Origin: Alphaproteobacteria bacterium
GTDB taxonomy: Bacteria > Pseudomonadota > Alphaproteobacteria > Rs-D84
NCBI GenBank assembly: GCA_017615655.1
Contig: JAFZZS010000012.1
Span: forward strand, 1-64,000
Reading direction: 5' to 3'
Length of the DNA stretch: 64,000 nt
Below, piece by piece: positions 1 to 64,000 of this stretch. Within the stretch, counting starts at the first letter, position 1; every line of letters begins with the position of its first letter. Position numbers and translations under genes: made by a program. The notes below the pieces were generated by a model that saw only the letters and a program-made list of their open reading frames with translations, was not told the DNA's origin and did not search any database.

Positions 1-1
1 A

Positions 2-799
2 AGTGGTTTATATAAATACGCATCGACAGGGATAACAACTGGTGCATATACGTCGTTATCACGTGCCCTGACTGATACCGAAGGTGCCGATGCAGCCGCG
101 TGGAACGCCCAGAAAGAAGACAGCGCAAAGAAACTTAAAACTGGCGTAATCGCAGCGGGCGCAGGTATTGTCGGTGGAATGGTAGGAAACTATTTAATAA
201 ACAGAAATTATAAGAAAACTGAATTACAAAAGAAAATCGATAAGGTAGTAGAAGAAGTAGAAGAGATTGCACCAGAATATGTAATTCCAGAATTTAATGC
301 CCCTGTATATGAACGTCCACAGTTAGAAATGCCAGAGCCACAACTTGATACATCTGGATTAAGAAGCCAACTACCAGAAATCATGTCAGTTCATCCACGT
401 CATTTAAATTTATCTGGCGATAGCACATTCGCATCTGGAAAATCTGACATAAAAGATCCAACAGCGATAGAAGCACTTATTGCACGGCTTACTGATACTG
501 TGTCAATGTTAACCGATGAACAAAAAGTTTGTATCAAAATTACAGGGCATACAGATAGAACCCAGTATGCCAAAGGGTCAAAAATGACAAATCAAAAATT
601 GTCGGAACAAAGGGCACAATCTGTACAAGACTATCTTAAACGGGGTCTTGCGGACTATGGGGATAAAATTATTTATGAACCTGTCACTGGTGAAGCAGAC
701 AAACAATGTACAAAAGACTTGTACCCGAAAAACAATGATCCAAAATGCCGTCGCGTTGACATAGAAATACAAGATTGTTCTGTACCAACCGATCAATAG
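2..799 (+). CDS. OmpA-domain envelope protein (5' end cut by window)
   Basis: The reading frame is open from base 2, so the gene begins outside the window; the ATG at 179 is probably internal. The visible part starts with an Ala/Thr-rich stretch and a short Gly/Ala-rich hydrophobic segment (about codons 46-65), then an acidic and proline-rich linker. The C-terminal ~130 residues look like an OmpA/MotB peptidoglycan-binding domain: ITGHTDRTQ, then NQKLSEQRAQSVQDYL, and a late CRRVDIEI. In this family the Asp and Arg of these motifs hold diaminopimelate of the cell wall. Four Cys in the domain (CIK, QCT, KCR, DCS) could form disulfides. A role as an envelope anchor is inferred; the N-terminus and therefore the localisation signal are not visible. 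Confidence 0.8.
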   Translation, partial: SGLYKYASTGITTGAYTSLSRALTDTEGADAAAWNAQKEDSAKKLKTGVIAAGAGIVGGMVGNYLINRNYKKTELQKKIDKVVEEVEEIAPEYVIPEFNAPVYERPQLEMPEPQLDTSGLRSQLPEIMSVHPRHLNLSGDSTFASGKSDIKDPTAIEALIARLTDTVSMLTDEQKVCIKITGHTDRTQYAKGSKMTNQKLSEQRAQSVQDYLKRGLADYGDKIIYEPVTGEADKQCTKDLYPKNNDPKCRRVDIEIQDCSVPTDQ

Positions 800-811
800 T
801 AAATAAAAAAT

Positions 812-840
812 TTGTATTTTACGTTTTTTTAGATTACGAT
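812..840 (+). promoter_or_regulatory. Probable promoter of tRNA-Pro(GGG)
   Basis: TTGTAT at 812-817 and TACGAT at 835-840 with a 17-base spacer lie just upstream of the tRNA start at 852, which fits a sigma70-type promoter for a stable RNA. Assigned by eye. Confidence 0.5.
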
Positions 841-851
841 AAGTGCATTGT

Positions 852-928
852 CGGGGCGTAGCTCAGCCTGGTAGAGTACTTGCATGGGGTGCAAGGGGTC
901 GCAGGTTCGATTCCTGTCGCCCCGACCA
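852..928 (+). tRNA. tRNA-Pro, anticodon GGG
   Basis: A full cloverleaf can be drawn. The acceptor stem pairs CGGGGCG (852-858) with CGCCCCG (918-924), followed by A and an encoded CCA. The anticodon stem is CTTGC/GCAAG with loop ATGGGGT, giving anticodon GGG (Pro, codon CCC). The D and T arms (GCTCAG..., GGTTCGATT) are normal. The last 19 bases of the gene and its terminator are copied again 166 bp downstream. Confidence 0.95.
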
Positions 929-956
929 TAAAAATTAAACCGCCATTTCGGCGGTT
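910..956 (+). repeat. 47-bp direct repeat, copy 1 (tRNA 3' end plus terminator)
   Basis: Contains the end of the tRNA-Pro T arm, the acceptor 3' strand, CCA and a hairpin terminator (AACCGCC/GGCGGTT). It is identical over 47 bases to 1076-1122. Sequence upstream of the two copies differs, so the repeat boundary is sharp inside the T loop. Confidence 0.9.
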
Positions 957-1075
957 GTATTTTTATCGTGGGTATAACGGGCGAACATCACATTGCAACG
1001 CAATGTCGGGTTCGGAACAAGTGTGCATCGCACACGCAGTGAAAGGGGCCCGCCACCCATAGTGGTGGGAATTAC
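957..1075. other. 119-bp structured insert between the two repeat copies
   Basis: Not protein-coding in any convincing way. It holds three compact hairpins: ACATTGC/GCAATGT (990-1006, loop AAC), GTGTGC/GCACAC (1021-1035, loop ATC) and CCACC/GGTGG (1053-1068). An outer pairing of GGGC near 978-981 with GCCC near 1048-1051 is also possible. It may be a small structured RNA, a small mobile element that used the tRNA 3' end as a target, or a decayed second tRNA. I cannot decide between these. Confidence 0.5.
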
Positions 1076-1122
1076 ATTCCTGTCGCCCCGACCATAAAAA
1101 TTAAACCGCCATTTCGGCGGTT
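1076..1122 (+). repeat. 47-bp direct repeat, copy 2
   Basis: Exact copy of 910-956. The hairpin AACCGCC ATTT CGGCGGTT is followed by TCTTTATT and probably terminates the tRNA transcript a second time. No tRNA body precedes this copy. Confidence 0.9.
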
Positions 1123-1128
1123 TCTTTA

Positions 1129-1425
1129 TTAAATGATTGCAGATATTAATATTGCTGTTGCAATAATTAAGTCACCAGTACTTGCACCACTGTTATGATG
1201 ATGTGGACGATGGTGGTGCGGGTGATGTGGCTGCACATGATGATGCCCACCATTATGAGCTATGTGATTATGCCCTTGATGTGATACAGATTGAACCTGG
1301 GTCACAGTATGTTGTTGCGGCGCATGATGATGTCCATTATTGTGTAAAGGGGCCGCATCTGCAGAACCAATTGATAAAACCGCCGCTATTACACCGGCCA
1401 GCATTAATGTTGTTGTTTTTTTCAT
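1129..1425 (-). CDS. Small His-rich secreted protein, possible metal binder
   Basis: The 98-residue product starts at the ATG at 1425, chosen because AAAGGAG lies 6-7 bases upstream and a signal peptide follows directly (MKKTTTLMLAGVIAAVLS, with a likely cleavage after SADA). A longer frame reaching 1821 exists but overlaps acpS and is rejected. The mature part is full of His runs (HHH, HPHHHRPHHH) mixed with Gln, Asn and Gly, and it ends in a short hydrophobic segment (LIIATAILISAII). Such His density usually means binding of zinc, nickel or copper; the metal and function are inferred, not shown. A palindrome overlaps its promoter. Confidence 0.75.
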   Translation of the reverse strand: MKKTTTLMLAGVIAAVLSIGSADAAPLHNNGHHHAPQQHTVTQVQSVSHQGHNHIAHNGGHHHVQPHHPHHHRPHHHNSGASTGDLIIATAILISAII

Positions 1426-1446
1426 ATTGAACTCCTTTGTTCCAAA

Positions 1447-1479
1447 ATCATTATATAATATAATGATTATAAAATGCAA
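1447..1479 (-). promoter_or_regulatory. Promoter of the His-rich gene with overlapping palindrome
   Basis: On the minus strand, TTGCAT (1474-1479) and TATAAT (1450-1455) are 18 bases apart. A perfect inverted repeat with 10-base arms (ATCATTATAT and its complement, centre base 1457) spans 1447-1467 and covers the -10 box. Its AT-rich core resembles operators of the Fur/Zur family, which would suit a metal-binding product. The regulator itself is not in the window. Confidence 0.5.
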
Positions 1480-1526
1480 CAATTTTTTTCTTAAAATATA
1501 AAAATATATTTTATGTAATTTTGTGC

Positions 1527-1556
1527 TTGCACGAATCGGGAAAAAGTTTCTATATT
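1527..1556 (+). promoter_or_regulatory. Probable acpS promoter
   Basis: TTGCAC (1527-1532) and TATATT (1551-1556) with an 18-base spacer, about 47 bases upstream of the acpS ATG. Assigned by eye. Confidence 0.45.
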
Positions 1557-1603
1557 GCCGTATCAGTTCAACACATATTTTATATGTCCAAGGGAGGAAT
1601 TTT

Positions 1604-1978
1604 ATGATTGTCGGTATCGGTATAGATTTGGTTGAATCCGGCCGTTTTCTTGATTGGTCCGCATTCAAAAAACAACGTATCTTTACAAAGAAAGAACTGG
1701 AGTACGCAGACGCTGATAACGCGAATGCGGAAAAACACCTCGCAAATTTTTGGGCTGCACGCGAAGCATGCCTAAAGGCACTAGGAACCGGATTCGGTGA
1801 CGATATTGCATTCTCGGACATCTCGGTGGTTCATGATGATAACGGACATCCAGAAATTATGATTACAGGCGGTGCGCGCGCCGCGCTTAAGGAACTGGCC
1901 GGACAAACTGCCGCGGTTCATCTTTCTATTACCGACCAAGATAATTTTTCCGCTGCAATGGTTGTAATCGAGAAGTAA
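1604..1978 (+). CDS. acpS: Holo-[acyl-carrier-protein] synthase
   Basis: AcpS transfers the 4'-phosphopantetheine arm of coenzyme A to a serine of acyl carrier protein in the cytoplasm. The 124-residue length is typical. The N-terminal MIVGIGIDLVESGR and the central FWAAREACLKALGTG carry the Asp and Glu that bind magnesium, and the C-terminal VHLSITD is usual for the family. The start at 1604 is set by AGGGAGGA just upstream; the frame extends further 5' but that part does not resemble AcpS. It is a single gene flanked by opposite-strand genes. It should serve fatty-acid ACP, whereas a second Sfp-type transferase lies in the aryl polyene cluster. Confidence 0.93.
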   Translation: MIVGIGIDLVESGRFLDWSAFKKQRIFTKKELEYADADNANAEKHLANFWAAREACLKALGTGFGDDIAFSDISVVHDDNGHPEIMITGGARAALKELAGQTAAVHLSITDQDNFSAAMVVIEK

Positions 1979-1993
1979 TTTTCTATATGTATG

Positions 1994-2026
1994 AAAAAAG
2001 TCACACATTTCTGTGTGACTTTTTTA
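1994..2026. terminator. Bidirectional terminator between acpS and a convergent gene
   Basis: Stem AAAAGTCACACA / TGTGTGACTTTT with loop TTTC, with A- and T-tracts on both sides, placed between the ends of acpS and the large minus-strand gene. Confidence 0.85.
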
Positions 2027-2028
2027 TT

Positions 2029-4305
2029 TTAATATGTTGTCTCGGTATATCCGATACTGTATTGCCCACCGTCATGAACACTTAAATATCTACGTGTTTC
2101 TGGATCCGTGTCATCCGATGATTCAATTATAAATCCACCGTCTGAATTATCTTCATAATACTCTTCTTGTTGTCCATAATCTTCATAATTAACGCGCTGT
2201 GGTTGATAATAATTTTGGGACTCTGAATAATATCCAACATCATCGCCATTATCATTATAATACGCTTCTTCTTCGTCAAAATCATAATCATGGGGGGGCA
2301 TCACCGGAAGAACAGAAACAATATCATCGTCAAATATTACATCGGGTGATGTAACTGTCGTCACACGAACCTCGGGTTCTTCTACTACCTCGACTTCTGG
2401 TTCAAACACAGGAACATAGACTGTTTGACTTTCACGCGAAACCCCATAAGGTTCCTTGCGTGATAAAACACTATCCTCGGGTTCCACTATCGTTTCATCT
2501 GGTTCAGCAGCAATCAAAACGTTATTATTTGGATATTCAACATTTATCGGTGTATCTTCAACCGGCTTTTCAACTTGTTCGCGTATGATAATAACCTGTG
2601 GTTCTGTTTTTTCAACAGGGACATCTGGTTCTGCAACAGGCTGTTCAGTAACAGTGGGTTCCGGTTCTTGTGGGGTTATAAACACACCGCCACTGGATAT
2701 AACGTCAGGATGAGTAACAACCTCGGTCTCGTCGCCATTTCTATTAATCAAAGGAACTGTTCCACCATTACTTTTTTGATACAACCACAAGGTAAATATC
2801 GACAAACCAATCAACAATATTAACAACAGATAGTAAACAATTGTCGGTTTCTGACGTGTTTGCCCCACAGGTTGCACCTTTGTCCTTTCACCAGTAATCG
2901 GCGAAATAGGGCGCTGCTGTTGTTGATAAATCGGCGTGGCAGGTGCACTTTGTGTTGTGTGCGTCTGGGTGACACTTTCATACTGTGTATTAGTAACTTG
3001 CTTTGTCGTATCAACATCCGAAACCGTAGGTTCATCAACAGAATGTATTGTATTCAATACTGGCTTATCTTGGGTGTATCTGGTATCAGCATCATCGTAA
3101 GAGGCCGTATTAGTATCACCAGTTTCCGAGAAACTTAATGGTTCCACAACGGTTTCATTACGCACTTCGACACTTTCCGAATCGTTTCTGTATTCATCCA
3201 CCGTTTCTGTTTGTGATACCGGACGCATATTATTTGGTTCACGCGTCTTGATATCTTCAAAGTCCACCGGTTTGAACGCGATTTCTTCATCCAAAATCTC
3301 GGGGTCTTTGTCCAACAATGGTTTTACTTCTTCTGTATCTTGGGTATCTGACATTTTGACTTCCTCGGTTTCTGATTGTAATTCGTAATCTGGTACTGGC
3401 AACTTTATATCCGCTGCAGAATCAGTATTTATTTTATCATTTTCATCACCATTGACAACAGTATATTCTTCGTTTTTTTCATATTTTTCATCGTACTTTT
3501 CTACATACTCTGTTTTGGTATCTGTGGTTGGTTGTAGAACAATCGGATTATTCAGATTTTCATCTTTTTGAACCAATAATGATATATTCGGAATCTCTTG
3601 TTTTGGGCGATGACGTGCCAGGACATCATGAGCGACCGCCGCATCTTCGCGCGCCGAATCGCCACGACGATTCGCATTATCGCGTCGCTTTTGTGCACGT
3701 ATCAACATTTCTTCGTTTTTTTCGATTTGCGATTCGGTTTTAAGTATCTTAGCTGCGGACTCTTTCGCAGGCTCGCGCCCAATCTCACTGCGCTGATTTT
3801 CTAATCTGGTCCGCAAAATATTTTGACGATTTAACAGATTTGAAATCGTATGTTCTGCACGCGTCGCAGTCTTTACAGATTGTGCAATAACTTCGCTTGC
3901 TGTGACCAAGCGACCTGTGGCGGCGCGCTTTACTGCGGCATCGCGAAAATCAAATAACGCTGGCAACACCGCATTAACATCAGTTCCAGATTCATAAGCA
4001 TGCACTAACTGGTCATAAAAGTCTAAGCCATCATATTCAATATCAAGTTTTTGATACTTGTTTTCTTTCTTTGGGCGTACGTCTTCTAGATCAAGGTTGA
4101 AATCATTAGACAAAACATCATCCCATTTACGATCACCATAAGAATCCATCACAAGTAATGCATATGGTTTATACTCGTCAATAGTTTCATCCAACACAAC
4201 AATCAATTTGCCGTCTTCATCACGCCACGCACGAAAGACGTTACCGGCAATATCATAGTCGATAAAACTTAATTTATGATGAAAATTCTTTCTCTCTCGT
4301 GGCAT
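2029..4305 (-). CDS. Large acidic single-pass membrane protein, function unknown
   Basis: The 758-residue product is not recognised. Residues 1-120 look folded (FIDYDIAGNVFRAW, KPYALLVMDSYGDRKW). Residues ~140-240 are charged and heptad-like, probably a coiled coil (RTRLENQR, IEKNEEMLIRAQKRRDN). A long Glu/Asp/Thr-rich disordered part follows, then one clear membrane helix near residue 490 (IVYYLLLILLIGLSIFTLWL) and a second acidic, Pro/Val/Tyr-rich tail. There is no signal peptide, so the N-terminal part is probably cytoplasmic. It starts 21 bases after the gcrA stop on the same strand, so the two are likely co-transcribed. A role in the envelope or division is possible but unsupported. Confidence 0.75.
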   Translation of the reverse strand: MPRERKNFHHKLSFIDYDIAGNVFRAWRDEDGKLIVVLDETIDEYKPYALLVMDSYGDRKWDDVLSNDFNLDLEDVRPKKENKYQKLDIEYDGLDFYDQLVHAYESGTDVNAVLPALFDFRDAAVKRAATGRLVTASEVIAQSVKTATRAEHTISNLLNRQNILRTRLENQRSEIGREPAKESAAKILKTESQIEKNEEMLIRAQKRRDNANRRGDSAREDAAVAHDVLARHRPKQEIPNISLLVQKDENLNNPIVLQPTTDTKTEYVEKYDEKYEKNEEYTVVNGDENDKINTDSAADIKLPVPDYELQSETEEVKMSDTQDTEEVKPLLDKDPEILDEEIAFKPVDFEDIKTREPNNMRPVSQTETVDEYRNDSESVEVRNETVVEPLSFSETGDTNTASYDDADTRYTQDKPVLNTIHSVDEPTVSDVDTTKQVTNTQYESVTQTHTTQSAPATPIYQQQQRPISPITGERTKVQPVGQTRQKPTIVYYLLLILLIGLSIFTLWLYQKSNGGTVPLINRNGDETEVVTHPDVISSGGVFITPQEPEPTVTEQPVAEPDVPVEKTEPQVIIIREQVEKPVEDTPINVEYPNNNVLIAAEPDETIVEPEDSVLSRKEPYGVSRESQTVYVPVFEPEVEVVEEPEVRVTTVTSPDVIFDDDIVSVLPVMPPHDYDFDEEEAYYNDNGDDVGYYSESQNYYQPQRVNYEDYGQQEEYYEDNSDGGFIIESSDDTDPETRRYLSVHDGGQYSIGYTETTY

Positions 4306-4326
4306 CTACGCTTTCCCAAACTACAG

Positions 4327-4935
4327 TTATTTCTTTTTTGGCGGTGCAAACTGATATGCCTGTTTGCAGTGTTCATAACAATACGGTTTACCAACAAATA
4401 CAGGTTGCCCACAAAAATGGAACCCTTCGGAATCAGGATCGCCAATTGGCCAGCGGCATTGATCTGATTTTAAATTTGCCATTTCCAACGCATGCTGAAT
4501 AACACGCTGATGCACACTGACGTTGCGTCCAGCTATGGTGCGACCCACAGATACCCGTTTGGGTGCCTCTTTCTTGGGCGCAGCAACTTTTGCATTTTTC
4601 GCAGATTTTACCGATTTTGCCGGTTTTTGCGGTGTCTTGGTAGCCTTTTTCTTAGGCGCAACAACGGCCTTTTTAGGTAACGCAACCTTTTTGGCAACGG
4701 TCTTTTTTACCGCCGACTCTTTCTTTTTAGTTACAGTCCTTTTCGATGTACCAGTCTTGCCAGATGTAGCCTTAGATTCCTCGCTTGCCTTGGCATTCCA
4801 ACCCAATCTGTATAATTTTCCAACAACAGCGTTCTTGGATAAGCCAAGTCTTTTACCTATTTCCGACGTAGGCAATCCCTTGTCCACCAAGGCTTTCAGC
4901 TTTTTTAATATACCACTGTCCCAAGATTTACTCAT
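4327..4935 (-). CDS. gcrA: GcrA family cell-cycle regulator
   Basis: GcrA is an Alphaproteobacterial transcription factor that works with sigma70 RNA polymerase at promoters methylated by CcrM (GANTC). Residues 1-48 form the helix-turn-helix region (SEIGKRLGLSKNAVVGKLYRLGW). The C-terminus has the family's Cys/His motif: CRWPIGDP, FHFCGQP, PYCYEHC. Between them lies an unusually long Lys/Ala/Pro-rich linker (~residues 50-130) resembling histone H1 tails, which makes the protein 202 residues long. The gene is divergent from the peptidase gene at 5011 and upstream of the large acidic membrane protein. Family call is firm; targets are unknown. Confidence 0.93.
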   Translation of the reverse strand: MSKSWDSGILKKLKALVDKGLPTSEIGKRLGLSKNAVVGKLYRLGWNAKASEESKATSGKTGTSKRTVTKKKESAVKKTVAKKVALPKKAVVAPKKKATKTPQKPAKSVKSAKNAKVAAPKKEAPKRVSVGRTIAGRNVSVHQRVIQHALEMANLKSDQCRWPIGDPDSEGFHFCGQPVFVGKPYCYEHCKQAYQFAPPKKK

Positions 4936-4960
4936 TTTATATCAACCTTAATCGTTTTAT

Positions 4961-4980
4961 ATGATATTATATAGTATCAT
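4961..4980. promoter_or_regulatory. Palindrome in the gcrA / peptidase divergent region
   Basis: Arms ATGATA (4961-4966) and TATCAT (4975-4980) enclose an AT-rich centre with TATA-like -10 candidates in both directions. A GATTC (GANTC type) follows at 4987. It may be an operator or only overlapping promoters. Confidence 0.3.
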
Positions 4981-5010
4981 AAAACCGATTCGAAACGCAA
5001 GGAGGAAAAT

Positions 5011-5490
5011 ATGTTTTTATATATATTTTGGGCTTTTTTTGCAATCTTGATTCTAACCGCGCTGTATCTTGGTTGGAAAATTGCAAAAACCGACATGAAA
5101 CGGCGTATTATACCAGATGCATATTTGTTTCCATTGTTGATAATTGGGGCCTTGGTAATAAGTTTCTTTCCATGGCCGATTAACATCAACACAGGCGTCG
5201 TTGGTATGACATTTGGATACATACTGGCGGCAGTTGTCGGACTTGTGTTTGATAAAATATTGTTACGCCGTAATCCAAACGCAGAAACACCGATTGGGAT
5301 GGGCGATATAAAACTAATCGCGGTCGGCGGATTATGGTGTGGTCCGACTGGGCTGGCAATTGCCTTGGTGGCCGCATGCATTTTTGGTGCAATATGGGCA
5401 TTCAAGAAAAAAGAAAAATTTATTCCATTTGCGCCATTTTTCATACTTGGTGCATTTTTGGCTTTAATTGGTATGTTTTTTTTGATATAA
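5011..5490 (+). CDS. Prepilin-type peptidase (A24 family)
   Basis: A 159-residue polytopic inner-membrane protein with about five to six hydrophobic segments. The two catalytic aspartates of the A24 aspartic peptidases are visible: the one in TDMKRRIIPD (Asp 28) and the one in the GMGDIK motif (GxGD). The enzyme cleaves leaders of type IV pilin-like proteins. The N-terminal methyltransferase domain of PilD is absent, so it is closer in size to CpaA/TadV. AAGGAGG precedes the start. It is followed after 25 bases by a row of secreted proteins, but none shows an obvious class III pilin leader, and no other pilus gene is in the window. Confidence 0.85.
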   Translation: MFLYIFWAFFAILILTALYLGWKIAKTDMKRRIIPDAYLFPLLIIGALVISFFPWPININTGVVGMTFGYILAAVVGLVFDKILLRRNPNAETPIGMGDIKLIAVGGLWCGPTGLAIALVAACIFGAIWAFKKKEKFIPFAPFFILGAFLALIGMFFLI

Positions 5491-5515
5491 TATCAAGATG
5501 AAAGACTAGGGGGGC

Positions 5516-6409
5516 ATGAGGACGAATATATTCCTTTTTGCTGGGTTTGTGGCATTTTTCGCTTTTATGCGGGGTGGATTGTGTGCACAAAAAGCCCCGA
5601 CGGCGTTTTCTACATACGGTCAAATAAAACCCGTGCAAAAGTATTCATCAAATCCATTTTGGACCAAAGATAGTCCATATAATCAGCGTATACCCACGCC
5701 AATATATGCCACCGGGGCGGATTTAAATACCGGCGATTGTAATCGGGTCGTTAGCAATTTGCTTTTATCATATTGCACATCCATTGATTGCTCTGACAAG
5801 CGTATATCTGATGTTCGGCCGGTAATAATGGTTCAATTGTCACAATTGCCGGGGCATAATTTTGCGACATCCTGTGGCGGATATATTGATGCGATATTCG
5901 AAAATTATAAGAAATCATACGGCAATACGTCCGCGGTTAATGTTGTAAAAACCACCCAAAGACAAAATGATATTCAATTGGACAATCTTTTTGCAAAGCC
6001 TGTTAGCGAATACGAATCGGGCGTCGCTGCACGCACTGCGGAATTAAATAAACTGCAAGCAAAAACCACAAAAAAACCGGCTGTTACAAAAACAGAATTT
6101 CCAAAAACTATTTCAGATATAGGTTTTACTGACCGTGTCGCCAATTCGACAGCCGGTTATGCCCCATATAAAGATAAAAAATCATACCTAGTTCCAGATT
6201 TTGAGGATGAAGATGAAACATTTTTTGAAAGACTGAAATTGATAAATCCAACGGAATTTTGTCGCCGGCGTCCACAGGACGATTTCTGTAATCCAGACAA
6301 AAAGAGAAAGAAAAAAAATGACAGTGACGACGAAGAAGAGGAAAATGGTACACCAGAATGTGTAAAAGGTTCATCTGCAGATTGTCCAATAGTGTTGACT
6401 TTGGACTAA
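5516..6409 (+). CDS. Secreted protein of unknown function with an SFTDR-like module
   Basis: The 297-residue product has an N-terminal signal peptide (IFLFAGFVAFFAFM, cleavage near LCA). No known family was recognised. Six Cys lie in the first half and more at the end (EFCRRRP, DFCNPDK, ECVKG, ADCPI). Residues ~197-260 (ISDIGFTDRV, GYAPYKDKKSY, ETFFERL, then a Cys/Pro segment) match the N-terminal part of the muramidase at 9689-10840 (INDVSFTDRM, GYEPFKDMDVY, EHFIERQ, then DYCNLYP and DKCDPDD). An acidic/basic stretch (KRKKKNDSDDEEEE) near the end looks disordered. It is likely co-transcribed with the peptidase upstream and the two genes downstream. Confidence 0.7.
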   Translation: MRTNIFLFAGFVAFFAFMRGGLCAQKAPTAFSTYGQIKPVQKYSSNPFWTKDSPYNQRIPTPIYATGADLNTGDCNRVVSNLLLSYCTSIDCSDKRISDVRPVIMVQLSQLPGHNFATSCGGYIDAIFENYKKSYGNTSAVNVVKTTQRQNDIQLDNLFAKPVSEYESGVAARTAELNKLQAKTTKKPAVTKTEFPKTISDIGFTDRVANSTAGYAPYKDKKSYLVPDFEDEDETFFERLKLINPTEFCRRRPQDDFCNPDKKRKKKNDSDDEEEENGTPECVKGSSADCPIVLTLD

Positions 6410-6422
6410 GGAGCAATAGATT

Positions 6423-7355
6423 ATGGTTACAAGGAAAATTGTTTTATCTTTACTGGGAATAATAATGGCTAGTTCCGCGATTGCCGCTGAGCCCCAAAAA
6501 CAACAACAGATTACTTGCATAGATGAAATTATAAAATCGCAAGATTTTTTGGCAAAGATTGATAACCTTGCCGGCGGTCGTGATTTGAACCAAGAGCTTG
6601 TCGAGGCAGAAAAGTCAAATTTTTACACGCTTATCGCAGATCAGGTTGTTGGACATTGCATGACCGAGAAAAACCTTGGTGAATTTAATACAAAGATTAC
6701 AAAATTATCCAATCTGCAGTTACCATTTCAAAAGAACAATAAATATTATCAATTCAATGTTTCCATTGAAACGTTGTTCGACTATATGGCAATACCAACT
6801 GCGGTTGTAATTGCGCCGTTCAAAAACAAAGTACCTGGTGATAAGATAACAAAATCAGATATGCCCAAGACAATGTTTTATACTCCTGCATGCTCGGATC
6901 ATCTAGTTGATGGTCAAATTTCTAATGATTCGCCAGTAAATGTTGCGGGACAATCGGCATTTCAACCGTATGCACACCGGGAATTCTTTATTGATTTTCC
7001 TGATTCAAACAAAACACGTGCTTTTCCCGGAATGTTAATCGCCTCGACCAAGGGTTTTTATGGTAAAGAAGAAGTTGTGTGGTACAGTAATTACAAAAAA
7101 GGACGTGATGCCGCAATCGCATTTGCCAATGCATTAAATGGCACCCCCTGCAGCAATCAGAATCTGGCCATTTATGTGGTCAAACTTGATCATAATCTGA
7201 CACGTCGAGATAATACATGGCCAGTATGGGCACGTGATGTACTAGGCATTGCTTCGGCACTCACTATTTTTGTTCTCCCAATCGCGCTTAAACCAAAACA
7301 ATTAGAGAATTTGCAGTCTGTGGTTATTCTTGATGGACCATATCTTGTTAAATGA
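6423..7355 (+). CDS. Secreted protein of unknown function
   Basis: 310 residues with a signal peptide (KIVLSLLGIIMASSAIA). Conserved-looking features are scattered Cys (TCIDEI, GHCMTE, PACSD, TPCSNQ). The region GKEEVVWYSNY...AAIAFANALN...LAIYVVKL weakly resembles the C-terminal end of the next protein (VVNYGMWLMW...AMDFAQKFYQDLN...VDIYVVRP), suggesting a shared module. The last ~45 residues contain a hydrophobic helix (VLGIASALTIFVLPIAL). It starts 13 bases after the previous gene and overlaps the next by 4 bases (ATGA), so the three are one operon. No function can be assigned. Confidence 0.7.
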   Translation: MVTRKIVLSLLGIIMASSAIAAEPQKQQQITCIDEIIKSQDFLAKIDNLAGGRDLNQELVEAEKSNFYTLIADQVVGHCMTEKNLGEFNTKITKLSNLQLPFQKNNKYYQFNVSIETLFDYMAIPTAVVIAPFKNKVPGDKITKSDMPKTMFYTPACSDHLVDGQISNDSPVNVAGQSAFQPYAHREFFIDFPDSNKTRAFPGMLIASTKGFYGKEEVVWYSNYKKGRDAAIAFANALNGTPCSNQNLAIYVVKLDHNLTRRDNTWPVWARDVLGIASALTIFVLPIALKPKQLENLQSVVILDGPYLVK

Positions 7356-9286
7356 TGAAAAAAATAATTGCGGTTTTTATAATATTTTTGTGCGGCAATG
7401 TGTTCGCGGCAAATGAACCTAGCACAGATATAGACATATTTAATTTAGAAGAAATAACCGATACGCAATGCGCAACCGAGGCACTTGCAAATGCATTAAA
7501 AGCAAATGCTAGCGCTATCAGTGCATATGATTCCGAACAAACGGTTAGAGCATGGGTATATGATGTTCTGATGTCTGCTGAAACGATAAGCGATGTTTTG
7601 GCATGCCCAGAACTTTCCGAAGCCGACGAACATACAACCATCAAATTTATGCCAATAAAATATGAATTTCCAGATGGAGATCGCGAAATAGTCATAAACT
7701 ATGAAACCCAAGTAAAAATACTAGAACAGCGACTGAAACTTGCCACAAAAACAGAATTACCAACTAATGATCCAAATCCTGATATAGATCAAAACGATCC
7801 AAATGCAACATGGGTTAACACAGATCCAGCATGGTACGCGGTTATGGTAACCCGCCCCGGTGCATTAAATGAATTTGTCGGCAAAGATAAGAACAACACA
7901 GTATCATTCAAATGGATTGAAGATAATATCGATAATCTGTATCCAAAAGATTCAGACGGGGTATGCTCGACACGTTCAGGTATCGGTGCAAAAGTAAATC
8001 ATGCCATGGTACATCGTGTTATTCATGAAAAAACTGCAAAGATCGAAGGAAGTGAACAACGCGACAAGAATAACTATTACATCGCCGGCGATATCGATTT
8101 ACGCTGGGTTTCCTATGCCGAGGTCGCATTTGATATCGCATTAACCGTTGTCACATGGGGTATTGGTGCCGCTGCGACCGGCGCACTAAAGGGTGCGCGT
8201 GCCGCAAAAACAATGGGACAATTGGCAAAGAACATGAAACGTCTTACAAAAATAGATAAAGTTCAAGACTATGTTCGCGCATCTGTAAAAGTAGCTAAAG
8301 CTGAACGAAACCTGGAAAACATTGCCAAAGTTGAAAAATCAGTTGCAAATATTAGCAAACTTGAAAAACGTCTTGCAAAAGCCGCCAAAGGAACAAAAAA
8401 ATATGACCGCATTGCCGACCAATTACGCGCTGCACGTAAATTACATGCCGATGACCTCGCAAAAATGGGTAAAGATGCTGAAAAATTAACCGATATAAAA
8501 GATTTAGATAAACTGGCTGATATGAGCAAAGCCAGCAAACAAGAAATAGAAGAAACGCGCAAACTGATGGAAGGTATGGCAAAAAATGATAAAAATGTCG
8601 CCGAATATACTAAAAATTTTGAATCACTGAAAGACATCAGTAAATATGCAAAAGAATTGAAAGCATTTAAAAAAGCAAGAACAGGTAACGTGCTTTCACG
8701 TGCATGGCAGGGAATTAAAAACGGTCGAAGAAGCCTGAAGGCTGTATATGGTGGAACAAAAAAACTTGATAAAGCAGCTAAGGTTGCGCGCCACGGCATG
8801 AAATCGGGACGAGTACGGGATTGGCTGTTTCATTCCACACGCAGAAATTTGGCACGAATAACACGCACCACCAGCGATATCGCGGCATTAAGTTTCGTAA
8901 TCGGTCTTATCGGTGATTTTTACGACAGAACCGAGGTATCTACGGATGAGTTTTCCAATGGAATAAAAATGAAACCATTCTTGCTGCTATCTGGTGATAG
9001 TATAGAAGGGCAAGACAATGTCGTGAACTATGGTATGTGGTTAATGTGGTCAGGCGATTCGACATCAGCCGAAGATGATGATGCCGCATATCTTCAGGCA
9101 ATGGATTTTGCACAGAAATTCTATCAAGATTTAAATGAAACCCAGGCAGAAGAGGGCAAATACTCGTGCGATGTAGATATATATGTTGTACGCCCAATAA
9201 TCAGAAATCCAGGGGCAGAAAGCCAAGAACTTTATTGGTTGGTAATGAATGATGAACCATGGACAACGGAATCTGTGTCAAAATAG
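7352..9286 (+). CDS. Secreted coiled-coil protein of unknown function
   Basis: 644 residues with a signal peptide (KKIIAVFIIFLCGNVFA). Residues ~1-240 form a Cys-poor region. A Gly/Ala-rich hydrophobic helix follows (VVTWGIGAAATGALKGARAAK), then a ~200-residue Lys/Ala-rich segment of regular charge pattern (VEKSVANISKLEKRLAKAAKG, LDKLADMSKASKQEIEETRKL), which is very probably a long coiled coil. The C-terminus holds the module shared weakly with the previous protein. It overlaps the upstream stop codon, implying translational coupling. The layout recalls secreted or surface-anchored proteins, but the function is unknown. Confidence 0.7.
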   Translation: MMKKIIAVFIIFLCGNVFAANEPSTDIDIFNLEEITDTQCATEALANALKANASAISAYDSEQTVRAWVYDVLMSAETISDVLACPELSEADEHTTIKFMPIKYEFPDGDREIVINYETQVKILEQRLKLATKTELPTNDPNPDIDQNDPNATWVNTDPAWYAVMVTRPGALNEFVGKDKNNTVSFKWIEDNIDNLYPKDSDGVCSTRSGIGAKVNHAMVHRVIHEKTAKIEGSEQRDKNNYYIAGDIDLRWVSYAEVAFDIALTVVTWGIGAAATGALKGARAAKTMGQLAKNMKRLTKIDKVQDYVRASVKVAKAERNLENIAKVEKSVANISKLEKRLAKAAKGTKKYDRIADQLRAARKLHADDLAKMGKDAEKLTDIKDLDKLADMSKASKQEIEETRKLMEGMAKNDKNVAEYTKNFESLKDISKYAKELKAFKKARTGNVLSRAWQGIKNGRRSLKAVYGGTKKLDKAAKVARHGMKSGRVRDWLFHSTRRNLARITRTTSDIAALSFVIGLIGDFYDRTEVSTDEFSNGIKMKPFLLLSGDSIEGQDNVVNYGMWLMWSGDSTSAEDDDAAYLQAMDFAQKFYQDLNETQAEEGKYSCDVDIYVVRPIIRNPGAESQELYWLVMNDEPWTTESVSK

Positions 9287-9301
9287 CGATAAAAAAACCT
9301 A

Positions 9302-9330
9302 TTGTATTTTTATGTCGTTTTTTATATAAT
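9302..9330 (+). promoter_or_regulatory. Promoter of the small Cys-rich gene
   Basis: TTGTAT (9302-9307) and TATAAT (9325-9330), spacer 17, upstream of the gene at 9369. Confidence 0.55.
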
Positions 9331-9368
9331 TCAACGAAACAAAAAGGAAATTTGAAAAGGAGGTCGAA

Positions 9369-9686
9369 ATGAAGAAACTTTTAACCGCCTTGGTTATAAC
9401 AATCACTGCCACGTTATCTGCAAATGCGTATCAGGTTATATCATCAAAAGAAATGGGTAAAGATGACGCAAGGAACCAAAATGTCGTTGTAAAATGCACA
9501 ACGGAACTTGGGAAAATATCAAACCAAACATGCTCGTTGCGCCGCTATATAAAATGTGTCGGAACCGGTGTAAATAAAAACTGTGGCGGATGGCAGGGTT
9601 GGCGCGATTTACGTAACCCAGAAAGACAATATTCCGATTGGAAAACTGCCGCAAGTGCATGCTGTCGTTCATTGGGTTTAAGATAA
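9369..9686 (+). CDS. Small secreted Cys-rich protein
   Basis: 105 residues beginning with a clear signal peptide (MKKLLTALVITITATLSANA). The mature ~85 residues carry six Cys (KCT, TCS, KCVG, NCGG and the CC pair), many basic residues and several Trp, consistent with a small disulfide-stabilised periplasmic or secreted protein. AAAGGAGG sits well for the ATG at 9369. It ends 2 bases before the convergent muramidase gene. No family recognised. Confidence 0.7.
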   Translation: MKKLLTALVITITATLSANAYQVISSKEMGKDDARNQNVVVKCTTELGKISNQTCSLRRYIKCVGTGVNKNCGGWQGWRDLRNPERQYSDWKTAASACCRSLGLR

Positions 9687-9688
9687 GT

Positions 9689-10840
9689 TTAATTTCTGTA
9701 TAACGGTTCTGCTGGTACAACGTGACATCCGTTTTCACGCTTTAGTTTTATGGCATTCATCCATCCTTTTAACACAGAATTTTGATATTTTCTTGCCGCA
9801 ACATCAACCAAGAATTTTTGACGAACATCCAACCAATCATTGTGTATATCACCATTATAATTTTCAACTGCGCTAACAACAGTATCATCTATTTTACAAT
9901 TTTTATCAAGCCCCAGCATGCCACGAAATTGTTGAATCGCGGTGCATGGTCCACTGGCCATAGATGCAAGAAACAAATCCCCCGCAACGACGTCTGGTAA
10001 CTGTTTAAAATTATATTTTGCCCAAAACCTTTCATAGTAAATATTTTCTGCATCTGCACGCGTTATCTTGCTAACATCAATATTCATGCATTTAGAACCA
10101 ATTCCATAGCATGTATATCCACATGGATCATTTTTGATTGTTCCACATTTACCTTCTTTGCGAAACACCGTTATCAACGCCTTCTCAAAAGCCGGAGCCA
10201 AAGATTCATATTGACCAGTAGTTAAAACTTGATTGCTAAACACATCGCTTTTTGCCGCCGGATAGCATGAACCGTCATGCGTTTTATTACCTACAATAAC
10301 CGGTCCACCGCCTATTGTTTTTCCTGTAAATACTGGTGACACAATGTTTGATGATGGGGGTCTTTGTATTGGTAACGTTGGCGCGGGCATCGATATTGGT
10401 TTATTGGGTTTTGCGTCACCAATGCCCACAACACTTGATACGGTTTCATCATCTGGATCGCACTTGTCTTCATCCAACGGATATAAATTACAATAATCTT
10501 GGGTAGACATTGTTTGTTCATCTTGATCACGCTGTATCGCCATTAATGCCAGCTGTCTTTCAATAAAATGTTCTTCACCTTCGACAACGATACCACGATA
10601 TACATCCATATCTTTAAAGGGTTCGTATCCCTTGGCTTTGATAATCATGCGATCTGTAAAACTAACATCATTTATATCTTTTGGAAACATGGTGGCATCC
10701 AGCCACCCACCACTATTATTTGTACTGGGGGCAACCGTTGGAAAAGGTACAACCCCTTTGATAAAACCATACGCGCCCGCCACACGTGGTGCGCACAAGA
10801 ACATGGCACTTACCAAAGATGCGAAATAGATTCCCTTCAT
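9689..10840 (-). CDS. Secreted GH108-type muramidase with a Cys-rich N-terminal module
   Basis: 383 residues; signal peptide (FASLVSAMFLCAPRVAGA). Residues ~55-130 share the SFTDR/GYEPFKD module with the secreted protein at 5516. After a Pro-rich linker, residues ~205-300 match the glycoside hydrolase 108 fold: FEKALITVFRKEGK (the Glu of the usual HEGG motif), NDPCGYTCYGIG, YYERFWAKY. Residues ~300-375 match its partner peptidoglycan-binding domain (VVAGDLFLASMASGP, AIQQFRGMLGL, KGWMNAIKL). GH108 enzymes cleave murein glycan strands and are often phage endolysins or helpers of protein secretion. Cys replace several usual residues, suggesting disulfides. ATG 10840 is preferred over a TTG 12 bases upstream. 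Confidence 0.78.
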   Translation of the reverse strand: MKGIYFASLVSAMFLCAPRVAGAYGFIKGVVPFPTVAPSTNNSGGWLDATMFPKDINDVSFTDRMIIKAKGYEPFKDMDVYRGIVVEGEEHFIERQLALMAIQRDQDEQTMSTQDYCNLYPLDEDKCDPDDETVSSVVGIGDAKPNKPISMPAPTLPIQRPPSSNIVSPVFTGKTIGGGPVIVGNKTHDGSCYPAAKSDVFSNQVLTTGQYESLAPAFEKALITVFRKEGKCGTIKNDPCGYTCYGIGSKCMNIDVSKITRADAENIYYERFWAKYNFKQLPDVVAGDLFLASMASGPCTAIQQFRGMLGLDKNCKIDDTVVSAVENYNGDIHNDWLDVRQKFLVDVAARKYQNSVLKGWMNAIKLKRENGCHVVPAEPLYRN

Positions 10841-10851
10841 ATACACATTCA

Positions 10852-10880
10852 ATTATATCACAAATCACCAATAAAGCCAA
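10852..10880 (-). promoter_or_regulatory. Promoter of the muramidase gene, near-leaderless
   Basis: On the minus strand TTGGCT (10875-10880) and TATAAT (10852-10857) with a 17-base spacer. The -10 ends 11 bases before the ATG, so the predicted mRNA has a leader of only about 5 bases and no Shine-Dalgarno. Confidence 0.55.
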
Positions 10881-10919
10881 GAGACTATAAAATAAAATCC
10901 GCAAAATTAATAAATCAAA

Positions 10920-10951
10920 AATTTAATCGCGCACTTTACCTGATGCGCGAT
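10920..10951 (-). terminator. Terminator of the tRNA-Leu/tRNA-Val transcript
   Basis: Minus-strand hairpin ATCGCGCA / TGCGCGAT (10926-10933 with 10944-10951) followed by TAAATTTTT, just after the tRNA-Val 3' end. Confidence 0.7.
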
Positions 10952-10963
10952 GATTGCTTTTGA

Positions 10964-11040
10964 TGGTGGATGTGATTGGACTCGAACCAACGACCTCTTC
11001 GATGTGAACGAAGCGCTCTAACCAACTGAGCTACACATCC
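10964..11040 (-). tRNA. tRNA-Val, anticodon CAC
   Basis: Acceptor stem GGATGTG/CACATCC, discriminator A and encoded CCA. Anticodon stem CTTCG/CGAAG with loop TTCACAT gives CAC (Val, codon GUG). D arm GCTCAGTTGGTTAGAGC and T loop TTCGAGT are canonical. Confidence 0.95.
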
Positions 11041-11050
11041 ACAAGAAAAG

Positions 11051-11137
11051 TGGTGGGGATAGTGGGACTTGAACCCACACGGTCGCAATGACCAAAGGAT
11101 TTTAAGTCCTCAGCGTCTACCATTCCGCCATATCCCC
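11051..11137 (-). tRNA. tRNA-Leu, anticodon UAA
   Basis: Class II tRNA with a long variable arm. Acceptor stem starts GGGGATA, CCA is encoded, anticodon loop CTTAAAA between AGGA and TCCT gives UAA. It lies 10 bases upstream of tRNA-Val on the same strand, so the two are one transcript. Confidence 0.95.
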
Positions 11138-11197
11138 GTATGTCATAATGCCGTAATACTATCAATATGTTTACCAATGTGCAAGAAAAAAAAATAC

Positions 11198-11227
11198 TTG
11201 AATCGAATTACAATAATGTATTAAAAT
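11198..11227 (+). promoter_or_regulatory. Promoter of the Cys-rich secreted gene
   Basis: TTGAAT (11198-11203) and TAAAAT (11222-11227), spacer 18. The transcript would start near 11234, just before the Shine-Dalgarno at 11238-11244, which supports a start codon near 11252. Confidence 0.5.
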
Positions 11228-11251
11228 ATTCCTCAAGGGAAGGAAGATAAA

Positions 11252-13015
11252 ATTCGTATCAAAGGCATTATTACCACTATAATCGTGTGCTGTCCGACGT
11301 TATTTGATGCATCGGCACTGACATTGTATTACGAGATGAATGGCGCATGTGATGACCTTTACATTACTCCGCCAACACGCGGCTGTGATACAGGTGGTGA
11401 AAAAGCACTGCACGTAAATGTACCATCTAAATCTAGCAGTGGCGGTGATTTCAGGGGGTTTTATCTGACCGATGGTACTCAGATTGTTGATAAAAGTGGC
11501 AACGTAACTGCAACTGGCGCAAACATCAGACAAAAAATTAACAGTTCTAACAACAGCATATCTGCATCGTTTTGTGGTGCAAATTTTGATGTTGCATCAG
11601 ATGGTTCGTGTGTACCACGCCAAAATGGCACTGGTTTTGAGGGTGCAACCAATATCACAAGTTGTGAATCACAGGGTGGGCATTGGTGTGTGGCAGCCGG
11701 CGATATGTTCGCACATGGCGGCAACCCTGGACTTTCAACGGGAACATGCGTAGATGCATCCACCGCCACTGGGATGTGTTGTCATGATGACCCATCAAAT
11801 TGTTCATATTCACAATGTGTAAATGCAGGCTTTTATTGGACAGTACCTGAAAATAATGTACCATTGAACGATCAAAGATTCTGCCAATTGACTGATCCAG
11901 AAATTGTAACATTCAGACTGGCTTCGTCGCCGTTTAATTCAAATAACTATTATGCTGGTAGCTCTGGTTACGGTCACCCAGTGTTTCCGGTATCCCCCAG
12001 TATAACAATCGGATATAAGTATAGCAATCAACTAGGATCTGCTTTTTACTATACGAACTCTGACACATATACAACCAACAGTGTCGGCAGTACAGTGCCT
12101 ATACGCAGACGAAAAATAACAAAACTTGATTATGTGTCGACTTATAAAACTACCGCTTTACATCCTGGGTTTGAATTTGGTGGTTGGTGGACTGGTAATA
12201 ATTGTAGTGGGGTAAAATGCATTGATTCTGATGGAACCGTTATTGGTAATCGCGCCTGCGTTGGTGATGTTTACGAATGTTGGCATGAATTAGATAATGA
12301 AGAACCCGCCGAAGGTGTTATCAAGGTATATATCGGCAAATGTGATTCCGTGCCACGTTGTGGCGAATTCCGAGATGTTCCAGCCAACGATACAAAAAAT
12401 CATGGTGATTGGTATGGACCACTATATTTACGTGACATAAAGGGCACAACAACATTTTACAGTGATAAAGATGCCACACAAGAGGCTACATATCTGCCAT
12501 ATGTATACAGTACTGGGGCAAATTCCGCATATGGATGGTATTTCCGGCTTAGTAATTTCCAAGGAACAGATTTTGTCTTTCCGGGTTCTGGAACGGGCAA
12601 TGATTTCAGAAATCACAAGTTTGCCGCTGATTTTGGTGAAACAAATAAAAATCGCGTTATGTTAGTTCCTGCTGGCAAGAATTATCCTGAACATAATACA
12701 GTAACTGTTGATTGTAATGGGGGACACTATGCGGATTCTACTATTTGTTCGGCGCCAATGACTGGACAGAATGGATATCCATATTGGGACGTTACCGCGA
12801 CTAACCAATGGAATTTATCTACCGCCTATCAAACAGTCGGGTATTATCCACGGACAGCTTATAGCCAGGCATGGTGGGCATGTACATGTGTCAAGGATGG
12901 CAAGGCGCCATGTGGTTGGCAAATGCCGAATGGTGATATAGTCGCCAACGCGGAACCATATAAATACTGGGCTGATGTTACGGTAATCAAGGCAATCTAT
13001 GACAACTGCCCATAA
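11252..13015 (+). CDS. Cys-rich secreted protein; apparent ATT start
   Basis: No ATG fits the 5' end. The first usual start is GTG 11285, which would remove most of a signal peptide. In frame upstream lies ATT 11252, 7 bases after a strong AAGGGAAGGA. Starting there gives IRIKGIITTIIVCC...DASA, a good signal peptide directly before LTLYYEMNGACDD, where the paralogue at 37296 has its own signal peptide before LVLYYDKTNTCND. The mature protein is rich in Cys, Gly, Tyr and Trp. It aligns with the paralogue through GGHWC, MCCHDDPSNCSYSQC, YECWHELDNEEPAEGV and KAPCGWQMPNGD. FGGWWTGNNCSG resembles InlB-type repeats. Function unknown; likely surface or periplasmic. Confidence 0.65.
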   Translation: MRIKGIITTIIVCCPTLFDASALTLYYEMNGACDDLYITPPTRGCDTGGEKALHVNVPSKSSSGGDFRGFYLTDGTQIVDKSGNVTATGANIRQKINSSNNSISASFCGANFDVASDGSCVPRQNGTGFEGATNITSCESQGGHWCVAAGDMFAHGGNPGLSTGTCVDASTATGMCCHDDPSNCSYSQCVNAGFYWTVPENNVPLNDQRFCQLTDPEIVTFRLASSPFNSNNYYAGSSGYGHPVFPVSPSITIGYKYSNQLGSAFYYTNSDTYTTNSVGSTVPIRRRKITKLDYVSTYKTTALHPGFEFGGWWTGNNCSGVKCIDSDGTVIGNRACVGDVYECWHELDNEEPAEGVIKVYIGKCDSVPRCGEFRDVPANDTKNHGDWYGPLYLRDIKGTTTFYSDKDATQEATYLPYVYSTGANSAYGWYFRLSNFQGTDFVFPGSGTGNDFRNHKFAADFGETNKNRVMLVPAGKNYPEHNTVTVDCNGGHYADSTICSAPMTGQNGYPYWDVTATNQWNLSTAYQTVGYYPRTAYSQAWWACTCVKDGKAPCGWQMPNGDIVANAEPYKYWADVTVIKAIYDNCP

Positions 13016-13075
13016 TAAAATGGCAAATGTTACAACGTGAAATGACTTTGTGATTTTTACGTTGCAAATAAAAAC

Positions 13076-13098
13076 ACGCCGCAATCGGCGTATTTTTT
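13076..13098 (+). terminator. Terminator after the Cys-rich gene
   Basis: Hairpin ACGCCG CAAT CGGCGT (13076-13091) followed by ATTTTTTA. It also lies just past the 3' end of the minus-strand tRNA-Ala. Confidence 0.75.
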
Positions 13099-13102
13099 AT
13101 TT

Positions 13103-13178
13103 TGGTGGAGCTGATGGGACTCAAACCCACGACCTCTACGATGCGAACGTAGCGCTCTATCAACTGAGCTACAACCCC
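13103..13178 (-). tRNA. tRNA-Ala, anticodon CGC
   Basis: Acceptor stem GGGGTTG pairs with CAGCTCC (G-U pairs allowed), then ACCA. Anticodon stem CTACG/CGTAG and loop TTCGCAT give CGC (Ala, GCG). D arm GCTCAGTTGATAGAGC is normal. Confidence 0.93.
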
Positions 13179-13191
13179 AAAACTGCTATCG

Positions 13192-13276
13192 TGGTGGGCA
13201 TAAGAAGACTCGAACTTCCAAGGGTCGCCCCACTAGTACCTGAAACTAGCGCGTCTACCAATTCCGCCATATGCCC
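13192..13276 (-). tRNA. tRNA-Leu, anticodon CAG
   Basis: Class II tRNA with acceptor stem GGGCATA/TATGCCC, encoded CCA, and a long variable arm. Anticodon stem CTAGT/ACTAG with loop TTCAGGT gives CAG (codon CUG). It is 13 bases upstream of tRNA-Ala on the same strand. Confidence 0.94.
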
Positions 13277-13392
13277 AAATGCCCATAAAGCGAACAACAT
13301 GATAAAACATTTTATAACATTTTGCAAGGAGAAATGTTGTGTTGCCCCCCATAAAATGCGGTTTTTGTTTATATTCCAACATAATTTTCCAC

Positions 13393-13422
13393 TTGCACCG
13401 CATTTATGAATTTTGCTAAAAT
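13393..13422 (+). promoter_or_regulatory. Promoter predicting a leaderless mRNA
   Basis: TTGCAC (13393-13398) and TAAAAT (13417-13422), spacer 18. The -10 ends 10 bases before the ATG at 13433, and there is no Shine-Dalgarno. Confidence 0.5.
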
Positions 13423-13432
13423 TACCTCAGAG

Positions 13433-16189
13433 ATGAAGAAAATTCTAATTTTTGGCGCAATTGTCGGCTTGTTGCTAGACGCGCCCGCGATGTCTGCGGT
13501 GCGCGATGGTGTTGCTGTGGGTACACGCGCCAAGGCCACATCACAATCTGGCGAAGTTACCCAAGCGCGAACTTCTACCACAATTTTGCGTTCTAACAAC
13601 ACCGATTCAAACGTGCGTTCCAGTAATTTACGTGGGGTTGCACCACGTACATCAGATACCAGAACAACACGTGCCGGGGCATTAAAAATTGGAAATTTAA
13701 CGACACGTACAACAAACACCCGCCCAGTAATACAGGTCGGACGAACAGCAACAAATGCGACACGCAATGGCTCAAATCGCGGGGCAATCATGGCACGAGT
13801 TGCCGAATCTAACACCGCTAAAACAATGGCAGAAACACGGACTGGTGCAGCATATACACGTTGTAAAGACGCCTATTTTCAATGCATGGATCAATTCTGC
13901 CAATTAAAAAACGATGAATATCGTCGCTGTTCTTGCAGTGACAGAATTCGTAATCTTAGCTCCGTTCGCAATAATATTACCGAAACAAACAATAAACTTA
14001 CCGAATTTGCGGAAAATCTTGACATGGTCGGATTAACCGCCGCCCAGGCAACCGCAATGCATACCGCATCGGACGGGGAGAATGCACTTGCCACGGACAC
14101 TTCTGCATCCAAAGCGTTGTTGAATGCCATCATGAAATCTATTCGGGGGCAAGATTCAACAGTATCTGGGAAATTGTCTGATTTAAACAGTATAAATCTA
14201 TCATTTGATACATCAAATGCGTTTGGCATCACCGATACAGCGCAAATTATCGCATCCTATAATGGAACCGAACTTTATAACGCAGTATATCCATCGTGCC
14301 GTAATGCAGTTACCAGTGATTGTAATGATGCATCACTGCAACGTGCGGTAACAGCATATCTGATGGCAATTGAACAGGACTGTAACACTGTTCAAACCGC
14401 GCTAGAAAATAAACAAAAAGAATTAAAAGGCGCCATCCGCGAGGGTAGTGCAATGCTTGACCTTGCGCGTATAGAGAACCGCAAAAAGCATAATTCAGAT
14501 AACCTTGCCACGTGTATTAACAATATTGAAAACGCGATACTAAGCGAGCAAGTCTGTGGCGCCAATTATCACAAATGTCTTGATAATGGCGAATTTATAG
14601 ACGTATCAACGGGTGCACCAATTTCTGGGGTCGTCAATTTTTACGAATTGGGCAATTTGTTAAAATTTGATGCGGGAAGGGACGCCATGAATCAAAAACT
14701 ATCACAAAATTCAAACAATCAAAAATTCTTGAAAAGTTTCGAAGCAAAAACAAAGCAATTTGCAAAAGATGCACTGGACAAATGTACAGAAATTGCCGAT
14801 ACCGCATGGTCAGAATATTTAGATAGAGCTTTACTTAGCATATATTATGCCCAGCAATCCAAGGTTGAAACAATTAAAAACGGTTGTTTTGACCTTATAT
14901 CCGCATGTTACGAAGATAAAGATGCAGGAATAACTGCCGCAATGGCGAGTCTTATTGATGGCACATCCGAGATATCACTTATGCCAGATAAAATTGTTTT
15001 AACCAAACAAATGTGCAGCGATTATATTAATTCATGCAATAACATGTTCGCCAACGAAGAGGAAAATCAAAATATTATTGCAGATTATATAGCTAAACAG
15101 ACTAATAAAGACACACTTGACGCCTGTCGCGCAATCGTTCAACAATGCTTTAGCAACTTTGGTGGCACAAATTATGAAAACTTTTATTACCCATCCAGTG
15201 GTTTATTTACAACCAACGGCTTTGTAGATGCCGCAGTTTACGATTCAAACACCGGTGATGCAATTCCAAAAACAAAACCAACCGCGTTAGATTGGTTTAC
15301 GCTGTATAAGTATGATGTAAACGGTAATCGTGAACTGGACGAAAATACACATGATCCAATATATGTATCCGAATGTGCAAAACAGGTTGCATCTGTATCC
15401 AGTTGTGCCGATTTGGTTGAACAGGCATTTGGTGGATTAGATTTAGTTGTTGCGCAACAAAGATTAAGTACTACCTATGGTATGTATGAATATTTGGCTC
15501 CGGGCACCGCAATTCCATCGGGTACGCCTGTACCAAATGAATTTGCCTATGCATACGGATGGGCAAAATCAGACGACCTTAGTGCAAGTTCTAATATATG
15601 GGATGCACCAGATTATAAATTTCAAAATAGGCGTCTGCGTCCAACAGGTGTCGCAACAGAAATTTATAATAACATAATTGACACATTGTCCACACAATGC
15701 ATGAATGTCCAAGGAAAATTTATAGAACCACAGTTTATAGATCATAATTTCTATCGGTATCCCGATAAAATCTGCATCGTAAATTGGCAAGATGTAGCTA
15801 TGTTTTATAGTCCTCTGATTTCACAAAACTATGGAACCCTTGGGGGCACTGGTGATGAGTATCTTTGTCCTCGTGATTATATGTTAACCGTAGATACAAC
15901 TGCATGGGGTGCATGCTCTTGTTGGGAAAACGGTGGTCGTCGCAGCAAACACGGACTGTCTAGCAAATGTTCCGCTATTATTCCCGTACAACAAGAGGCC
16001 CAAGATGCGATTTGTGACAACAGTATGCAATTGAATACAACCAATCAGGACCCAACCTTTGATACATGGTGCACATCTCAAATTAAACTGGAAACCAATC
16101 AGGTTTGTCCATTTAATGATCAGTCACCTACGTGCGATATACCAACAGATCCAGTTACAGACGAATCTTTGATACCAACGGGAATTTAA
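13433..16189 (+). CDS. Large secreted Cys-rich protein, paralogue of the 60171 gene product
   Basis: 918 residues from ATG 13433, chosen because it gives a compact signal peptide (MKKILIFGAIVGLLLDAPAMSA) and fits the promoter; an in-frame ATG at 13406 lies inside the promoter. After the signal comes a ~100-residue Arg/Thr/Ser-rich disordered segment, then a Cys motif: YTRCKDAYFQCMDQFCQLKN followed by YRRCSCSDRI. The same motif is in the product at 60171 (SSRCLADYTECMNGYCKREN, YNRCYCSAKL). The rest is helical with more Cys pairs (CGANYHKCL, CSDYINSCNN, CRAIVQQCF), and the end is Cys-rich (GACSCWENGG, CDIPTD). No family recognised; a disulfide-rich envelope protein is inferred. Confidence 0.72.
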   Translation: MKKILIFGAIVGLLLDAPAMSAVRDGVAVGTRAKATSQSGEVTQARTSTTILRSNNTDSNVRSSNLRGVAPRTSDTRTTRAGALKIGNLTTRTTNTRPVIQVGRTATNATRNGSNRGAIMARVAESNTAKTMAETRTGAAYTRCKDAYFQCMDQFCQLKNDEYRRCSCSDRIRNLSSVRNNITETNNKLTEFAENLDMVGLTAAQATAMHTASDGENALATDTSASKALLNAIMKSIRGQDSTVSGKLSDLNSINLSFDTSNAFGITDTAQIIASYNGTELYNAVYPSCRNAVTSDCNDASLQRAVTAYLMAIEQDCNTVQTALENKQKELKGAIREGSAMLDLARIENRKKHNSDNLATCINNIENAILSEQVCGANYHKCLDNGEFIDVSTGAPISGVVNFYELGNLLKFDAGRDAMNQKLSQNSNNQKFLKSFEAKTKQFAKDALDKCTEIADTAWSEYLDRALLSIYYAQQSKVETIKNGCFDLISACYEDKDAGITAAMASLIDGTSEISLMPDKIVLTKQMCSDYINSCNNMFANEEENQNIIADYIAKQTNKDTLDACRAIVQQCFSNFGGTNYENFYYPSSGLFTTNGFVDAAVYDSNTGDAIPKTKPTALDWFTLYKYDVNGNRELDENTHDPIYVSECAKQVASVSSCADLVEQAFGGLDLVVAQQRLSTTYGMYEYLAPGTAIPSGTPVPNEFAYAYGWAKSDDLSASSNIWDAPDYKFQNRRLRPTGVATEIYNNIIDTLSTQCMNVQGKFIEPQFIDHNFYRYPDKICIVNWQDVAMFYSPLISQNYGTLGGTGDEYLCPRDYMLTVDTTAWGACSCWENGGRRSKHGLSSKCSAIIPVQQEAQDAICDNSMQLNTTNQDPTFDTWCTSQIKLETNQVCPFNDQSPTCDIPTDPVTDESLIPTGI

Positions 16190-16211
16190 AATATAAAACA
16201 ATTTGGTAATT

Positions 16212-17363
16212 TTATCGATCACTAATATCTTTTAATATATCATCGGCGATGATTTTACTTGGGGCGCCACTAGACCGCATCCACATATTATCGGCTAATT
16301 TCAAATTATTAATCATCTGTGTACGATTTGATGGCAAAATAATTCTGTCAAATATATTTATAATGTTATCCGCGGTTGCCGCCGGTCCAAGACATTCTGG
16401 ATAAACCCCACGATTTAATAAAATATTCACCAATGACACCCATTTAACCCGAATTGCATGCTTTAGCAACCACGTAGTTATCGCATTCATTTTATATGTT
16501 ACAATTGCCGGTACATGCAGCATTGCCAGCTCTGCAGATACTGTGCCGCTTGCCACAATTGCAACATATGTATGTTGATATAAATCATATCTTTTGTGTG
16601 CTGGGACCAATTCTGGTTGAACAGACCAATTTTTAATTTCATTCTTAACGTATTCCGCCGTCGTTTCAACAATTGGAATAGCAAACCTGTACCCAATATA
16701 CCCACACGAACTTATCGTTTCAACCACACTTTGAAACATAGGCATCAAACGTTTTACTTCGTTCATGCGACTGCCTGGAACAATGGTTATCACCTTATCC
16801 GAACTTGTTGAATCGACTTTCAAATTTTCTGAAACTGTTTCAGCAATCGGATGTCCTACCGCAATTGTATTCAGTCCGTATTTAGTAAAATAGGGGACCT
16901 CGAAATCAAAAAATGCATATAATTTATCAAACGTCTTGGCGTATTTTTTTGCACGTCCTGGACGCCATGCCCAAACCTGTGGCGCAACGACATGATAAAA
17001 GCGTAAACCATTGGAAATAAGTTTGCGCCCCTCGCTATCTTTGCGCAGTTTTGATATCACAGAACGCGCAAATCCAGGTGAATCTATGGTTAAAATTAAA
17101 TCAGGTTTTATATCAAGAATAGCACGAACCGTATCATTTATACGTCGCGAAAGTGTACGAGCATGCGCCAAAACCTCTATGACACCCATTACTGACAAAT
17201 CGGACATGGGAAAAATAGACTTTAATCCGCACGCGGTCATCTCAGATCCGCCAATTCCAGTGAAATTGGCTGTCGTTTTCATTTGACGCATGATACGCGC
17301 ACCAAGCGCATCACCAGAAACCTCACCAGCAATGATAAAGATATTAATTTTTTTATTCCGCAT
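16212..17363 (-). CDS. lpxB: Lipid-A-disaccharide synthase
   Basis: LpxB joins UDP-diacylglucosamine to lipid X to make the lipid A disaccharide at the inner membrane. The 383-residue product has the GT19 signatures: IFIIAGEVSGDALGARIM near the start, FTGIGGSEMTACGLKSIFPMSDLSVMGV, VVAPQVWAWRPGRAKKYAKTFD, and YVAIVASGTVSAELAMLHVPAIVTYK. ATG 17363 lies inside the end of lpxA (11-base overlap), showing operon structure. A GTG-type start further upstream is less likely. The usual lpxD-fabZ neighbours are not beside it. Confidence 0.95.
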   Translation of the reverse strand: MRNKKINIFIIAGEVSGDALGARIMRQMKTTANFTGIGGSEMTACGLKSIFPMSDLSVMGVIEVLAHARTLSRRINDTVRAILDIKPDLILTIDSPGFARSVISKLRKDSEGRKLISNGLRFYHVVAPQVWAWRPGRAKKYAKTFDKLYAFFDFEVPYFTKYGLNTIAVGHPIAETVSENLKVDSTSSDKVITIVPGSRMNEVKRLMPMFQSVVETISSCGYIGYRFAIPIVETTAEYVKNEIKNWSVQPELVPAHKRYDLYQHTYVAIVASGTVSAELAMLHVPAIVTYKMNAITTWLLKHAIRVKWVSLVNILLNRGVYPECLGPAATADNIINIFDRIILPSNRTQMINNLKLADNMWMRSSGAPSKIIADDILKDISDR

Positions 17364-18153
17364 TGTCTGATGTTCCAATACCACGCTTTGAACGATTCTC
17401 TATAAAATCTATGGCATCCATTGCATATTTATTTTTCTTAACTTCCTTGCGGACACGGGCAAGTCGTTCAGCAACGGTGCCATTTTTATCATTAAATACC
17501 ATAGAATATACCGAATGTATTGCGTGCATATCTTCATTAGTAAAACCATGGCGCATCAATCCAACACGATTTATTGTCCTGTATACCGCACGCGCACCAT
17601 CATATATAGCATATGGCAAAATGTCATTTGATACCCCGGACATACCACCCACAAATGCATTACGTCCAATACGTGCAAACTGTAATACCATTACACCGCC
17701 AGATAAAATTGCAAAATCCTCGATCTCAACATGTCCGGCAACTTGTACCAGGTTAGACATAACCACACTGTTTCCTATCTTGCAATCATGTCCAACATGT
17801 GCGTTCACCATAATCTGACAATCATCCCCTATGACCGTACCGTCTGATGCGGGCGTTCCGGAATGTATCGTTACATATTCACGAATACGACAACGCTTGC
17901 CAATACGCAATCCCGTCATAGTAGATTCATCTTGCCATTTTAAATCCTGACTCATCACACCAAGGACAGCAAAGGGATAAACAATAGAATCATCTCCAAT
18001 GGATGTTTTACCGTCAATAACGACACTAGAAACCAATTCAACACGATCACCAAGAACCACATTTGGTCCTACGATACAAAAAGGTCCAATTTTACAGTCA
18101 GCCCCTAGAACAGCGCCTTCGTGAACAATAGCCGTTGGATGTATAATCGTCAT
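17353..18153 (-). CDS. lpxA: UDP-N-acetylglucosamine O-acyltransferase
   Basis: LpxA transfers a 3-hydroxyacyl chain from ACP to UDP-GlcNAc, the first step of lipid A synthesis, in the cytoplasm. The 266-residue product shows the left-handed beta-helix hexapeptide repeats (IHPTAIVHEGAVLGADCKIGP) and the family's NAHVGHDCKIGNSVVMSN, with the catalytic His in GHD. A helical C-terminal part follows. ATG 18153 is preferred over a GTG three codons upstream because AGGTGA lies 5 bases before it. It is first gene of the lpxA-lpxB operon. Confidence 0.95.
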   Translation of the reverse strand: MTIIHPTAIVHEGAVLGADCKIGPFCIVGPNVVLGDRVELVSSVVIDGKTSIGDDSIVYPFAVLGVMSQDLKWQDESTMTGLRIGKRCRIREYVTIHSGTPASDGTVIGDDCQIMVNAHVGHDCKIGNSVVMSNLVQVAGHVEIEDFAILSGGVMVLQFARIGRNAFVGGMSGVSNDILPYAIYDGARAVYRTINRVGLMRHGFTNEDMHAIHSVYSMVFNDKNGTVAERLARVRKEVKKNKYAMDAIDFIENRSKRGIGTSDNAE

Positions 18154-18178
18154 AAAAGTCACCTATGTTATGCAGTTA

Positions 18179-18195
18179 ATTCTGTGATACAGAAT
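18179..18195. promoter_or_regulatory. Palindrome upstream of lpxA
   Basis: Perfect inverted repeat ATTCTGT GAT ACAGAAT in the 84-base gap between lpxA and the membrane-protein gene. It would lie in the lpxA leader and may be an operator or RNA hairpin. A related GTGATACAG occurs in the hisS leader near 33864-33872. Confidence 0.3.
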
Positions 18196-18237
18196 ACACC
18201 ATTGAAAACATTATTTACATACAATAAATATAACGAA

Positions 18238-19254
18238 TTATAACAAGAAACCTACACCTTGTCGATTATGATTACCATTAATTGCAATCCATGTAATTCC
18301 AATTGCAGTTATTGTCGGAACACTTATTAATACACCAAACAAAATAATCGCCCAAGCCAATGCGCGCTCTGATAGTTCCTGTGGCAAGTTTTCCGCATGC
18401 CACACAGACAAACCAAATAAAATAAATGCCATAAATGCCGCAGCAATAAATATAGGCACCGCCTCGGTCAAAGCAAATAATACCATACACAATACTGTTG
18501 TAAATCGCATTAACCACTTCAATTTGATGTATGCGCTATCATGAATACGTTTACGTGGTGGAACTATACTAAGCGCAAATGCCGCAGATATAACAATACC
18601 TGTTCCCAAAATCCACAACAAATGCATCGGCGTTAAATTTCCCAGTTGCCCAAATCGCCACAATTCAGGCTGCATTAAAATCGCAATTGTTGTCACAAAC
18701 ATAATACCCAATACACATGGCGCCGCACGCATCTGGTATCTTGTATAGCGCCCAAACAAAAGTCCAAGAACAACTGCACAAATTTGTAACACAGGCCCCC
18801 ACCATTTCAACATTCCACTTAATCCGACCGGAATCAAACAAATTGCCAACACAACTATGTTTATTATCCATCTGCGCCGTCTTGAAACAGATTGACGTCC
18901 ATACCATATCGGTAATTTCATCGCCCTGGTATTCATTCCAACAAACATACACGATACAAATAAAATAGCCGCCGTAACCCATGGCAACAATGAAACACCA
19001 TCTCGCAAAACCGCATAATTTCCACCCATCAAAACCACCCACAAGGCAGTAAGTACTATTACCCAAAAACATATGCGCCCAGGTGTGATATACGGTTTTA
19101 TCCCGATTTTATCAGAAAAACGATGTACAAACATATAGATAGCAGCAAAAAGTGGCAAACACAAAACCGCATTCCATACAAAAGACGGTGCCACAACGGC
19201 GAAATTATTAAATGCGCTAACGGCACTTGCCACAACTAATGTTTCATCAAACAT
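18238..19254 (-). CDS. Polytopic inner-membrane protein, function unknown
   Basis: 338 residues made almost entirely of hydrophobic helices, about nine to ten (for example ICFWVIVLTALWVVLMGG, WIINIVVLAICLIPVGLSG, LMRFTTVLCMVLFALTEA, LAWAIILFGVLISVPTITAIG). Basic loops (SVSRRRRW, PPRKRIHD) fit cytoplasmic sides. No transporter signature was recognised. It starts 38 bases from the divergent methyltransferase gene and is not obviously part of the lpxAB operon. Confidence 0.7.
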   Translation of the reverse strand: MFDETLVVASAVSAFNNFAVVAPSFVWNAVLCLPLFAAIYMFVHRFSDKIGIKPYITPGRICFWVIVLTALWVVLMGGNYAVLRDGVSLLPWVTAAILFVSCMFVGMNTRAMKLPIWYGRQSVSRRRRWIINIVVLAICLIPVGLSGMLKWWGPVLQICAVVLGLLFGRYTRYQMRAAPCVLGIMFVTTIAILMQPELWRFGQLGNLTPMHLLWILGTGIVISAAFALSIVPPRKRIHDSAYIKLKWLMRFTTVLCMVLFALTEAVPIFIAAAFMAFILFGLSVWHAENLPQELSERALAWAIILFGVLISVPTITAIGITWIAINGNHNRQGVGFLL

Positions 19255-19258
19255 AAAC

Positions 19259-19286
19259 TTGCCTTTTGTTTTTAATGAATTATTAT
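19259..19286 (+). promoter_or_regulatory. Promoter predicting a leaderless mRNA
   Basis: TTGCCT (19259-19264) and TATTAT (19281-19286), spacer 16; the -10 ends 6 bases before the ATG at 19293. Confidence 0.45.
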
Positions 19287-19292
19287 ATAGGT

Positions 19293-19991
19293 ATGAGCGA
19301 AAAACAAGAAGTTTTTACAATTATGGGTGGACACGTAAAAATTCTGCGTGGGCCATATAATCCAACATCGGATGCTGTGTGGGTCGCTGCATTTGCTGAT
19401 GGACATCCAAAAACCGTTCTTGACGTGGGTACTGGTACGGGGGCTGTGGCACTGTGCCTTATGGCGCGCATACCAGATATTCAAATGACAGCTATTGATA
19501 TTTCACAACAAATGCTTGACGCTGCAAAAGAAAATTTCACACTAAACAACCAAAATGCTGAATTTATAAATGCAGATATTATGACATGGCGAACAGATAA
19601 AACATTTGATTTGGTTATAACAAACCCACCTTATTTCAAAGGAACCCCCGCAAGTCATAATGCGCACCATAATGCTGATTTGGTAAAATGGGTACGTCAA
19701 TGTATCGCACGCGTAAAACCTGGTGGCGCTTTTACAACTATTGTTAATATGGCCGAAACCGCAACAATTGTTTCAGAAATGACTCAACACCACTGCGGCG
19801 ACATTCAAATTTTACCATTATTTAGCACACGCAGTTGGAACTCTGCTGAAAGGGTCTTAATTTCTGGACGCTTGGGGCGTGCACCACATTGCAACCTGTT
19901 TTCCGGACTGCCCATGAATTGTGACGAAATACTTCGTAATGGGATGTCTGTCAAAGACGTATGGGCCATGCTTTCATCAAAAAAACGATAA
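19293..19991 (+). CDS. tRNA1(Val) adenine-N6-methyltransferase-like protein
   Basis: 232 residues of the class I SAM-dependent methyltransferase fold. Motif I is VLDVGTGTGAVALCL, the acidic motif II is MTAIDIS, and the N6-adenine signature NPPYF follows (ITNPPYFKG). The order and size match the TrmN6/YfiC group that methylates A37 of tRNA1(Val), including the start GGHVKILRGPYNPTSDAVWVAA. The promoter position favours ATG 19293 over an in-frame ATG at 19275. The substrate is inferred from the family. Confidence 0.8.
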   Translation: MSEKQEVFTIMGGHVKILRGPYNPTSDAVWVAAFADGHPKTVLDVGTGTGAVALCLMARIPDIQMTAIDISQQMLDAAKENFTLNNQNAEFINADIMTWRTDKTFDLVITNPPYFKGTPASHNAHHNADLVKWVRQCIARVKPGGAFTTIVNMAETATIVSEMTQHHCGDIQILPLFSTRSWNSAERVLISGRLGRAPHCNLFSGLPMNCDEILRNGMSVKDVWAMLSSKKR

Positions 19992-20015
19992 GAAACAAGG
20001 AAATAAGAGTGTTTC

Positions 20016-20044
20016 TTGACTAATCAATATTATTCTACTATGCT
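20016..20044 (+). promoter_or_regulatory. Promoter of the M23 peptidase operon, near-leaderless
   Basis: TTGACT (20016-20021) and TATGCT (20039-20044), spacer 17; 9 bases to the ATG at 20054, without Shine-Dalgarno. Confidence 0.5.
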
Positions 20045-20053
20045 GTTGACGTT

Positions 20054-21331
20054 ATGATAAACTTTATAACAAGATATTTTTCATCACTATGGGCGCTTAT
20101 TACATCGCCATTTCGTGCTATATGGCGTTTGATTGTACGTATATTTCCGCCGCGCGAATTTACAGTTATGGATACCCCTCGGGGAAACGTTTATACTTTT
20201 AATCAGAGTAGTTTTTGGCGTTTTACTAAATTCTGCGCTAAATTTGGACTTGCTATTTGGGCGGCATGGTCCACGTATGTATTTGTATACCACCGTCCAA
20301 TGCTGCAAAATCGTACTATGCAATTAGAACAAATGCGCGAAAAATACGCTGTTCATATGATAGACTTAAAAAATTATCTTGGCAAATATAACGAACTAAC
20401 CAAAAACATAAATGTTATAGATGATAAACTTCTGAAAGATACAAAATTGACCGATGCCCAAAAAGAAGAACTGATTAGCGAACGCCTTAAAACATGGGGT
20501 GAACTAGATTTCCTTAAAACCCGCATAACAGAAATGTTTACAGACGAAGATTATGCCCCCGAATACACTAAAGTATCAGATTTAGCAATTGAATATGAAT
20601 TGACACGTGCAGAAAATGTCGAAATAAAAAAACGCGATATAGAAATTTTGGAAACCGTCAGCAAGATTATCGACGCCGATAATAAAATTATAAATACGGT
20701 ATCCAAACTTGCATCAGATAAAACCAGTGAATTACGCGACGAATTAAAACGTATAAATGGAACGTTGGCAACCCTTGGATTGAATGAAACCGCCCTGGTA
20801 TCCAGTGCAAACAAATATTCAAATCAATTGGTTGGGGCGGTATTTAATCCACTGGAAATAGATAAAGAATTAGATGAAAAATATCAGAAATTGGCAAACG
20901 ATATTACTCTTTGGAATGGGTTAAATAAATTGAAAAAGGTGTTGCCACTTGGGGCCCCTGTCAAAGATGTACGCATAACATCAAAATATGGCGCCCGCAA
21001 AGATCCTTTTACTGGTGAACAGAAACAGCATCGTGGTATAGATTTTTCTGGTAAAATTGGCACAGAATTGATGGCTGTTGCCCCAGGACGCGTAATATCT
21101 GCAGGTGAACGCGTTGGATACGGAACAACCGTAGAGATTGATCATGGACTTGGGTTTACGACACTGTACGCCCACTTATCAAAAATAACTGTATCACGTG
21201 GTGATTGGGTGCGTCCGGGAACAGTGGTCGGGCTTGGTGGGTCTTCGGGTCGATCAACGGGTCCACATTTACACTATGAAATAAGATATAAAGGGAACCC
21301 ATTTGATCCAGAAAGATTCGTCAAGGAATAA
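20054..21331 (+). CDS. Membrane-anchored M23 (LytM-type) peptidoglycan endopeptidase
   Basis: 425 residues. A membrane helix at ~70-85 (FGLAIWAAWSTYVFVY) follows a basic cytoplasmic start. Residues ~95-290 are charged and likely coiled coil. The C-terminal ~130 residues form the zinc peptidase domain: HRGIDF supplies His and Asp, and HLHYE supplies the catalytic and third zinc His; GARKDPFTG and TTLYAHLSK are typical. All catalytic residues seem present, so it is probably an active murein hydrolase. The next gene encodes a bactofilin 12 bases away, a pairing known from other bacteria where it shapes the cell. Confidence 0.9.
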   Translation: MINFITRYFSSLWALITSPFRAIWRLIVRIFPPREFTVMDTPRGNVYTFNQSSFWRFTKFCAKFGLAIWAAWSTYVFVYHRPMLQNRTMQLEQMREKYAVHMIDLKNYLGKYNELTKNINVIDDKLLKDTKLTDAQKEELISERLKTWGELDFLKTRITEMFTDEDYAPEYTKVSDLAIEYELTRAENVEIKKRDIEILETVSKIIDADNKIINTVSKLASDKTSELRDELKRINGTLATLGLNETALVSSANKYSNQLVGAVFNPLEIDKELDEKYQKLANDITLWNGLNKLKKVLPLGAPVKDVRITSKYGARKDPFTGEQKQHRGIDFSGKIGTELMAVAPGRVISAGERVGYGTTVEIDHGLGFTTLYAHLSKITVSRGDWVRPGTVVGLGGSSGRSTGPHLHYEIRYKGNPFDPERFVKE

Positions 21332-21343
21332 AAGGAAAGGAAA

Positions 21344-21697
21344 ATGTTGGCTTTTACAAACGCAGATGAAAAAACATCACCAACCATCATTGGCGCGGGA
21401 TGCAAATTGGTGGGAAATATCAAGACAGACCACAGTGTTCAAATACATGGACATGTTGTAGGTGATATAGATGCGGAAACGGTTGTAATTGGCCGTGGGG
21501 GTATTGTCGAAGGCAAAATTACAACAGCAAACCTATTTTTACATGGCACCTTGGATGGACCGGCGGTCGTTGATATTGCCAATGTATTTAGTCATGCTAA
21601 AATGTCGGGGACACTATCATACAAGACACTAAACATAACATCAAACACTGGGCTGGAATGCAAACTGGCCAAACGCAAGGAAGGTGCCAATGAATAA
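21344..21697 (+). CDS. Bactofilin
   Basis: Bactofilins polymerise into cytoskeletal filaments beneath the membrane and position cell-wall enzymes. The 117-residue product has the beta-helical repeats of the family: IGAGCKLVGNIKTDHSVQIHG, GHVVGDIDAETVVIGRGGIVEGKI, and the Gly/hydrophobic periodicity continues through GTLDGPAVVDIANVFSHAKMSG. AAGGAAAGGA precedes its ATG. It sits between the M23 peptidase, its likely partner, and rpiB, whose start overlaps its end by 8 bases. Confidence 0.93.
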   Translation: MLAFTNADEKTSPTIIGAGCKLVGNIKTDHSVQIHGHVVGDIDAETVVIGRGGIVEGKITTANLFLHGTLDGPAVVDIANVFSHAKMSGTLSYKTLNITSNTGLECKLAKRKEGANE

Positions 21698-22136
21698 AAA
21701 TATATCAAAAGTATTTATTGCCGCAGATCACCGTGGGGTAGGGCTGAAACTTTATTTAATCGAAATGCTAAGTGCACTAGGATATAATATGGTGAACTTG
21801 GGTACTGACGATTTGAACACACCTGTCGATTTTCCTGATGTTGCCAAGACGCTTGCGGATGCTATGCTGGGCGAACCGGACACACGGGGTATTTTGGTAT
21901 GTGGTACAGGTGCAGGTGTGCAAATTGCTGCAAATCGTTACCGGCATATTCGGGCTTCACGCTGTGACAGACCAGACCAGGCACGTGATGACAGATTCCA
22001 TGACGATATAAATGTTCTAACATTCGGTGCCGATGATATTGACATCGAAATGGCGTTCCTTTGCGCGCAGGCGTTTTTAGAAAGCCCATTTGATGATTGC
22101 GAGAAACGCCGCCGCAGAATAGACAAGATTTCATAA
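21690..22136 (+). CDS. rpiB: Ribose-5-phosphate isomerase B
   Basis: RpiB interconverts ribose 5-phosphate and ribulose 5-phosphate in the pentose phosphate pathway. The 148-residue product shows VFIAADHRGVGLK at the start, the NLGTDD and VDFPDVAK segments, the catalytic Cys in VCGTGAGVQIAANR, and DDINVLTFGADDI. The HND of typical RpiB is here HDD. ATG 21690 overlaps the bactofilin end and has AAGGAAGG upstream. Co-transcription with the M23-bactofilin pair is evident but metabolically unexplained. Confidence 0.9.
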   Translation: MNKNISKVFIAADHRGVGLKLYLIEMLSALGYNMVNLGTDDLNTPVDFPDVAKTLADAMLGEPDTRGILVCGTGAGVQIAANRYRHIRASRCDRPDQARDDRFHDDINVLTFGADDIDIEMAFLCAQAFLESPFDDCEKRRRRIDKIS

Positions 22137-22155
22137 TCTTGATTCAGTAAATTCG

Positions 22156-23112
22156 ATGGAATACGCTATTTATAAAAAATCTTTGTCAAGAGAAGACCCA
22201 GCTTATTGGGTACAGTGCAGGAAACAAAAAATCTGTGATCTTACGGGGCCGACAAGCATTGCCCAATACCAGCTTTTTAATGGCATGATGACAAAAAAAG
22301 AATGCACGCCTGAATTTATGCTTTGGATAATAAAACACATTGATCCATTAGTTTGTCTGGAAACCTTTCTGACCATAGTCCCAGAAGATGAAATCCCAGA
22401 AGAAGTAAAAATTGCCGCAGCACGCAAAAGTCAATGGGGCGAAGTTTTATATAAATTGCACCATCCTTCTGATGCGGTTATAAACGCGGCGCTTGAAACT
22501 GCGGGCGAATATATTGTGTATGTAAAGAACCCAACAGAACAACAATGGATTTTGGCACTGCAACATTCAAGAGAGCATCCAAAACTTATCACAAAATGCC
22601 CCAAACCAACACTTCAAATGCAGAAAATTCATGTCGCAAGATATCTTGATGGTATCGACTACATAGAAAACCCATGCGAAGCGGTAAAAATTGCCGCCGC
22701 CGAAGGTAATGGTATCCAAGTTCTGTCAAGTATAAAACATCCAAGCGAGCAGGTCATATTGACCGCAATTGCGCACACATTGATGCCAGAGATAAGAGAT
22801 TTCTTGCATTATATTCCGCATCCAAACCATAAAATGTATTGTGCAATGCGACATCAAGTTAAGATAGATCAAAAGATTAGGGCACAAATAAAATCGGAAA
22901 AGGAACCACAACCCCCAGAACCAACCGAACTCGACTATGGAATGTTGATAAAAAAATGTGCAGAAATTGACCCTTTGCGGACCGCACAAGCAACCAAACC
23001 GGACGCACCAATACAAGAAAAAAAGGCGATATTATCCCAACTTTACGATGAATTGCGCACAAACGCATTAAACGATTTGTTGGGTTATAAGAATTTAGCA
23101 AATGCAATGTAA
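22156..23112 (+). CDS. Helical-repeat protein, function unknown
   Basis: 318 residues, no signal peptide, so cytoplasmic. Residues ~60-250 contain imperfect ~30-residue repeats built around (H/N)P-(S/T/C)-(D/E)-x-V-x-x-A-A (HPSDAVINAALE, NPTEQQWILALQ, NPCEAVKIAAAE, HPSEQVILTAIA), reminiscent of HEAT-like or DUF4116-like arrays. A Pro-rich linker and a charged helical tail follow. It starts 19 bases after rpiB and may be its operon partner. A protein-binding scaffold is a reasonable guess only. Confidence 0.65.
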   Translation: MEYAIYKKSLSREDPAYWVQCRKQKICDLTGPTSIAQYQLFNGMMTKKECTPEFMLWIIKHIDPLVCLETFLTIVPEDEIPEEVKIAAARKSQWGEVLYKLHHPSDAVINAALETAGEYIVYVKNPTEQQWILALQHSREHPKLITKCPKPTLQMQKIHVARYLDGIDYIENPCEAVKIAAAEGNGIQVLSSIKHPSEQVILTAIAHTLMPEIRDFLHYIPHPNHKMYCAMRHQVKIDQKIRAQIKSEKEPQPPEPTELDYGMLIKKCAEIDPLRTAQATKPDAPIQEKKAILSQLYDELRTNALNDLLGYKNLANAM

Positions 23113-23134
23113 AAAAACCGCCCAAATGGGCGGT
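23111..23134 (-). terminator. leuS terminator
   Basis: Stem ACCGCCC AAAT GGGCGGT; on the minus strand it is followed by seven T, placed 25 bases past the leuS stop. Confidence 0.8.
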
Positions 23135-23158
23135 GCTAACACTTACACTAAACACTTA

Positions 23159-25564
23159 TCACTTTTTAACCACAAAATTCACCAACTTTTTTGGTACAAC
23201 AATTGTTTTTATAATTTCGGCGCCATCAATTTTCGCACCCGCTGCCGCACGCGCCAATGCAATCAGTTCTTCGTTTTCGGCGGTTAAATTGGCCGTAAAT
23301 TCGGCAACGCGTTTTCCGTTTATTGTTACCGCAAATGTGGTGGTGGTTTGCACCAATTTTGAGGCATCAAATGTCGGCCATGGCTCGAATACCAACATAT
23401 CTTTATGTCCCATTTTTTCCCACATTTCTTCAGTTAAATGCGGCGCAAATGGATTTAGCATCTGAATCAGCACTTCGTACGCGCGTCGCGGCATTTTACC
23501 ACCACTAAACGCGTTCAAGAATTCCATCATCGCCGAAATCGCAGTATTAAATTTCATACCGTCCAAACGTTCGGTAACATCGGCAATTAAACGGTTTACC
23601 AACACATCCTGTTCGTCCGTTAATGCATCATCGGTTAAATTATCCGAAACTGATTCCACACGCCGCAAGAAACGTTCAACCCCACGCAGTGTATCTTCGG
23701 ACCAATTCATATTATTTTGTTCCCACGGTGCCAGGTAAAGAATCGCCAAACGGCACGCATCCGCACCAACGCGACTAACCACCTCTGACGATGGAACAAC
23801 ATTCCCGCGCGATTTGGACATCTTTTGCCCATCCGCGCCCATAATCAGACCGTTACTTGTGCGCTTTTTATATGGTTCCACGCCCGGAACATATCCCAAA
23901 TCCGCCAATGCCTTGTACCAAAAACGTGAATAGAGCAGGTGACGTGTTGTATGTTCCATACCGCCATTATAATGATCAACCGGCATCCATTTATCTAACT
24001 GCGCCCGTGAACAAAATTCTTTATCATTGCGCGGATCCAGATAGCGCATAAAATACCACGAAGACCCCGCCCATTGTGGCATAGTATCCGTTTCACGACG
24101 GGCATCACCACCACAGCACGGACATTTTGTCTTAATCCAATCAGTTGCGCGTGCCAATGGACTTTCGCCCGTATCAGTTGGTTTATAGTCTTCCATATGC
24201 GGTTGAAGCAACGGCAATTCGGATTCGTTTATTGGTTGCCAACCACATTTTTCGCAATACACCATTGGGATTGGTTCACCCCAATACATTTGACGTGAAA
24301 AACCCCAATCTTTCAATTTATATTTCTTGGTACCACGTGCAAATCCGTGTTCAGAACCATATTTAATTGCGGTTGCAATCGCGGTTTCTTTATCCATACC
24401 GTCCAAGAATTCTGAATTGATATGCGTGCCATCGCCTTCCCAAACTTTATCAGGTTCGCCACCCGCAAGAACAGGGATAATTTCAAGCCCGAACTTTTTC
24501 GCAAAGTCCCAGTCGCGTGAATCGTGCGCCGGCACCGCCATAATCGCACCGAACCCATAATCCGCCAAGACATAGTCGGAAATAAAGATTGGTATTTCTT
24601 TGTTATTAAACGGATTTTTCGCCATTACACCTTCAAGTTTAACACCCGTTTTATCCTTGGTTATATCGGTGCGCTCTATTTCAGATTTTGCCTTGGCCGC
24701 GGCGATATATGCACGCGCCGCATCTGCGTTTGTAACGCGACCTTCGTCAATCCATTTTTTTACCAGTTTATGTTCCGGCGCAATAACACAGAATGTAACA
24801 CCGAATATGGTATCAACACGGGTTGTATAAACGGTCATGGTATCATCACCCACACGAAAATCTACATCGGCACCATACGAACGGCCAATCCAGTTTTCTT
24901 GCATAGTTTTTACTTTTTCTGGATAATCAACCAGTTTCAGATCGTCAATTAAACGATCTGCATATTTTGTAATAGCCAGATTCCATTGTAATTTCATCTT
25001 TTTTTCAACTGGTCCATGACACCGTTCGCAACAGCCGTCTTCCAATTCCTCGTTGGTAAGGTTCGTGCGACAATTCGGGCACCAATTCATCGGTAATTCA
25101 GATTTATATGCCAAACCCGCCTTAAAGAATTGTATAAACATCCATTGGGTCCATTTAATATATTCTGGATCAGATGTCGCAATTTTGGAATCCGGATCAA
25201 AAGACAGACCCATAATTGAAATATCTTTTTCGAAAATCTTAATTAATTCCGCAACAGAATCACGTGGATGCTTGCCAATCTTGGTTGCGTATTTTTCAGA
25301 TGAAATCCCCATAGAATCATAACCAATTGGAAATAACACATCAAACCCACGCATACGTTTGTAACGTGCCATAACATCCATCCCAGTATAAGGCAACATA
25401 TGACCAACATGTAACCCCGACCCAGACGGGAAAGGAAATTCTATAAGATTATAATATTTCGGTTTAGAACCATCATTTTTCGGCACAAACGCACGCGCAT
25501 CTTGCCAACGGCGTTGCCATTTTGCGTCACGCTCAACTACTTTTTTTACATCATCTGTCGCCAT
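23159..25564 (-). CDS. leuS: Leucyl-tRNA synthetase
   Basis: LeuRS charges tRNA-Leu with leucine. The 801-residue product has HVGH (residues 52-55) for the class I HIGH motif and KMSKS in GADGQKMSKSRGN. The CP1 editing domain is present (VPAHDSRDWDFAKKF with its conserved Asp). Two Cys clusters (CPNCRTNL...CCERC; CEKCGW...CPCCGG) look like zinc sites. ATG 25564 is set by GGAG upstream. Some core motifs are unusual: GISSEKYATKIGKHP where most bacteria have a GLPAENAA-type motif, and HYNGGMEHTTRHLLYSRFW for the usual YVGGAEHA form. This suggests a divergent lineage or transfer, but the enzyme looks intact. Confidence 0.95.
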   Translation of the reverse strand: MATDDVKKVVERDAKWQRRWQDARAFVPKNDGSKPKYYNLIEFPFPSGSGLHVGHMLPYTGMDVMARYKRMRGFDVLFPIGYDSMGISSEKYATKIGKHPRDSVAELIKIFEKDISIMGLSFDPDSKIATSDPEYIKWTQWMFIQFFKAGLAYKSELPMNWCPNCRTNLTNEELEDGCCERCHGPVEKKMKLQWNLAITKYADRLIDDLKLVDYPEKVKTMQENWIGRSYGADVDFRVGDDTMTVYTTRVDTIFGVTFCVIAPEHKLVKKWIDEGRVTNADAARAYIAAAKAKSEIERTDITKDKTGVKLEGVMAKNPFNNKEIPIFISDYVLADYGFGAIMAVPAHDSRDWDFAKKFGLEIIPVLAGGEPDKVWEGDGTHINSEFLDGMDKETAIATAIKYGSEHGFARGTKKYKLKDWGFSRQMYWGEPIPMVYCEKCGWQPINESELPLLQPHMEDYKPTDTGESPLARATDWIKTKCPCCGGDARRETDTMPQWAGSSWYFMRYLDPRNDKEFCSRAQLDKWMPVDHYNGGMEHTTRHLLYSRFWYKALADLGYVPGVEPYKKRTSNGLIMGADGQKMSKSRGNVVPSSEVVSRVGADACRLAILYLAPWEQNNMNWSEDTLRGVERFLRRVESVSDNLTDDALTDEQDVLVNRLIADVTERLDGMKFNTAISAMMEFLNAFSGGKMPRRAYEVLIQMLNPFAPHLTEEMWEKMGHKDMLVFEPWPTFDASKLVQTTTTFAVTINGKRVAEFTANLTAENEELIALARAAAGAKIDGAEIIKTIVVPKKLVNFVVKK

Positions 25565-25653
25565 TTTAACTACTCCATATATAAAATACGCAAGGGGAAG
25601 GTTAGCAAAAAAGCATAAAACTTTCAAGTTTTTTGTATCCAGAAGAAAATTTT

Positions 25654-25675
25654 ATACGGTATTATTTTACCGTAT
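25654..25675. promoter_or_regulatory. Inverted repeat in the leuS-rplM divergent region
   Basis: Arms ATACGGTA (25654-25661) and TACCGTAT (25668-25675) with a 6-base loop, just upstream of the rplM -35 box. Could be an operator or a transcript hairpin. Confidence 0.35.
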
Positions 25676-25684
25676 TGTTTTTTC

Positions 25685-25713
25685 TTGACTTTTCTGCGGA
25701 CTTGCGACATAAT
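25685..25713 (+). promoter_or_regulatory. rplM-rpsI promoter
   Basis: TTGACT (25685-25690) and CATAAT (25708-25713), spacer 17. Leader of about 33 bases to rplM with AAAGG before the ATG. Confidence 0.65.
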
Positions 25714-25752
25714 AGGGCGAACTTTTTAATAAACAACAAAGGTAAAACAAAA

Positions 25753-26226
25753 ATGGCAGCGACAAAATCGTTAAAAAAGTGTGAATTGGACGCCAAATGG
25801 TATCTGATTGACGCGACTGATTGCACGCTGGGACGTCTAGCGGCATATACCGCGAACATCTTACGCGGCAAGAACAAGGCCACATGGACACCGAACATGG
25901 ATTGCGGTGACCATGTAATCATCATTAATGCGGACAAGGTCGCATTATCTGGGACCAAGGCCGACAAAACAAAATTCTATTGGCATACAACGTATCCTGG
26001 CGGAATCAAGGAACGCACCCTTGGTCAAATGCGCAGTGAAAAGCCAACTGTGTTGGTTAAAAATGCTGTGAAACGCATGATGGGGCGCCGCACCGCAGTT
26101 GCATTGGCAGATAAACGTTTGACCAAATTGCACGTTTACGCTGGCGCGGAACACAAACACGCTGCACAAAATCCAGTTGTAATTGATTTTGCAGGATTAA
26201 ATCGTAAAAACAAAAGGGGCGAATAA
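25753..26226 (+). CDS. rplM: 50S ribosomal protein L13
   Basis: 157 residues. Family marks: [65 protein letters not shown], and VKRMM..(L13 usually VRGMLP). L13 is an early assembly protein of the large subunit and lies at the canonical rplM-rpsI locus. ATG 25753 is used; the longer upstream frame overlaps the promoter. Its stop codon shares one base with the rpsI start. Confidence 0.95.
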
Positions 26227-26783
26227 TGGCAACTGAAACAAAAAAAACAACCGCCACGAAAAAGGCGACAACCGCTAAAAAAACTGCCCCTGCAACCAAG
26301 AAAGTTGCGGCGGCAAAGCCTGCTGCAAAGGCCACAACAACAAAAACCGTGGCTAAACCGGCTAAAACTGCTGTTGCAGTTTCTACACCTAAATTAGACA
26401 AGGCTATTTATGCCACCGGAAAACGTAAAGATTCTATTGCCCGCGTATACCTTATGCCAGGCAAGGGCAAAATTGTTATCAATGAACGCCCAATGCAAGA
26501 ATATTTCCGTCGCCCAGTGTTGCAAATGATTTTAAACCAACCATTTGCGGTCACTAAACGCGAAGGCGCATATGATGCATTCGTAATGGTTACGGGCGGT
26601 GGTCTTTCAGGTCAGGCCGGCGCTGTGAAACATGGCTTGTCAAAAGCATTAGAAAAATCAGAACCGGATTTACGTGCCGCGTTAAAGGCCGCTGGATTCT
26701 TGACTCGCGATAGTCGTGTTGTTGAACGCAAGCACTATGGTTTCCGCAAGGCACGTCGCTCAACTCAATTCAGCAAACGTTAA
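26226..26783 (+). CDS. rpsI: 30S ribosomal protein S9 with long basic N-terminal extension
   Basis: The S9 core starts near residue 58 ([20 protein letters not shown]) and ends with the conserved RRSTQFSKR tail that reaches the P-site t[22 protein letters not shown] is also typical. The first ~55 residues are an Ala/Lys/Thr/Pro-rich low-complexity extension ([16 protein letters not shown]) absent from ordinary S9 proteins, which makes it 185 residues. Similar Lys/Ala-rich segments occur in GcrA here. ATG 26226 overlaps the rplM stop, and no better downstream start with Shine-Dalgarno is seen. Confidence 0.94.
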
Positions 26784-26807
26784 TATGCTGGGGATTGCGA
26801 ACATATC

Positions 26808-26832
26808 AAAACCGCCTTTATCGGCGGTTTTT
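26808..26832 (+). terminator. rplM-rpsI terminator
   Basis: Hairpin AAAACCGCC / GGCGGTTTTT, 25 bases after the rpsI stop. Confidence 0.85.
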
Positions 26833-26853
26833 ATGTTCACAAAGGATTTTTTC

Positions 26854-26882
26854 TTGAATACATGGCATATATTTGATACATT
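26854..26882 (+). promoter_or_regulatory. Promoter predicting a leaderless mRNA
   Basis: TTGAAT (26854-26859) and TACATT (26877-26882), spacer 17; 9 bases to the ATG at 26892, no Shine-Dalgarno. Confidence 0.45.
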
Positions 26883-26891
26883 TTACTCACC

Positions 26892-27812
26892 ATGATTACT
26901 AATGAAATTCCGAATTTTTTGACCAAAAAATTTCCTAAATCCCAAATTAAATTCATCGGATCTGGGTCCGATTCTGATGCATATAAAATTGAATCCCGCG
27001 TTATAAGAATTCCGCATAATAATGCCAAGGATTTATACCTGCGCGAAGCCGCAATTTGTAATGCCATTAATAACCAAATGCATTTTAAAATTCCCCAAAT
27101 TACTATTCATACAGAACCAGATGGTTTATTATGGGTCGAACACGAGATGATTATGGGACATAAATGGTCGTGGCACAAGTTTATGTGGCAACCAATGCGC
27201 ATGAAAAATCTTGGACGATCACTGGCACAATTTATGGCTGAACTACACAGTATAAATACTCGACTAATCCCGGAAAAATTCCAAGAATCTATTCCATATC
27301 TGCGATTTGATGATTTTAAACCTTTTTTCAAGAAATATTTAACAGAATCTCAATTACGGGTATTTCAAAAAAATTATGAACGCATTTTGGCTTATCCTGT
27401 AAAAAAAAGAGATATGGTTCTGGTTCACCTTGGCATCAAAGGTCCTAATTCAGTTGTAGATTCTGATGGTAATTTAATAGGTGTTTTTGATTTTTGTAAT
27501 GCTGGCATATATGAACGTGAACGGGACATGGTTTTAATTGCGATGCTGGCCCCATATCCATTATGGCGGACATTTTCCTATGAATACCAACGCAAAACGA
27601 AAATAAAGCCTAATAAAAAACGCATATTCGATTTAATGAAGATTGAATTTTTGTGGTCTAAACGTTGGACTACACCAAACGGAACCATTCATGCGCCAAA
27701 CGAGCGTTTCTTGTTAAAAAACATTGGAGCAGCGATGGCGCATTTTCACCATCTGCCACCTGTATTTAAATGGTGGTGGTACTATGCGGCAAAACTGCGC
27801 AAACATGTCTAA
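26892..27812 (+). CDS. Aminoglycoside-phosphotransferase-like kinase fold protein lacking the catalytic Asp
   Basis: 306 residues with the APH/choline-kinase layout: a small lobe with GSGSDSDAYKIE (22-34) and VIRIPH (37-42), then the large lobe. The catalytic loop, normally HxDxxxxN, reads HLGIKGPN (179-186): the His and Asn are kept but Gly stands where the Asp should be. The metal-binding DF motif is kept (GVFDFCNAG, Asp 200). It is therefore either a pseudokinase or an enzyme with a shifted base. The C-terminal part is rich in Trp, Arg and Lys. Single gene after the rpsI terminator. Substrate unknown; antibiotic resistance should not be inferred. Confidence 0.75.
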   Translation: MITNEIPNFLTKKFPKSQIKFIGSGSDSDAYKIESRVIRIPHNNAKDLYLREAAICNAINNQMHFKIPQITIHTEPDGLLWVEHEMIMGHKWSWHKFMWQPMRMKNLGRSLAQFMAELHSINTRLIPEKFQESIPYLRFDDFKPFFKKYLTESQLRVFQKNYERILAYPVKKRDMVLVHLGIKGPNSVVDSDGNLIGVFDFCNAGIYERERDMVLIAMLAPYPLWRTFSYEYQRKTKIKPNKKRIFDLMKIEFLWSKRWTTPNGTIHAPNERFLLKNIGAAMAHFHHLPPVFKWWWYYAAKLRKHV

Positions 27813-27819
27813 GTTTCTA

Positions 27820-27848
27820 TTGAATTTATAAAAATTTATGTGTATACT
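27820..27848 (+). promoter_or_regulatory. tig promoter
   Basis: TTGAAT (27820-27825) and TATACT (27843-27848), spacer 17; leader about 30 bases with AAAGGA before the ATG. Confidence 0.6.
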
Positions 27849-27884
27849 GCCACAGCAAACTAATCAGGCAAAGGACATTAAAAG

Positions 27885-29192
27885 ATGATTAAAAAAGAAA
27901 AAATCAAAGATTTACATTATTCTGTCAATGGTTTTTTAACCGCAAAAGAGGTTCAAACAGCGGCAGATGAAGTTTTGCAAAAATTTGGCAAAGACGTTAA
28001 AATGCCGGGATTTCGTGCCGGACATGTTCCTCTTTCGGTATTACGCCAGAAATATAATGCATCTGCCATGGGCGAAGCGATTGATAAACTTATGAATGCA
28101 GATTTAGAAAAATATGCAACCGACAAAAAAATCCGTCTTGCCGGCAGTCCCAAGGCCGATTTATCCGGATGGGAAATTGGTAAAGACGTTGAATATACAT
28201 TAGAATTTGATATTTTACCGACATTACCAACCATGGATTTAGAAAAAATTACTTTGACTAAAAAAGTTACAAAATTAGACGAATCCGAGGTTGATAAAGC
28301 AATTGAAAATCTGCGCCGCAGCCGCAGCACCGCTGAAAAACAGGCCGCCGCATACAAGGCCAAAGATGGTGATACCGCGGTTATCGACTTTACCGGATAT
28401 ATTGGCAACACCGCATTCGAAGGGGGCGCCGCAAAAATGCATCATTTAGTATTGGGCTCAGGCGCATTTATTCCGGGATTCGAAGACCAAATTATTGGTC
28501 ACAAGGCGGGCGATGAATTTGATGTTAATGTAAAGTTTCCAAAAGATTATCACGCCGACAATCTGGCGGGCAAGGCCGCACGTTTTGCGGTTGTTCTGCA
28601 CGAAGTTCGCAAACATGTATTGCCTGAATTAAATGATGAGTTTGCAAAAACAGTTGGTCAAGAAACCATTGAAAAATTACGTGAACATATCCGCAATATC
28701 TTGAATGAACAGTATGACGAGGCATCAAAACAGGAAATGCGTAATGAATTATTGGATACACTGGCCGACAAAGTAAAACTGGATTTACCAGAAACCCTGG
28801 TTGAACAAGAACTGCAGATGGCACGTCACGAACACGAACACCATCATGAACATTGTGACGGTAAATGTGAAGACCACAAATTTGATGAAAAGAAAGAACG
28901 CAAAGAGGCAGAACGTCGCGTAAAACTGGGGCTTATTTTGGCGGAATGGGGTACACAAAATAAAATCGAAGTTACACGGGACGACATGCAACAGGCTATT
29001 TGGGCCGAAGCGGCACGCTATCCAGATCCAAAACAAGTCTTTGAATTCTATAATAAAAACCAAAATGCGGTCACCATGCTGCGTGGGATGATTTTTGAAC
29101 GCAAGGCACTGGATGCAATGTTGACACATGTTAAAACGAAAGAAAAATCTGTTAAACCAACAGAATTATTTCAACAAGCCAAGGCAAAATAA
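27885..29192 (+). CDS. tig: Trigger factor, with a His/Cys-rich insert
   Basis: Trigger factor is the ribosome-bound chaperone and prolyl isomerase. The 435-residue product has the N-terminal ribosome-binding domain (MPGFRAGHVPLSVLRQKYN, the FRxGxxP signature), the FKBP-type domain (DTAVIDFTGYIGNTAFEGG, PGFEDQIIGHKAGDEF) and the helical C-terminal arms. An insert at ~residues 314-332 (HEHEHHHEHCDGKCEDH) sits in the C-terminal domain at the usual position after the MARHE-like helix and could bind metal ions; this is unusual. It stands alone, without clpP-clpX downstream. Confidence 0.95.
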   Translation: MIKKEKIKDLHYSVNGFLTAKEVQTAADEVLQKFGKDVKMPGFRAGHVPLSVLRQKYNASAMGEAIDKLMNADLEKYATDKKIRLAGSPKADLSGWEIGKDVEYTLEFDILPTLPTMDLEKITLTKKVTKLDESEVDKAIENLRRSRSTAEKQAAAYKAKDGDTAVIDFTGYIGNTAFEGGAAKMHHLVLGSGAFIPGFEDQIIGHKAGDEFDVNVKFPKDYHADNLAGKAARFAVVLHEVRKHVLPELNDEFAKTVGQETIEKLREHIRNILNEQYDEASKQEMRNELLDTLADKVKLDLPETLVEQELQMARHEHEHHHEHCDGKCEDHKFDEKKERKEAERRVKLGLILAEWGTQNKIEVTRDDMQQAIWAEAARYPDPKQVFEFYNKNQNAVTMLRGMIFERKALDAMLTHVKTKEKSVKPTELFQQAKAK

Positions 29193-29208
29193 GCCAAATG
29201 CTAGAATC

Positions 29209-29247
29209 TAAAAAACCGCCCAAAGAGTAGGGCGGTTTTTTTATTTT
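29209..29247. terminator. Terminator after tig (bidirectional)
   Basis: Stem AAAACCGCCC / GGGCGGTTTT followed by T-rich sequence, between the convergent tig and Cys-rich gene ends. Confidence 0.85.
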
Positions 29248-29267
29248 TAATAATGTATATCAACAAA

Positions 29268-30302
29268 TTATCCGCCATTACCACTGCACACGCTGCCCGA
29301 TAGTGTAAAAGTACCGGTATCATCAGTATAGCTAACACTATCATCAATCTCACATTGTGATGCACTTGTTGCGCCACTAACAGTAATCGTATGATACGCA
29401 TCAACACAAGATGCTCGACAATTATCAACTACATCTGTTTGTGCCCAAGAAAAATCTATTTCGCAACCAGTCGCATAATACGGCGCAGTAACTGTAGCAC
29501 ACTTCCACACACCCCAACCAGGTTGATGACTTACTGGATAATGCATAATCGATACCCCACCCACAGTACTGGTCGCATCTCCTACAACTGGCACTTTTCC
29601 TGCCTTACAATCACGACAGTAACGACGGGTTTGATTATATTTTATTTTACTTGTGGCAGATGAGATAAAATTTTCAGTTCGCTGATGAACCACAACCCCC
29701 GCATTGCAACCATCACTTTCAATACTAGTATTACTGCACTGACATGCCCCAACGTCCCAACTTGAATCATCCCAATTCGCAGTTCCTGTTTGATCCGCTT
29801 TGTTGCAAGTCCAGTTACCACTTCCACCATTAACAGTAACATCAAACTCACTACATGGACGAGAATTTTGATAACATACACCACTTTCAAGATGGCACGT
29901 ATCGGTTACCGCATAACCTGAAATCTGCCCACTGGTTACATGACACAAACTATATTTTGTACAACCACTACCTGCTGGACACCCAGAAACAATCTCTTGG
30001 CACTTAACTGTTCGCGGAGTTCCAGAATATACTAGATTATCCGGACATGTTGTATAACCTGGGCATGGATTTGGTCGGGGCGATCTACACCCATCACACG
30101 TATCATTAGGCACCAGCCCAGAGTCACAGGCCACACAATCGTAATTGTAATTTATACCATTTCCCATATCTTCAATCCACTCATAACAATATTCATTATC
30201 TGCACAAACCCCGCCACCACACGAACACGCACCCACCGCGTTACTAACAATAAAAACACACAAGAAACAAACAGATATAAAATATCGCAGTATGTTGTAC
30301 AT
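29268..30302 (-). CDS. Cys-rich secreted protein, function unknown
   Basis: 344 residues with a signal peptide (ILRYFISVCFLCVFIVSNAVGA). The mature part holds about 30 Cys, with short-spaced motifs at the start (ACSCGGGVC, EYCYEW, DCVACDSG, DTCDGCR) resembling EGF- or furin-like disulfide knots, and Gly/Ser/Thr-rich beta-strand-like sequence later. It ends with Gly and Asn and has no anchor. The start is either ATG 30302 or the adjacent GTG 30305; GAGAGGA lies upstream of both. It is a single-gene unit between two terminator/intergenic regions. No family recognised; a secreted or surface disulfide-rich protein is inferred. Confidence 0.7.
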   Translation of the reverse strand: MYNILRYFISVCFLCVFIVSNAVGACSCGGGVCADNEYCYEWIEDMGNGINYNYDCVACDSGLVPNDTCDGCRSPRPNPCPGYTTCPDNLVYSGTPRTVKCQEIVSGCPAGSGCTKYSLCHVTSGQISGYAVTDTCHLESGVCYQNSRPCSEFDVTVNGGSGNWTCNKADQTGTANWDDSSWDVGACQCSNTSIESDGCNAGVVVHQRTENFISSATSKIKYNQTRRYCRDCKAGKVPVVGDATSTVGGVSIMHYPVSHQPGWGVWKCATVTAPYYATGCEIDFSWAQTDVVDNCRASCVDAYHTITVSGATSASQCEIDDSVSYTDDTGTFTLSGSVCSGNGG

Positions 30303-30327
30303 CACAAAATTTCCTCTCTTGTTGGAA

Positions 30328-30357
30328 ATTATACCACCCCGTAAGATTTCGTTGCAA
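30328..30357 (-). promoter_or_regulatory. Promoter of the Cys-rich gene
   Basis: On the minus strand TTGCAA (30352-30357) and TATAAT (30328-30333), spacer 18. Confidence 0.55.
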
Positions 30358-30620
30358 GTGTTAAATTAGTTGAATTTTTAGAAAAATTCTATTTTTGTCA
30401 ACTTTTGACAAAATAGGGCACCAAGGGCCTACTTTTTTGACCATTTTGATCATTTTTTGACTTAAAAAAGCCTTAAAACCGCAGAAATCCGCCACTTTTT
30501 CAAAATTTTAGTAACAGAATAGGGCGAATTTTGCCATTTTTGCTTAAAACCACAAAAACACAACTATGAAAAACTCACAATCAACAAAAAAGAATTAATA
30601 TCGATAAATAACGATATAAT

Positions 30621-30829
30621 AGCGCACAAATTATTTTACGACGTATATTTACATGCTTCATATCGTTCCCGAGAGAACTCGATCAAAATAATTTCAACTA
30701 TATATTTATATGATTATGTGGCTAAGAGCGAGCAAATTATCTGGCGACATATATTTGTATGATTATCTCGCTTCTGTAAGAGCGAGCAAAATTATTTCAG
30801 GCGTATATTTGTATGACGAGCGCGCTGAG
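30621..30829. repeat. Four degenerate ~50-54-bp tandem repeats
   Basis: Units begin near 30621, 30675, 30726 and 30780. The core is GCGAGCAAAATTATTT, a GGCG-like spot, then ATATATTTGTATGATTAT. The last two units match best (GAGCGAGCAAATTAT and GAGCGAGCAAAATTAT). Each unit can fold back imperfectly because its GCGAG start is matched by CTCGC near its end. The units are adjacent and diverged, with no unique spacers, so this is not a CRISPR array. Confidence 0.6.
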
Positions 30830-30843
30830 AAAAGGTAATAAAT

Positions 30844-30920
30844 GCTGGGTTGCTCTCGCTGGATTTGAAGATATTCGAGCTTGCCAGTAGAACCCCTGGG
30901 ACACCAGCTCCATACCCAGT
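30844..30920. other. Possible structured RNA or conserved element
   Basis: A 77-base block of more even base composition inside AT-rich DNA. An outer stem CTGGGT (30845-30850) / ACCCAG (30914-30919) closes inner pairings: GCTGG / CCAG (near 30858 and 30884) and the hairpin CTGG GACA CCAG (30895-30906). I do not recognise it as 6S, SRP, tmRNA or RNase P RNA. A minus-strand open frame also crosses it, so a coding remnant is possible. Confidence 0.35.
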
Positions 30921-31456
30921 CATCTTGATGAGATTATAATTAGTCAAAAGAAAATATCAACCCTCTTTATATTCAAAACTATACATAATATATATTATGC
31001 GCCTTTGCTATACTTTGTAAAACACATTACCCTACGCAACCAAAAACACAACAAAAGAACAAAAAAAATGAAACTTAACCATTCGACAACAACGATCATT
31101 AGTATTATCATAAAAACACTTCTATATAAAATAAATATGAGGAACCATAATAAAAAAATATTTTTTTACATTTCATTTTATTTTTATATTTATTGCTATC
31201 AAAAAATCCCACAAAACACGCAGAAAAACACCATTTTTTACCCGTATCACACCCAAATACACAAGGTTGCCCTATTTCTTAAACTCGCATATTATAATAT
31301 CAAACTAACATCTCAATTATACTACATAATTTTAATTTTTCAATTTTTGCTAAAAAACGCTGATTTTCGGCATTTTTTGCCCATTTTTTGATAAAAACAC
31401 ATAAAAACAGGTTGCCAAAAACAACCCATTTTCGTAATTACATATTAAATATTATT

Positions 31457-32521
31457 TTATTCTATCGCGGCAAGACGTTCTAGTTGATCAGCCGCAATTA
31501 ACGCATCTATCATCTCATCCAAACCTTCCCCGCCAGCCAAAATATCATCCAGTTTATAAAGGGTTAATTTGATACGATGATCCGTCACACGCTGTTCCGG
31601 GAAATTATATGTACGTATCTTTTCACTACGGTCACCCGAACCAACCATACTGCGCCGTGAAGATGTGCGCGCCGCATCCTGCTCCATACGTTCTTTTTCG
31701 TACAATTTGGAACGCAAAACTGCCATAGCCGTTGCCTTGTTTTGAATCTGACTGCGTTCATTTTGGCACGTAACAACAATACCTGTTGGGAAATGCGTTA
31801 TACGCACCGCACTATCGGTCTTGTTAACATGTTGACCGCCCGCCCCCGATGCACGAAAAACATCAATACGAATATCCTTTTCTTCAATTGCGATATCAAT
31901 ATCTTGCGCCTCGGGCATGACCGCAACTGAAACCGCACTAGTATGAATACGCCCACCTGCCTCGGTTTCTGGAACACGCTGAACCCGATGAATTCCTGAT
32001 TCAAACTTCATACGCGCATACACACCATCGCCCTCTATCCTGAATATGACCTCTTTATATCCATGCAATGATGTTGCGTTTTCTTCGACCATTTCAATTT
32101 TCCAACCATGACGCATTGCATAGGCTTTGTACTGATTAAACAAGTCGCCAGCAAACAGTGCAGACTCTTCGCCACCTACCCCCGCACGAATTTCCATAAT
32201 TGCACTATTATCGTCCGCATCATCTCGCGGAAGCAAGGCAATTTGTAACCGTTTTTCTATATCCGGCAAGACATGTTTCAAATTTTCTAACTGTTCAGCT
32301 GCTATTTCACGAAGTTCCGCATCATGCTGCATTTCGGTCGCATCAGCGATACCCTGTTTCGTCTGAAAATACTCATCCACCAACGGTAAAATTTCTGCTA
32401 AATGAGAATATTCTTTAGAAAGTTTGGTCAATTCCGCACCTGACACCTCGCCAGAATTCATCTGTTGTTGTATATCGTCTGCGCGCGCTTTTATGTCTAA
32501 AAGTTTCTGATCAATTACCAT
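31457..32521 (-). CDS. prfA: Peptide chain release factor 1
   Basis: RF1 ends translation at UAA and UAG. The 354-residue product has the GGQ loop in [24 protein letters not shown] and the RF1-type region [20 protein letters not shown]. The N-terminal domain has the usual [16 protein letters not shown] pattern. ATG 32521 follows the hisS stop by one base and has GGAGAG upstream, so prfA is coupled to hisS. The usual partner prmC does not follow. Confidence 0.95.
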
Positions 32522-32522
32522 G

Positions 32523-33818
32523 TTAAGCACTCTCCTGGACCAATTTTATTGCGTCGACCAAGGACAAAGTCTGCTGATTACCAGTTTTCATGTCTTTTAC
32601 AGTCACAACTTTATTTTTTACTTCATCTTCACCAATTATCATGCTGTATTTAGCCATAATTTTATCAGAATACTCTATCTGACTTTTGAACTTTTTATCG
32701 GTGTCAAGATACGCAACAGACGCTATTTTTTCATCCCGCAATGTATTTAAAGCCGACATGGCATACGGCAAATTATCGTCCCCCATCACCAGTACCGCCA
32801 CATCGGTCGCAGATTCAAATTTTGACAGGTCAATTTTGCCCATTTCCATCAATGCAACTAACAAACGTGATACACCTATTGACGCCCCTACACCGACTAT
32901 TTTGGTTTTTGAAAATTTGGATACTAAATTTTCATATCGGCCACCCCCACCTACCGCCGGCAAATCAGGATAATCTATTGAGAAAAATTCAAACACGATA
33001 CCGGTATAATACGAATGACCACGCATAATTGAAACGTCTATTTCGGCATTCTTTACCCCCATAGCACCCAATAATGTCATAAATTTGTCCATTTCAGCAA
33101 TTGCAGCATCTAATTCAACACTTTTACCAACGAAAGAGCGGTAACCATCTGTAAATACTGCTTCTATTTCATTCGCGGCCCCCTTACCGACTGCTTCAAT
33201 TAATCCATCCATAAAGTCCGACATTTTATCGCGTTTATCAATCAAAACAAATGCGTCACGTGCCTGCGTTTCATTCAAACCCAAATACGCGAACATCGCA
33301 TTCCAGAAACGACGATTGCCGATTTTAACTTTGACTTTGCCCACAATATCTGCAACTGCTTCGTATACTCGCATCAAAGTAGATACGATTTCTGCATCGT
33401 AATTTAGTGATAAAGTTTGAACCCCCAGAATATCGATATCAAGTTGCCAAAACTCACGATAACGCCCCCGCTGTGGTCGTTCCCCACGGTAATTACGAGC
33501 AAACTGGTATGTATAAAAAGGGAAAGTTAAATCATTAAGATGTCCCGCCACAAAACGTGACAGACCGACTGTGCCATCATAACGTAACCCCATCTTAGTG
33601 TCCCCCTTTTGAAACAAAAAGATTTGAGTTTCGATTTCGTCCCAGTTATCTTTATCTGTCAAAACCTCGGCACGTTCAATTGCGGGTAAATCCAGACGTG
33701 AATACCCCGCAATTTTTAAAACATCTTGCATACGGCGCGCGCATTCATCAAAGCAACGCTGTTGCGCCGGCAATAATTCTATGAATCCTGATAAAGGTTT
33801 TGTTGGTTTTAAATCCAT
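32523..33818 (-). CDS. hisS: Histidyl-tRNA synthetase
   Basis: Class II synthetase of 431 residues. Motif 2 reads [24 protein letters not shown]. The histidine-binding motif is seen as [14 protein letters not shown], and motif 3 as [12 protein letters not shown]. The C-terminal anticodon-binding domain follows (VAVLVMGDD...). ATG 33818 has AGGAAA upstream. It leads a hisS-prfA pair. Small hairpins occur in its leader (33836-33872), one with the GTGATACAG word seen near lpxA, but nothing identifies a known attenuator. Confidence 0.95.
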
Positions 33819-34008
33819 TTTGTTTTCCTGCTTTGTTTAACCGTTAAACCTGTGTATCGTAAAGTGATACAGCCCAAAATATGAAATATTAGGTTGCTAG
33901 AAACATACGCCCGCATGGGCGTGATGGATAATATAAAAAATCTGTCTTGTCATAATCATGGTTTTAATTATACACAAAACAGTTTGTATTTTCAATATTT
34001 TTTTATGG

Positions 34009-34611
34009 TTATTTTCGCACTAATCGCCGCAACTGAAACAGTTTTAAAAACATATATACATCTGCTGCCGCATACAATAATAAATATACCGCCAAGCACC
34101 AAACAATTATACCCATTGCCAAATTTGGAATAAAAAGCAATAACAAAGATAGACAAATCATAACTATCGCCGTAATTAAATCAGCAAAATAATGCCCGAA
34201 CCCAACTCGCGCCATATTTATTGCAAAAAATAACATTTTTAATGCACTTAGTAAAAACATCACTATAAACACATAAACTATACCCACCGTGGCACCACCA
34301 GGATAAATACAAAAAACGAACCCTAGAATCAGGGTAACCAAACCAAAAAAAACATCAAACGAGCCAACACCAAGCCCAAGATTCGAAACAAATACCATAC
34401 TAATTCGATAAAGCCCGAACAAGATCAAAAATGCACCAATGGCAAATGTAATTACGCTTAAAACCTCGACAGGTTTAAGCATCATTAAAATGGCCATAAT
34501 TATAAAAACAGCCGCTTCGCCCATCAATAATGGGGCGGTATTATGGTAAATCTTATTAACCAGACCTCCAAATTTTCCAATTTTTTCTTCGCGAGTCAGT
34601 TTACCGGCCAT
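34009..34611 (-). CDS. HdeD-like (DUF308) membrane protein
   Basis: 200 residues, six hydrophobic helices in pairs (AAVFIIMAILMMLKPVEV, TFAIGAFLILFGLYRISMVFV, DVFFGLVTLILGFVFCIYPGG, IVYVFIVMFLLSALKMLFFA, ITAIVMICLSLLLLFIPN, IIVWCLAVYLLLYAAADVYMF). The repeated helix-pair pattern with a Pro-containing loop (YPGGATVGIV) fits the DUF308/HdeD family, linked to acid stress in enterobacteria. The function here is unknown. AAGGAAAGGG lies before the ATG. Confidence 0.72.
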   Translation of the reverse strand: MAGKLTREEKIGKFGGLVNKIYHNTAPLLMGEAAVFIIMAILMMLKPVEVLSVITFAIGAFLILFGLYRISMVFVSNLGLGVGSFDVFFGLVTLILGFVFCIYPGGATVGIVYVFIVMFLLSALKMLFFAINMARVGFGHYFADLITAIVMICLSLLLLFIPNLAMGIIVWCLAVYLLLYAAADVYMFLKLFQLRRLVRK

Positions 34612-34686
34612 GAATCAACCCTTTCCTTTTTGATTAAACATTCTAACACAAAATATATGTTTTGCGCAAGACGAATAAAAACTTTG

Positions 34687-34715
34687 TTGCAAGACAGAAG
34701 TTTAGCCACTATAGT
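34687..34715 (+). promoter_or_regulatory. Promoter predicting a leaderless mRNA
   Basis: TTGCAA (34687-34692) and TATAGT (34710-34715), spacer 17; 7 bases to the ATG at 34723, so transcription would start at or next to the start codon. Confidence 0.5.
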
Positions 34716-34722
34716 TTCACGT

Positions 34723-35442
34723 ATGATAATTTATACTGATGCACATTGTCATCTGAACCCACAATCAGAAAATCCGACAATTGATTGTCGTATTTATAGT
34801 TCTGTGCGCCCTGCCGACTGGAAAAATGCGATTATAATTTCCGAAAATGACGATGACAAAAACTTCGCTGCAATTGGTATTCACCCATGGTATCTTGCGG
34901 ACGTAGACACAAATTTTGAATCGCAGATGATTGAAATTTTGACGGAACACCCAAATATGATGGTTGGAGAAATCGGTTTGGATAAATTCCATCCAGATAT
35001 ACCGCACCAACTTGAGATTTTTGTCGCGCAATTAAAAATTGCGGCAAAGCTTCGGCGTCCAATACACCTGCATTGCGTCGGTGCATGGGACAAGATATTA
35101 CATATTTTCAAACACTACGAACACACCCTGCCCCCTGTAATCGTAGCGCATAATTTTAATGGCTCACCCGATTTGATACAACAAATTGCAGAACGCTATA
35201 ATGTATATTTTTCATACTCTGTACCACATGACAACAGTCAAGATATAACCAGAATATCCACGACCCCACCAGACAGAATTTTAGTTGAAACTGACACATT
35301 CGACCTAAATGACGAAATTGACAAATTAGATGCCGCAATTAGTGCGATTGCCCTTATCAACCAATCCGATATTGATGAAATGTCTGAAAAAATTTATCAA
35401 AACATACAAAGGGTTATAAGTTATGTCAGATCAATTGAATAG
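34723..35442 (+). CDS. TatD-family metal-dependent hydrolase
   Basis: 239 residues. Metal ligands of the TatD DNase family are visible: HCH in TDAHCHLN, Glu in VGEIGLDKF, His in PIHLHCVGAW, His in VIVAHNFNG, and Asp in ILVETDTFD. TatD enzymes act as 3'-5' exonucleases or repair nucleases. The protein is a little shorter than E. coli TatD. ATG 34723 is chosen because the family motif begins at once and the promoter fits; the longer upstream frame is rejected. It overlaps the next gene by 20 bases. Confidence 0.85.
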   Translation: MIIYTDAHCHLNPQSENPTIDCRIYSSVRPADWKNAIIISENDDDKNFAAIGIHPWYLADVDTNFESQMIEILTEHPNMMVGEIGLDKFHPDIPHQLEIFVAQLKIAAKLRRPIHLHCVGAWDKILHIFKHYEHTLPPVIVAHNFNGSPDLIQQIAERYNVYFSYSVPHDNSQDITRISTTPPDRILVETDTFDLNDEIDKLDAAISAIALINQSDIDEMSEKIYQNIQRVISYVRSIE

Positions 35443-36103
35443 AATTAAAATGTTAATCGGAAATGATGCGATGCGAAAATTGCAGAACGCAACTGTAATG
35501 ATTGTTGGATGCGGTGCGGTTGGTTCTTTTGCAATTGAAGCATTGGCAAGATGTGGAATTGGACATATTATTTTAGTCGATTTTGACGTAATTGAAGAAT
35601 CAAATATTAACCGACAAATTTTTGCACTACATTCTACAATAAAACACAAGAAAGTAGATATTGCCCGGGAACGAATTGCCGATATTAACCAAGATATTAA
35701 AGTAACAATATTCGACACATTTTTTGATGAAAATACTACCCTGCCCGTTCAACCAGATTTTGTCATAGATGCTATTGACACTTTGCAATCAAAAATCGCA
35801 CTTTATCGTTGGTGTCAGAAAAATGATATTCCATTTATATCAAGTATGGGCGCCGCAAGGAAAACAGACCCATCCAAAATCAGAATAGACAAACTATCTA
35901 AAACCTTTGCGTGTCCATTGGCAGCACGTATTCGTAAAATCGTCCGCGATGAACGCCTGCCCGATTTTTCGGTTGTATTTTCAACCGAAACACCGGTCGG
36001 AGAAATTGCCCCTGATAAAAACTTTGGTTCCATAATCACCGTTACCGGTACATTTGGGTTATATGCAGCAAATTATGCGATTAAATTTTTAATTACCCAT
36101 TAA
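35423..36103 (+). CDS. tcdA: tRNA threonylcarbamoyladenosine dehydratase-like (ThiF family)
   Basis: TcdA (CsdL) cyclises t6A37 of tRNA using ATP. The 226-residue product has the nucleotide-binding VMIVGCGAVGSFAIEALARCGIG, the ILVDFDVIEESNINRQ segment with the ATP-contacting Asn/Arg, and FVIDAIDTLQSKIAL. The spacing up to DPLAAK-like CPLAARIRK matches TcdA better than ThiF or MoeB, and there is no C-terminal rhodanese domain or zinc Cys pairs. It is coupled to the TatD-like gene and ends 4 bases into the convergent PHP gene. Confidence 0.85.
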   Translation: MSDQLNRIKMLIGNDAMRKLQNATVMIVGCGAVGSFAIEALARCGIGHIILVDFDVIEESNINRQIFALHSTIKHKKVDIARERIADINQDIKVTIFDTFFDENTTLPVQPDFVIDAIDTLQSKIALYRWCQKNDIPFISSMGAARKTDPSKIRIDKLSKTFACPLAARIRKIVRDERLPDFSVVFSTETPVGEIAPDKNFGSIITVTGTFGLYAANYAIKFLITH

Positions 36104-36960
36104 CGATTACGTATATTTACAAACTTGTAAAGATTCTGCGATGTGGTGCAAATATTTTTTACACCTGCCCGAACCGACATATCAAAAACTTCGTCAAAAT
36201 CTGCGCCGATGCGCCCTATTCCGTGGGCATCATCACTAATGACCACCGGCATATTTTTGATTTCGCCCATAGCTGCCGGATTCAAATGGTACCGTGGATT
36301 TTTTATCAGTGATGTGTTCAATTCGATTGGCACAGAATTTTTGCGCAATGCCTGAATCGCCGCAACCTCCATATCTGGACAAGATAGACCAACCTTTTGT
36401 GGTAAATCAAAATGCGCAAGCCAATTAAATTTAAATCCTGTTTCACGCCAATCAAAGCCCGCTAACCGTATCAGATTTTGATAATATTCGCGCAATAGAC
36501 GCCCCGTCCCCGGATTCCCCGCGTTTTTTATATCATGAATATTTAAAATCTCGTCTCCAAGGTCAATAAAATGCATTGCACCGATAATATAATCCGGACG
36601 CAATTGTCGTATTGCATACCTCATCTTATCCTCCCATCCATGATACTTAAAAAAGTCCATTTCCATTCCACAAAGTATATTTATATCAGGATATTTCTGC
36701 TGTAATTGCCGCACATTTTCATAATGGTTACCAAACAAATCAATCGTAAATTCAACATCATCACTGTATATATTGCTGTATTTGCCGTTAACCGCATAGT
36801 AGTACATTTTGGATTTTTTTATATTAGGGTGAACAATAAAATGATTTGAAAAACCAATTGTGTTGAAACCACGCGATATTGCGGTCTGCACCATATCTTC
36901 GGCGGTATTTCGACCATCAAAACCAACTGTATGCGTATGCAGAGTATAATTTATTTTCAT
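36100..36960 (-). CDS. PHP-domain phosphoesterase, HisJ/HisK-like
   Basis: 286 residues. The PHP metal-binding motifs can be followed: YTLHTHTVGFDG, GFSNHF, CGMEMDFFK, GAMHFID, LAHFDLPQK and ISDDAHG. Length and order resemble the monofunctional histidinol-phosphatases, but no other his biosynthesis gene is present, so only phosphoesterase is claimed. ATG 36960 has AGGGAAA upstream; the longer frame to 37014 runs into the promoter. It shares 4 bases with the tcdA end. Confidence 0.78.
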   Translation of the reverse strand: MKINYTLHTHTVGFDGRNTAEDMVQTAISRGFNTIGFSNHFIVHPNIKKSKMYYYAVNGKYSNIYSDDVEFTIDLFGNHYENVRQLQQKYPDINILCGMEMDFFKYHGWEDKMRYAIRQLRPDYIIGAMHFIDLGDEILNIHDIKNAGNPGTGRLLREYYQNLIRLAGFDWRETGFKFNWLAHFDLPQKVGLSCPDMEVAAIQALRKNSVPIELNTSLIKNPRYHLNPAAMGEIKNMPVVISDDAHGIGRIGADFDEVFDMSVRAGVKNICTTSQNLYKFVNIRNR

Positions 36961-36979
36961 GAATATTTCCCTATTCCAA

Positions 36980-37014
36980 ATGACAAGTATCACATTATTG
37001 AAAATAACTGTCAA
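36980..37014 (-). promoter_or_regulatory. Promoter of the PHP gene with mirrored TGACA/TGTCA
   Basis: Minus strand: TTGACA (37009-37014) and GATACT (36986-36991), spacer 17. TTGTCA follows the -10, so that TGACA on the plus strand at 36981 mirrors the -35. Two other promoters here (44699-44734, 60084-60120) share this geometry. Confidence 0.45.
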
Positions 37015-37031
37015 ACAAAAATAAATATAAC

Positions 37032-37059
37032 TTGCGTTTGATAAAAAACCTGATATAAT
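37032..37059 (+). promoter_or_regulatory. Promoter of tRNA-Pro(UGG)
   Basis: TTGCGT (37032-37037) and TATAAT (37054-37059), spacer 16, then 10 bases to the tRNA 5' end. Confidence 0.7.
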
Positions 37060-37069
37060 ATGCGGCGTT

Positions 37070-37146
37070 CGGGGCGTAGCTCAGTCTGGTAGAGTACTTG
37101 GTTTGGGACCAAGGTGTCGAAGGTTCGAATCCTTTCGCCCCGACCA
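37070..37146 (+). tRNA. tRNA-Pro, anticodon UGG
   Basis: Acceptor stem CGGGGCG/CGCCCCG, discriminator A, encoded CCA. Anticodon stem CTTGG/CCAAG and loop TTTGGGA give UGG (Pro, CCA). It is close in sequence to the tRNA-Pro(GGG) at 852, but its 3' end is not duplicated. Confidence 0.96.
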
Positions 37147-37158
37147 GATTAAATAGAA

Positions 37159-37183
37159 ATACCGCTTTATGCGGTGTTTTTTA
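37159..37183 (+). terminator. Terminator of tRNA-Pro(UGG)
   Basis: ACCGC TTTAT GCGGT (37161-37175) followed by GTTTTTTAT. Confidence 0.8.
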
Positions 37184-37236
37184 TGTATCAAAAAAACAAG
37201 CCATGCTCACAACAATGAATTTGTTTTATTATTTAC

Positions 37237-37266
37237 TTGCATTCGCTTTTTAAAAAATACTACACT
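37237..37266 (+). promoter_or_regulatory. Promoter of the Cys-rich secreted gene
   Basis: TTGCAT (37237-37242) and TACACT (37261-37266), spacer 18; AAAGGA follows before the ATG at 37296. Confidence 0.45.
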
Positions 37267-37295
37267 ACTTACCAAGGGGAAAGGATTATTTCTTT

Positions 37296-39245
37296 ATGAA
37301 GCGCATCGTGATATTTGGTTTATTGGCTTTTGCATGCGGTCGTGCCAACGCGCTTGTTCTTTATTACGATAAAACAAACACTTGTAACGATTTTTATTTA
37401 AACATTCCGACAAGTGGTTGTTCAGGCGGGGTTAGTTCTGTTTCTATAAACGTATCTGACCAAGATAACGCATCATTTGATGGATATTATGTTAACGGGA
37501 TCAAAATTATTGACAGTAACGGGTCAATTGTGAAAACCCCGGGGTATTTAGCAAATAATGGTGTTAATCTGACTGATGCTCAAATTCCCCCAAAATTTAC
37601 TTGTAATGATGGATACGAAGAAGACGCATACGGCACGTGTGTTGAAACCGGAACTGGTGGTGGCGATACCCCAACACAAATTGGAAACAGATTTTTTACA
37701 TACAAATGTTCCGGTGGTGGTGAAGACTCTGAATGGATTAGAATTCAGTCAGGCGTTCCTTTTCAAATTCCCCTGCCCACCGTTTGTGCCGATTATGGCA
37801 ACAATAGCAACTATCGATTTGACGGTTGGTCATGGAAAAATGGTATAACATTCCAAGGTGGCGAATGGCACACATTTAACGAAGGGGATTATAGTTTACC
37901 CTATGACGATCCTGCCAAAGTAGGTTTTATAACTGTATACGCGAAATGGACGGGGGCCAACAGTATTGAAACCGCCACAAATCGTGCAAATTGTGAGTAT
38001 GTTGGTGGGCATTGGTGCACCACGGCTGGTGGTGTATTTGTGGGTGCAAATACTCCGCATTTTTCATGTTATAATTCATCAAACGCCACGGATATGTGTT
38101 GTTACGACGACCCAGAACAGTGTTCATACTGGCAATGCAAGATAATGAAATTCTATTGGGAAACCCCGAATATAGCACCAGCAGTAAACTTTAACTATCA
38201 ATACTGCACGGCGGACGATTTCAATCGAATCGAAATTAAAGCCACTAAACAATATTTCTCGTCATTGTATGCGTGGTCACCATTAATGATATCATTTACG
38301 GGGCATCGGGATGCAAGTAACCCAAACAGTAACTTTATTTATGTAGATACAGATACTTACTATGAAGATGTTGGTCGTGTTGGTGCAAATTTCCCAACCA
38401 AACGCACCAAACTTTATAAAATTCAAACCAGATTTCGTGAAACCGATATTCATGGGGGATACTATTTTGATGGATATTACACCGGCGAAAATTGCACTGG
38501 CACAAAATGTATCGATCATGATGGAAATATATTGCCTGTTGCCTGCAGTGGCGAATTATATGAATGTTGGAACGAACTTGATAATACAGAACCCGCCGAA
38601 GGCGTAACAAAATTATATTATGGAACATGTGACGCGATTCCACGCTGTTGGGAATTCACAGGTGTCCCCGAAGGCGACCCCCGTTATCATGGCACATGGT
38701 ATGGTCCACTTTATACAAAGGGTAATGGCAGAATTTTATATACGGACAAGGATGCCACCCAAGTAGCCGAGTATGCCCCACATGTTTCTTCCGATCGATG
38801 GGGGAGCGCTGGTTGGTATTACCGACTGTCATACAAGGGTTATTTAGACCATCGGTTCCCAGACAGTCCCGGCAACAGTTTTACCAGCATGCAGGTTGGT
38901 CCAAATAAGAATCGCCTGCTTCTATTTCCAGCTGATAGCAGAGATATCCCATCGAGTTATACAGTTTCTATACAATATGATTGCGGTGAGGGCGAAATTT
39001 ATGGTGGCTGCGATTCTATACCGCATTTTGCTACGTTATATGATGGGGGATATCTGAAACCAAAACGAAGTGCCGCGCCAAATGACATATCAAACGAAGG
39101 GTGTTTTTGCCATAAGAACACCAGGTTACCGTGTGGTTGGCGTAACCCCGCAAATGGTGAAATATTATACACCACCGGCCAGGCATATGGTCCGTGGACA
39201 TACGGCGATCAAACGCTTACCGCGGTATATGATTGTGATCGTTAA
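37296..39245 (+). CDS. Cys-rich secreted protein with InlB-like repeats, paralogue of the 11252 gene product
   Basis: 649 residues with signal peptide MKRIVIFGLLAFACGRANA. It aligns with the 11252-13015 product along its length (LVLYYDKTNTCND, GGHWCTTAGG, MCCYDDPEQCSYWQC, YECWNELDNTEPAEGV, RLPCGWRNPANGE). It carries an extra segment at ~130-225: FRFDGW-type sequence (YRFDGWSWKNG) ending in FITVYAKWTG, which is the pattern of Listeria InlB B-repeats. FDGYYTGENCTG near residue 390 is similar. The high content of Cys, Gly, Tyr and Trp suggests an exported, disulfide-bonded beta-rich protein. Biological role unknown. Confidence 0.72.
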   Translation: MKRIVIFGLLAFACGRANALVLYYDKTNTCNDFYLNIPTSGCSGGVSSVSINVSDQDNASFDGYYVNGIKIIDSNGSIVKTPGYLANNGVNLTDAQIPPKFTCNDGYEEDAYGTCVETGTGGGDTPTQIGNRFFTYKCSGGGEDSEWIRIQSGVPFQIPLPTVCADYGNNSNYRFDGWSWKNGITFQGGEWHTFNEGDYSLPYDDPAKVGFITVYAKWTGANSIETATNRANCEYVGGHWCTTAGGVFVGANTPHFSCYNSSNATDMCCYDDPEQCSYWQCKIMKFYWETPNIAPAVNFNYQYCTADDFNRIEIKATKQYFSSLYAWSPLMISFTGHRDASNPNSNFIYVDTDTYYEDVGRVGANFPTKRTKLYKIQTRFRETDIHGGYYFDGYYTGENCTGTKCIDHDGNILPVACSGELYECWNELDNTEPAEGVTKLYYGTCDAIPRCWEFTGVPEGDPRYHGTWYGPLYTKGNGRILYTDKDATQVAEYAPHVSSDRWGSAGWYYRLSYKGYLDHRFPDSPGNSFTSMQVGPNKNRLLLFPADSRDIPSSYTVSIQYDCGEGEIYGGCDSIPHFATLYDGGYLKPKRSAAPNDISNEGCFCHKNTRLPCGWRNPANGEILYTTGQAYGPWTYGDQTLTAVYDCDR

Positions 39246-39251
39246 AAAACT

Positions 39252-40469
39252 TTATTCATATCTTAAACTATCAATTGGATTAAGCTTTGCCGCTTTTATC
39301 GCCGGCATAACCCCAGACGCAAGTCCAACAACAACAGCAACCGATACAGATACAACCACTGGCCATATACTAAATGGAACATTATAGTTTAATATGAAAC
39401 GCCCAACACCCTGAGATAAACCAACACCAAGTATAAGACCAAACATAGAACCAATAAATGAAATCAAAATAGATTCTGATAAAAACTGAATAATAATCGT
39501 ACGTTCTTGGGCGCCAATGGCCTTGCGTATACCAATCTCACGCGTGCGTTCGGCAACTGATACCAACATCATATTCATAATACCAATAGATCCGACCAAC
39601 AACGACACTGCCGCAATCGCAACCAACAACAATGTTAAATAACTGCTGACTGTTTCCATCGTTTCCATAACCTGTTTCATATCAGTTATTTGAAAATCAT
39701 CTGCTGCCCCATCCTTTAATTTATGCTGTTGGCGCAGTAACGATGTCATTTGACTTGTTGCGACATCGTTGTCAGCATCTTGATATAACTTTATCGTTAT
39801 CGTTTGCACAGAATTCGGAAAACGGGAACCTGAAATACGTTTTTTTAGTGTAGTAATAGGCACAATTATCATGTCATCTTGTGAACCCATAGAAGAATCA
39901 CCCTTGGCCTTGGTGACACCAATAACAGTAAGTGGTGTATTGCGAACACGAATTATTTCCCCAACCGGATTTTTCGGCATTCCCAGTTCTTCGGCCGTTT
40001 CCGGTCCAATAACCGCATATGTCGCAGCAGACCTGACCGCAGACATTTCAAAAAACGAACCGTATTCCATCTCAATATTTTGAACCGTTGCGTATGACGG
40101 ATATACACCAACCATAGATGTTGACCAATTCTTATTACCATATACAACCTGGGCACCGCTGTTTTCCACCGGCGTCACCGCCGCAACATCTGGTAATTGC
40201 GCCAGGTAATCGACATCATCCATGGTTAATGTCATACGGTTTCCACCACGCACACCGGCACTCTGTGCCGCACCAGCCCGTATCATAATTGTATTAGTTC
40301 CCAAAGATGAAAACTGGTCGGTAATAGATTGTTGAACTGTCTCGCCAACCGCAACCATTATCACAACAGCCATAATACCAATAACTATACCCAATACCGT
40401 CAAAAAAGACCGCATTTTGTTACCACTGATTGACAACCAAGATTCATGTGTAATGTCAAAAAATGTCAT
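39252..40469 (-). CDS. macB: MacB-type ABC exporter permease
   Basis: 405 residues without an ATPase domain. One N-terminal membrane helix (FLTVLGIVIGIMAVVIMVAVG) is followed by a ~220-residue periplasmic domain and three C-terminal helices (LTLLLVAIAAVSLLVGSIGIM, FLSESILISFIGSMFGLILG, VVSVSVAVVVGLASG). The VSVAERTREIGIRKAIGA segment is the FtsX/MacB coupling motif. Such permeases transmit mechanical force to a TolC-linked adaptor rather than moving substrate through the membrane. It overlaps the ATPase gene by 4 bases (ATGA). E. coli MacB fuses both parts; here they are separate. Confidence 0.9.
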   Translation of the reverse strand: MTFFDITHESWLSISGNKMRSFLTVLGIVIGIMAVVIMVAVGETVQQSITDQFSSLGTNTIMIRAGAAQSAGVRGGNRMTLTMDDVDYLAQLPDVAAVTPVENSGAQVVYGNKNWSTSMVGVYPSYATVQNIEMEYGSFFEMSAVRSAATYAVIGPETAEELGMPKNPVGEIIRVRNTPLTVIGVTKAKGDSSMGSQDDMIIVPITTLKKRISGSRFPNSVQTITIKLYQDADNDVATSQMTSLLRQQHKLKDGAADDFQITDMKQVMETMETVSSYLTLLLVAIAAVSLLVGSIGIMNMMLVSVAERTREIGIRKAIGAQERTIIIQFLSESILISFIGSMFGLILGVGLSQGVGRFILNYNVPFSIWPVVVSVSVAVVVGLASGVMPAIKAAKLNPIDSLRYE

Positions 40470-41212
40470 CTCTTGTGTACCTTTTGTTCAGATTTTACCA
40501 GTACAGACTCATTTTTCGGTATTGGACCATCATACGTTATATGTCCATCGTAAATGTGAATGACACGATTAGCATATTTTGCAATCTCAAATTCATGGGT
40601 AATCATCACAATAGTTATCTTTAATTCCGCATTTAATTTCTTAAAAAACTTTAATATTTCATTACCCATCTTGGAATCAAGTGCGCCCGTTGGTTCGTCC
40701 GCTAAAATAATCTTTGGATCGCCCGCCAATGCACGCGCAATTGCGACACGCTGCTTCATACCACCAGATAATTGCGTTGGCAAATATGTTTCAAATTTTT
40801 CAAGGTCCACTAATTTTAACATTTCACGTGCACGTCTCATACGTTCTTCCATAGGTAAACCACGATACATCAACGGCAACATGACATTATCTAATATATT
40901 GCGCTTTGGCAACAGATTAAAGTTTTGAAAAACAAAACCAATATATTCATTTCGCACACGGGCCAATTCATCAGGTAAAAGCGTCGTTATATCCTTGCCA
41001 TAAAGTTCATATACGCCCGACGAAGCAACATCCAATGCCCCGATGATATTCATACATGTTGATTTACCTGATCCCGATGGTCCCATAATAGCCACAAACT
41101 CACCTGGCATAACATCAAACGTATTGTCAAATAAAACCTGCTGTTCACCACCTATTTCCAACGGGAAACTCTTGCAGATTTTTTTCATTGAAATAATTGG
41201 TGTTTGTTTCAT
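40466..41212 (-). CDS. ABC exporter ATPase (MacB/LolD type)
   Basis: 248 residues with all ATPase motifs: Walker A GPSGSGKST, signature LSGGMKQRVAIARAL, Walker B IILADEPTGALD, and switch His in VMITHEFEIA. FQNFNLLPKRNILDNVMLPLMYRG is typical of the MacB/LolD subgroup. It lies 16 bases after the adaptor gene and powers the tripartite pump encoded here. Confidence 0.93.
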   Translation of the reverse strand: MKQTPIISMKKICKSFPLEIGGEQQVLFDNTFDVMPGEFVAIMGPSGSGKSTCMNIIGALDVASSGVYELYGKDITTLLPDELARVRNEYIGFVFQNFNLLPKRNILDNVMLPLMYRGLPMEERMRRAREMLKLVDLEKFETYLPTQLSGGMKQRVAIARALAGDPKIILADEPTGALDSKMGNEILKFFKKLNAELKITIVMITHEFEIAKYANRVIHIYDGHITYDGPIPKNESVLVKSEQKVHKR

Positions 41213-41228
41213 GTGCTATGCAGCCTTA

Positions 41229-42413
41229 TTATCTTGGTCCACCCATTCCACCACCTGGGGCACCCATGCCACCACGTTGATTATTACCATTACTGCGTGT
41301 CGTTTTCTGACCAACATAACCAACAATGATTTTGTCACCCGCCATAATTTCATCAGATATAATCTGAGTTTCTGTAGCGGTGGCTATTCCCTTGGTATAT
41401 GGAACCAAGATGACATCGTTTCCACGCTTAATCGCTAGGTGATTAGAAGGTGTTATATTTTCATCTGTTGTTTCAATCAAACCATCAAAACTGCGTATCA
41501 AAAATGCAGCATTTTGCGCTTTCCATGCATCTTGGGCAGAATTAACAATAATAGTTACAAATGCGGTCATTCCCGGCATCAAGCTTAAATCGTGATTATC
41601 AACATCTATGACAACGGTATAAACAACGACATTTGACGTGGTTGTTGGTGACAGGCGAACCTGACGAACAGCGCCATTAAATGTTTTCTTGGGATATGCA
41701 TCAACAGTAAATGTAACAGGTTGCCCATTCTGTATCACGCCAATATCGGCCTCGGATACAGAAGTCTCGATTTGCATTTTAGTTAAATCTTCGGCGATTT
41801 CAAACAAGTCTGGTGTTTGAAATGATGCAGCAACTGTTTGTCCCTTGTCAACTTTGCGCGAAATAACTGTTCCATCAACAGGTGATGTAATCGTCGCATA
41901 CCCCAGGTTCGTAACCGCACGATCATACTGTGATTGCATGCGTTTTACTGATTGAACCGCCTGTTCATATGTTGATAAAGACTTTTCCATTTCCGCACGT
42001 GCAATATATCCGGAATCATACAACGATTTATTTCTGTTATAATCATTCTTTGCCAATGTTAACTGCGACTTGGCGGATTCCAACGCAGCCTCGGCCTCGT
42101 CCACAGATGCCTGAAGAACCGATGGCTCAATTGTCAACAGTTTGTCGCCCTTTTTTACCGTGGAATTATAGTCAACAAAAATGTCTTCTATGGTGCCAGA
42201 AACCTGAGACCCAACATTTACGGTATTCAATGGTTTGATTTCACCAGTTGCGGTCACTGTTTGTGACAAATCGCCACGCGTAATATCCATTGTTACATAA
42301 TCTTTTTTTGCCGCCTGCTTCTTGTCACCAATAAATAGGCATAAAACAACCGCAATAATGGCCAGAATTATCAACAACCATTTATGACGCCGAAACCAAT
42401 TTTTTTTATTCAT
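41229..42413 (-). CDS. macA: MacA-type periplasmic adaptor
   Basis: 394 residues. An N-terminal membrane anchor (WLLIILAIIAVVLCLFIG) is followed by the lipoyl half (TATGEIKPLNTVNVGSQVSGTIEDIFVDYN), an alpha-helical hairpin (~100-165), the second lipoyl half (GYATITSPVDGTVISRKVDKGQTVAA) and beta-barrel domain. The end is Gly/Asn/Arg-rich. It bridges the inner-membrane ABC part and the TolC-like duct. Its ATG overlaps the upstream stop codon by one base. Confidence 0.92.
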   Translation of the reverse strand: MNKKNWFRRHKWLLIILAIIAVVLCLFIGDKKQAAKKDYVTMDITRGDLSQTVTATGEIKPLNTVNVGSQVSGTIEDIFVDYNSTVKKGDKLLTIEPSVLQASVDEAEAALESAKSQLTLAKNDYNRNKSLYDSGYIARAEMEKSLSTYEQAVQSVKRMQSQYDRAVTNLGYATITSPVDGTVISRKVDKGQTVAASFQTPDLFEIAEDLTKMQIETSVSEADIGVIQNGQPVTFTVDAYPKKTFNGAVRQVRLSPTTTSNVVVYTVVIDVDNHDLSLMPGMTAFVTIIVNSAQDAWKAQNAAFLIRSFDGLIETTDENITPSNHLAIKRGNDVILVPYTKGIATATETQIISDEIMAGDKIIVGYVGQKTTRSNGNNQRGGMGAPGGGMGGPR

Positions 42414-43735
42414 TACTTTACCCCCTCTAACTCTGATTTAATATCACCAATAGCCAGTGCCACCGCTGCACGTTTTACAAACAAATCATACTTTGCAGAA
42501 TTATTCTGACGTTGTGCATCAACCAATTCCGACTGTGCCTGCTGCCAATCAAGCATAGTCGCACGCCCAACTTTATACATACCTGCTGTTACTTTTTCAG
42601 ATTCAGTCGCGGATTTTAACAACGCATCAGTTTGGGTCAAAACTGTTTGCGCTGTTTTATAATTTTGATACGCAGTATAAACATCCATCATTGCCGCATT
42701 ATTTGTTTGCATTTCATTATACTTTGCACGTTCATAGTCAGATTCCGCCGCACGTAATCCGTACATATTTGCAAAACCCGCAAACAACGGCATTGATGCC
42801 CGAATTCCAATTGAACCGTTTATTTTATTTGATGTCGGTTCAAACACCCCTGGCAAACTATCATCGTTCCATGATATAGAACCAGATGCCGATATAGAAG
42901 GTAAATTCCTTAAAAATGCGCTATTACGTTTATGCCATGCCGCATCTTTATTAGCGGATGCTTTTAGTAAATCAGGCCGTTTTTCACGTGCAATTTTTAT
43001 CAATTCATCTATGTTTTCTGTTTCGGTTGCACTGCCAAATTCTGATTCCATATCTGCAATTACAATATTTTGATTTGCCGGAAATGAAAGTTTGGTAAGC
43101 AATGTCCCCTTGGTAATTTCACGATTATTCTTAGCCCGTTCCAAAGATAACTTTGAACTTGCCAACGTGGTTTCGGCCTTTAATACATCAGCCTTGGCCA
43201 CAACACCTGCTTTGAATTTTTTATTGGCTGTATCATACGCGGTTTGCGCGACCGACAACGCCTTCTCTGCAGATTCTACATTTGCATCCGCATTTAACAA
43301 TTCATAATACGAACCGACCAAACCATATACAAAATTTTGCACTGTTTCATCATAATCAAACCCAGCAGCACGATACGCCGCAATCATTTGATTCATATCT
43401 GCGGTACGTTTACCAAAATCAAAAATCAAATAAGAAGCCGAAATAGATGCACCAAACGACCAATCATCCCAATGTTTTTCACGATAATTTTTACCTGCGG
43501 ACAGTCCTGCTGACACACTTGGCAAATAATTTGCATATCCTGCATTTTTATTAAAATGTGACGAACGCAATGACGCATATGCTGCCGCTGTTTGTGGGTT
43601 TCTGCACAGTCCCATATTAATAACATCTTGTAATGACATAACATCTTCGGGAACATTGCGACGTGTTGCACAATCATCAGCGCCATAAACACACAAGGGC
43701 GCAAAAAATGCGACAACCAATAACAATTTCTTCAT
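42413..43735 (-). CDS. TolC-family outer-membrane efflux protein
   Basis: 440 residues with signal peptide (KKLLLVVAFFAPLCVYG). Two OEP repeats are visible: the first through NPQTAAAYASLRSSHFNKNAGYANYLPSVS, the second through RPDLLKASANKDAAWHKRNSAFLRNLPSISASGS, each with helix-strand pattern. It should form the trimeric duct for the MacAB pump. ATG 43735 is chosen because GGAGAG precedes it and the signal peptide begins there. It is the first gene of the exporter operon. Confidence 0.9.
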   Translation of the reverse strand: MKKLLLVVAFFAPLCVYGADDCATRRNVPEDVMSLQDVINMGLCRNPQTAAAYASLRSSHFNKNAGYANYLPSVSAGLSAGKNYREKHWDDWSFGASISASYLIFDFGKRTADMNQMIAAYRAAGFDYDETVQNFVYGLVGSYYELLNADANVESAEKALSVAQTAYDTANKKFKAGVVAKADVLKAETTLASSKLSLERAKNNREITKGTLLTKLSFPANQNIVIADMESEFGSATETENIDELIKIAREKRPDLLKASANKDAAWHKRNSAFLRNLPSISASGSISWNDDSLPGVFEPTSNKINGSIGIRASMPLFAGFANMYGLRAAESDYERAKYNEMQTNNAAMMDVYTAYQNYKTAQTVLTQTDALLKSATESEKVTAGMYKVGRATMLDWQQAQSELVDAQRQNNSAKYDLFVKRAAVALAIGDIKSELEGVK

Positions 43736-43821
43736 GGAAACTCTCCTGCCCACTAGGGTAACACATTTTTTCCTAAAAGTCATTAAAAAACTGCAAATTT
43801 TATGTATAAAATAAATCGAAA

Positions 43822-43849
43822 TAAAAAATAAAGCGGCCATAAAACCGCC
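43822..43849 (-). terminator. Weak terminator between the radical SAM gene and the exporter operon
   Basis: Minus-strand hairpin GCGG/CCGC around an 8-base loop, followed by TTTATTTTTTATTT. The stem is short, so read-through into the exporter operon is possible. Confidence 0.4.
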
Positions 43850-43855
43850 ATATTT

Positions 43856-44686
43856 TTATTTTTGTTTTGATAATAAACTCTGCATAACCCGGGTTAATGA
43901 CCTGCCCGCAATTTGTTCACTGTATATATAGTTCAATATTGCCAAATTATTATTATCAATCTGAAGACAATTTACATAGGTCGCATCTGTATTATAACAC
44001 ACGGTATAGACTTTATTATCTTTGGCACGCCCCAAGTCATATACGTCCACAACATCATCAACGATCACCCTCATCCCGCGATTATTTGTACAATAAACGC
44101 CCATATCACCATTCGGTAAATCTTCACAATATATTTCACGATCGGATAATTTGGCACGCAATGCCATCATCGCTTTTTGGGTCCCTGGTGTATTAAAACC
44201 AAGCAAACAAATACGAATAGCCGACAATAAATAATCACTTTGCACAACATCTGTCATGATATTTGCCACGCCATCCAAATTATTATGAAATTCATCAACT
44301 GATATATCAAGCGTAAGTAATTTGTCACCCATATATGCGCTTTTTGCTAAACTTTTTAGCGTATCTGAACGCATATCATACCTTTTACCCCATACACCAT
44401 TTGTTTTAATTGTCGGAATACCACCAACCTTGTAAATGCATGATAATACTTGCGGAATATATTCTGAATTTCCAAATTGATACGGGGCCAACGATTCCCC
44501 ACCACCAATTGTATAATGCGGCGACAGATTAAATGGAACCTCTTGAAATTCATGAATATACTGCTCGATCCGCGTCAACGGTATAAAATTAGTAGGATTG
44601 TTACGCCCAGAACATTCGCAACAGTGGGCGCAATTTAAATCACACCAATTTGTAACTTTTAACGAAAGTGTCAAAATACCATACAT
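43856..44686 (-). CDS. Radical SAM protein
   Basis: 276 residues. The CxxxCxxC cluster motif is present as CDLNCAHC (Cys 15, 19, 22), followed by the SAM-contact GGGES. VTNWCDLNCAHCCECSG and the TLDISVDEFHNN segment resemble the class of radical SAM proteins that modify peptides or act as maturases. Several Cys in the C-terminal half (IYCEDL, VYCTNN, VCYN, VNCLQ) could hold an auxiliary cluster, but no clear SPASM pattern is seen. It has its own strong promoter and sits just upstream of the MacAB-TolC operon. The substrate is unknown, and no precursor peptide gene was found nearby. Confidence 0.8.
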   Translation of the reverse strand: MYGILTLSLKVTNWCDLNCAHCCECSGRNNPTNFIPLTRIEQYIHEFQEVPFNLSPHYTIGGGESLAPYQFGNSEYIPQVLSCIYKVGGIPTIKTNGVWGKRYDMRSDTLKSLAKSAYMGDKLLTLDISVDEFHNNLDGVANIMTDVVQSDYLLSAIRICLLGFNTPGTQKAMMALRAKLSDREIYCEDLPNGDMGVYCTNNRGMRVIVDDVVDVYDLGRAKDNKVYTVCYNTDATYVNCLQIDNNNLAILNYIYSEQIAGRSLTRVMQSLLSKQK

Positions 44687-44698
44687 ATTAAACTCTTG

Positions 44699-44734
44699 TT
44701 GACAAAATTATATTACAACAAGGTATTTTGTCAA
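44699..44734 (-). promoter_or_regulatory. Promoter of the radical SAM gene inside a perfect inverted repeat
   Basis: Minus strand: TTGACA (44729-44734) and TATAAT (44707-44712), spacer 16, near consensus. Perfect 10-base arms TTGACAAAAT (44699-44708) and ATTTTGTCAA (44725-44734) enclose it, so the -35 is mirrored past the -10. The same layout occurs at 60084-60120. Confidence 0.6.
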
Positions 44735-44735
44735 G

Positions 44736-45659
44736 TCAAGATTCAAAAAAATCAAAAAAGTTAAACCACTGTTTTGGGTATTGCAAAATCAAATTTTGTA
44801 AAAAAGCTGTATATTCCGTTGCCATTTTTTGTAAATTTTTTGTATCAATTTGTTTAACAAACACGCGATATTTTTCAAATCCGACATTTACATTAGCTAT
44901 TGCAAAAACCTTATGATCACATGCGCGCGCAAAACGGAATACCCCCGCAGGCAAAGAACAATCTGTATTTAACAATTTGGATTTTATAATTTTATCTGGG
45001 GTGTTTGGCGATTTTCTGTCACCCGCCATCATTACCAATTCACCTTTCTCAAGCGCATCATAAATATCGCCAGCCATCGCAACATCTATGGATTCAGTTG
45101 GATGAATTACTGTATTTATGTAATTCGCATGTTGATTTATAAACCGACGAAAAATAGGATTTTGCCCAACATTCATAAATGCGTGCATTTTTTTATCCGC
45201 AGCATCAGGTATGGCGCATAAAGCCTCTATATTTCCAAAATGCGAACACATAAAAAACACGCCCTGCCCCTGTGACAGAATTTGTTGTAATGATTTCCAA
45301 TAAACATCATTATTGATATCAAATTTAATTTTGGGCTTTTTATCACATATTGCAGACATTTTATCCACCACTGCACATGCAAAGGCACAAATGTGAGATA
45401 TTGCCGAAAAATGCGAAACTTTACGTTTATGTTCCATCTCGTACGCATTAAGCAAATGTTTATATTGTTTTGATGCCTTGCGCCCTTCGGAAGCAAAAAT
45501 TGCAATAAAAACGGATATAATACAAACAAAAAATTTTAATACACGTATTCCAAATACTCTATATACCCACCACAAAAACTCCATACGCCAATATCCTGCA
45601 CCCCTTTCGTGCATTTGATACCAACCCGCCATGTGATTCTTGCCTTTGATTTGTTTCAT
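44736..45659 (-). CDS. LpxL-like acyltransferase of the aryl polyene cluster
   Basis: 307 residues. The lysophospholipid/lipid A acyltransferase fold is indicated by SHFGNIEAL, the HxxxxD/E motif (His 140, Glu 145), and MMAGDRKSPN further on, with a membrane segment at ~38-56. In aryl polyene clusters such an enzyme is often fused to the glycosyltransferase and is thought to help attach the polyene to its lipid anchor; here the two are separate genes. It is the last minus-strand gene of the cluster and is separated from the exporter gene by the antisense PPTase gene. Confidence 0.82.
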   Translation of the reverse strand: MKQIKGKNHMAGWYQMHERGAGYWRMEFLWWVYRVFGIRVLKFFVCIISVFIAIFASEGRKASKQYKHLLNAYEMEHKRKVSHFSAISHICAFACAVVDKMSAICDKKPKIKFDINNDVYWKSLQQILSQGQGVFFMCSHFGNIEALCAIPDAADKKMHAFMNVGQNPIFRRFINQHANYINTVIHPTESIDVAMAGDIYDALEKGELVMMAGDRKSPNTPDKIIKSKLLNTDCSLPAGVFRFARACDHKVFAIANVNVGFEKYRVFVKQIDTKNLQKMATEYTAFLQNLILQYPKQWFNFFDFFES

Positions 45660-45667
45660 GTTATAGT
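45640..45667 (+). promoter_or_regulatory. PPTase promoter inside the acyltransferase gene, leaderless
   Basis: TTGCCT (45640-45645) and TATAGT (45662-45667), spacer 16; 6 bases to the ATG at 45674. It overlaps the start of the opposite-strand acyltransferase gene. Confidence 0.5.
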
Positions 45668-45673
45668 AGTCTT

Positions 45674-46156
45674 ATGCAGGTTTATATAACAGATTTGACA
45701 CAAATATGCAACTATGACGATTTAGTTAATAAATTGCCGTATGTCGATATGGTTCGTTATAAATCTTTCACAAGGGGATTGCGAGCAAAACAGTTTTTGA
45801 TCGCACATTCAATAAAAAATAAAATTGCCAATAAATTCAAATATATATCCATTGCACACAAAGACAATATTATTATTGTCGGCGCATCGAATAAACCCAT
45901 TGGAATTGATATCGAAGATACATCAATAAAACGTGACTTTGATTCTTTGGCAAATTTTATGGGATTTTCACAAATAAAAAACCAAAACGATTTTTATCGC
46001 GCGTTCACCGCATCCGAAGCACATTATAAATCATCACTGCCTATCGATAAATCCCAAGAAAAATTTTATAAACTTAACAAATATATGATCTGCATCGTGT
46101 CAGACACCGAAAATATTCAGTGGATAAATACCAATTTAATTCCGGAACAAATATAA
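45674..46156 (+). CDS. 4'-phosphopantetheinyl transferase, Sfp type
   Basis: 160 residues. The family motifs are clear: IGIDIE (76-81), whose Asp and Glu bind magnesium, and FTASEAHYK (111-119), the WxxKEAxxK-like motif. LRAKQFLIAHSIKN near residue 37 matches the GRxLL-type helix. It would activate the two cluster ACPs. The gene is antisense to its neighbours: its ATG is 14 bases from that of the LpxL-like gene, and its end overlaps the exporter gene by 21 bases. It is shorter than Sfp itself (about 225 residues). Confidence 0.88.
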   Translation: MQVYITDLTQICNYDDLVNKLPYVDMVRYKSFTRGLRAKQFLIAHSIKNKIANKFKYISIAHKDNIIIVGASNKPIGIDIEDTSIKRDFDSLANFMGFSQIKNQNDFYRAFTASEAHYKSSLPIDKSQEKFYKLNKYMICIVSDTENIQWINTNLIPEQI

Positions 46157-48277
46157 AGAAGACAAATATGACACGGCTATTCCAATTGCAAGAACTGTTC
46201 CCAACGATGCGATAAGAAAGAAACTGGTAAATGCAAGTAACCCAAAACCAATAAAACTTGTTAAAAAAGAATAAAACACTGGTCGTAAATCTGCACTATC
46301 TTTTGCGTTTATATGAAAAATTGCATAATCTATTCCCAGTCCAACAACAATGAACAATCCCAACAAATGAAAAAAGGTTATCGATATTCCAAAAATCGTT
46401 AATAAACCAACTGGCACTATCACCCCAAGTAATGGCGGCATCAAATACTTTAATGCCTGACCACGATATAACCACCAAAGGAAAAATACCAAAATTATAC
46501 CGCATATAATCAACAAATTGTATGTTTCATGACTATATTGTTCGATTCGTGTTTGTATTTGTTGTGATGGCACAACAAGTTTAGCATTTGGGTATTCAAT
46601 CGCCACATTTGATGAAACTGAACTAATTGAGTATACGAATTTTGGTGTGTGAAAAATAAACTTTTGCAATTGTTTGCTGATATCCTCAATATCATTATTC
46701 TGTATCGTAAGATTTGGGGTCGATTTAAAAACTGGAGGAATCTTTAATCCTAATGCACGTTGAATTTGTTTAGATTGCGATGCATATAACGACTTGACCC
46801 TATTCTGATTTTCATCCTGCCGCTTTAATGATGGGATAATTGAAGATAGACCAAAAAATTGTACACCGGAATCCCTAAGATTTTCTTCGGTTTCCAAAAC
46901 ATTTTGAATATCGTGCCCCCGGACAATCAAGAACGCCGATTTATCTGACTTATTTAATTCACCTATTATCTTTTCCACAGCGGCCAATTTATCATCAGGT
47001 CTGTACATGGCGACAATATTGTTTTCCATACGCGCAAAAAAACATGCAATAACCGACACAAAAGCGATTCCAAATAGAACATATGACAAATGCTTAAAAT
47101 TTATTGGTAATATAAATTTGCCCCGTGGTATAGAGTCATTAATCCGGTAATTTACGAACAATTTAATAAATGCATAAATTGCAACAAGACCTGCTATCGT
47201 AAATACTGCTATTTGTTGCAACAATTTAACATCCGCGAATAACAACGGGGCGAAACAAAGCACAGTGGTTGACAAAGAATATAAAATATTTTTGTGAACG
47301 ACATTAATATCAGATTTTTTGCTGACATACATGGCATGAAACGCATAGTCTACCCCTAAACCTATCAAAGACGTTCCAAAAACAAATACTAAAATGTGTG
47401 GATTCCCAAAGCATAGAAACAATGCAATCGCCCCAACCAAGTACCCAACTACCAGACTTATTGCAACAGGTATAATGGTTCTGATGCGGCGACATAACAA
47501 ATAATTTAATATAATAACCGCAAACAGTGCCAAAAATGATATTATACCCAACTCAACTTTACTGTTATGATACATTTGGGCGGTATGCACAGGGGCGCCC
47601 CCCATATACACTTGAACCTCATCGGTTTCAAGTTCCCTTATTCTGGAATCCAGCTTTTTAACGATATGCCCAAGGCTTTCATTATCCAAAGCATCAACAA
47701 CTACAGGCACCATATAGAAATTGTCTGGTGCACTATATTGCCACAATACACCATTCTGAACAATCCAACTTGTTCCCATATTTCCAATTTCGGATAAATA
47801 ATCTGTAAATAATAAAAACGGATCTTGTGACAACGGCAACATATTTGGGGCCACAGACGATTCTATGCGCAAACGGGCCTTATTTGTGATGTCTGCAAAC
47901 TTTTTTTCTGCTAATAATTTGCGATATTCGGTACCAAGCATAACATTATGATATTTACCAAGTGTGGATATCATCACACGTGGTGAAACATTATTAACCA
48001 TGGTCTGGATTTCCGGAAAATCATTCGAATTAACCATATCACGCATTTCATATGCAACTTGTTCCGCCTTGAATCTATCTGGTGATTGAACAACTATATT
48101 TATCACAGATGAATATTTATCAACAATGCGTTGAATAGGCCACTTATCGCTACCGCCAATATCCATTAACGAATTCAAATCTGTTTGAAAATGTATTGGC
48201 CACCGCATAAAAATTGCGATAAACATTCCCAAACAAACCAGCGCAGTAAAAATTATACGTTTAACATGCAATTTCAT
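46136..48277 (-). CDS. MMPL-type RND exporter of the aryl polyene cluster
   Basis: 713 residues. Two halves each have a membrane helix, a periplasmic domain and a five-helix block. The MMPL/SecDF-type motif occurs twice: GLGVDYAFH in the first half and GLGIDYAIFH in the second, with the Asp-Tyr pair used for proton coupling. Aryl polyene clusters regularly encode such an exporter together with a LolA-like carrier, as here, probably to move the lipid-linked product to the outer membrane. Its start overlaps the LolA-like gene by 17 bases. Confidence 0.9.
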   Translation of the reverse strand: MKLHVKRIIFTALVCLGMFIAIFMRWPIHFQTDLNSLMDIGGSDKWPIQRIVDKYSSVINIVVQSPDRFKAEQVAYEMRDMVNSNDFPEIQTMVNNVSPRVMISTLGKYHNVMLGTEYRKLLAEKKFADITNKARLRIESSVAPNMLPLSQDPFLLFTDYLSEIGNMGTSWIVQNGVLWQYSAPDNFYMVPVVVDALDNESLGHIVKKLDSRIRELETDEVQVYMGGAPVHTAQMYHNSKVELGIISFLALFAVIILNYLLCRRIRTIIPVAISLVVGYLVGAIALFLCFGNPHILVFVFGTSLIGLGVDYAFHAMYVSKKSDINVVHKNILYSLSTTVLCFAPLLFADVKLLQQIAVFTIAGLVAIYAFIKLFVNYRINDSIPRGKFILPINFKHLSYVLFGIAFVSVIACFFARMENNIVAMYRPDDKLAAVEKIIGELNKSDKSAFLIVRGHDIQNVLETEENLRDSGVQFFGLSSIIPSLKRQDENQNRVKSLYASQSKQIQRALGLKIPPVFKSTPNLTIQNNDIEDISKQLQKFIFHTPKFVYSISSVSSNVAIEYPNAKLVVPSQQIQTRIEQYSHETYNLLIICGIILVFFLWWLYRGQALKYLMPPLLGVIVPVGLLTIFGISITFFHLLGLFIVVGLGIDYAIFHINAKDSADLRPVFYSFLTSFIGFGLLAFTSFFLIASLGTVLAIGIAVSYLSSLYLFRN

Positions 48278-48839
48278 CTTTGATTTCTGTGTTCATACGA
48301 TTAAATTTGATAATTACAACTGTGCCATTTTGATAGGTTAAAATAATTTTGGTCAAATCGTCTGTTGTTCCATACATTACAAAATCTTGGACAAATTCTG
48401 CAACAGAATCAAACCTTGGTTTCGCGGTAATTTGCCATTGGTTTTTATCGTATTCCGAATAATCAATATTAAAAACCATCTGTAAACTTGACATATCGCC
48501 CGACAAGGCATCGTCTATCATGCGCCTTATGTAAGAAAAATACGGTAAAGAATTCAAATCTTGGGATACACCATCAACACAGTATTTTGTCTTGGTTGAT
48601 ATTGCGACCTGTTTGGTCGGTGCATTCTGAATCCAAATAAAACCCCGACCTTTTTGAAACTTTACATGACCGCTAGAAATAAATTTTTTATCAGATTCTG
48701 GTATCATTTTAATTTGTTGAAATGATGCGGACACAGTATCTAGATTATCGGTAAATTTTTCAAATCGTTTCATACTGGAAATATCGCCAGCATATACCCC
48801 ACCGGAAATCAACATCAGAATCAAAGCAATATACTTCAT
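48261..48839 (-). CDS. LolA-like periplasmic carrier of the aryl polyene cluster
   Basis: 192 residues with signal peptide (MKYIALILMLISGGVYA). The mature part has the LolA half-barrel pattern: LDTVSASFQQIKMIPESDKKFISSGHVKFQKG, then FIWIQNAP and KIILTYQNG. LolA carries lipoproteins through the periplasm; paralogues in polyene clusters are thought to carry the lipid product. GGGGGAC precedes the ATG at 48839, which overlaps the thioesterase end by 4 bases. Confidence 0.85.
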   Translation of the reverse strand: MKYIALILMLISGGVYAGDISSMKRFEKFTDNLDTVSASFQQIKMIPESDKKFISSGHVKFQKGRGFIWIQNAPTKQVAISTKTKYCVDGVSQDLNSLPYFSYIRRMIDDALSGDMSSLQMVFNIDYSEYDKNQWQITAKPRFDSVAEFVQDFVMYGTTDDLTKIILTYQNGTVVIIKFNRMNTEIKDEIAC

Positions 48840-49240
48840 TTTGTCCCCCCAAATGTTGTTAAAAATGGTTCTGGCAATTGGAAACAACTTTCATGTGTTT
48901 TAATATCAATTGCCATTTGTTTTGTTTCGGCAACACACAGTTTACTGCGTGTCGCTGCATCCAGAATCTCATACTTAAAAATCAAAAAGTTCTCATCCGG
49001 AACATGCACCGTCCTAACTATAATTTTTTGTCCGAACATCGCAGGTTTAACATACTTTACCCGCATTGTAACCACTGGAAATGCATACCCATGTTTTTCC
49101 ATATTTTCATATGTCATAGAACAATCGGCCAACAGTGCACACCGCCCACGTTCCATATATTTGACATAATTTCCATGCCATACAACATGCATGGGATCTA
49201 GATCATAAAAAGGAACGATTATCTCAATTTCTTTTTCCAT
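48836..49240 (-). CDS. 4-hydroxybenzoyl-CoA thioesterase-like hot-dog protein
   Basis: 134 residues. The 4HBT signature is VPFYDLDPMHVVWHGNYVKYMERGR, with the catalytic Asp 15. It would release or proof-read thioesters on the polyene ACP. ATG 49240 (AAGGA upstream) is preferred over a TTG nine codons earlier. It overlaps the glycosyltransferase gene by 17 bases. Confidence 0.9.
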   Translation of the reverse strand: MEKEIEIIVPFYDLDPMHVVWHGNYVKYMERGRCALLADCSMTYENMEKHGYAFPVVTMRVKYVKPAMFGQKIIVRTVHVPDENFLIFKYEILDAATRSKLCVAETKQMAIDIKTHESCFQLPEPFLTTFGGTK

Positions 49241-49957
49241 GGTTGAATATCCTTTTGCATATTCCAAATGGCATTATTGCACACAAATATGTGTGCAGCA
49301 AGAATATGTATAAATTATCCCGCAACATTTTAAAATTAGACGTCCCATTTGGCGGATATATAACCCGGGTCGGTCGCGTAATTATGCCAAGCCCCCGCCA
49401 ATAAAGCTTAACCAAAATTTCTATATCAAAACCCATGCGATAAAAACGCAAATGGCGCATCTCGGCGCATGTTTCTGCCAATGGATATACCCGCATTCCG
49501 CACATAGCATCCGGCATATGCAAATTCAATGTTTCCACGGTCACCCAAAAATTAGTTATTTTTCGTCCAATACGGCGCGCAAATGGCGCACTGTCATCAT
49601 ATAATGGGTCGCCCACTATCAAAGATTTTTCGTTTTCCCTGGCCAATTCAAAAAACTTTTTAATATCCGCCAAGTCGTGTTGTCCATCTGCGTCTATTTG
49701 TAAACCGTGTGTAAAACCCATATCGTGCGCGACATCAAATCCAATTTGCATTGCACGCCCTTTGCCCCCATTCTTAGAATTATGAATATATTTAAAATCA
49801 TATGCTGCACATATGCGCCTTAGATGCTGCGATTGTGATGGCGCACTGCCATCATCAATAACTATTGTGGAAATACCAAGTTCTGCAATTCCAACCGCAA
49901 AATCCTTAAATGCGTCAGAGTGATTAAAACAAGGAATAATTATTACCGGTTTAAACA
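49224..49957 (-). CDS. Family 2 glycosyltransferase of the aryl polyene cluster
   Basis: 244 residues. GT-A fold with VIIIPCFNHSDA at the start, IVIDDGSAP and the metal-binding DADGQHD. A hydrophobic C-terminus (IFLLHTYLCAIMPFG) may touch the membrane. In polyene clusters a GT2, often fused to an LpxL-like domain, probably builds the head group; here it stands alone. It overlaps the ligase gene by 7 bases. Confidence 0.88.
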
Positions 49958-51648
49958 TTGTACTGCTCCCTGATAATAATCTTACCACCCGAACACACTT
50001 TACCCTCCTGTGAGTAGCAAAATGTAAATTCGTTCTCGCTTAATTGTATCAGTTCAAAATGCGTCAAAACGTTTGGCAGAATTAATGAAGAATACTTTAA
50101 TTTTACAACATCAAAGGCTGGCACAGTAGTGTGAAAAAACTGTCGTATAAAGCGGAATACAAAATGCATCTGAATAACACCCGGCAATATTGGTAAATTT
50201 GGAAAATGCCCTTCAAAATATGCGCTATCACCCAAAAACGTTAAATTTGCGGTCAAATTTGTATTTGTTCTAACAAGATTTTGAACAATGGGTTCAAACA
50301 CTGGTGAATTTAACATCGCCAGAATTTCATTTTTTATAAATTTACCTTGGGAATTAGTCGGAATTTGATTGACGATACGAATACATCTTGGTAACGCAAC
50401 TTTTGGTATAAAACCAGATAAATATCTTTTCAACTCTTCTATAAATTCACGTCTGCCGATACTTACTATCCTGGCTGCACCCGTATCAGTTAATTCCATC
50501 ATGCATCCAATAATATCACGAACCCCTTTACGCATTACAACACAATATGCACGTGATACATATTCATTATTTTCAAGCCATTTTTCCATATCTGGCAAAG
50601 AAATTCTTTCTTCTGCAATTTTTACAATTCTATCAGCGCGCCCAAGTAATCTAAAATGTCTTGCATCAATCGGGTCTATTGCATCAGACATTACATAAGG
50701 ATTTTGGAAAGAATACGGAGAAACCACTTCCGCACAACCATCCTTTATATCTAATTTCACCGTATCAAATATTGTCCAATTAACATCAATTTTCTGTTGC
50801 CGACATGCAACACCACCAGTTTCAGTACTACCAAAAATTTCAAACGGCGATACACCAAACATATCAAAAGTTGCATTTGCGGTTTTCGCTGATAACAAAC
50901 TGCCAGATGTAAATATTCCTATACAATTTCTGGGGAAATTGTACTGACCACCGTATCTTGTGATACCATCCAGGAATGACGGGGTTGTCATAAATATTAC
51001 CTTATCACAACGCGATTGCTTTTCAATTAGCTCTTCGGGCGTGAATACCATATCCGTATCCACAGGTATACCACTAAGCATAGGGAACAAAACACGCCAT
51101 AAAACCCCATACATGTGATACGCAGCAATTGATGCCACCACAATTGGTTTCTGATCAATCAGATTCGCATGCATACGAATATGATAATCAACCTCGGCAA
51201 ACAACATTGACATGGTCTTTTCAATGCGCTTTGGAACGCCAGTAGAACCCGATGTAAAGAAATAAACTTTTGCATCAGACATATCCGTAAAATTCCAATT
51301 TACCGTATCTGATGATGCGTTAGGCGATACTTTGGTAAAACCACAAAAATCATTTGCAGAATCTGTTATTATTACTTGTGTCAAATCGGCATATAAATTC
51401 GCATTTTGCGGGGTCAATATTCCGGGCAACGCAACTGCTTTATGTAACTGAAGTAATGCGAAAAAGCAAACACAAAAAAGATAAAAGTTATCTGGAATAT
51501 AAAGAATAACTGTATCGGTGTTTATCTTTGCAAAATAATTCGCAAACCTGCCTATATCGGTGGCGAATTGCCCTATCGTCTTGTTCCCCTGAGAGCCGCA
51601 AAACAAAATAGTATTATTATTAATTGCAAATAGACTATTTGTGTTCAT
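49951..51648 (-). CDS. Acyl/aryl-AMP ligase fused to a hot-dog dehydratase
   Basis: 565 residues. The N-terminal ~440 residues are an AMP-forming ligase: TSGSTGVPKRIEK (132-144) is the P-loop, FGSTETGGVACRQ the A5 motif, LGRADRIVKIAEERIS the A8 region, and NSQGKFIK the A10 lysine. It would activate an aryl acid for the ACP. The last ~100 residues are a FabZ/FabA-like hot-dog domain with GHFPNLPILPGVIQ. In many polyene clusters these are two adjacent genes, so the fusion is notable. ATG 51648 lies inside the end of the upstream membrane-protein gene (14 bases). Confidence 0.88.
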   Translation of the reverse strand: MNTNSLFAINNNTILFCGSQGNKTIGQFATDIGRFANYFAKINTDTVILYIPDNFYLFCVCFFALLQLHKAVALPGILTPQNANLYADLTQVIITDSANDFCGFTKVSPNASSDTVNWNFTDMSDAKVYFFTSGSTGVPKRIEKTMSMLFAEVDYHIRMHANLIDQKPIVVASIAAYHMYGVLWRVLFPMLSGIPVDTDMVFTPEELIEKQSRCDKVIFMTTPSFLDGITRYGGQYNFPRNCIGIFTSGSLLSAKTANATFDMFGVSPFEIFGSTETGGVACRQQKIDVNWTIFDTVKLDIKDGCAEVVSPYSFQNPYVMSDAIDPIDARHFRLLGRADRIVKIAEERISLPDMEKWLENNEYVSRAYCVVMRKGVRDIIGCMMELTDTGAARIVSIGRREFIEELKRYLSGFIPKVALPRCIRIVNQIPTNSQGKFIKNEILAMLNSPVFEPIVQNLVRTNTNLTANLTFLGDSAYFEGHFPNLPILPGVIQMHFVFRFIRQFFHTTVPAFDVVKLKYSSLILPNVLTHFELIQLSENEFTFCYSQEGKVCSGGKIIIREQYNV

Positions 51649-52186
51649 GCATAACCCCCATGCGAACAAAATATTCTATGACAATCATCAATCCAATTAA
51701 GCAATATGAAATCAATCCGTTGTATAATGTCCATATCCAATCAGACATAAATACCGTTCCAAACGATATTAACGTATTTATACACATGAAAATTGCCCAG
51801 GCGAGCGTCACATTATATGCATACCCCCTTGATGCAGCCGTCATTTCATAACCCATTTTTTCAGCGAAACGCTGTACCAAAGGCACATTCCTTAAAGAAA
51901 TCGTAAACATAGCACAAACCGCCGCATTCATAAATACCGGATAAAGTTTTAGAAAAATTTCTTTATCAGAAATCATTGTCAATGCCGCCAACGCTAGTCC
52001 TAATATCCCAAGCCATATATTTTTGTGCTGTACCAGTGTAACAAGTATCACACAAATCAAAACTAACCCCAGCATACGAACAGAAAAATTATGCTGCAAT
52101 GCGATAAAAACAGCAATTGGATATGCAATTGTACATAATCCACCTAGTACCTTAATCAGCCGAATTGACAATTTTTTCAATTGCAT
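51635..52186 (-). CDS. Small polytopic membrane protein of the aryl polyene cluster (COG4648-like)
   Basis: 183 residues with about six helices (VLGGLCTIAYPIAVFIAL, MLGLVLICVILVTLVQHK, GILGLALAALTMI, WTLYNGLISYCLIGLMIVIEYFV). Its size and place between the ACPs and the ligase match the membrane protein common in aryl polyene loci. ATG 52186 is preferred because AGGA is 8 bases upstream; ATG 52195 is possible. Function unknown. Confidence 0.78.
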   Translation of the reverse strand: MQLKKLSIRLIKVLGGLCTIAYPIAVFIALQHNFSVRMLGLVLICVILVTLVQHKNIWLGILGLALAALTMISDKEIFLKLYPVFMNAAVCAMFTISLRNVPLVQRFAEKMGYEMTAASRGYAYNVTLAWAIFMCINTLISFGTVFMSDWIWTLYNGLISYCLIGLMIVIEYFVRMGVMHEHK

Positions 52187-52406
52187 CAACAACATCCTGT
52201 AATGTGGAAATTTGCTTAAAATCTTCGGGTTTTACACGAACCTTGATAACTTTTTGTAATCTCACAACTAAATCAACTGCATCTATACTATCTAAATCTA
52301 AATCCTCAACCAACTTAGCCTCGGGTTTCACTATATCAGGCTTACAATCAAAATCCTTGATTAAAATCTCTGATATCTGATTAAAAATTTCATCTTTCGT
52401 ATACAT
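52152..52406 (-). CDS. Acyl carrier protein
   Basis: 84 residues with the phosphopantetheine site DLDSIDAVDLVV (Ser 40) and the usual four-helix acidic pattern. It is the second of two ACPs in the cluster. Its end overlaps the membrane-protein gene by 35 bases. Confidence 0.93.
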   Translation of the reverse strand: MYTKDEIFNQISEILIKDFDCKPDIVKPEAKLVEDLDLDSIDAVDLVVRLQKVIKVRVKPEDFKQISTLQDVVDAIEKIVNSAD

Positions 52407-52412
52407 GATAAG

Positions 52413-52688
52413 TTACTCCAAATTGATACCTGTTGATTTAGCAATATATTCCGCCAATGATGCGACAGATTTAAAGTATTCTTTGTTAGCCTCTTTATCC
52501 GCTTTGAACGTAACCCCATAATGCTTTTTTAATGCCATACCCAATTCAAGCGCATCTATGGAATCAAGTCCTAAACCGTCACCAAACAACGGCGCATCGG
52601 TTATAATATCAGCGGCAGAAACATCCTCAAGATCCAATGCGGAAACAATTATTTCTTTGATTTCAAATTCAAGTTCTTGCTTTTTCAT
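52413..52688 (-). CDS. Acyl carrier protein
   Basis: 91 residues with GDGLGLDSIDALELG (Ser 43). It lies 6 bases upstream of the other ACP gene. The two ACPs differ enough to suggest separate tasks, such as starter loading and chain extension, as reported for aryl polyene systems. Confidence 0.93.
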   Translation of the reverse strand: MKKQELEFEIKEIIVSALDLEDVSAADIITDAPLFGDGLGLDSIDALELGMALKKHYGVTFKADKEANKEYFKSVASLAEYIAKSTGINLE

Positions 52689-52755
52689 AGTATACTATTC
52701 CTATGGTTTAACCAATACGCCCAGGATAAAGAAATTTACATTTCATGTCAAGCAG

Positions 52756-53499
52756 TTATGGTTCAAATATAGCACCTGCCGCTAAATTTGTAACAGAAAT
52801 TGCCGCATCACGCAGTGATTGATTTTCCGGCATATTATAACTAATTTCGGGTTTCAATTTTAGTGTATAAACAGATGTCCGGGTTCCAATATCGTACCAT
52901 TTTTGCATCTTACCCAAAATTTGTGGCACATTTTCAATACATATCGGTAAAACCGGTTTCCCTGTTTTTATATGCAAATATGCAAAACCGCGATGTAGCC
53001 TTGTTTTACGGCCCTTTACTGTTCGTGTCCCTTCGGGAAAAATCAGTATATTGTAACCGTTGTCTAAAAATTCGGTGCCACGTACAATAAATTCATCCGC
53101 ACTCATATCATTAGACAAATAAATATGTTGTATGACTTTTTTTATAAATAGATTATGAAACAGACTTTTTTTCACGACACAAACGCTGTTTGGAATCAAA
53201 GATATTAAAATCACAACATCTATCAGTGACGGATGATTTGCAATGATTATATGACCCCGCACAGTCTTTAATTGTAACATATTACCACATCTGACAGAGA
53301 TAAGACGCATTCCCGCCATCAACCAAACAAAAAACTTCCATGATATATGGATAGATTTTGATAAAATTTGTCGTCTTTTTGCGGGGTTACGATATATAAA
53401 CAGCATAATTGGAAAAATAATTCCACCAAGACCCAACGCACCCACACCAAATATTACAAAACAAAGCAAACATAAAAAACTGCGAATTACACGTATCAT
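52756..53499 (-). CDS. PlsC-type acyltransferase
   Basis: 247 residues. Two hydrophobic stretches in the first 65 residues, then the acyltransferase motifs ANHPSLIDVV (His 89, Asp 94) and FPEGTRTVKG. It resembles 1-acylglycerol-phosphate acyltransferases and probably links the polyene chain or a fatty acid to its lipid anchor. It overlaps the ketosynthase-like gene by 4 bases. Confidence 0.87.
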   Translation of the reverse strand: MIRVIRSFLCLLCFVIFGVGALGLGGIIFPIMLFIYRNPAKRRQILSKSIHISWKFFVWLMAGMRLISVRCGNMLQLKTVRGHIIIANHPSLIDVVILISLIPNSVCVVKKSLFHNLFIKKVIQHIYLSNDMSADEFIVRGTEFLDNGYNILIFPEGTRTVKGRKTRLHRGFAYLHIKTGKPVLPICIENVPQILGKMQKWYDIGTRTSVYTLKLKPEISYNMPENQSLRDAAISVTNLAAGAIFEP

Positions 53500-54125
53500 C
53501 TGTCACCCATTTTCCAACAAGAAGTAACCAATTCACCACCATTTACCAGAAAATCTGCCATCGCATCAAAGGTCAGTGGCGAATATTCATCATGATTTGC
53601 CGTCCAACTAATTTTGCGCCGACCAGAATCAGATAACATAAATGCCAAGCCTTGCGCCAAAACTGGTTTATTAAGATATGCTTCATACATTTCTGGTGAT
53701 TTTTCCTCAGCAAATACAAACAATACCGGTTTTTCCGCAGTTAACGCCGCCAAAACCCCAGATTCCAATGTTCGTATCCCCGCTGCAATTGATATATATG
53801 AATTTTTATTTTCGGTTAGTATAGAAAATGCGCCTGCCGCGGCATTGTGTACTGAATTGCTAAAACCTGCTGGTGACATTTCTGATTCAGTATGGAATTG
53901 GGTAATCAATTTTATTGTTTGGCGCCATTCTCCGTATCTTGACGCAAAGACAACCTGATAACATGCATTATCTGGAACAACCTGCTTTGATATTCCTACC
54001 ACTATTTTTTGCAAATCTGTCATTCGACGTCGCGTCATTGGTGGAATAAAAGAAACATCTGGCAATTTTTCATCGTCAGATTCACGCCATATATAAAACT
54101 TGTCTAACCCGATTGTGTTATTCAT
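53496..54125 (-). CDS. Ketosynthase-like chain-length factor
   Basis: 209 residues, about half a normal ketosynthase. MSPAGFSNSVHNAAAGAFSIL aligns with the N-terminal ketosynthase half, but there is no Cys at the active-site position (ISIAAGIRTLESG). This fits the beta-ketoacyl synthase-like, N-terminal-domain proteins of aryl polyene clusters, thought to pair with a full ketosynthase and set chain length. ATG 54125 is used; the first gene of the minus arm. Confidence 0.83.
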   Translation of the reverse strand: MNNTIGLDKFYIWRESDDEKLPDVSFIPPMTRRRMTDLQKIVVGISKQVVPDNACYQVVFASRYGEWRQTIKLITQFHTESEMSPAGFSNSVHNAAAGAFSILTENKNSYISIAAGIRTLESGVLAALTAEKPVLFVFAEEKSPEMYEAYLNKPVLAQGLAFMLSDSGRRKISWTANHDEYSPLTFDAMADFLVNGGELVTSCWKMGDR

Positions 54126-54140
54126 ACTTGCAAAAAAAGA

Positions 54141-54192
54141 TTGTTTATACAATACTTACGGCAAGTATAATAGGATTTAGCTCCATTTGCAA
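54141..54192. promoter_or_regulatory. Divergent promoter region of the aryl polyene cluster with palindrome
   Basis: Minus arm: TTGCAA (54187-54192) and TATACT (54164-54169 on the complement), spacer 17. Plus arm: TATAAT (54166-54171) with a weak -35 near 54141-54149. The two -10 boxes overlap, so polymerases would compete. A palindrome ATACTT ACGGC AAGTAT (54152-54168) covers both and is a candidate operator for one regulator controlling both arms. Confidence 0.5.
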
Positions 54193-54205
54193 GCGGGTTT
54201 TGAAT

Positions 54206-55342
54206 ATGAATTGTGTACTAAGCAATCTTGGTTTTGTATGCGCGTTAGGAACAAACACTGACGATATATCACGCAATGCGCGAAATGGCGACCAGACAGG
54301 AATGCAACCCAAAGATGTTATTGTTAATGGCGATGTTGTTCCTTTTGGCATGGTAAAAATTGCGACTAAACACGACATGCGTTTTTACGATTTGTTGCTT
54401 GCCGCATTTGAACAAATTAGACCCGCCACAGACAATATTAAATCTGTATATTCCCCTGCACGTATCGGTATTGTTTTGGGGGCAAGCAACACCGCTGTGC
54501 ACGAAGCACAACAACATATTAACAACAAATTATCAACTGGTGTCATGCCAGATAATTTTTCAGTATTGATGCTTGAACTTGGTACACCTGCGGAACTGTT
54601 GCGCGGTATTACTGGGATAAAAGGTCCGGCTTTTACAATATCTACGGCATGTTCTTCTAGTATCAAGGCATTAGACTGCGCACGCGATTTAATTAAAAAA
54701 GACATTTGCGATGCCGTAATATGTGGCGGTGTCGATGCAAGATGCGATTTTGCATTAAACGGATTTAATGCCCTAGAGGCGTTATCACACAAAATAACAA
54801 ATTCAATGTCAAAGAATCGTGATGGAATTAACCTTGGCGAATGTGCAGCGTTGTTTATAATGCAACGTGGTGAAAATGGTATTTTTGTCAAAGGATTCGG
54901 TGAAACGTCTGATGCATATCATCCAACCGCCCCAGACCCAAGCGGCACTGGTGCTATAGAATCTATGCAAAAAGCAATTATGGATGCAAAATTGTTAGCA
55001 TCAGATATAGATTATATAAGTATGCATGGAACCGGGACACTTGCAAATGATGCAATGGAATCCAGAGCAATTTATGATATTTTTGCTGATAAAACAATTT
55101 GCGCATCATCAAAATCATTAACAGGACATTGTCTTGGGGCGGCAGGCGCATGTTCAGTTGCACTGTCCTGGTTAATGCTGACCAACAATTTTATCATTCC
55201 ACATGTGTATGACGGTCATTTCGCCGATGATTGCGCCCCGATAAAATTAGCCACAACAAAAGATAACCTGACCGTGCAAAATGTTTTATGCAATGCATTC
55301 GCCTTTGGCGGCAGTAATTCAACAATAATAATTGGGAAATAA
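54206..55342 (+). CDS. Beta-ketoacyl-ACP synthase (aryl polyene elongation)
   Basis: 378 residues. Complete Cys-His-His set: STACSSS (Cys 149), MHGTGTLAND and KSLTGHCLGAAGA. It condenses malonyl units onto the growing chain on ACP. It starts the plus arm; ATG 54206 gives a normal KAS N-terminus (MNCVLSNLGFVCALG). It ends one base before the dehydratase gene. Confidence 0.9.
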   Translation: MNCVLSNLGFVCALGTNTDDISRNARNGDQTGMQPKDVIVNGDVVPFGMVKIATKHDMRFYDLLLAAFEQIRPATDNIKSVYSPARIGIVLGASNTAVHEAQQHINNKLSTGVMPDNFSVLMLELGTPAELLRGITGIKGPAFTISTACSSSIKALDCARDLIKKDICDAVICGGVDARCDFALNGFNALEALSHKITNSMSKNRDGINLGECAALFIMQRGENGIFVKGFGETSDAYHPTAPDPSGTGAIESMQKAIMDAKLLASDIDYISMHGTGTLANDAMESRAIYDIFADKTICASSKSLTGHCLGAAGACSVALSWLMLTNNFIIPHVYDGHFADDCAPIKLATTKDNLTVQNVLCNAFAFGGSNSTIIIGK

Positions 55343-55343
55343 T

Positions 55344-55814
55344 ATGGAACAATACAAAATATCTGATTTATTACCGCACCGCCCACCGATGCAACTTATT
55401 ACCGCAGTAGAATCCGTCGATTTTGACGCACAAAAATTGATAGCTAGGGTTGACATTACCCCAAATGATATAATGTACGACGAAAATATCGGTGGCGTTC
55501 CATCATGGATATCACTTGAATACATGGCCCAAGCCGTTGGATGTTTTATTGGTGCCGCAGACCTTAAAACTAACCCATCTGCCAAACCTCATGTGGGATT
55601 TGTACTGGGGTCACGAAAACTGACCGTGAATCTCCCAGTATATTTTGTAAATCAAAGTTACTTTATACATGTGGCATCTGCTTTTTATGATAAAAATATT
55701 GCAAATTTTGACTGCAAAATATACAATTCGGACAACAATCTTGTTGCATCTGGGGCAATAAATGTATTCCGCCCAGACGACATTCAACAATTTATGGATA
55801 CGCAAAATGAATAA
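55344..55814 (+). CDS. Hot-dog 3-hydroxyacyl-ACP dehydratase (FabZ-like)
   Basis: 156 residues. LLPHRPPMQLI carries the FabZ-type His; SWISLEYMAQAVGCFIGA is the central helix with the Glu. It removes water from the 3-hydroxy intermediate to make each double bond. It stands in the canonical KS-DH-KR-KS order and overlaps the reductase gene by 8 bases. Confidence 0.88.
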   Translation: MEQYKISDLLPHRPPMQLITAVESVDFDAQKLIARVDITPNDIMYDENIGGVPSWISLEYMAQAVGCFIGAADLKTNPSAKPHVGFVLGSRKLTVNLPVYFVNQSYFIHVASAFYDKNIANFDCKIYNSDNNLVASGAINVFRPDDIQQFMDTQNE

Positions 55815-56535
55815 CAAAAGGATTCTTATTACGGGGGCAAGTCGTGGCATTGGACGTGCCATTGCGTTGTATCTTGCACCCATGGGGTATGATTTAGTGT
55901 TGCATTATAATAAAAATTCTGCGGCCGCATCTGAAACACTGCAAGAAGTTGTTTCCGCAGGTGGACATGGCAGACTAATTTCTTTTGACATATCAAATCG
56001 CCAGGAAACATCTGATGCCATTACAACCGATATAAACGAAAATGGTGTTTACTATGGCGTAGTTTGTAACGCAGGTATAAACGCAGATGCGCCTTTCCCG
56101 GCAATCGATGGCGATATGTGGGATCGGGTTATTCACACAAACCTAGACGGGGTGTATAATACATTACAACCATGCGTTATGCCAATGATATCTGCGCGCA
56201 AACCCGGACGCATAATTGCGATATCATCTATTTCTGGGGTTATTGGTAATCGGGGTCAAACAAATTATGCCGCATCCAAAGCAGGAATTATCGGACTTGT
56301 AAAATCATTGGCCTCGGAACTTGCACGCCGCAATATAACAGTGAATGCAATTGCACCTGGTGTTATTGAAACAGATATGACATCCGATTTGCCAGTTGAA
56401 ATAGTCCGCGATGCAATTCCAATGCACCGATTCGGAAAACCAAACGAGGTTGCCAGTCTGGTTGCATATTTATTATCTGATGATGCATCGTATATCACAC
56501 GCCAAGTTATTTCTGTAAATGGGGGAATGATATAA
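55807..56535 (+). CDS. 3-oxoacyl-ACP reductase (FabG-like)
   Basis: 242 residues of the short-chain dehydrogenase family. Cofactor loop GASRGIGRAIAL (10-21), CNAGIN, and the catalytic Ser 141, Tyr 154, Lys 158 (NYAASKAG). It reduces the 3-keto group before dehydration. The gap to the next ketosynthase gene is one base. Confidence 0.93.
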   Translation: MNNKRILITGASRGIGRAIALYLAPMGYDLVLHYNKNSAAASETLQEVVSAGGHGRLISFDISNRQETSDAITTDINENGVYYGVVCNAGINADAPFPAIDGDMWDRVIHTNLDGVYNTLQPCVMPMISARKPGRIIAISSISGVIGNRGQTNYAASKAGIIGLVKSLASELARRNITVNAIAPGVIETDMTSDLPVEIVRDAIPMHRFGKPNEVASLVAYLLSDDASYITRQVISVNGGMI

Positions 56536-56536
56536 A

Positions 56537-57766
56537 ATGAAACGTGTTGTTGTAACAGGTATGGGATTAATCAGTTCACTTGGGAACGATTTAGAATCTG
56601 CAGAAAATCGTTTGCACAAACTTAAAAACACCATTCGTATTATGCCCGAATTGACCGATATACGCGGTCTGAATACCCATCTTGCTGCACCTGCGATGGA
56701 TTTTAATCTGCCTGAACATTACACACGCAAAGTTTTGCGGACAATGGGGCCTGTATCAATTATGGCGGTATACAGTGCGGAAAATGCGCTTGCCGATGCT
56801 GGATTAATCGATTCACCAGTATTGACATCTGGGCGCACCGGGGTGGCATATGGATCATCATTTGGCTCGGCCGAAGGGGTCGCAGATTTCTTTTCTATAA
56901 ATCAAACCAAAGAAGTTGGCGCAATCACATCATTTTCATATCTAAAACTTATGCCACAAACAACCGCAGTAAATATATCACTTTATTTTAAAACTGTTGG
57001 GCGCATTATTCCAAGTGGCACCGCATGCACATCAGGCAGTTTGGCCATTGGATATGCATATGAAACAATAAAAAATGGCATCCAAGATATTATGATTGCT
57101 GGCGGTGGCGAAGAATTCGATATAACCCAAGTCGCCGTATTTGATACGCTGTATGCAACCAGTACCAAAAACAATACCCCAGAATTATCCCCTGCCCCAT
57201 TTGACAAGGCGCGCGATGGATTGGTAATTGGTTCTGGGGCGGGAACATTGATACTTGAAGAATATGAACACGCCAAGGCACGCGGAGCAAAAATATATGC
57301 TGAAATTGTTGGATTTGGTTCTAATACTGATGGAATGCATGCGACACAACCAAATAAGGATACAATGGCGCAATGTATGCGTCTCGCGCTGGAAAGTTCG
57401 AATTTATCTGCCAACAATATAGGTTATATAAACATGCATGGAACCGGGACGATTCATGGTGATATTGCGGAAAGTAACGCAACAGAATCTGTATTCGGTT
57501 CAAATACCCCGGTCAGCAGTCTTAAAAGTTATGTCGGACATACGCTTGGCGCGTGTGGCGCCTTGGAATCCATTTGGACAATTCAAATGATGCGCGACGG
57601 ATGGTTCGCCCCGACACTAAATCTTAATACACCAGATGAGCAATGTGGAACATTGGATTACATAATGGGCACTGGGCGTAACATTGATGCACAATATGCA
57701 ATGAATAACAACTTTGCATTTGGGGGTATAAACACATCATTAATATTCAAGAAAGGAGAAAATTAG
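56537..57766 (+). CDS. Beta-ketoacyl-ACP synthase (second ketosynthase)
   Basis: 409 residues of the FabF type, with active-site Cys 164 (GTACTSGSLA) and both His motifs (MHGTGTIHGD, KSYVGHTLGACGA). Two full ketosynthases plus one half-size partner are usual for aryl polyene systems; one may start the chain and the other extend it. Followed one base later by the lipoprotein gene. Confidence 0.93.
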   Translation: MKRVVVTGMGLISSLGNDLESAENRLHKLKNTIRIMPELTDIRGLNTHLAAPAMDFNLPEHYTRKVLRTMGPVSIMAVYSAENALADAGLIDSPVLTSGRTGVAYGSSFGSAEGVADFFSINQTKEVGAITSFSYLKLMPQTTAVNISLYFKTVGRIIPSGTACTSGSLAIGYAYETIKNGIQDIMIAGGGEEFDITQVAVFDTLYATSTKNNTPELSPAPFDKARDGLVIGSGAGTLILEEYEHAKARGAKIYAEIVGFGSNTDGMHATQPNKDTMAQCMRLALESSNLSANNIGYINMHGTGTIHGDIAESNATESVFGSNTPVSSLKSYVGHTLGACGALESIWTIQMMRDGWFAPTLNLNTPDEQCGTLDYIMGTGRNIDAQYAMNNNFAFGGINTSLIFKKGEN

Positions 57767-57767
57767 C

Positions 57768-58184
57768 ATGTCAAAAACATTGTTTCTAATTTTAACTGTT
57801 TTACTAACTGGTTGCACTGCTGGTGGAACATTACACAGACCCATTGCAGATGACTTAAATTCCGAGCGAGCAAACGGATTCCTAAATCCAGAAATTCAAA
57901 TGTTTTTTGGTAAATCAGAAATAAGCGGCAAAAACCTTGGCACTTACACTGCAAACAAAAGAACAAATGGTTCTAATAAAACCCCAGAAGATGCATGCCA
58001 GATCGCATTTTTGTCTGCTATTAAATCATTACAAAATCGCGCAGTTAAACAGGGTGGAAATGCCGTTACGAATATTCATAGTTATTACAAAAATGTACCA
58101 CAATGGAGTGATACAACCTATCGTTGCGAAGATGGGCACATTGTCACTGCTGTAACACTACGCGGAACTGTTATTAAAATGTAA
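57768..58184 (+). CDS. Lipoprotein of the aryl polyene cluster
   Basis: 138 residues with lipobox LLTGC. The mature domain (EDACQIAFLSAIKSLQNRAVKQGGNAVTNIHSYYKN ... HIVTAVTLRGTVIKM, quoted in parts) recalls the small YbjQ-like proteins sometimes labelled excinuclease subunits that occur in aryl polyene loci. AAAGGAGAA precedes the ATG. It closes the plus arm before a terminator. Role unknown; perhaps an envelope-side factor in product handling. Confidence 0.7.
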   Translation: MSKTLFLILTVLLTGCTAGGTLHRPIADDLNSERANGFLNPEIQMFFGKSEISGKNLGTYTANKRTNGSNKTPEDACQIAFLSAIKSLQNRAVKQGGNAVTNIHSYYKNVPQWSDTTYRCEDGHIVTAVTLRGTVIKM

Positions 58185-58207
58185 AAGCGCCCAATTGGGC
58201 GTTTTTT
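58183..58207. terminator. Terminator ending the plus arm (bidirectional)
   Basis: CGCCC AATT GGGCG (58188-58201) flanked by AAAA and TTTTTT, between convergent genes. Confidence 0.82.
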
Positions 58208-58829
58208 AAAACATATATCTGGCACCTACTAGAAATTCTGACGATGTGTATTCTAGTTTAGATAAACTGGCACTTTTTAGTTTTCCAAAATCATTGTACC
58301 GATACATAAAATCAAAATAAATTTTTGTATTTAATATATACGTAATACCACCACCAAGCGCCCAAACAAAATTCTTGTCAGAATTTGAACTTTTATCACC
58401 AATTGAATTTTCTTCTGTTAATTTTAAAACGCCGTATCCGGCACCACCCATCAAAAATGGTTTGAATCGTGATTGGGTATAAAAATCAAAATACAAATTG
58501 GTCATACCAACCTGATTTTCCAATTTATAATCTATATCGTCCGTATGCATCGATAGTTTACTGGAAATAGAATATCCGGCTTCTAGACGAAATGCACCTG
58601 ATCGCCAGTTATTAAAAACTATGCGCATTCCCAAATTTGGGTTAAATGAGAAATTTCGTTTATCGCTTGGAACATAGCGACCAAATCCGCCATCGGATTC
58701 ATTGATTGTCTTAACCAACGAATATGATATTCCACCACGTACAGACGCATACCCATAAAGCCCCAACGCATGCGCATCACCAACCGCGCACAAACCTAGT
58801 ATAATCGCCACAATAGTATTTCTTTTCAT
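58206..58829 (-). CDS. Outer-membrane beta-barrel protein (Opa/OmpA-like)
   Basis: 207 residues with signal peptide (TIVAIILGLCAVGDAHA) and alternating beta strands (LYGYASVRGGISYSL, GAFRLEAGYSISS, NLYFDFYTQSRFKPFLMGGAGYGVL, VWALGGGITYILNTKIYFDFMYRY). It ends in an aromatic residue (FLVGARYMF), the signal for BAM-dependent insertion. About eight strands fit the small OmpX/Opacity barrel family. Next to the polyene cluster but facing it, so a link is not implied. Confidence 0.85.
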   Translation of the reverse strand: MKRNTIVAIILGLCAVGDAHALGLYGYASVRGGISYSLVKTINESDGGFGRYVPSDKRNFSFNPNLGMRIVFNNWRSGAFRLEAGYSISSKLSMHTDDIDYKLENQVGMTNLYFDFYTQSRFKPFLMGGAGYGVLKLTEENSIGDKSSNSDKNFVWALGGGITYILNTKIYFDFMYRYNDFGKLKSASLSKLEYTSSEFLVGARYMF

Positions 58830-58870
58830 GATGTCCCCTATTCCATATACACATCATTATAGGAATTTTT

Positions 58871-60064
58871 TTATCGGGCAATCAACAACAATTCTTGGAT
58901 ATATTTACGTATGCTGTCCATGGCGCCAGGCAATAAAAACGCCCGTGGACATCCACATTTCTCATGCGCATCTTGACTTTCAATCGCCCCATTCAATAAC
59001 GGACACAATTTATAATCACCTTGCTGTAACGCGACACAGGTTTTCATCATATCTTTCAGAAAATCTTGGCGTGGCTTGTATATTTCTGTGAATACCGCCT
59101 TGTTATTACGTCTTAGATATAACAAATACAAATAAACTGCGCACATTTTTTTGGCTGTATTTGCCTGTTCACGTTTCTCGGCTGCAATTCTTTTATTTCT
59201 TAAAGATATTTCAGGCTTATGAGCCTCATAATATTTTTTACCACGTTCACTGATACGTTCTTTATTTTCCTCGTAATATTGTTTCTGATGTTGCAACAGG
59301 GCTTCCTTATTTTCTTCATAATATTTCTTGGCATGTGCACGATATTGCGCCTTTTTGGCTCTGTAACATTTTTTCTTGCGCTCAGATACTATTGTTGCAT
59401 TTTCTTTACGGTATTGCGCATGATATTCATGGGCCTCGTCTATATGTTCAAGACGATACTGTGCCTGGTATGCACGATACTGTTCAATATGCGCCATAAT
59501 CCATCTTTTGTTTGATTCACGGATAGCCGCTTTATGAGACAAATAATATTCATGTTTCTGTTTTTTAATGCGTTCGCTATTATTCTGATAATATTGTCTG
59601 TCGTGTTCCTGCCTTTTTTGTTTTTTTAACGCAACGAGTTCAGACACTTTATTAGCTATTTGGTCAGCAATTTCTCCTTTTGGTCGTATTGCATAGGCCT
59701 GCGGTTTTGTATCTGCAACAAAAGAATTAAGCGCACGTAATCTTTCGGGGCTAAGCCCGAAAGGCAATTTCATCGCGATAAATTGAACAAGTTCTGCATC
59801 TAAATATGCGCTACCACATATCAAATCCATATACTCTTGTTCGGTAAAAATATCTTGAATATTTTCAATTTCCAAGAATTGATTAATATCTTTCTGACAT
59901 GACGAATCAAATAAATACCATTCAAGAAAAACCTCGGATAAAGACCCGATTCTTGCGCATTCCGTATCAGTAAAAGAATGCTGTACTACACTAAGTCCTG
60001 ATGCATAATCATCACTGACATCACAGTGCCCAACTTCATCAAAAATATCGTATATATCTTTCAT
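58871..60064 (-). CDS. Tyr/Asn/Lys repeat protein, function unknown
   Basis: 397 residues, no signal peptide. Residues ~150-300 consist of 14- to 17-residue repeats of the type (K/Q)YYEENKExxxxxx (HDRQYYQNNSERIKKQ, KKYYEENKEALLQH, KQYYEENKERISER, KKYYEAHKPEISLR), highly charged and helical. Similar repeats are seen in some phage and HNH-endonuclease N-termini, but no HNH motif is found here. A C-terminal domain has several Cys (KMCAVY, KTCVAL, KLCPLL, EKCGCPR). The promoter shares the mirrored TTGACA/TGTCAA layout with the radical SAM gene. Role unknown. Confidence 0.65.
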   Translation of the reverse strand: MKDIYDIFDEVGHCDVSDDYASGLSVVQHSFTDTECARIGSLSEVFLEWYLFDSSCQKDINQFLEIENIQDIFTEQEYMDLICGSAYLDAELVQFIAMKLPFGLSPERLRALNSFVADTKPQAYAIRPKGEIADQIANKVSELVALKKQKRQEHDRQYYQNNSERIKKQKHEYYLSHKAAIRESNKRWIMAHIEQYRAYQAQYRLEHIDEAHEYHAQYRKENATIVSERKKKCYRAKKAQYRAHAKKYYEENKEALLQHQKQYYEENKERISERGKKYYEAHKPEISLRNKRIAAEKREQANTAKKMCAVYLYLLYLRRNNKAVFTEIYKPRQDFLKDMMKTCVALQQGDYKLCPLLNGAIESQDAHEKCGCPRAFLLPGAMDSIRKYIQELLLIAR

Positions 60065-60083
60065 TTTGTTTTAACTATTCTTT

Positions 60084-60120
60084 GTTGACAAATAATACCA
60101 AGTCAAAATATTTTGTCAAC
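60084..60120 (-). promoter_or_regulatory. Promoter of the repeat-protein gene inside an inverted repeat
   Basis: Minus strand: TTGACA (60114-60119) and TATTAT (60092-60097), spacer 16. Arms GTTGACAAA (60084-60092) and TTTGTCAAC (60112-60120) enclose it, matching the layout at 44699-44734. Confidence 0.55.
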
Positions 60121-60133
60121 CAAAATGTTTTTA

Positions 60134-60163
60134 TTGCCTTTTGTGTACGTTTTTTATTAGAAT
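60134..60163 (+). promoter_or_regulatory. Promoter predicting a leaderless mRNA
   Basis: TTGCCT (60134-60139) and TAGAAT (60158-60163), spacer 18; 7 bases to the ATG at 60171. Confidence 0.45.
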
Positions 60164-60170
60164 AGAAAAC

Positions 60171-61124
60171 ATGGGAAGGATTCTTGCGTTTTTTCTGTGT
60201 GCTGTATGTATTTTTTGCACTGGTGCAATAGCCGCAACAACAACGTTGCGACCGTCTTCGTACGTTGATCCACAATCGTATGCATATATGTATCCATACT
60301 TATCTAATGAAATGAGGACCAAGTTGAACCCTGGAACCACAGTTTCACAGACAAATAATCCAATCGATATTATTGTCAAGACCAAACGTATGTCCGCGCC
60401 ACGGCATGTTGTTGCGCGCACCGCAAAAACAGCAACGGCAACCACAACTACGAATACCGCATCCAATACCACCACCACAAAGGCAACAACCAGACGCGTT
60501 GTACAACGTCCTGGCACCGCACGTGTGGCAAAACGCGGTGTTGTGGCACGTTCTGCGGCACGCACCACACGCAGCGACCCAAATGGCAATATCCAAACCG
60601 CCGCGCAAACAACAACGATATCAAACGAAGGTATTTCTTCTTCCAGGTGTTTGGCTGACTATACTGAATGTATGAACGGGTATTGCAAACGCGAAAACAC
60701 TGCATACAACCGCTGTTACTGCAGTGCAAAATTGGCGCAAATAGACGCGAATTATAAAGATAAAATCAACACTCTCGTTATGCAAATCATAAAAATTAGC
60801 AACACAGGTCAATGGACCGAAGAAGAGATGAATGAATACTGGATGGAACGCATTGGTAATTATGTTGGCGAAAATTCTTGGGTAAACCTGGATAATGCAT
60901 TAAATATTGAATGGCCAACTGCTGATGAACGCATACGCGGTCAAAACGCATTTTTAACCGGTCACGAATATTGTGTTCAACATTTAAAAGCATGCGCATA
61001 TATGGCATCAAATTTACGTGATGCATACCGTTCAAAAATATCACGCGATTGCGATACATACGAAAAATCACTTATCAGGGTAAAAAATACTGCCGAGGCG
61101 GTCGTAGAATATTACAGCGAATAA
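60171..61124 (+). CDS. Secreted Cys-motif protein, short paralogue of the 13433 gene product
   Basis: 317 residues with signal peptide (MGRILAFFLCAVCIFCTGAIA). A ~100-residue Thr/Arg/Ala-rich disordered region (TATTTTNTASNTTTTKATTRR) precedes the shared Cys module: SSRCLADYTECMNGYCKREN, then YNRCYCSAKL, as in the 918-residue protein (CxxxYxxCMxxxC, later YxRCxCS). The C-terminal part is helical with two more Cys (YCVQHLKAC, RDCDTYEKSL). The long frame from 60141 is rejected because the promoter covers it. Function unknown; likely periplasmic or surface. Confidence 0.72.
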   Translation: MGRILAFFLCAVCIFCTGAIAATTTLRPSSYVDPQSYAYMYPYLSNEMRTKLNPGTTVSQTNNPIDIIVKTKRMSAPRHVVARTAKTATATTTTNTASNTTTTKATTRRVVQRPGTARVAKRGVVARSAARTTRSDPNGNIQTAAQTTTISNEGISSSRCLADYTECMNGYCKRENTAYNRCYCSAKLAQIDANYKDKINTLVMQIIKISNTGQWTEEEMNEYWMERIGNYVGENSWVNLDNALNIEWPTADERIRGQNAFLTGHEYCVQHLKACAYMASNLRDAYRSKISRDCDTYEKSLIRVKNTAEAVVEYYSE

Positions 61125-61321
61125 TCTCTTTCTGCATTTTCCAACGATTCACACATCAAATTATGACGATATATATTGCGTGCCAAATCATCGCTTATAA
61201 CATTCCAATCTGAACTGTGACCGTATATCAAATTGCATGTAACCGAATCATTCGGCGATTGTGTAATTTTTGCGCAAGATGTTACGAATATCGCGCACCC
61301 CAGTATGAAATACTTTTTCAT
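61112..61321 (-). CDS. Small lipoprotein, o-spanin-like
   Basis: 69 residues with a lipobox (ILGCAIFVTSC). The mature ~54 residues contain DWNVISDDLARNIYRHNLMCESL, similar in flavour to short phage lipoproteins. Its first 74 bases lie out of frame inside the upstream membrane-protein gene, the arrangement of phage Rz/Rz1 spanin pairs. AAGGATGAC precedes the ATG. No Pro-rich region typical of many Rz1 proteins. Its 3' end overlaps the convergent gene by 13 bases. Confidence 0.65.
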   Translation of the reverse strand: MKKYFILGCAIFVTSCAKITQSPNDSVTCNLIYGHSSDWNVISDDLARNIYRHNLMCESLENAERDYSL

Positions 61322-61472
61322 TTGTCATCCTTTGTATATTTACTTTTTTTATAATTGCGTCAGTATTTGCATTTGCGACATGTGCGGCACATTCCGTTTG
61401 TGCAATTTTTCGTCCAGTAAAGTATGCACAAAATACAATCGCCACAACGGTTAGGATTAAATAGAATTTCAT
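61248..61472 (-). CDS. Small membrane protein, i-spanin-like
   Basis: 74 residues starting at ATG 61472 (GGAGA upstream). One N-terminal membrane helix (FYLILTVVAIVFCAYFTG) and a charged helical tail (NIQRMTNEKVFHTGVRDIRNILRKNYTIAE). With the overlapping lipoprotein it forms a pair like the inner- and outer-membrane spanins that finish phage lysis. No holin, endolysin or structural phage gene is beside it; a small housekeeping pair is the alternative. Confidence 0.6.
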   Translation of the reverse strand: MKFYLILTVVAIVFCAYFTGRKIAQTECAAHVANANTDAIIKKVNIQRMTNEKVFHTGVRDIRNILRKNYTIAE

Positions 61473-61492
61473 TTTTGTATATTTCTCCAACA

Positions 61493-61519
61493 TAAAAAAC
61501 GCACCATTGCGGTGCGTTT
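61493..61519 (-). terminator. rho terminator
   Basis: Hairpin AAACGCACC / GGTGCGTTT (61497-61519) with a T-tract on the minus strand, 24 bases after the rho stop and before the spanin-like pair, which may depend on read-through. Confidence 0.7.
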
Positions 61520-61542
61520 AATAAGTTAAACGACAAGATTAT

Positions 61543-62811
61543 TTATTGATTCATGGAACCAAAGAAATCATCATTTGTCTTGGTTACACGCAGTTTATCC
61601 AGCAAAAATTCCATTGCTTCTAATGTTCCCATCGGATTTATAATGCGACGCAAGACATACATTTTTGATAATGTATCCTTGCCGACCAACAAATCTTCTT
61701 TGCGGGTACCAGATTTTGTGATATCAATTGCCGGGTACACACGCTTGTCAGATAATTTACGATCAAGGATGATTTCACTGTTACCTGTTCCTTTAAATTC
61801 TTCGAAAATGACTTCATCCATCTTGGATCCTGTATCCACAAGTGCGGTCGCGATAATGGTCAAACTGCCCCCACCTTCGATATTACGCGCGGCACCAAAA
61901 AATCTTTTTGGGCGCTGTAATGCATAGGCATCAACACCACCTGTTAAGACCTTGCCACTGGATGGGACAACGGTATTGTATGCACGCCCTAAACGAGTAA
62001 TAGAATCCAGCAATATAACAACATCTTGCCCTGATTCAACCAAACGTTTGGCCTTTTCAATAACCATTTCTGCGACTTGGATATGACGCGTAGCCGGTTC
62101 GTCAAATGTAGAAGAAATAACTTCGCCTTTGACACTGCGCTGCATATCTGTAACTTCTTCGGGACGTTCATCAATAAGCAACACGATAAGTTTAACCTCG
62201 GGATAATTTGTTGCAATGGAATGCGCAATATTCTGCAACATAACCGTTTTACCGGTACGCGGTGGTGCAACAATCAATGAACGTTGCCCACGACCTGTTG
62301 GTGATATCAGGTCAATTACACGCGCCGACAAATTACGACCTTTGTCAGTATCGGTTGGAACCTCCATTTTCAACTGTTCGTCCGGATAAAGTGGCGTCAT
62401 GTCATCAAATGAAACACGATGGCGCAATTTTTCTGGGTTATCACCATTTACACGCTCAATTGTTTCCAGTGCGAAATAGCGTTCTGACTCATTTTGTGGC
62501 GCCTCGATTTGCCCTTCGATATAATCACCTGTCTTAAGACCATATTTTTTGATAAGGTTTGGCGACACATACAAATCATCCGGCCCTGCCAAATAGTTAC
62601 TTTCTGGGGCGCGCAAGAATCCAAAACCATCTTGCAAACGTTCCAAAACCCCATCACCAATTAGTGTAATTTGCTTATCTGCTGCGAACCCGCGCATAAC
62701 CGCAAAACGCAGTTGCTGAACATTCAATTGCGATGGGTTTTCGATACCCATATCTTCTGCCATTTTCAACAATTGTTGTGGCGATTTTGCCTTAATCTCA
62801 TTTATATGCAT
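61543..62811 (-). CDS. rho: Transcription termination factor Rho
   Basis: Rho is the hexameric RNA helicase that ends many transcripts. The 422-residue product has the RNA-binding domain with [31 protein letters not shown], Walker A in [13 protein letters not shown], Walker B in [16 protein letters not shown] and the R-loop [33 protein letters not shown] (quoted in parts). No long insert. A consensus promoter lies upstream with a ~60-base leader. Confidence 0.96.
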
Positions 62812-62875
62812 TTAAAAATCCTTTGTTGTGGAAAACAATAACGATACAGAACGTACCGCCCTTTCAGATACGTGC

Positions 62876-62904
62876 ATTATAGTACATTTTTATATAAAAG
62901 TCAA
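62876..62904 (-). promoter_or_regulatory. rho promoter
   Basis: Minus strand: TTGACT (62899-62904) and TATAAT (62876-62881), spacer 17. The leader of about 58 bases could hold an autoregulatory site, as is known for rho elsewhere; none is recognised. Confidence 0.65.
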
Positions 62905-62976
62905 GTCCTTGCTTTTTTCTTGATTTTATCCACAATTACTGCTTCAATGACAGCAGATTGAACAAAAGGAAGTGAA

Positions 62977-63429
62977 ATGGCAGGAAGTATAAACAAGGTT
63001 ATTTTAGTCGGAAACGTGGGACAGGACCCACAAATGCGCACAATGCAAAGCGGACAAAAGGTTGCAAGTTTCTCACTGGCGACCAGTGACCGCTGGCGCG
63101 ATCGTCAAACTGGCGAACAAAAAGAACAAACCGAATGGCATCGTATAGTCATATTTAATCCAAATTTGGTCGAGGTTGCCGAACGTATGTTGCAGAAAGG
63201 AACTAAACTTTACATCGAAGGTGCATTACGTACGCGTAAATGGCAAAATCAACAAGGCGTTGATACATTCACAACCGAGGTTGTTTTGAATCAATTCAGT
63301 GGCACAATGGTTATCTTATCTGGGGCAAAATCTGTTGATTCAAATGGAACATCACCGGCGACATCTGCACCAACGGCACCCACCGAAGAAATATCTATTG
63401 CGGAAATCGGCGATGATATTCCGTTCTAA
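62977..63429 (+). CDS. ssb: Single-stranded DNA-binding protein
   Basis: 150 residues. OB fold with [38 protein letters not shown] and [14 protein letters not shown] short Ser/Thr/Pro linker leads to the acidic tail ending in DDIPF, the docking site for repair and replication proteins. AAAGGAAG is upstream of the ATG. Confidence 0.96.
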
Positions 63430-63448
63430 TGATATTTCCAAACATTTG

Positions 63449-63476
63449 AAAAGCGGTGCTTTGCACCGTTTTTTGT
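63449..63476 (+). terminator. ssb terminator
   Basis: AAGCGGTGC TTT GCACCGTT (63451-63470) followed by TTTTTTG. Confidence 0.82.
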
Positions 63477-63599
63477 TTGCGCATTACATTTCTGATTATA
63501 AAATCAAGCACGAAAAAATTTTTTTATTTTTTCTTGCTTTTGTTGCCATATTATACGACATTTAACCAAGAAAAAATGTATCAACAAGGAGAAGGAAAC

Positions 63600-64000
63600 A
63601 TGTATAAAATAACAAAAGTTCATGCACGTCAAATAATGGATTCACGTGGTAATCCAACCGTCGAATGCGATGTAACATTGTCTGGGGGGGCAATGGGGCG
63701 CGCTGCTGTTCCATCTGGCGCCAGTACCGGTTCATTCGAGGCACTAGAACTGCGTGACGGCGGAACCGCATTTATGGGCAAAGGCGTTTCACGTGCGGTT
63801 GCGAATGTAAATGACACTATTGCACCCCAAATCACAGGCATGGATGCATCAAAGCAAACCGAACTGGATGAGAAGATGCTTGGCATTGATGGCACACCAA
63901 ACAAGGATAAATTGGGGGCAAACGCGATATTGTCTGTGTCTTTGGCGGCGGCACATGCGGTCGCAAAACAAAAGAATATCCCACTTTATAAATATATTGC
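63600..64000 (+). CDS. eno: Enolase (3' end cut by window)
   Basis: The frame runs from ATG 63600 (AAGGAGAAGGA upstream) to the window edge. The N-terminus matches enolase: [42 protein letters not shown], and [17 protein letters not shown]. Enolase makes phosphoenolpyruvate in glycolysis. Only about 133 residues are visible, so the catalytic core lies outside. Confidence 0.95.

Follow-up and report, generated by a model that had tools for sequence, protein, structure and literature searches.

A probably domesticated phage-type spanin gene pair beside rho in the alphaproteobacterial family Rs-D84

A pair of overlapping genes located beside rho in the small genome (~0.95 Mb) of a member of Candidatus Enterousia (Alphaproteobacteria, Rs-D84) is very probably of spanin ancestry and is, as its conservation shows, a vertically inherited locus of the host that is present in about 150 species. 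Spanins carry out the final, lethal step in phage lysis. The reading that we prefer, with a rough probability of 0.5, is that the pair represents a host-owned spanin of phage derivation, which was captured next to rho and is likeliest used for controlled opening of the cell envelope. Enterousia belongs to an order and a family that are both named Rs-D84 in the GTDB; its genomes measure about 0.75-1.0 Mb and a partner-dependent life has been proposed for it (PMC12306168).

Results and Discussion

The gene pair and its products

The window analysed is the whole stretch of 64,000 nucleotides at the start of contig JAFZZS010000012.1, and the features of interest are listed in Table 1. An earlier note on this DNA had described two genes for products of 74 and 69 residues with an out-of-frame overlap of 74 bases, and its coordinates, lengths and overlap proved to be exact to the base. 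The i-protein, which runs MKFYLILTVVAIVFCAYFTGRKIAQTEC...DIRNILRKNYTIAE, shows a single hydrophobic segment by hydropathy, followed by a near-invariant Cys28, a periplasmic helix and a conserved C-terminal DIRxxLRxxYTIxE motif. A second in-frame ATG for this gene is found at 61493, but the relatives favour the one listed in the Table, and ATG is the start codon of both genes. The o-protein, which runs MKKYFILGCAIFVTSCAKITQS...CNLIYGHSSDWNVISDDLARNIYRHNLMCESLENAERDYSL, has a flexible linker, two conserved cysteines in its mature part and a near-invariant helix, ISDDLARNIYRHNxxC, and the lipobox is intact in all 57 o sequences that were checked. Structure models, both of moderate confidence, predict a long helix (residues 2-55) and a short one (59-69) for the i-protein (mean pLDDT 76.5), and, for the o-protein (mean pLDDT 72), a loose linker that separates a signal segment from helices at residues 36-40 and 44-68.

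Table 1. Features at the rho-linked locus, in positions of the window.
Feature	Position	Strand	Remarks
ORF3, convergent gene for a secreted Cys-rich protein	60171..61124	plus	usual downstream neighbour
o-spanin-like lipoprotein gene	61112..61321	minus	69 aa; ATG at 61321, stop at 61112; lipobox FVTSC, Cys16
Out-of-frame overlap of the i and o genes	61248..61321	minus	74 nt
i-spanin-like gene	61248..61472	minus	74 aa; ATG at 61472, stop at 61248; one N-terminal transmembrane helix
Intrinsic-terminator-like hairpin and T run	61497..61519	minus	between rho and i, 24 nt before the ATG
rho	61543..62811	minus	usual upstream neighbour

Relationship to phage spanins

Neither protein matches any Pfam family. 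In PHROGs, the i-protein of this genome matches phrog_1026 (E-value 2.9e-4) and its o-protein matches phrog_1275 (2.3e-5), both of which are labelled 'Rz-like spanin'. Among the relatives, 12 of 18 i-proteins match PHROG 1026 (best value 5.1e-8) and all 18 o-proteins match PHROG 1275 (best value 1.7e-10). A tblastn search with the consensus of the o-proteins against 50,697 phage records gave weak matches only, five out of ten of which fall within lysis cassettes, namely four genes from coliphages that carry the annotation of an Rz-like spanin, and one unannotated ORF of phage KZY1 that overlaps ORF66 downstream of the endolysin. For KZY1 itself (PQ867851.1, L113 2077-2428), we note that this ORF is an o-spanin gene missing from the annotation and that ORF66, annotated as 'hypothetical protein', is an i-spanin by profile match. 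As the pairs of both KZY1 and phage Fostie match the same two PHROGs, 1026 and 1275, these families are cognate partners. The size of the Enterousia i-protein lies within the range of such cognate phage pairs (74 versus 71-89 aa); its C-terminus is acidic, whereas that of the phage counterparts is basic.

The known systems that come closest are the overlapped pairs of PHROG 1026 (i) and 1275 (o) from Fostie, KZY1 and a prophage of the genome studied here (see below), which have the same families, topology, size and out-of-frame overlap. These phage pairs sit behind an endolysin gene in a cassette, whereas the host pair sits beside rho without holin or endolysin. An overlapped gene arrangement was found in 228 of the 528 phage spanin systems that have been surveyed (PMC6139136). 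Rz/Rz1 of phage lambda has the topology, the function class and the periplasmic cysteines in common with the pair, but Rz1 is a proline-rich protein whose gene is nested in Rz, the i-protein has half the length of Rz (153 aa), and the best matches of the pair are PHROGs 1026 and 1275 instead of Rz/Rz1.

What the pair shares with spanins is thus homology in two subunits, an i-protein with a transmembrane helix and a periplasmic arm, an o-protein with a lipobox, and overlapping genes. What is missing, in the loci examined, is a phage lysis cassette with holin and endolysin. Since this difference concerns context and not homology, the pair is better described as a domesticated derivative than as a phage lysis pair. 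Taken together, the sequence comparisons make spanin ancestry very probable. The earlier note had recognised an architecture of the Rz/Rz1 type and had proposed a profile search against spanin families; the matches of both proteins to two cognate families bear this view out.

Distribution and selection

The first genome set comprised 147 related genomes, 87 of which belong to the same genus. Within these 87, protein searches recovered an i-protein from 77 genomes and an o-protein from 79, usually as a single copy. A profile search subsequently covered 201 genomes of the order and located the o gene in 159, every one of them within a single family: the same genus contributed 145 out of its 156 genomes, and ten other genera contributed 14. 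Across 385 genomes of the Alphaproteobacteria, all matches outside the genus were of a signal-peptide-like kind. Carriers among the named contigs belong to Candidatus Enterousia (E. excrementavium, E. onthequi and E. scatequi), and to MAGs from gut, rumen and termites.

No o match was obtained in 8 of the 87 genomes of the genus in the first set. The assemblies offer an explanation: rho was not seen in three of them (G021, G072 and G075), and in the other five (G011, G012, G024, G035 and G066) the contig ends inside rho or just past it. These gaps are therefore no evidence of a real absence of the gene. In g290, another genus of the same family, five incomplete genomes showed no o match, and this gap may represent a real loss of the o gene.

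The pair adjoins rho in most of the loci examined, those from other genera of the family included, so that the conservation beside rho, which the earlier note had suggested checking in relatives, is indeed found and extends through the family. Moreover, the distances between i-proteins and between o-proteins track those between the Rho proteins (Spearman coefficients of 0.37 and 0.48, respectively; none of 2000 permutations gave values as high).

Among the 72 distinct loci that were extracted, 70 have an overlap of exactly 74 nt, and the remaining two have 71 and 86 nt. Other genera of family Rs-D84 show the 74-nt overlap as well, and it stays constant despite variation in the size of the i-protein, mostly from 74 to 79 aa. 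Over the 72 distinct loci, the i-protein has invariant D, R, L, Y and I residues close to its C-terminal end, and in the o-protein the lipobox Cys, the two mature Cys residues and most of the ISDDLARNIYRHNxxC helix are invariant or nearly so. The median dS was 0.45-0.55 within the overlap and about 1.15 outside it, where many pairs were saturated; it should be noted that these medians include only pairs with dS between 0.2 and 1.5 and are hence rough. Synonymous change inside the overlap thus amounts to about half of that outside, as expected if both frames code. The part of the o gene outside the overlap has a median dN/dS of 0.25. The i gene evolves faster and its comparisons are mostly saturated, but two close pairs gave low dN/dS values, namely 0.09 for L004/L005 and 0.19 for L007/L008. 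These patterns indicate that purifying selection acts on the pair and that both frames are constrained.

The idea that the two frames are chance products, a degraded relic or a part of the resident prophage draws on the small size of the genes and on nothing else, and we give it a negligible probability. The recurrence of the 74-nt overlap in 70 of 72 distinct loci excludes a chance origin, conservation of the two frames extends over about 150 species, and the prophage has a separate spanin pair of its own on another contig, for which reason membership of the resident prophage was rejected. The relic option had been raised in the earlier note, but the pair displays neither decayed frames, nor adjacent phage genes, nor a patchy distribution; it is intact, constrained and vertically inherited. 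Likewise, the situation that would have spoken against the spanin reading, with conservation of a single frame or with one protein from another family, was not encountered: both frames are constrained and both proteins fall into spanin families. The presence of the pair beside rho throughout the family, the constraint on its frames and the missing or truncated rho locus in the checked genomes of the genus without it together show that it is a vertically inherited locus of the host.

Neighbouring genes and transcription

The end of rho lies 70 nt upstream of the i start. A hairpin with a predicted energy of -12 to -37 kcal/mol was found in the gap in all 43 loci with a distance of at most 104 nt between rho and i, the present one included, and these short gaps leave scant space for a promoter after the hairpin. 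In loci with an inserted same-strand gene, a terminator-like hairpin often occurs again ahead of i. No Rfam match to a structured RNA was obtained at the locus. We infer from this arrangement that transcripts of the pair arise by read-through or start at a promoter within the upstream gene.

Several other genes are encountered around the pair. The 3' end of ORF3 shares 13 nt with the o gene. ORF3 is kept beside the pair across the family, has about ten weaker paralogues in the genome and belongs to no Pfam family; we do not think that it is part of the spanin system. In some relatives, one or two genes for secreted proteins are inserted between rho and i. This site is a hot spot at which genes for secreted proteins that are large or rich in Cys have been inserted (L075, L080, L087, L090, L091 and L103). 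Directly behind o, 14 of about 40 relatives have a same-strand gene for a protein of about 310 aa without Pfam match (for example L076, L078, L083, L097 and L101), which is missing from the window.

Lysis partners and prophages

No recognisable holin or endolysin gene was found beside the pair in the loci examined. A reading through the small membrane proteins encoded in this genome also revealed no holin-like gene outside the prophage, although holins easily escape recognition. About half of the genomes of the genus that were searched encode phage-type GH24 lysozymes with strong scores. Their genes have a variable context: several carry a fused Phage_Mu_F-like domain and have a lipoprotein gene behind them, and others are located beside genes for a MuF-Tlde1 protein and a small membrane protein. 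This set looks like a polymorphic toxin array directed against peptidoglycan, with immunity proteins, rather than a lysis cassette. Because of the variable context, the partial fusion to MuF, the frequent lipoprotein behind it and the lack of co-distribution with the pair, GH24 lysozyme was rejected as the partner endolysin. One such toxin-like array is found at G000:C8:32,300-34,500 (L230 2302-4501), and others at L233, L235, L236, L237 and L239; here, a shared N-terminal domain with a Phage_Mu_F-like motif is fused to GH24 lysozyme or Tlde1/YkuD domains, and genes for a lipoprotein or for small membrane proteins that resemble immunity proteins come next.

The HK97/GTA-type portal PF04860 was absent from every Enterousia genome searched, while positive controls were matched. 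Matches to the large terminase TerL (PF03237) were mostly weak and concerned ORFs of about 210 aa in the genus, which we judged not to be terminases. The sole structural genes of tailed phages that we found in this genome are those of a prophage that occurs sporadically and brings lysis genes of its own, and a link to gene transfer agents (GTAs) was therefore rejected. The earlier note had considered the pair to be domesticated, for example for GTA or vesicle release, and had proposed a search for GTA and holin genes. Domestication is upheld by the profiles, the cognate phage pairs and the conservation beside rho, whereas nothing in the genomes searched speaks for the GTA option.

These observations bear on the view that the pair belongs to a dispersed lysis-secretion system of the host, of the T10SS or GTA type, with holin and endolysin encoded elsewhere. 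The genus does possess GH24 and GH108 enzymes and MuF-fused toxins that lack signal peptides and would need an exit. Yet no GTA-type portal is found in the genus, the distribution of the GH24 gene does not follow that of the pair, and no holin-like gene was recognised outside the prophage; we consider such a system improbable.

The tailed prophage occupies about 49.8-75.3 kb of contig 8 (G000:C8; loci L411 and L412). It encodes a GpA-type terminase and a portal, as well as capsid, sheath and tape measure proteins identified by reading, and it ends in a normal lysis cassette with a holin-like gene (67 aa), an endolysin gene (135 aa) and an overlapping spanin pair that matches phrog_1026 (9.6e-8) and phrog_1275 (2.3e-7). 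The absence of phage genes around the pair, as stated in the earlier note, therefore holds for its surroundings, but not for the genome as a whole. A similar lysis cassette, with about 60% identity, is present in G029, and the GpA terminase was detected in 3 of 53 genomes of the genus. Phages of this lineage thus carry spanins of this type in complete cassettes and occur sporadically, whereas the rho-linked pair stands alone and is nearly universal. Capture of the rho-linked pair from such a phage is plausible on these matches; IMG/VR contained no virus relative close to the host version, and a direct donor was not found there.

The occurrence of spanins of the same two families, or of close homologues, in the prophages of this genome and of G029 raises the question of whether the host pair could mix with the spanins of infecting phages and so spoil lysis or shift its timing. 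This would be unlikely, since defence genes are usually patchy and mobile whereas the place of the pair is constant throughout the family, and the o helix is without sign of an arms race.

Possible roles of the pair

It has been reported that phage i- and o-spanins bridge the periplasm and disrupt the outer membrane after degradation of the peptidoglycan, fusion being the current model (PMC6139136, PMC5295617). As the Enterousia pair kept the topology, sizes and partner families, it is likely to bridge the inner and outer membranes as well. According to our preferred reading of a controlled envelope opening, an ancestor of family Rs-D84 would have acquired, at a site beside rho, the i/o pair from the lysis cassette of a phage, and would have retained it without its holin and endolysin. 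The i-protein would reside in the inner membrane with a helical arm reaching into the periplasm, and the o-lipoprotein would reside in the outer membrane, where its helix should bind the i-protein, so that both together would span the periplasm through the peptidoglycan. Upon local removal of peptidoglycan by an enzyme encoded elsewhere, the complex may collapse and fuse or disrupt the outer membrane, which would release cytoplasmic content or vesicles from some cells. Due to the position of the pair behind the rho terminator, expression would be held low and would require read-through.

This explanation is favoured by the profile matches, the cognate phage pairs, the lysis cassettes among the weak phage matches, the sizes and structure models of the proteins, the retention in reduced genomes, the purifying selection, the rho-correlated distances and the terminator, and by the precedents of T10SS and DLP12. 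It is disfavoured by the lack of a linked holin or endolysin, by the toxin-like nature of the GH24 genes and their strong matches in only about half of the genomes of the genus that were searched, and by the C-terminus of the i-protein, which is unlike that of phages. It would also be surprising to find that a lethal function is kept almost universally where genomes are reduced and depend on partners. A lytic or vesicle role is regarded as possible.

A non-lytic tether deserves consideration as well, although we hold it to be less probable. The pair would then form a permanent bridge between the inner and outer membranes that contributes to spacing, integrity or the limitation of vesiculation, and it would fuse membranes never or rarely. 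The pair is near-universal, single-copy and vertically inherited in reduced genomes, the o helix is near-invariant and lysis enzymes are not linked, all of which would suit such a tether. On the other hand, TolB is present, which leaves no obvious missing Tol-Pal system to replace and led us to reject this replacement, and the pair has retained phage-like dimensions and cysteines. The possible uses thus rank in the order of regulated opening, non-lytic tether and interference with phage lysis.

Two precedents point in opposite directions with respect to the use of the pair. In type 10 secretion systems (T10SS), a holin, a hydrolase and sometimes spanins serve release (PMC13284979, PMC10847048), as in Serratia chiWXYZ and the Tc release of Yersinia entomophaga. 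These are likewise phage-derived lysis genes in host use, but the T10SS operon includes a holin and a peptidoglycan hydrolase, neither of which is linked to the Enterousia pair. Conversely, deletion of the DLP12 lysis genes in E. coli increased the output of vesicles (PMC7918800), which would be in line with a tether. The DLP12 module of E. coli K-12 (essD, ybcS, rzpD/rzoD) likewise contains a domesticated chromosomal spanin pair with a role in envelope and vesicles, but as a whole cassette in a defective prophage and not as a stand-alone pair fixed in a family. In the open-access literature that we searched, which is a part of the whole literature, no stand-alone domesticated spanin pair was found.

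Conclusions

The domesticated spanins that we found described belong to whole lysis cassettes (T10SS, DLP12), whereas the pair reported here stands alone and is fixed throughout one bacterial family. Its intact retention, without lysis partners, by about 150 species whose genomes are tiny implies a host use for membrane bridging or fusion. Conceivably, though only tentatively, a viral membrane-fusion machine has become a permanent, non-lytic part of the envelope of this family without holin or endolysin. In any case, the family offers natural variants with which the action of spanins in the absence of these partners can be explored, and the pair may also be relevant to the exchange of material between these uncultured gut bacteria, which depend on partners, and other cells.
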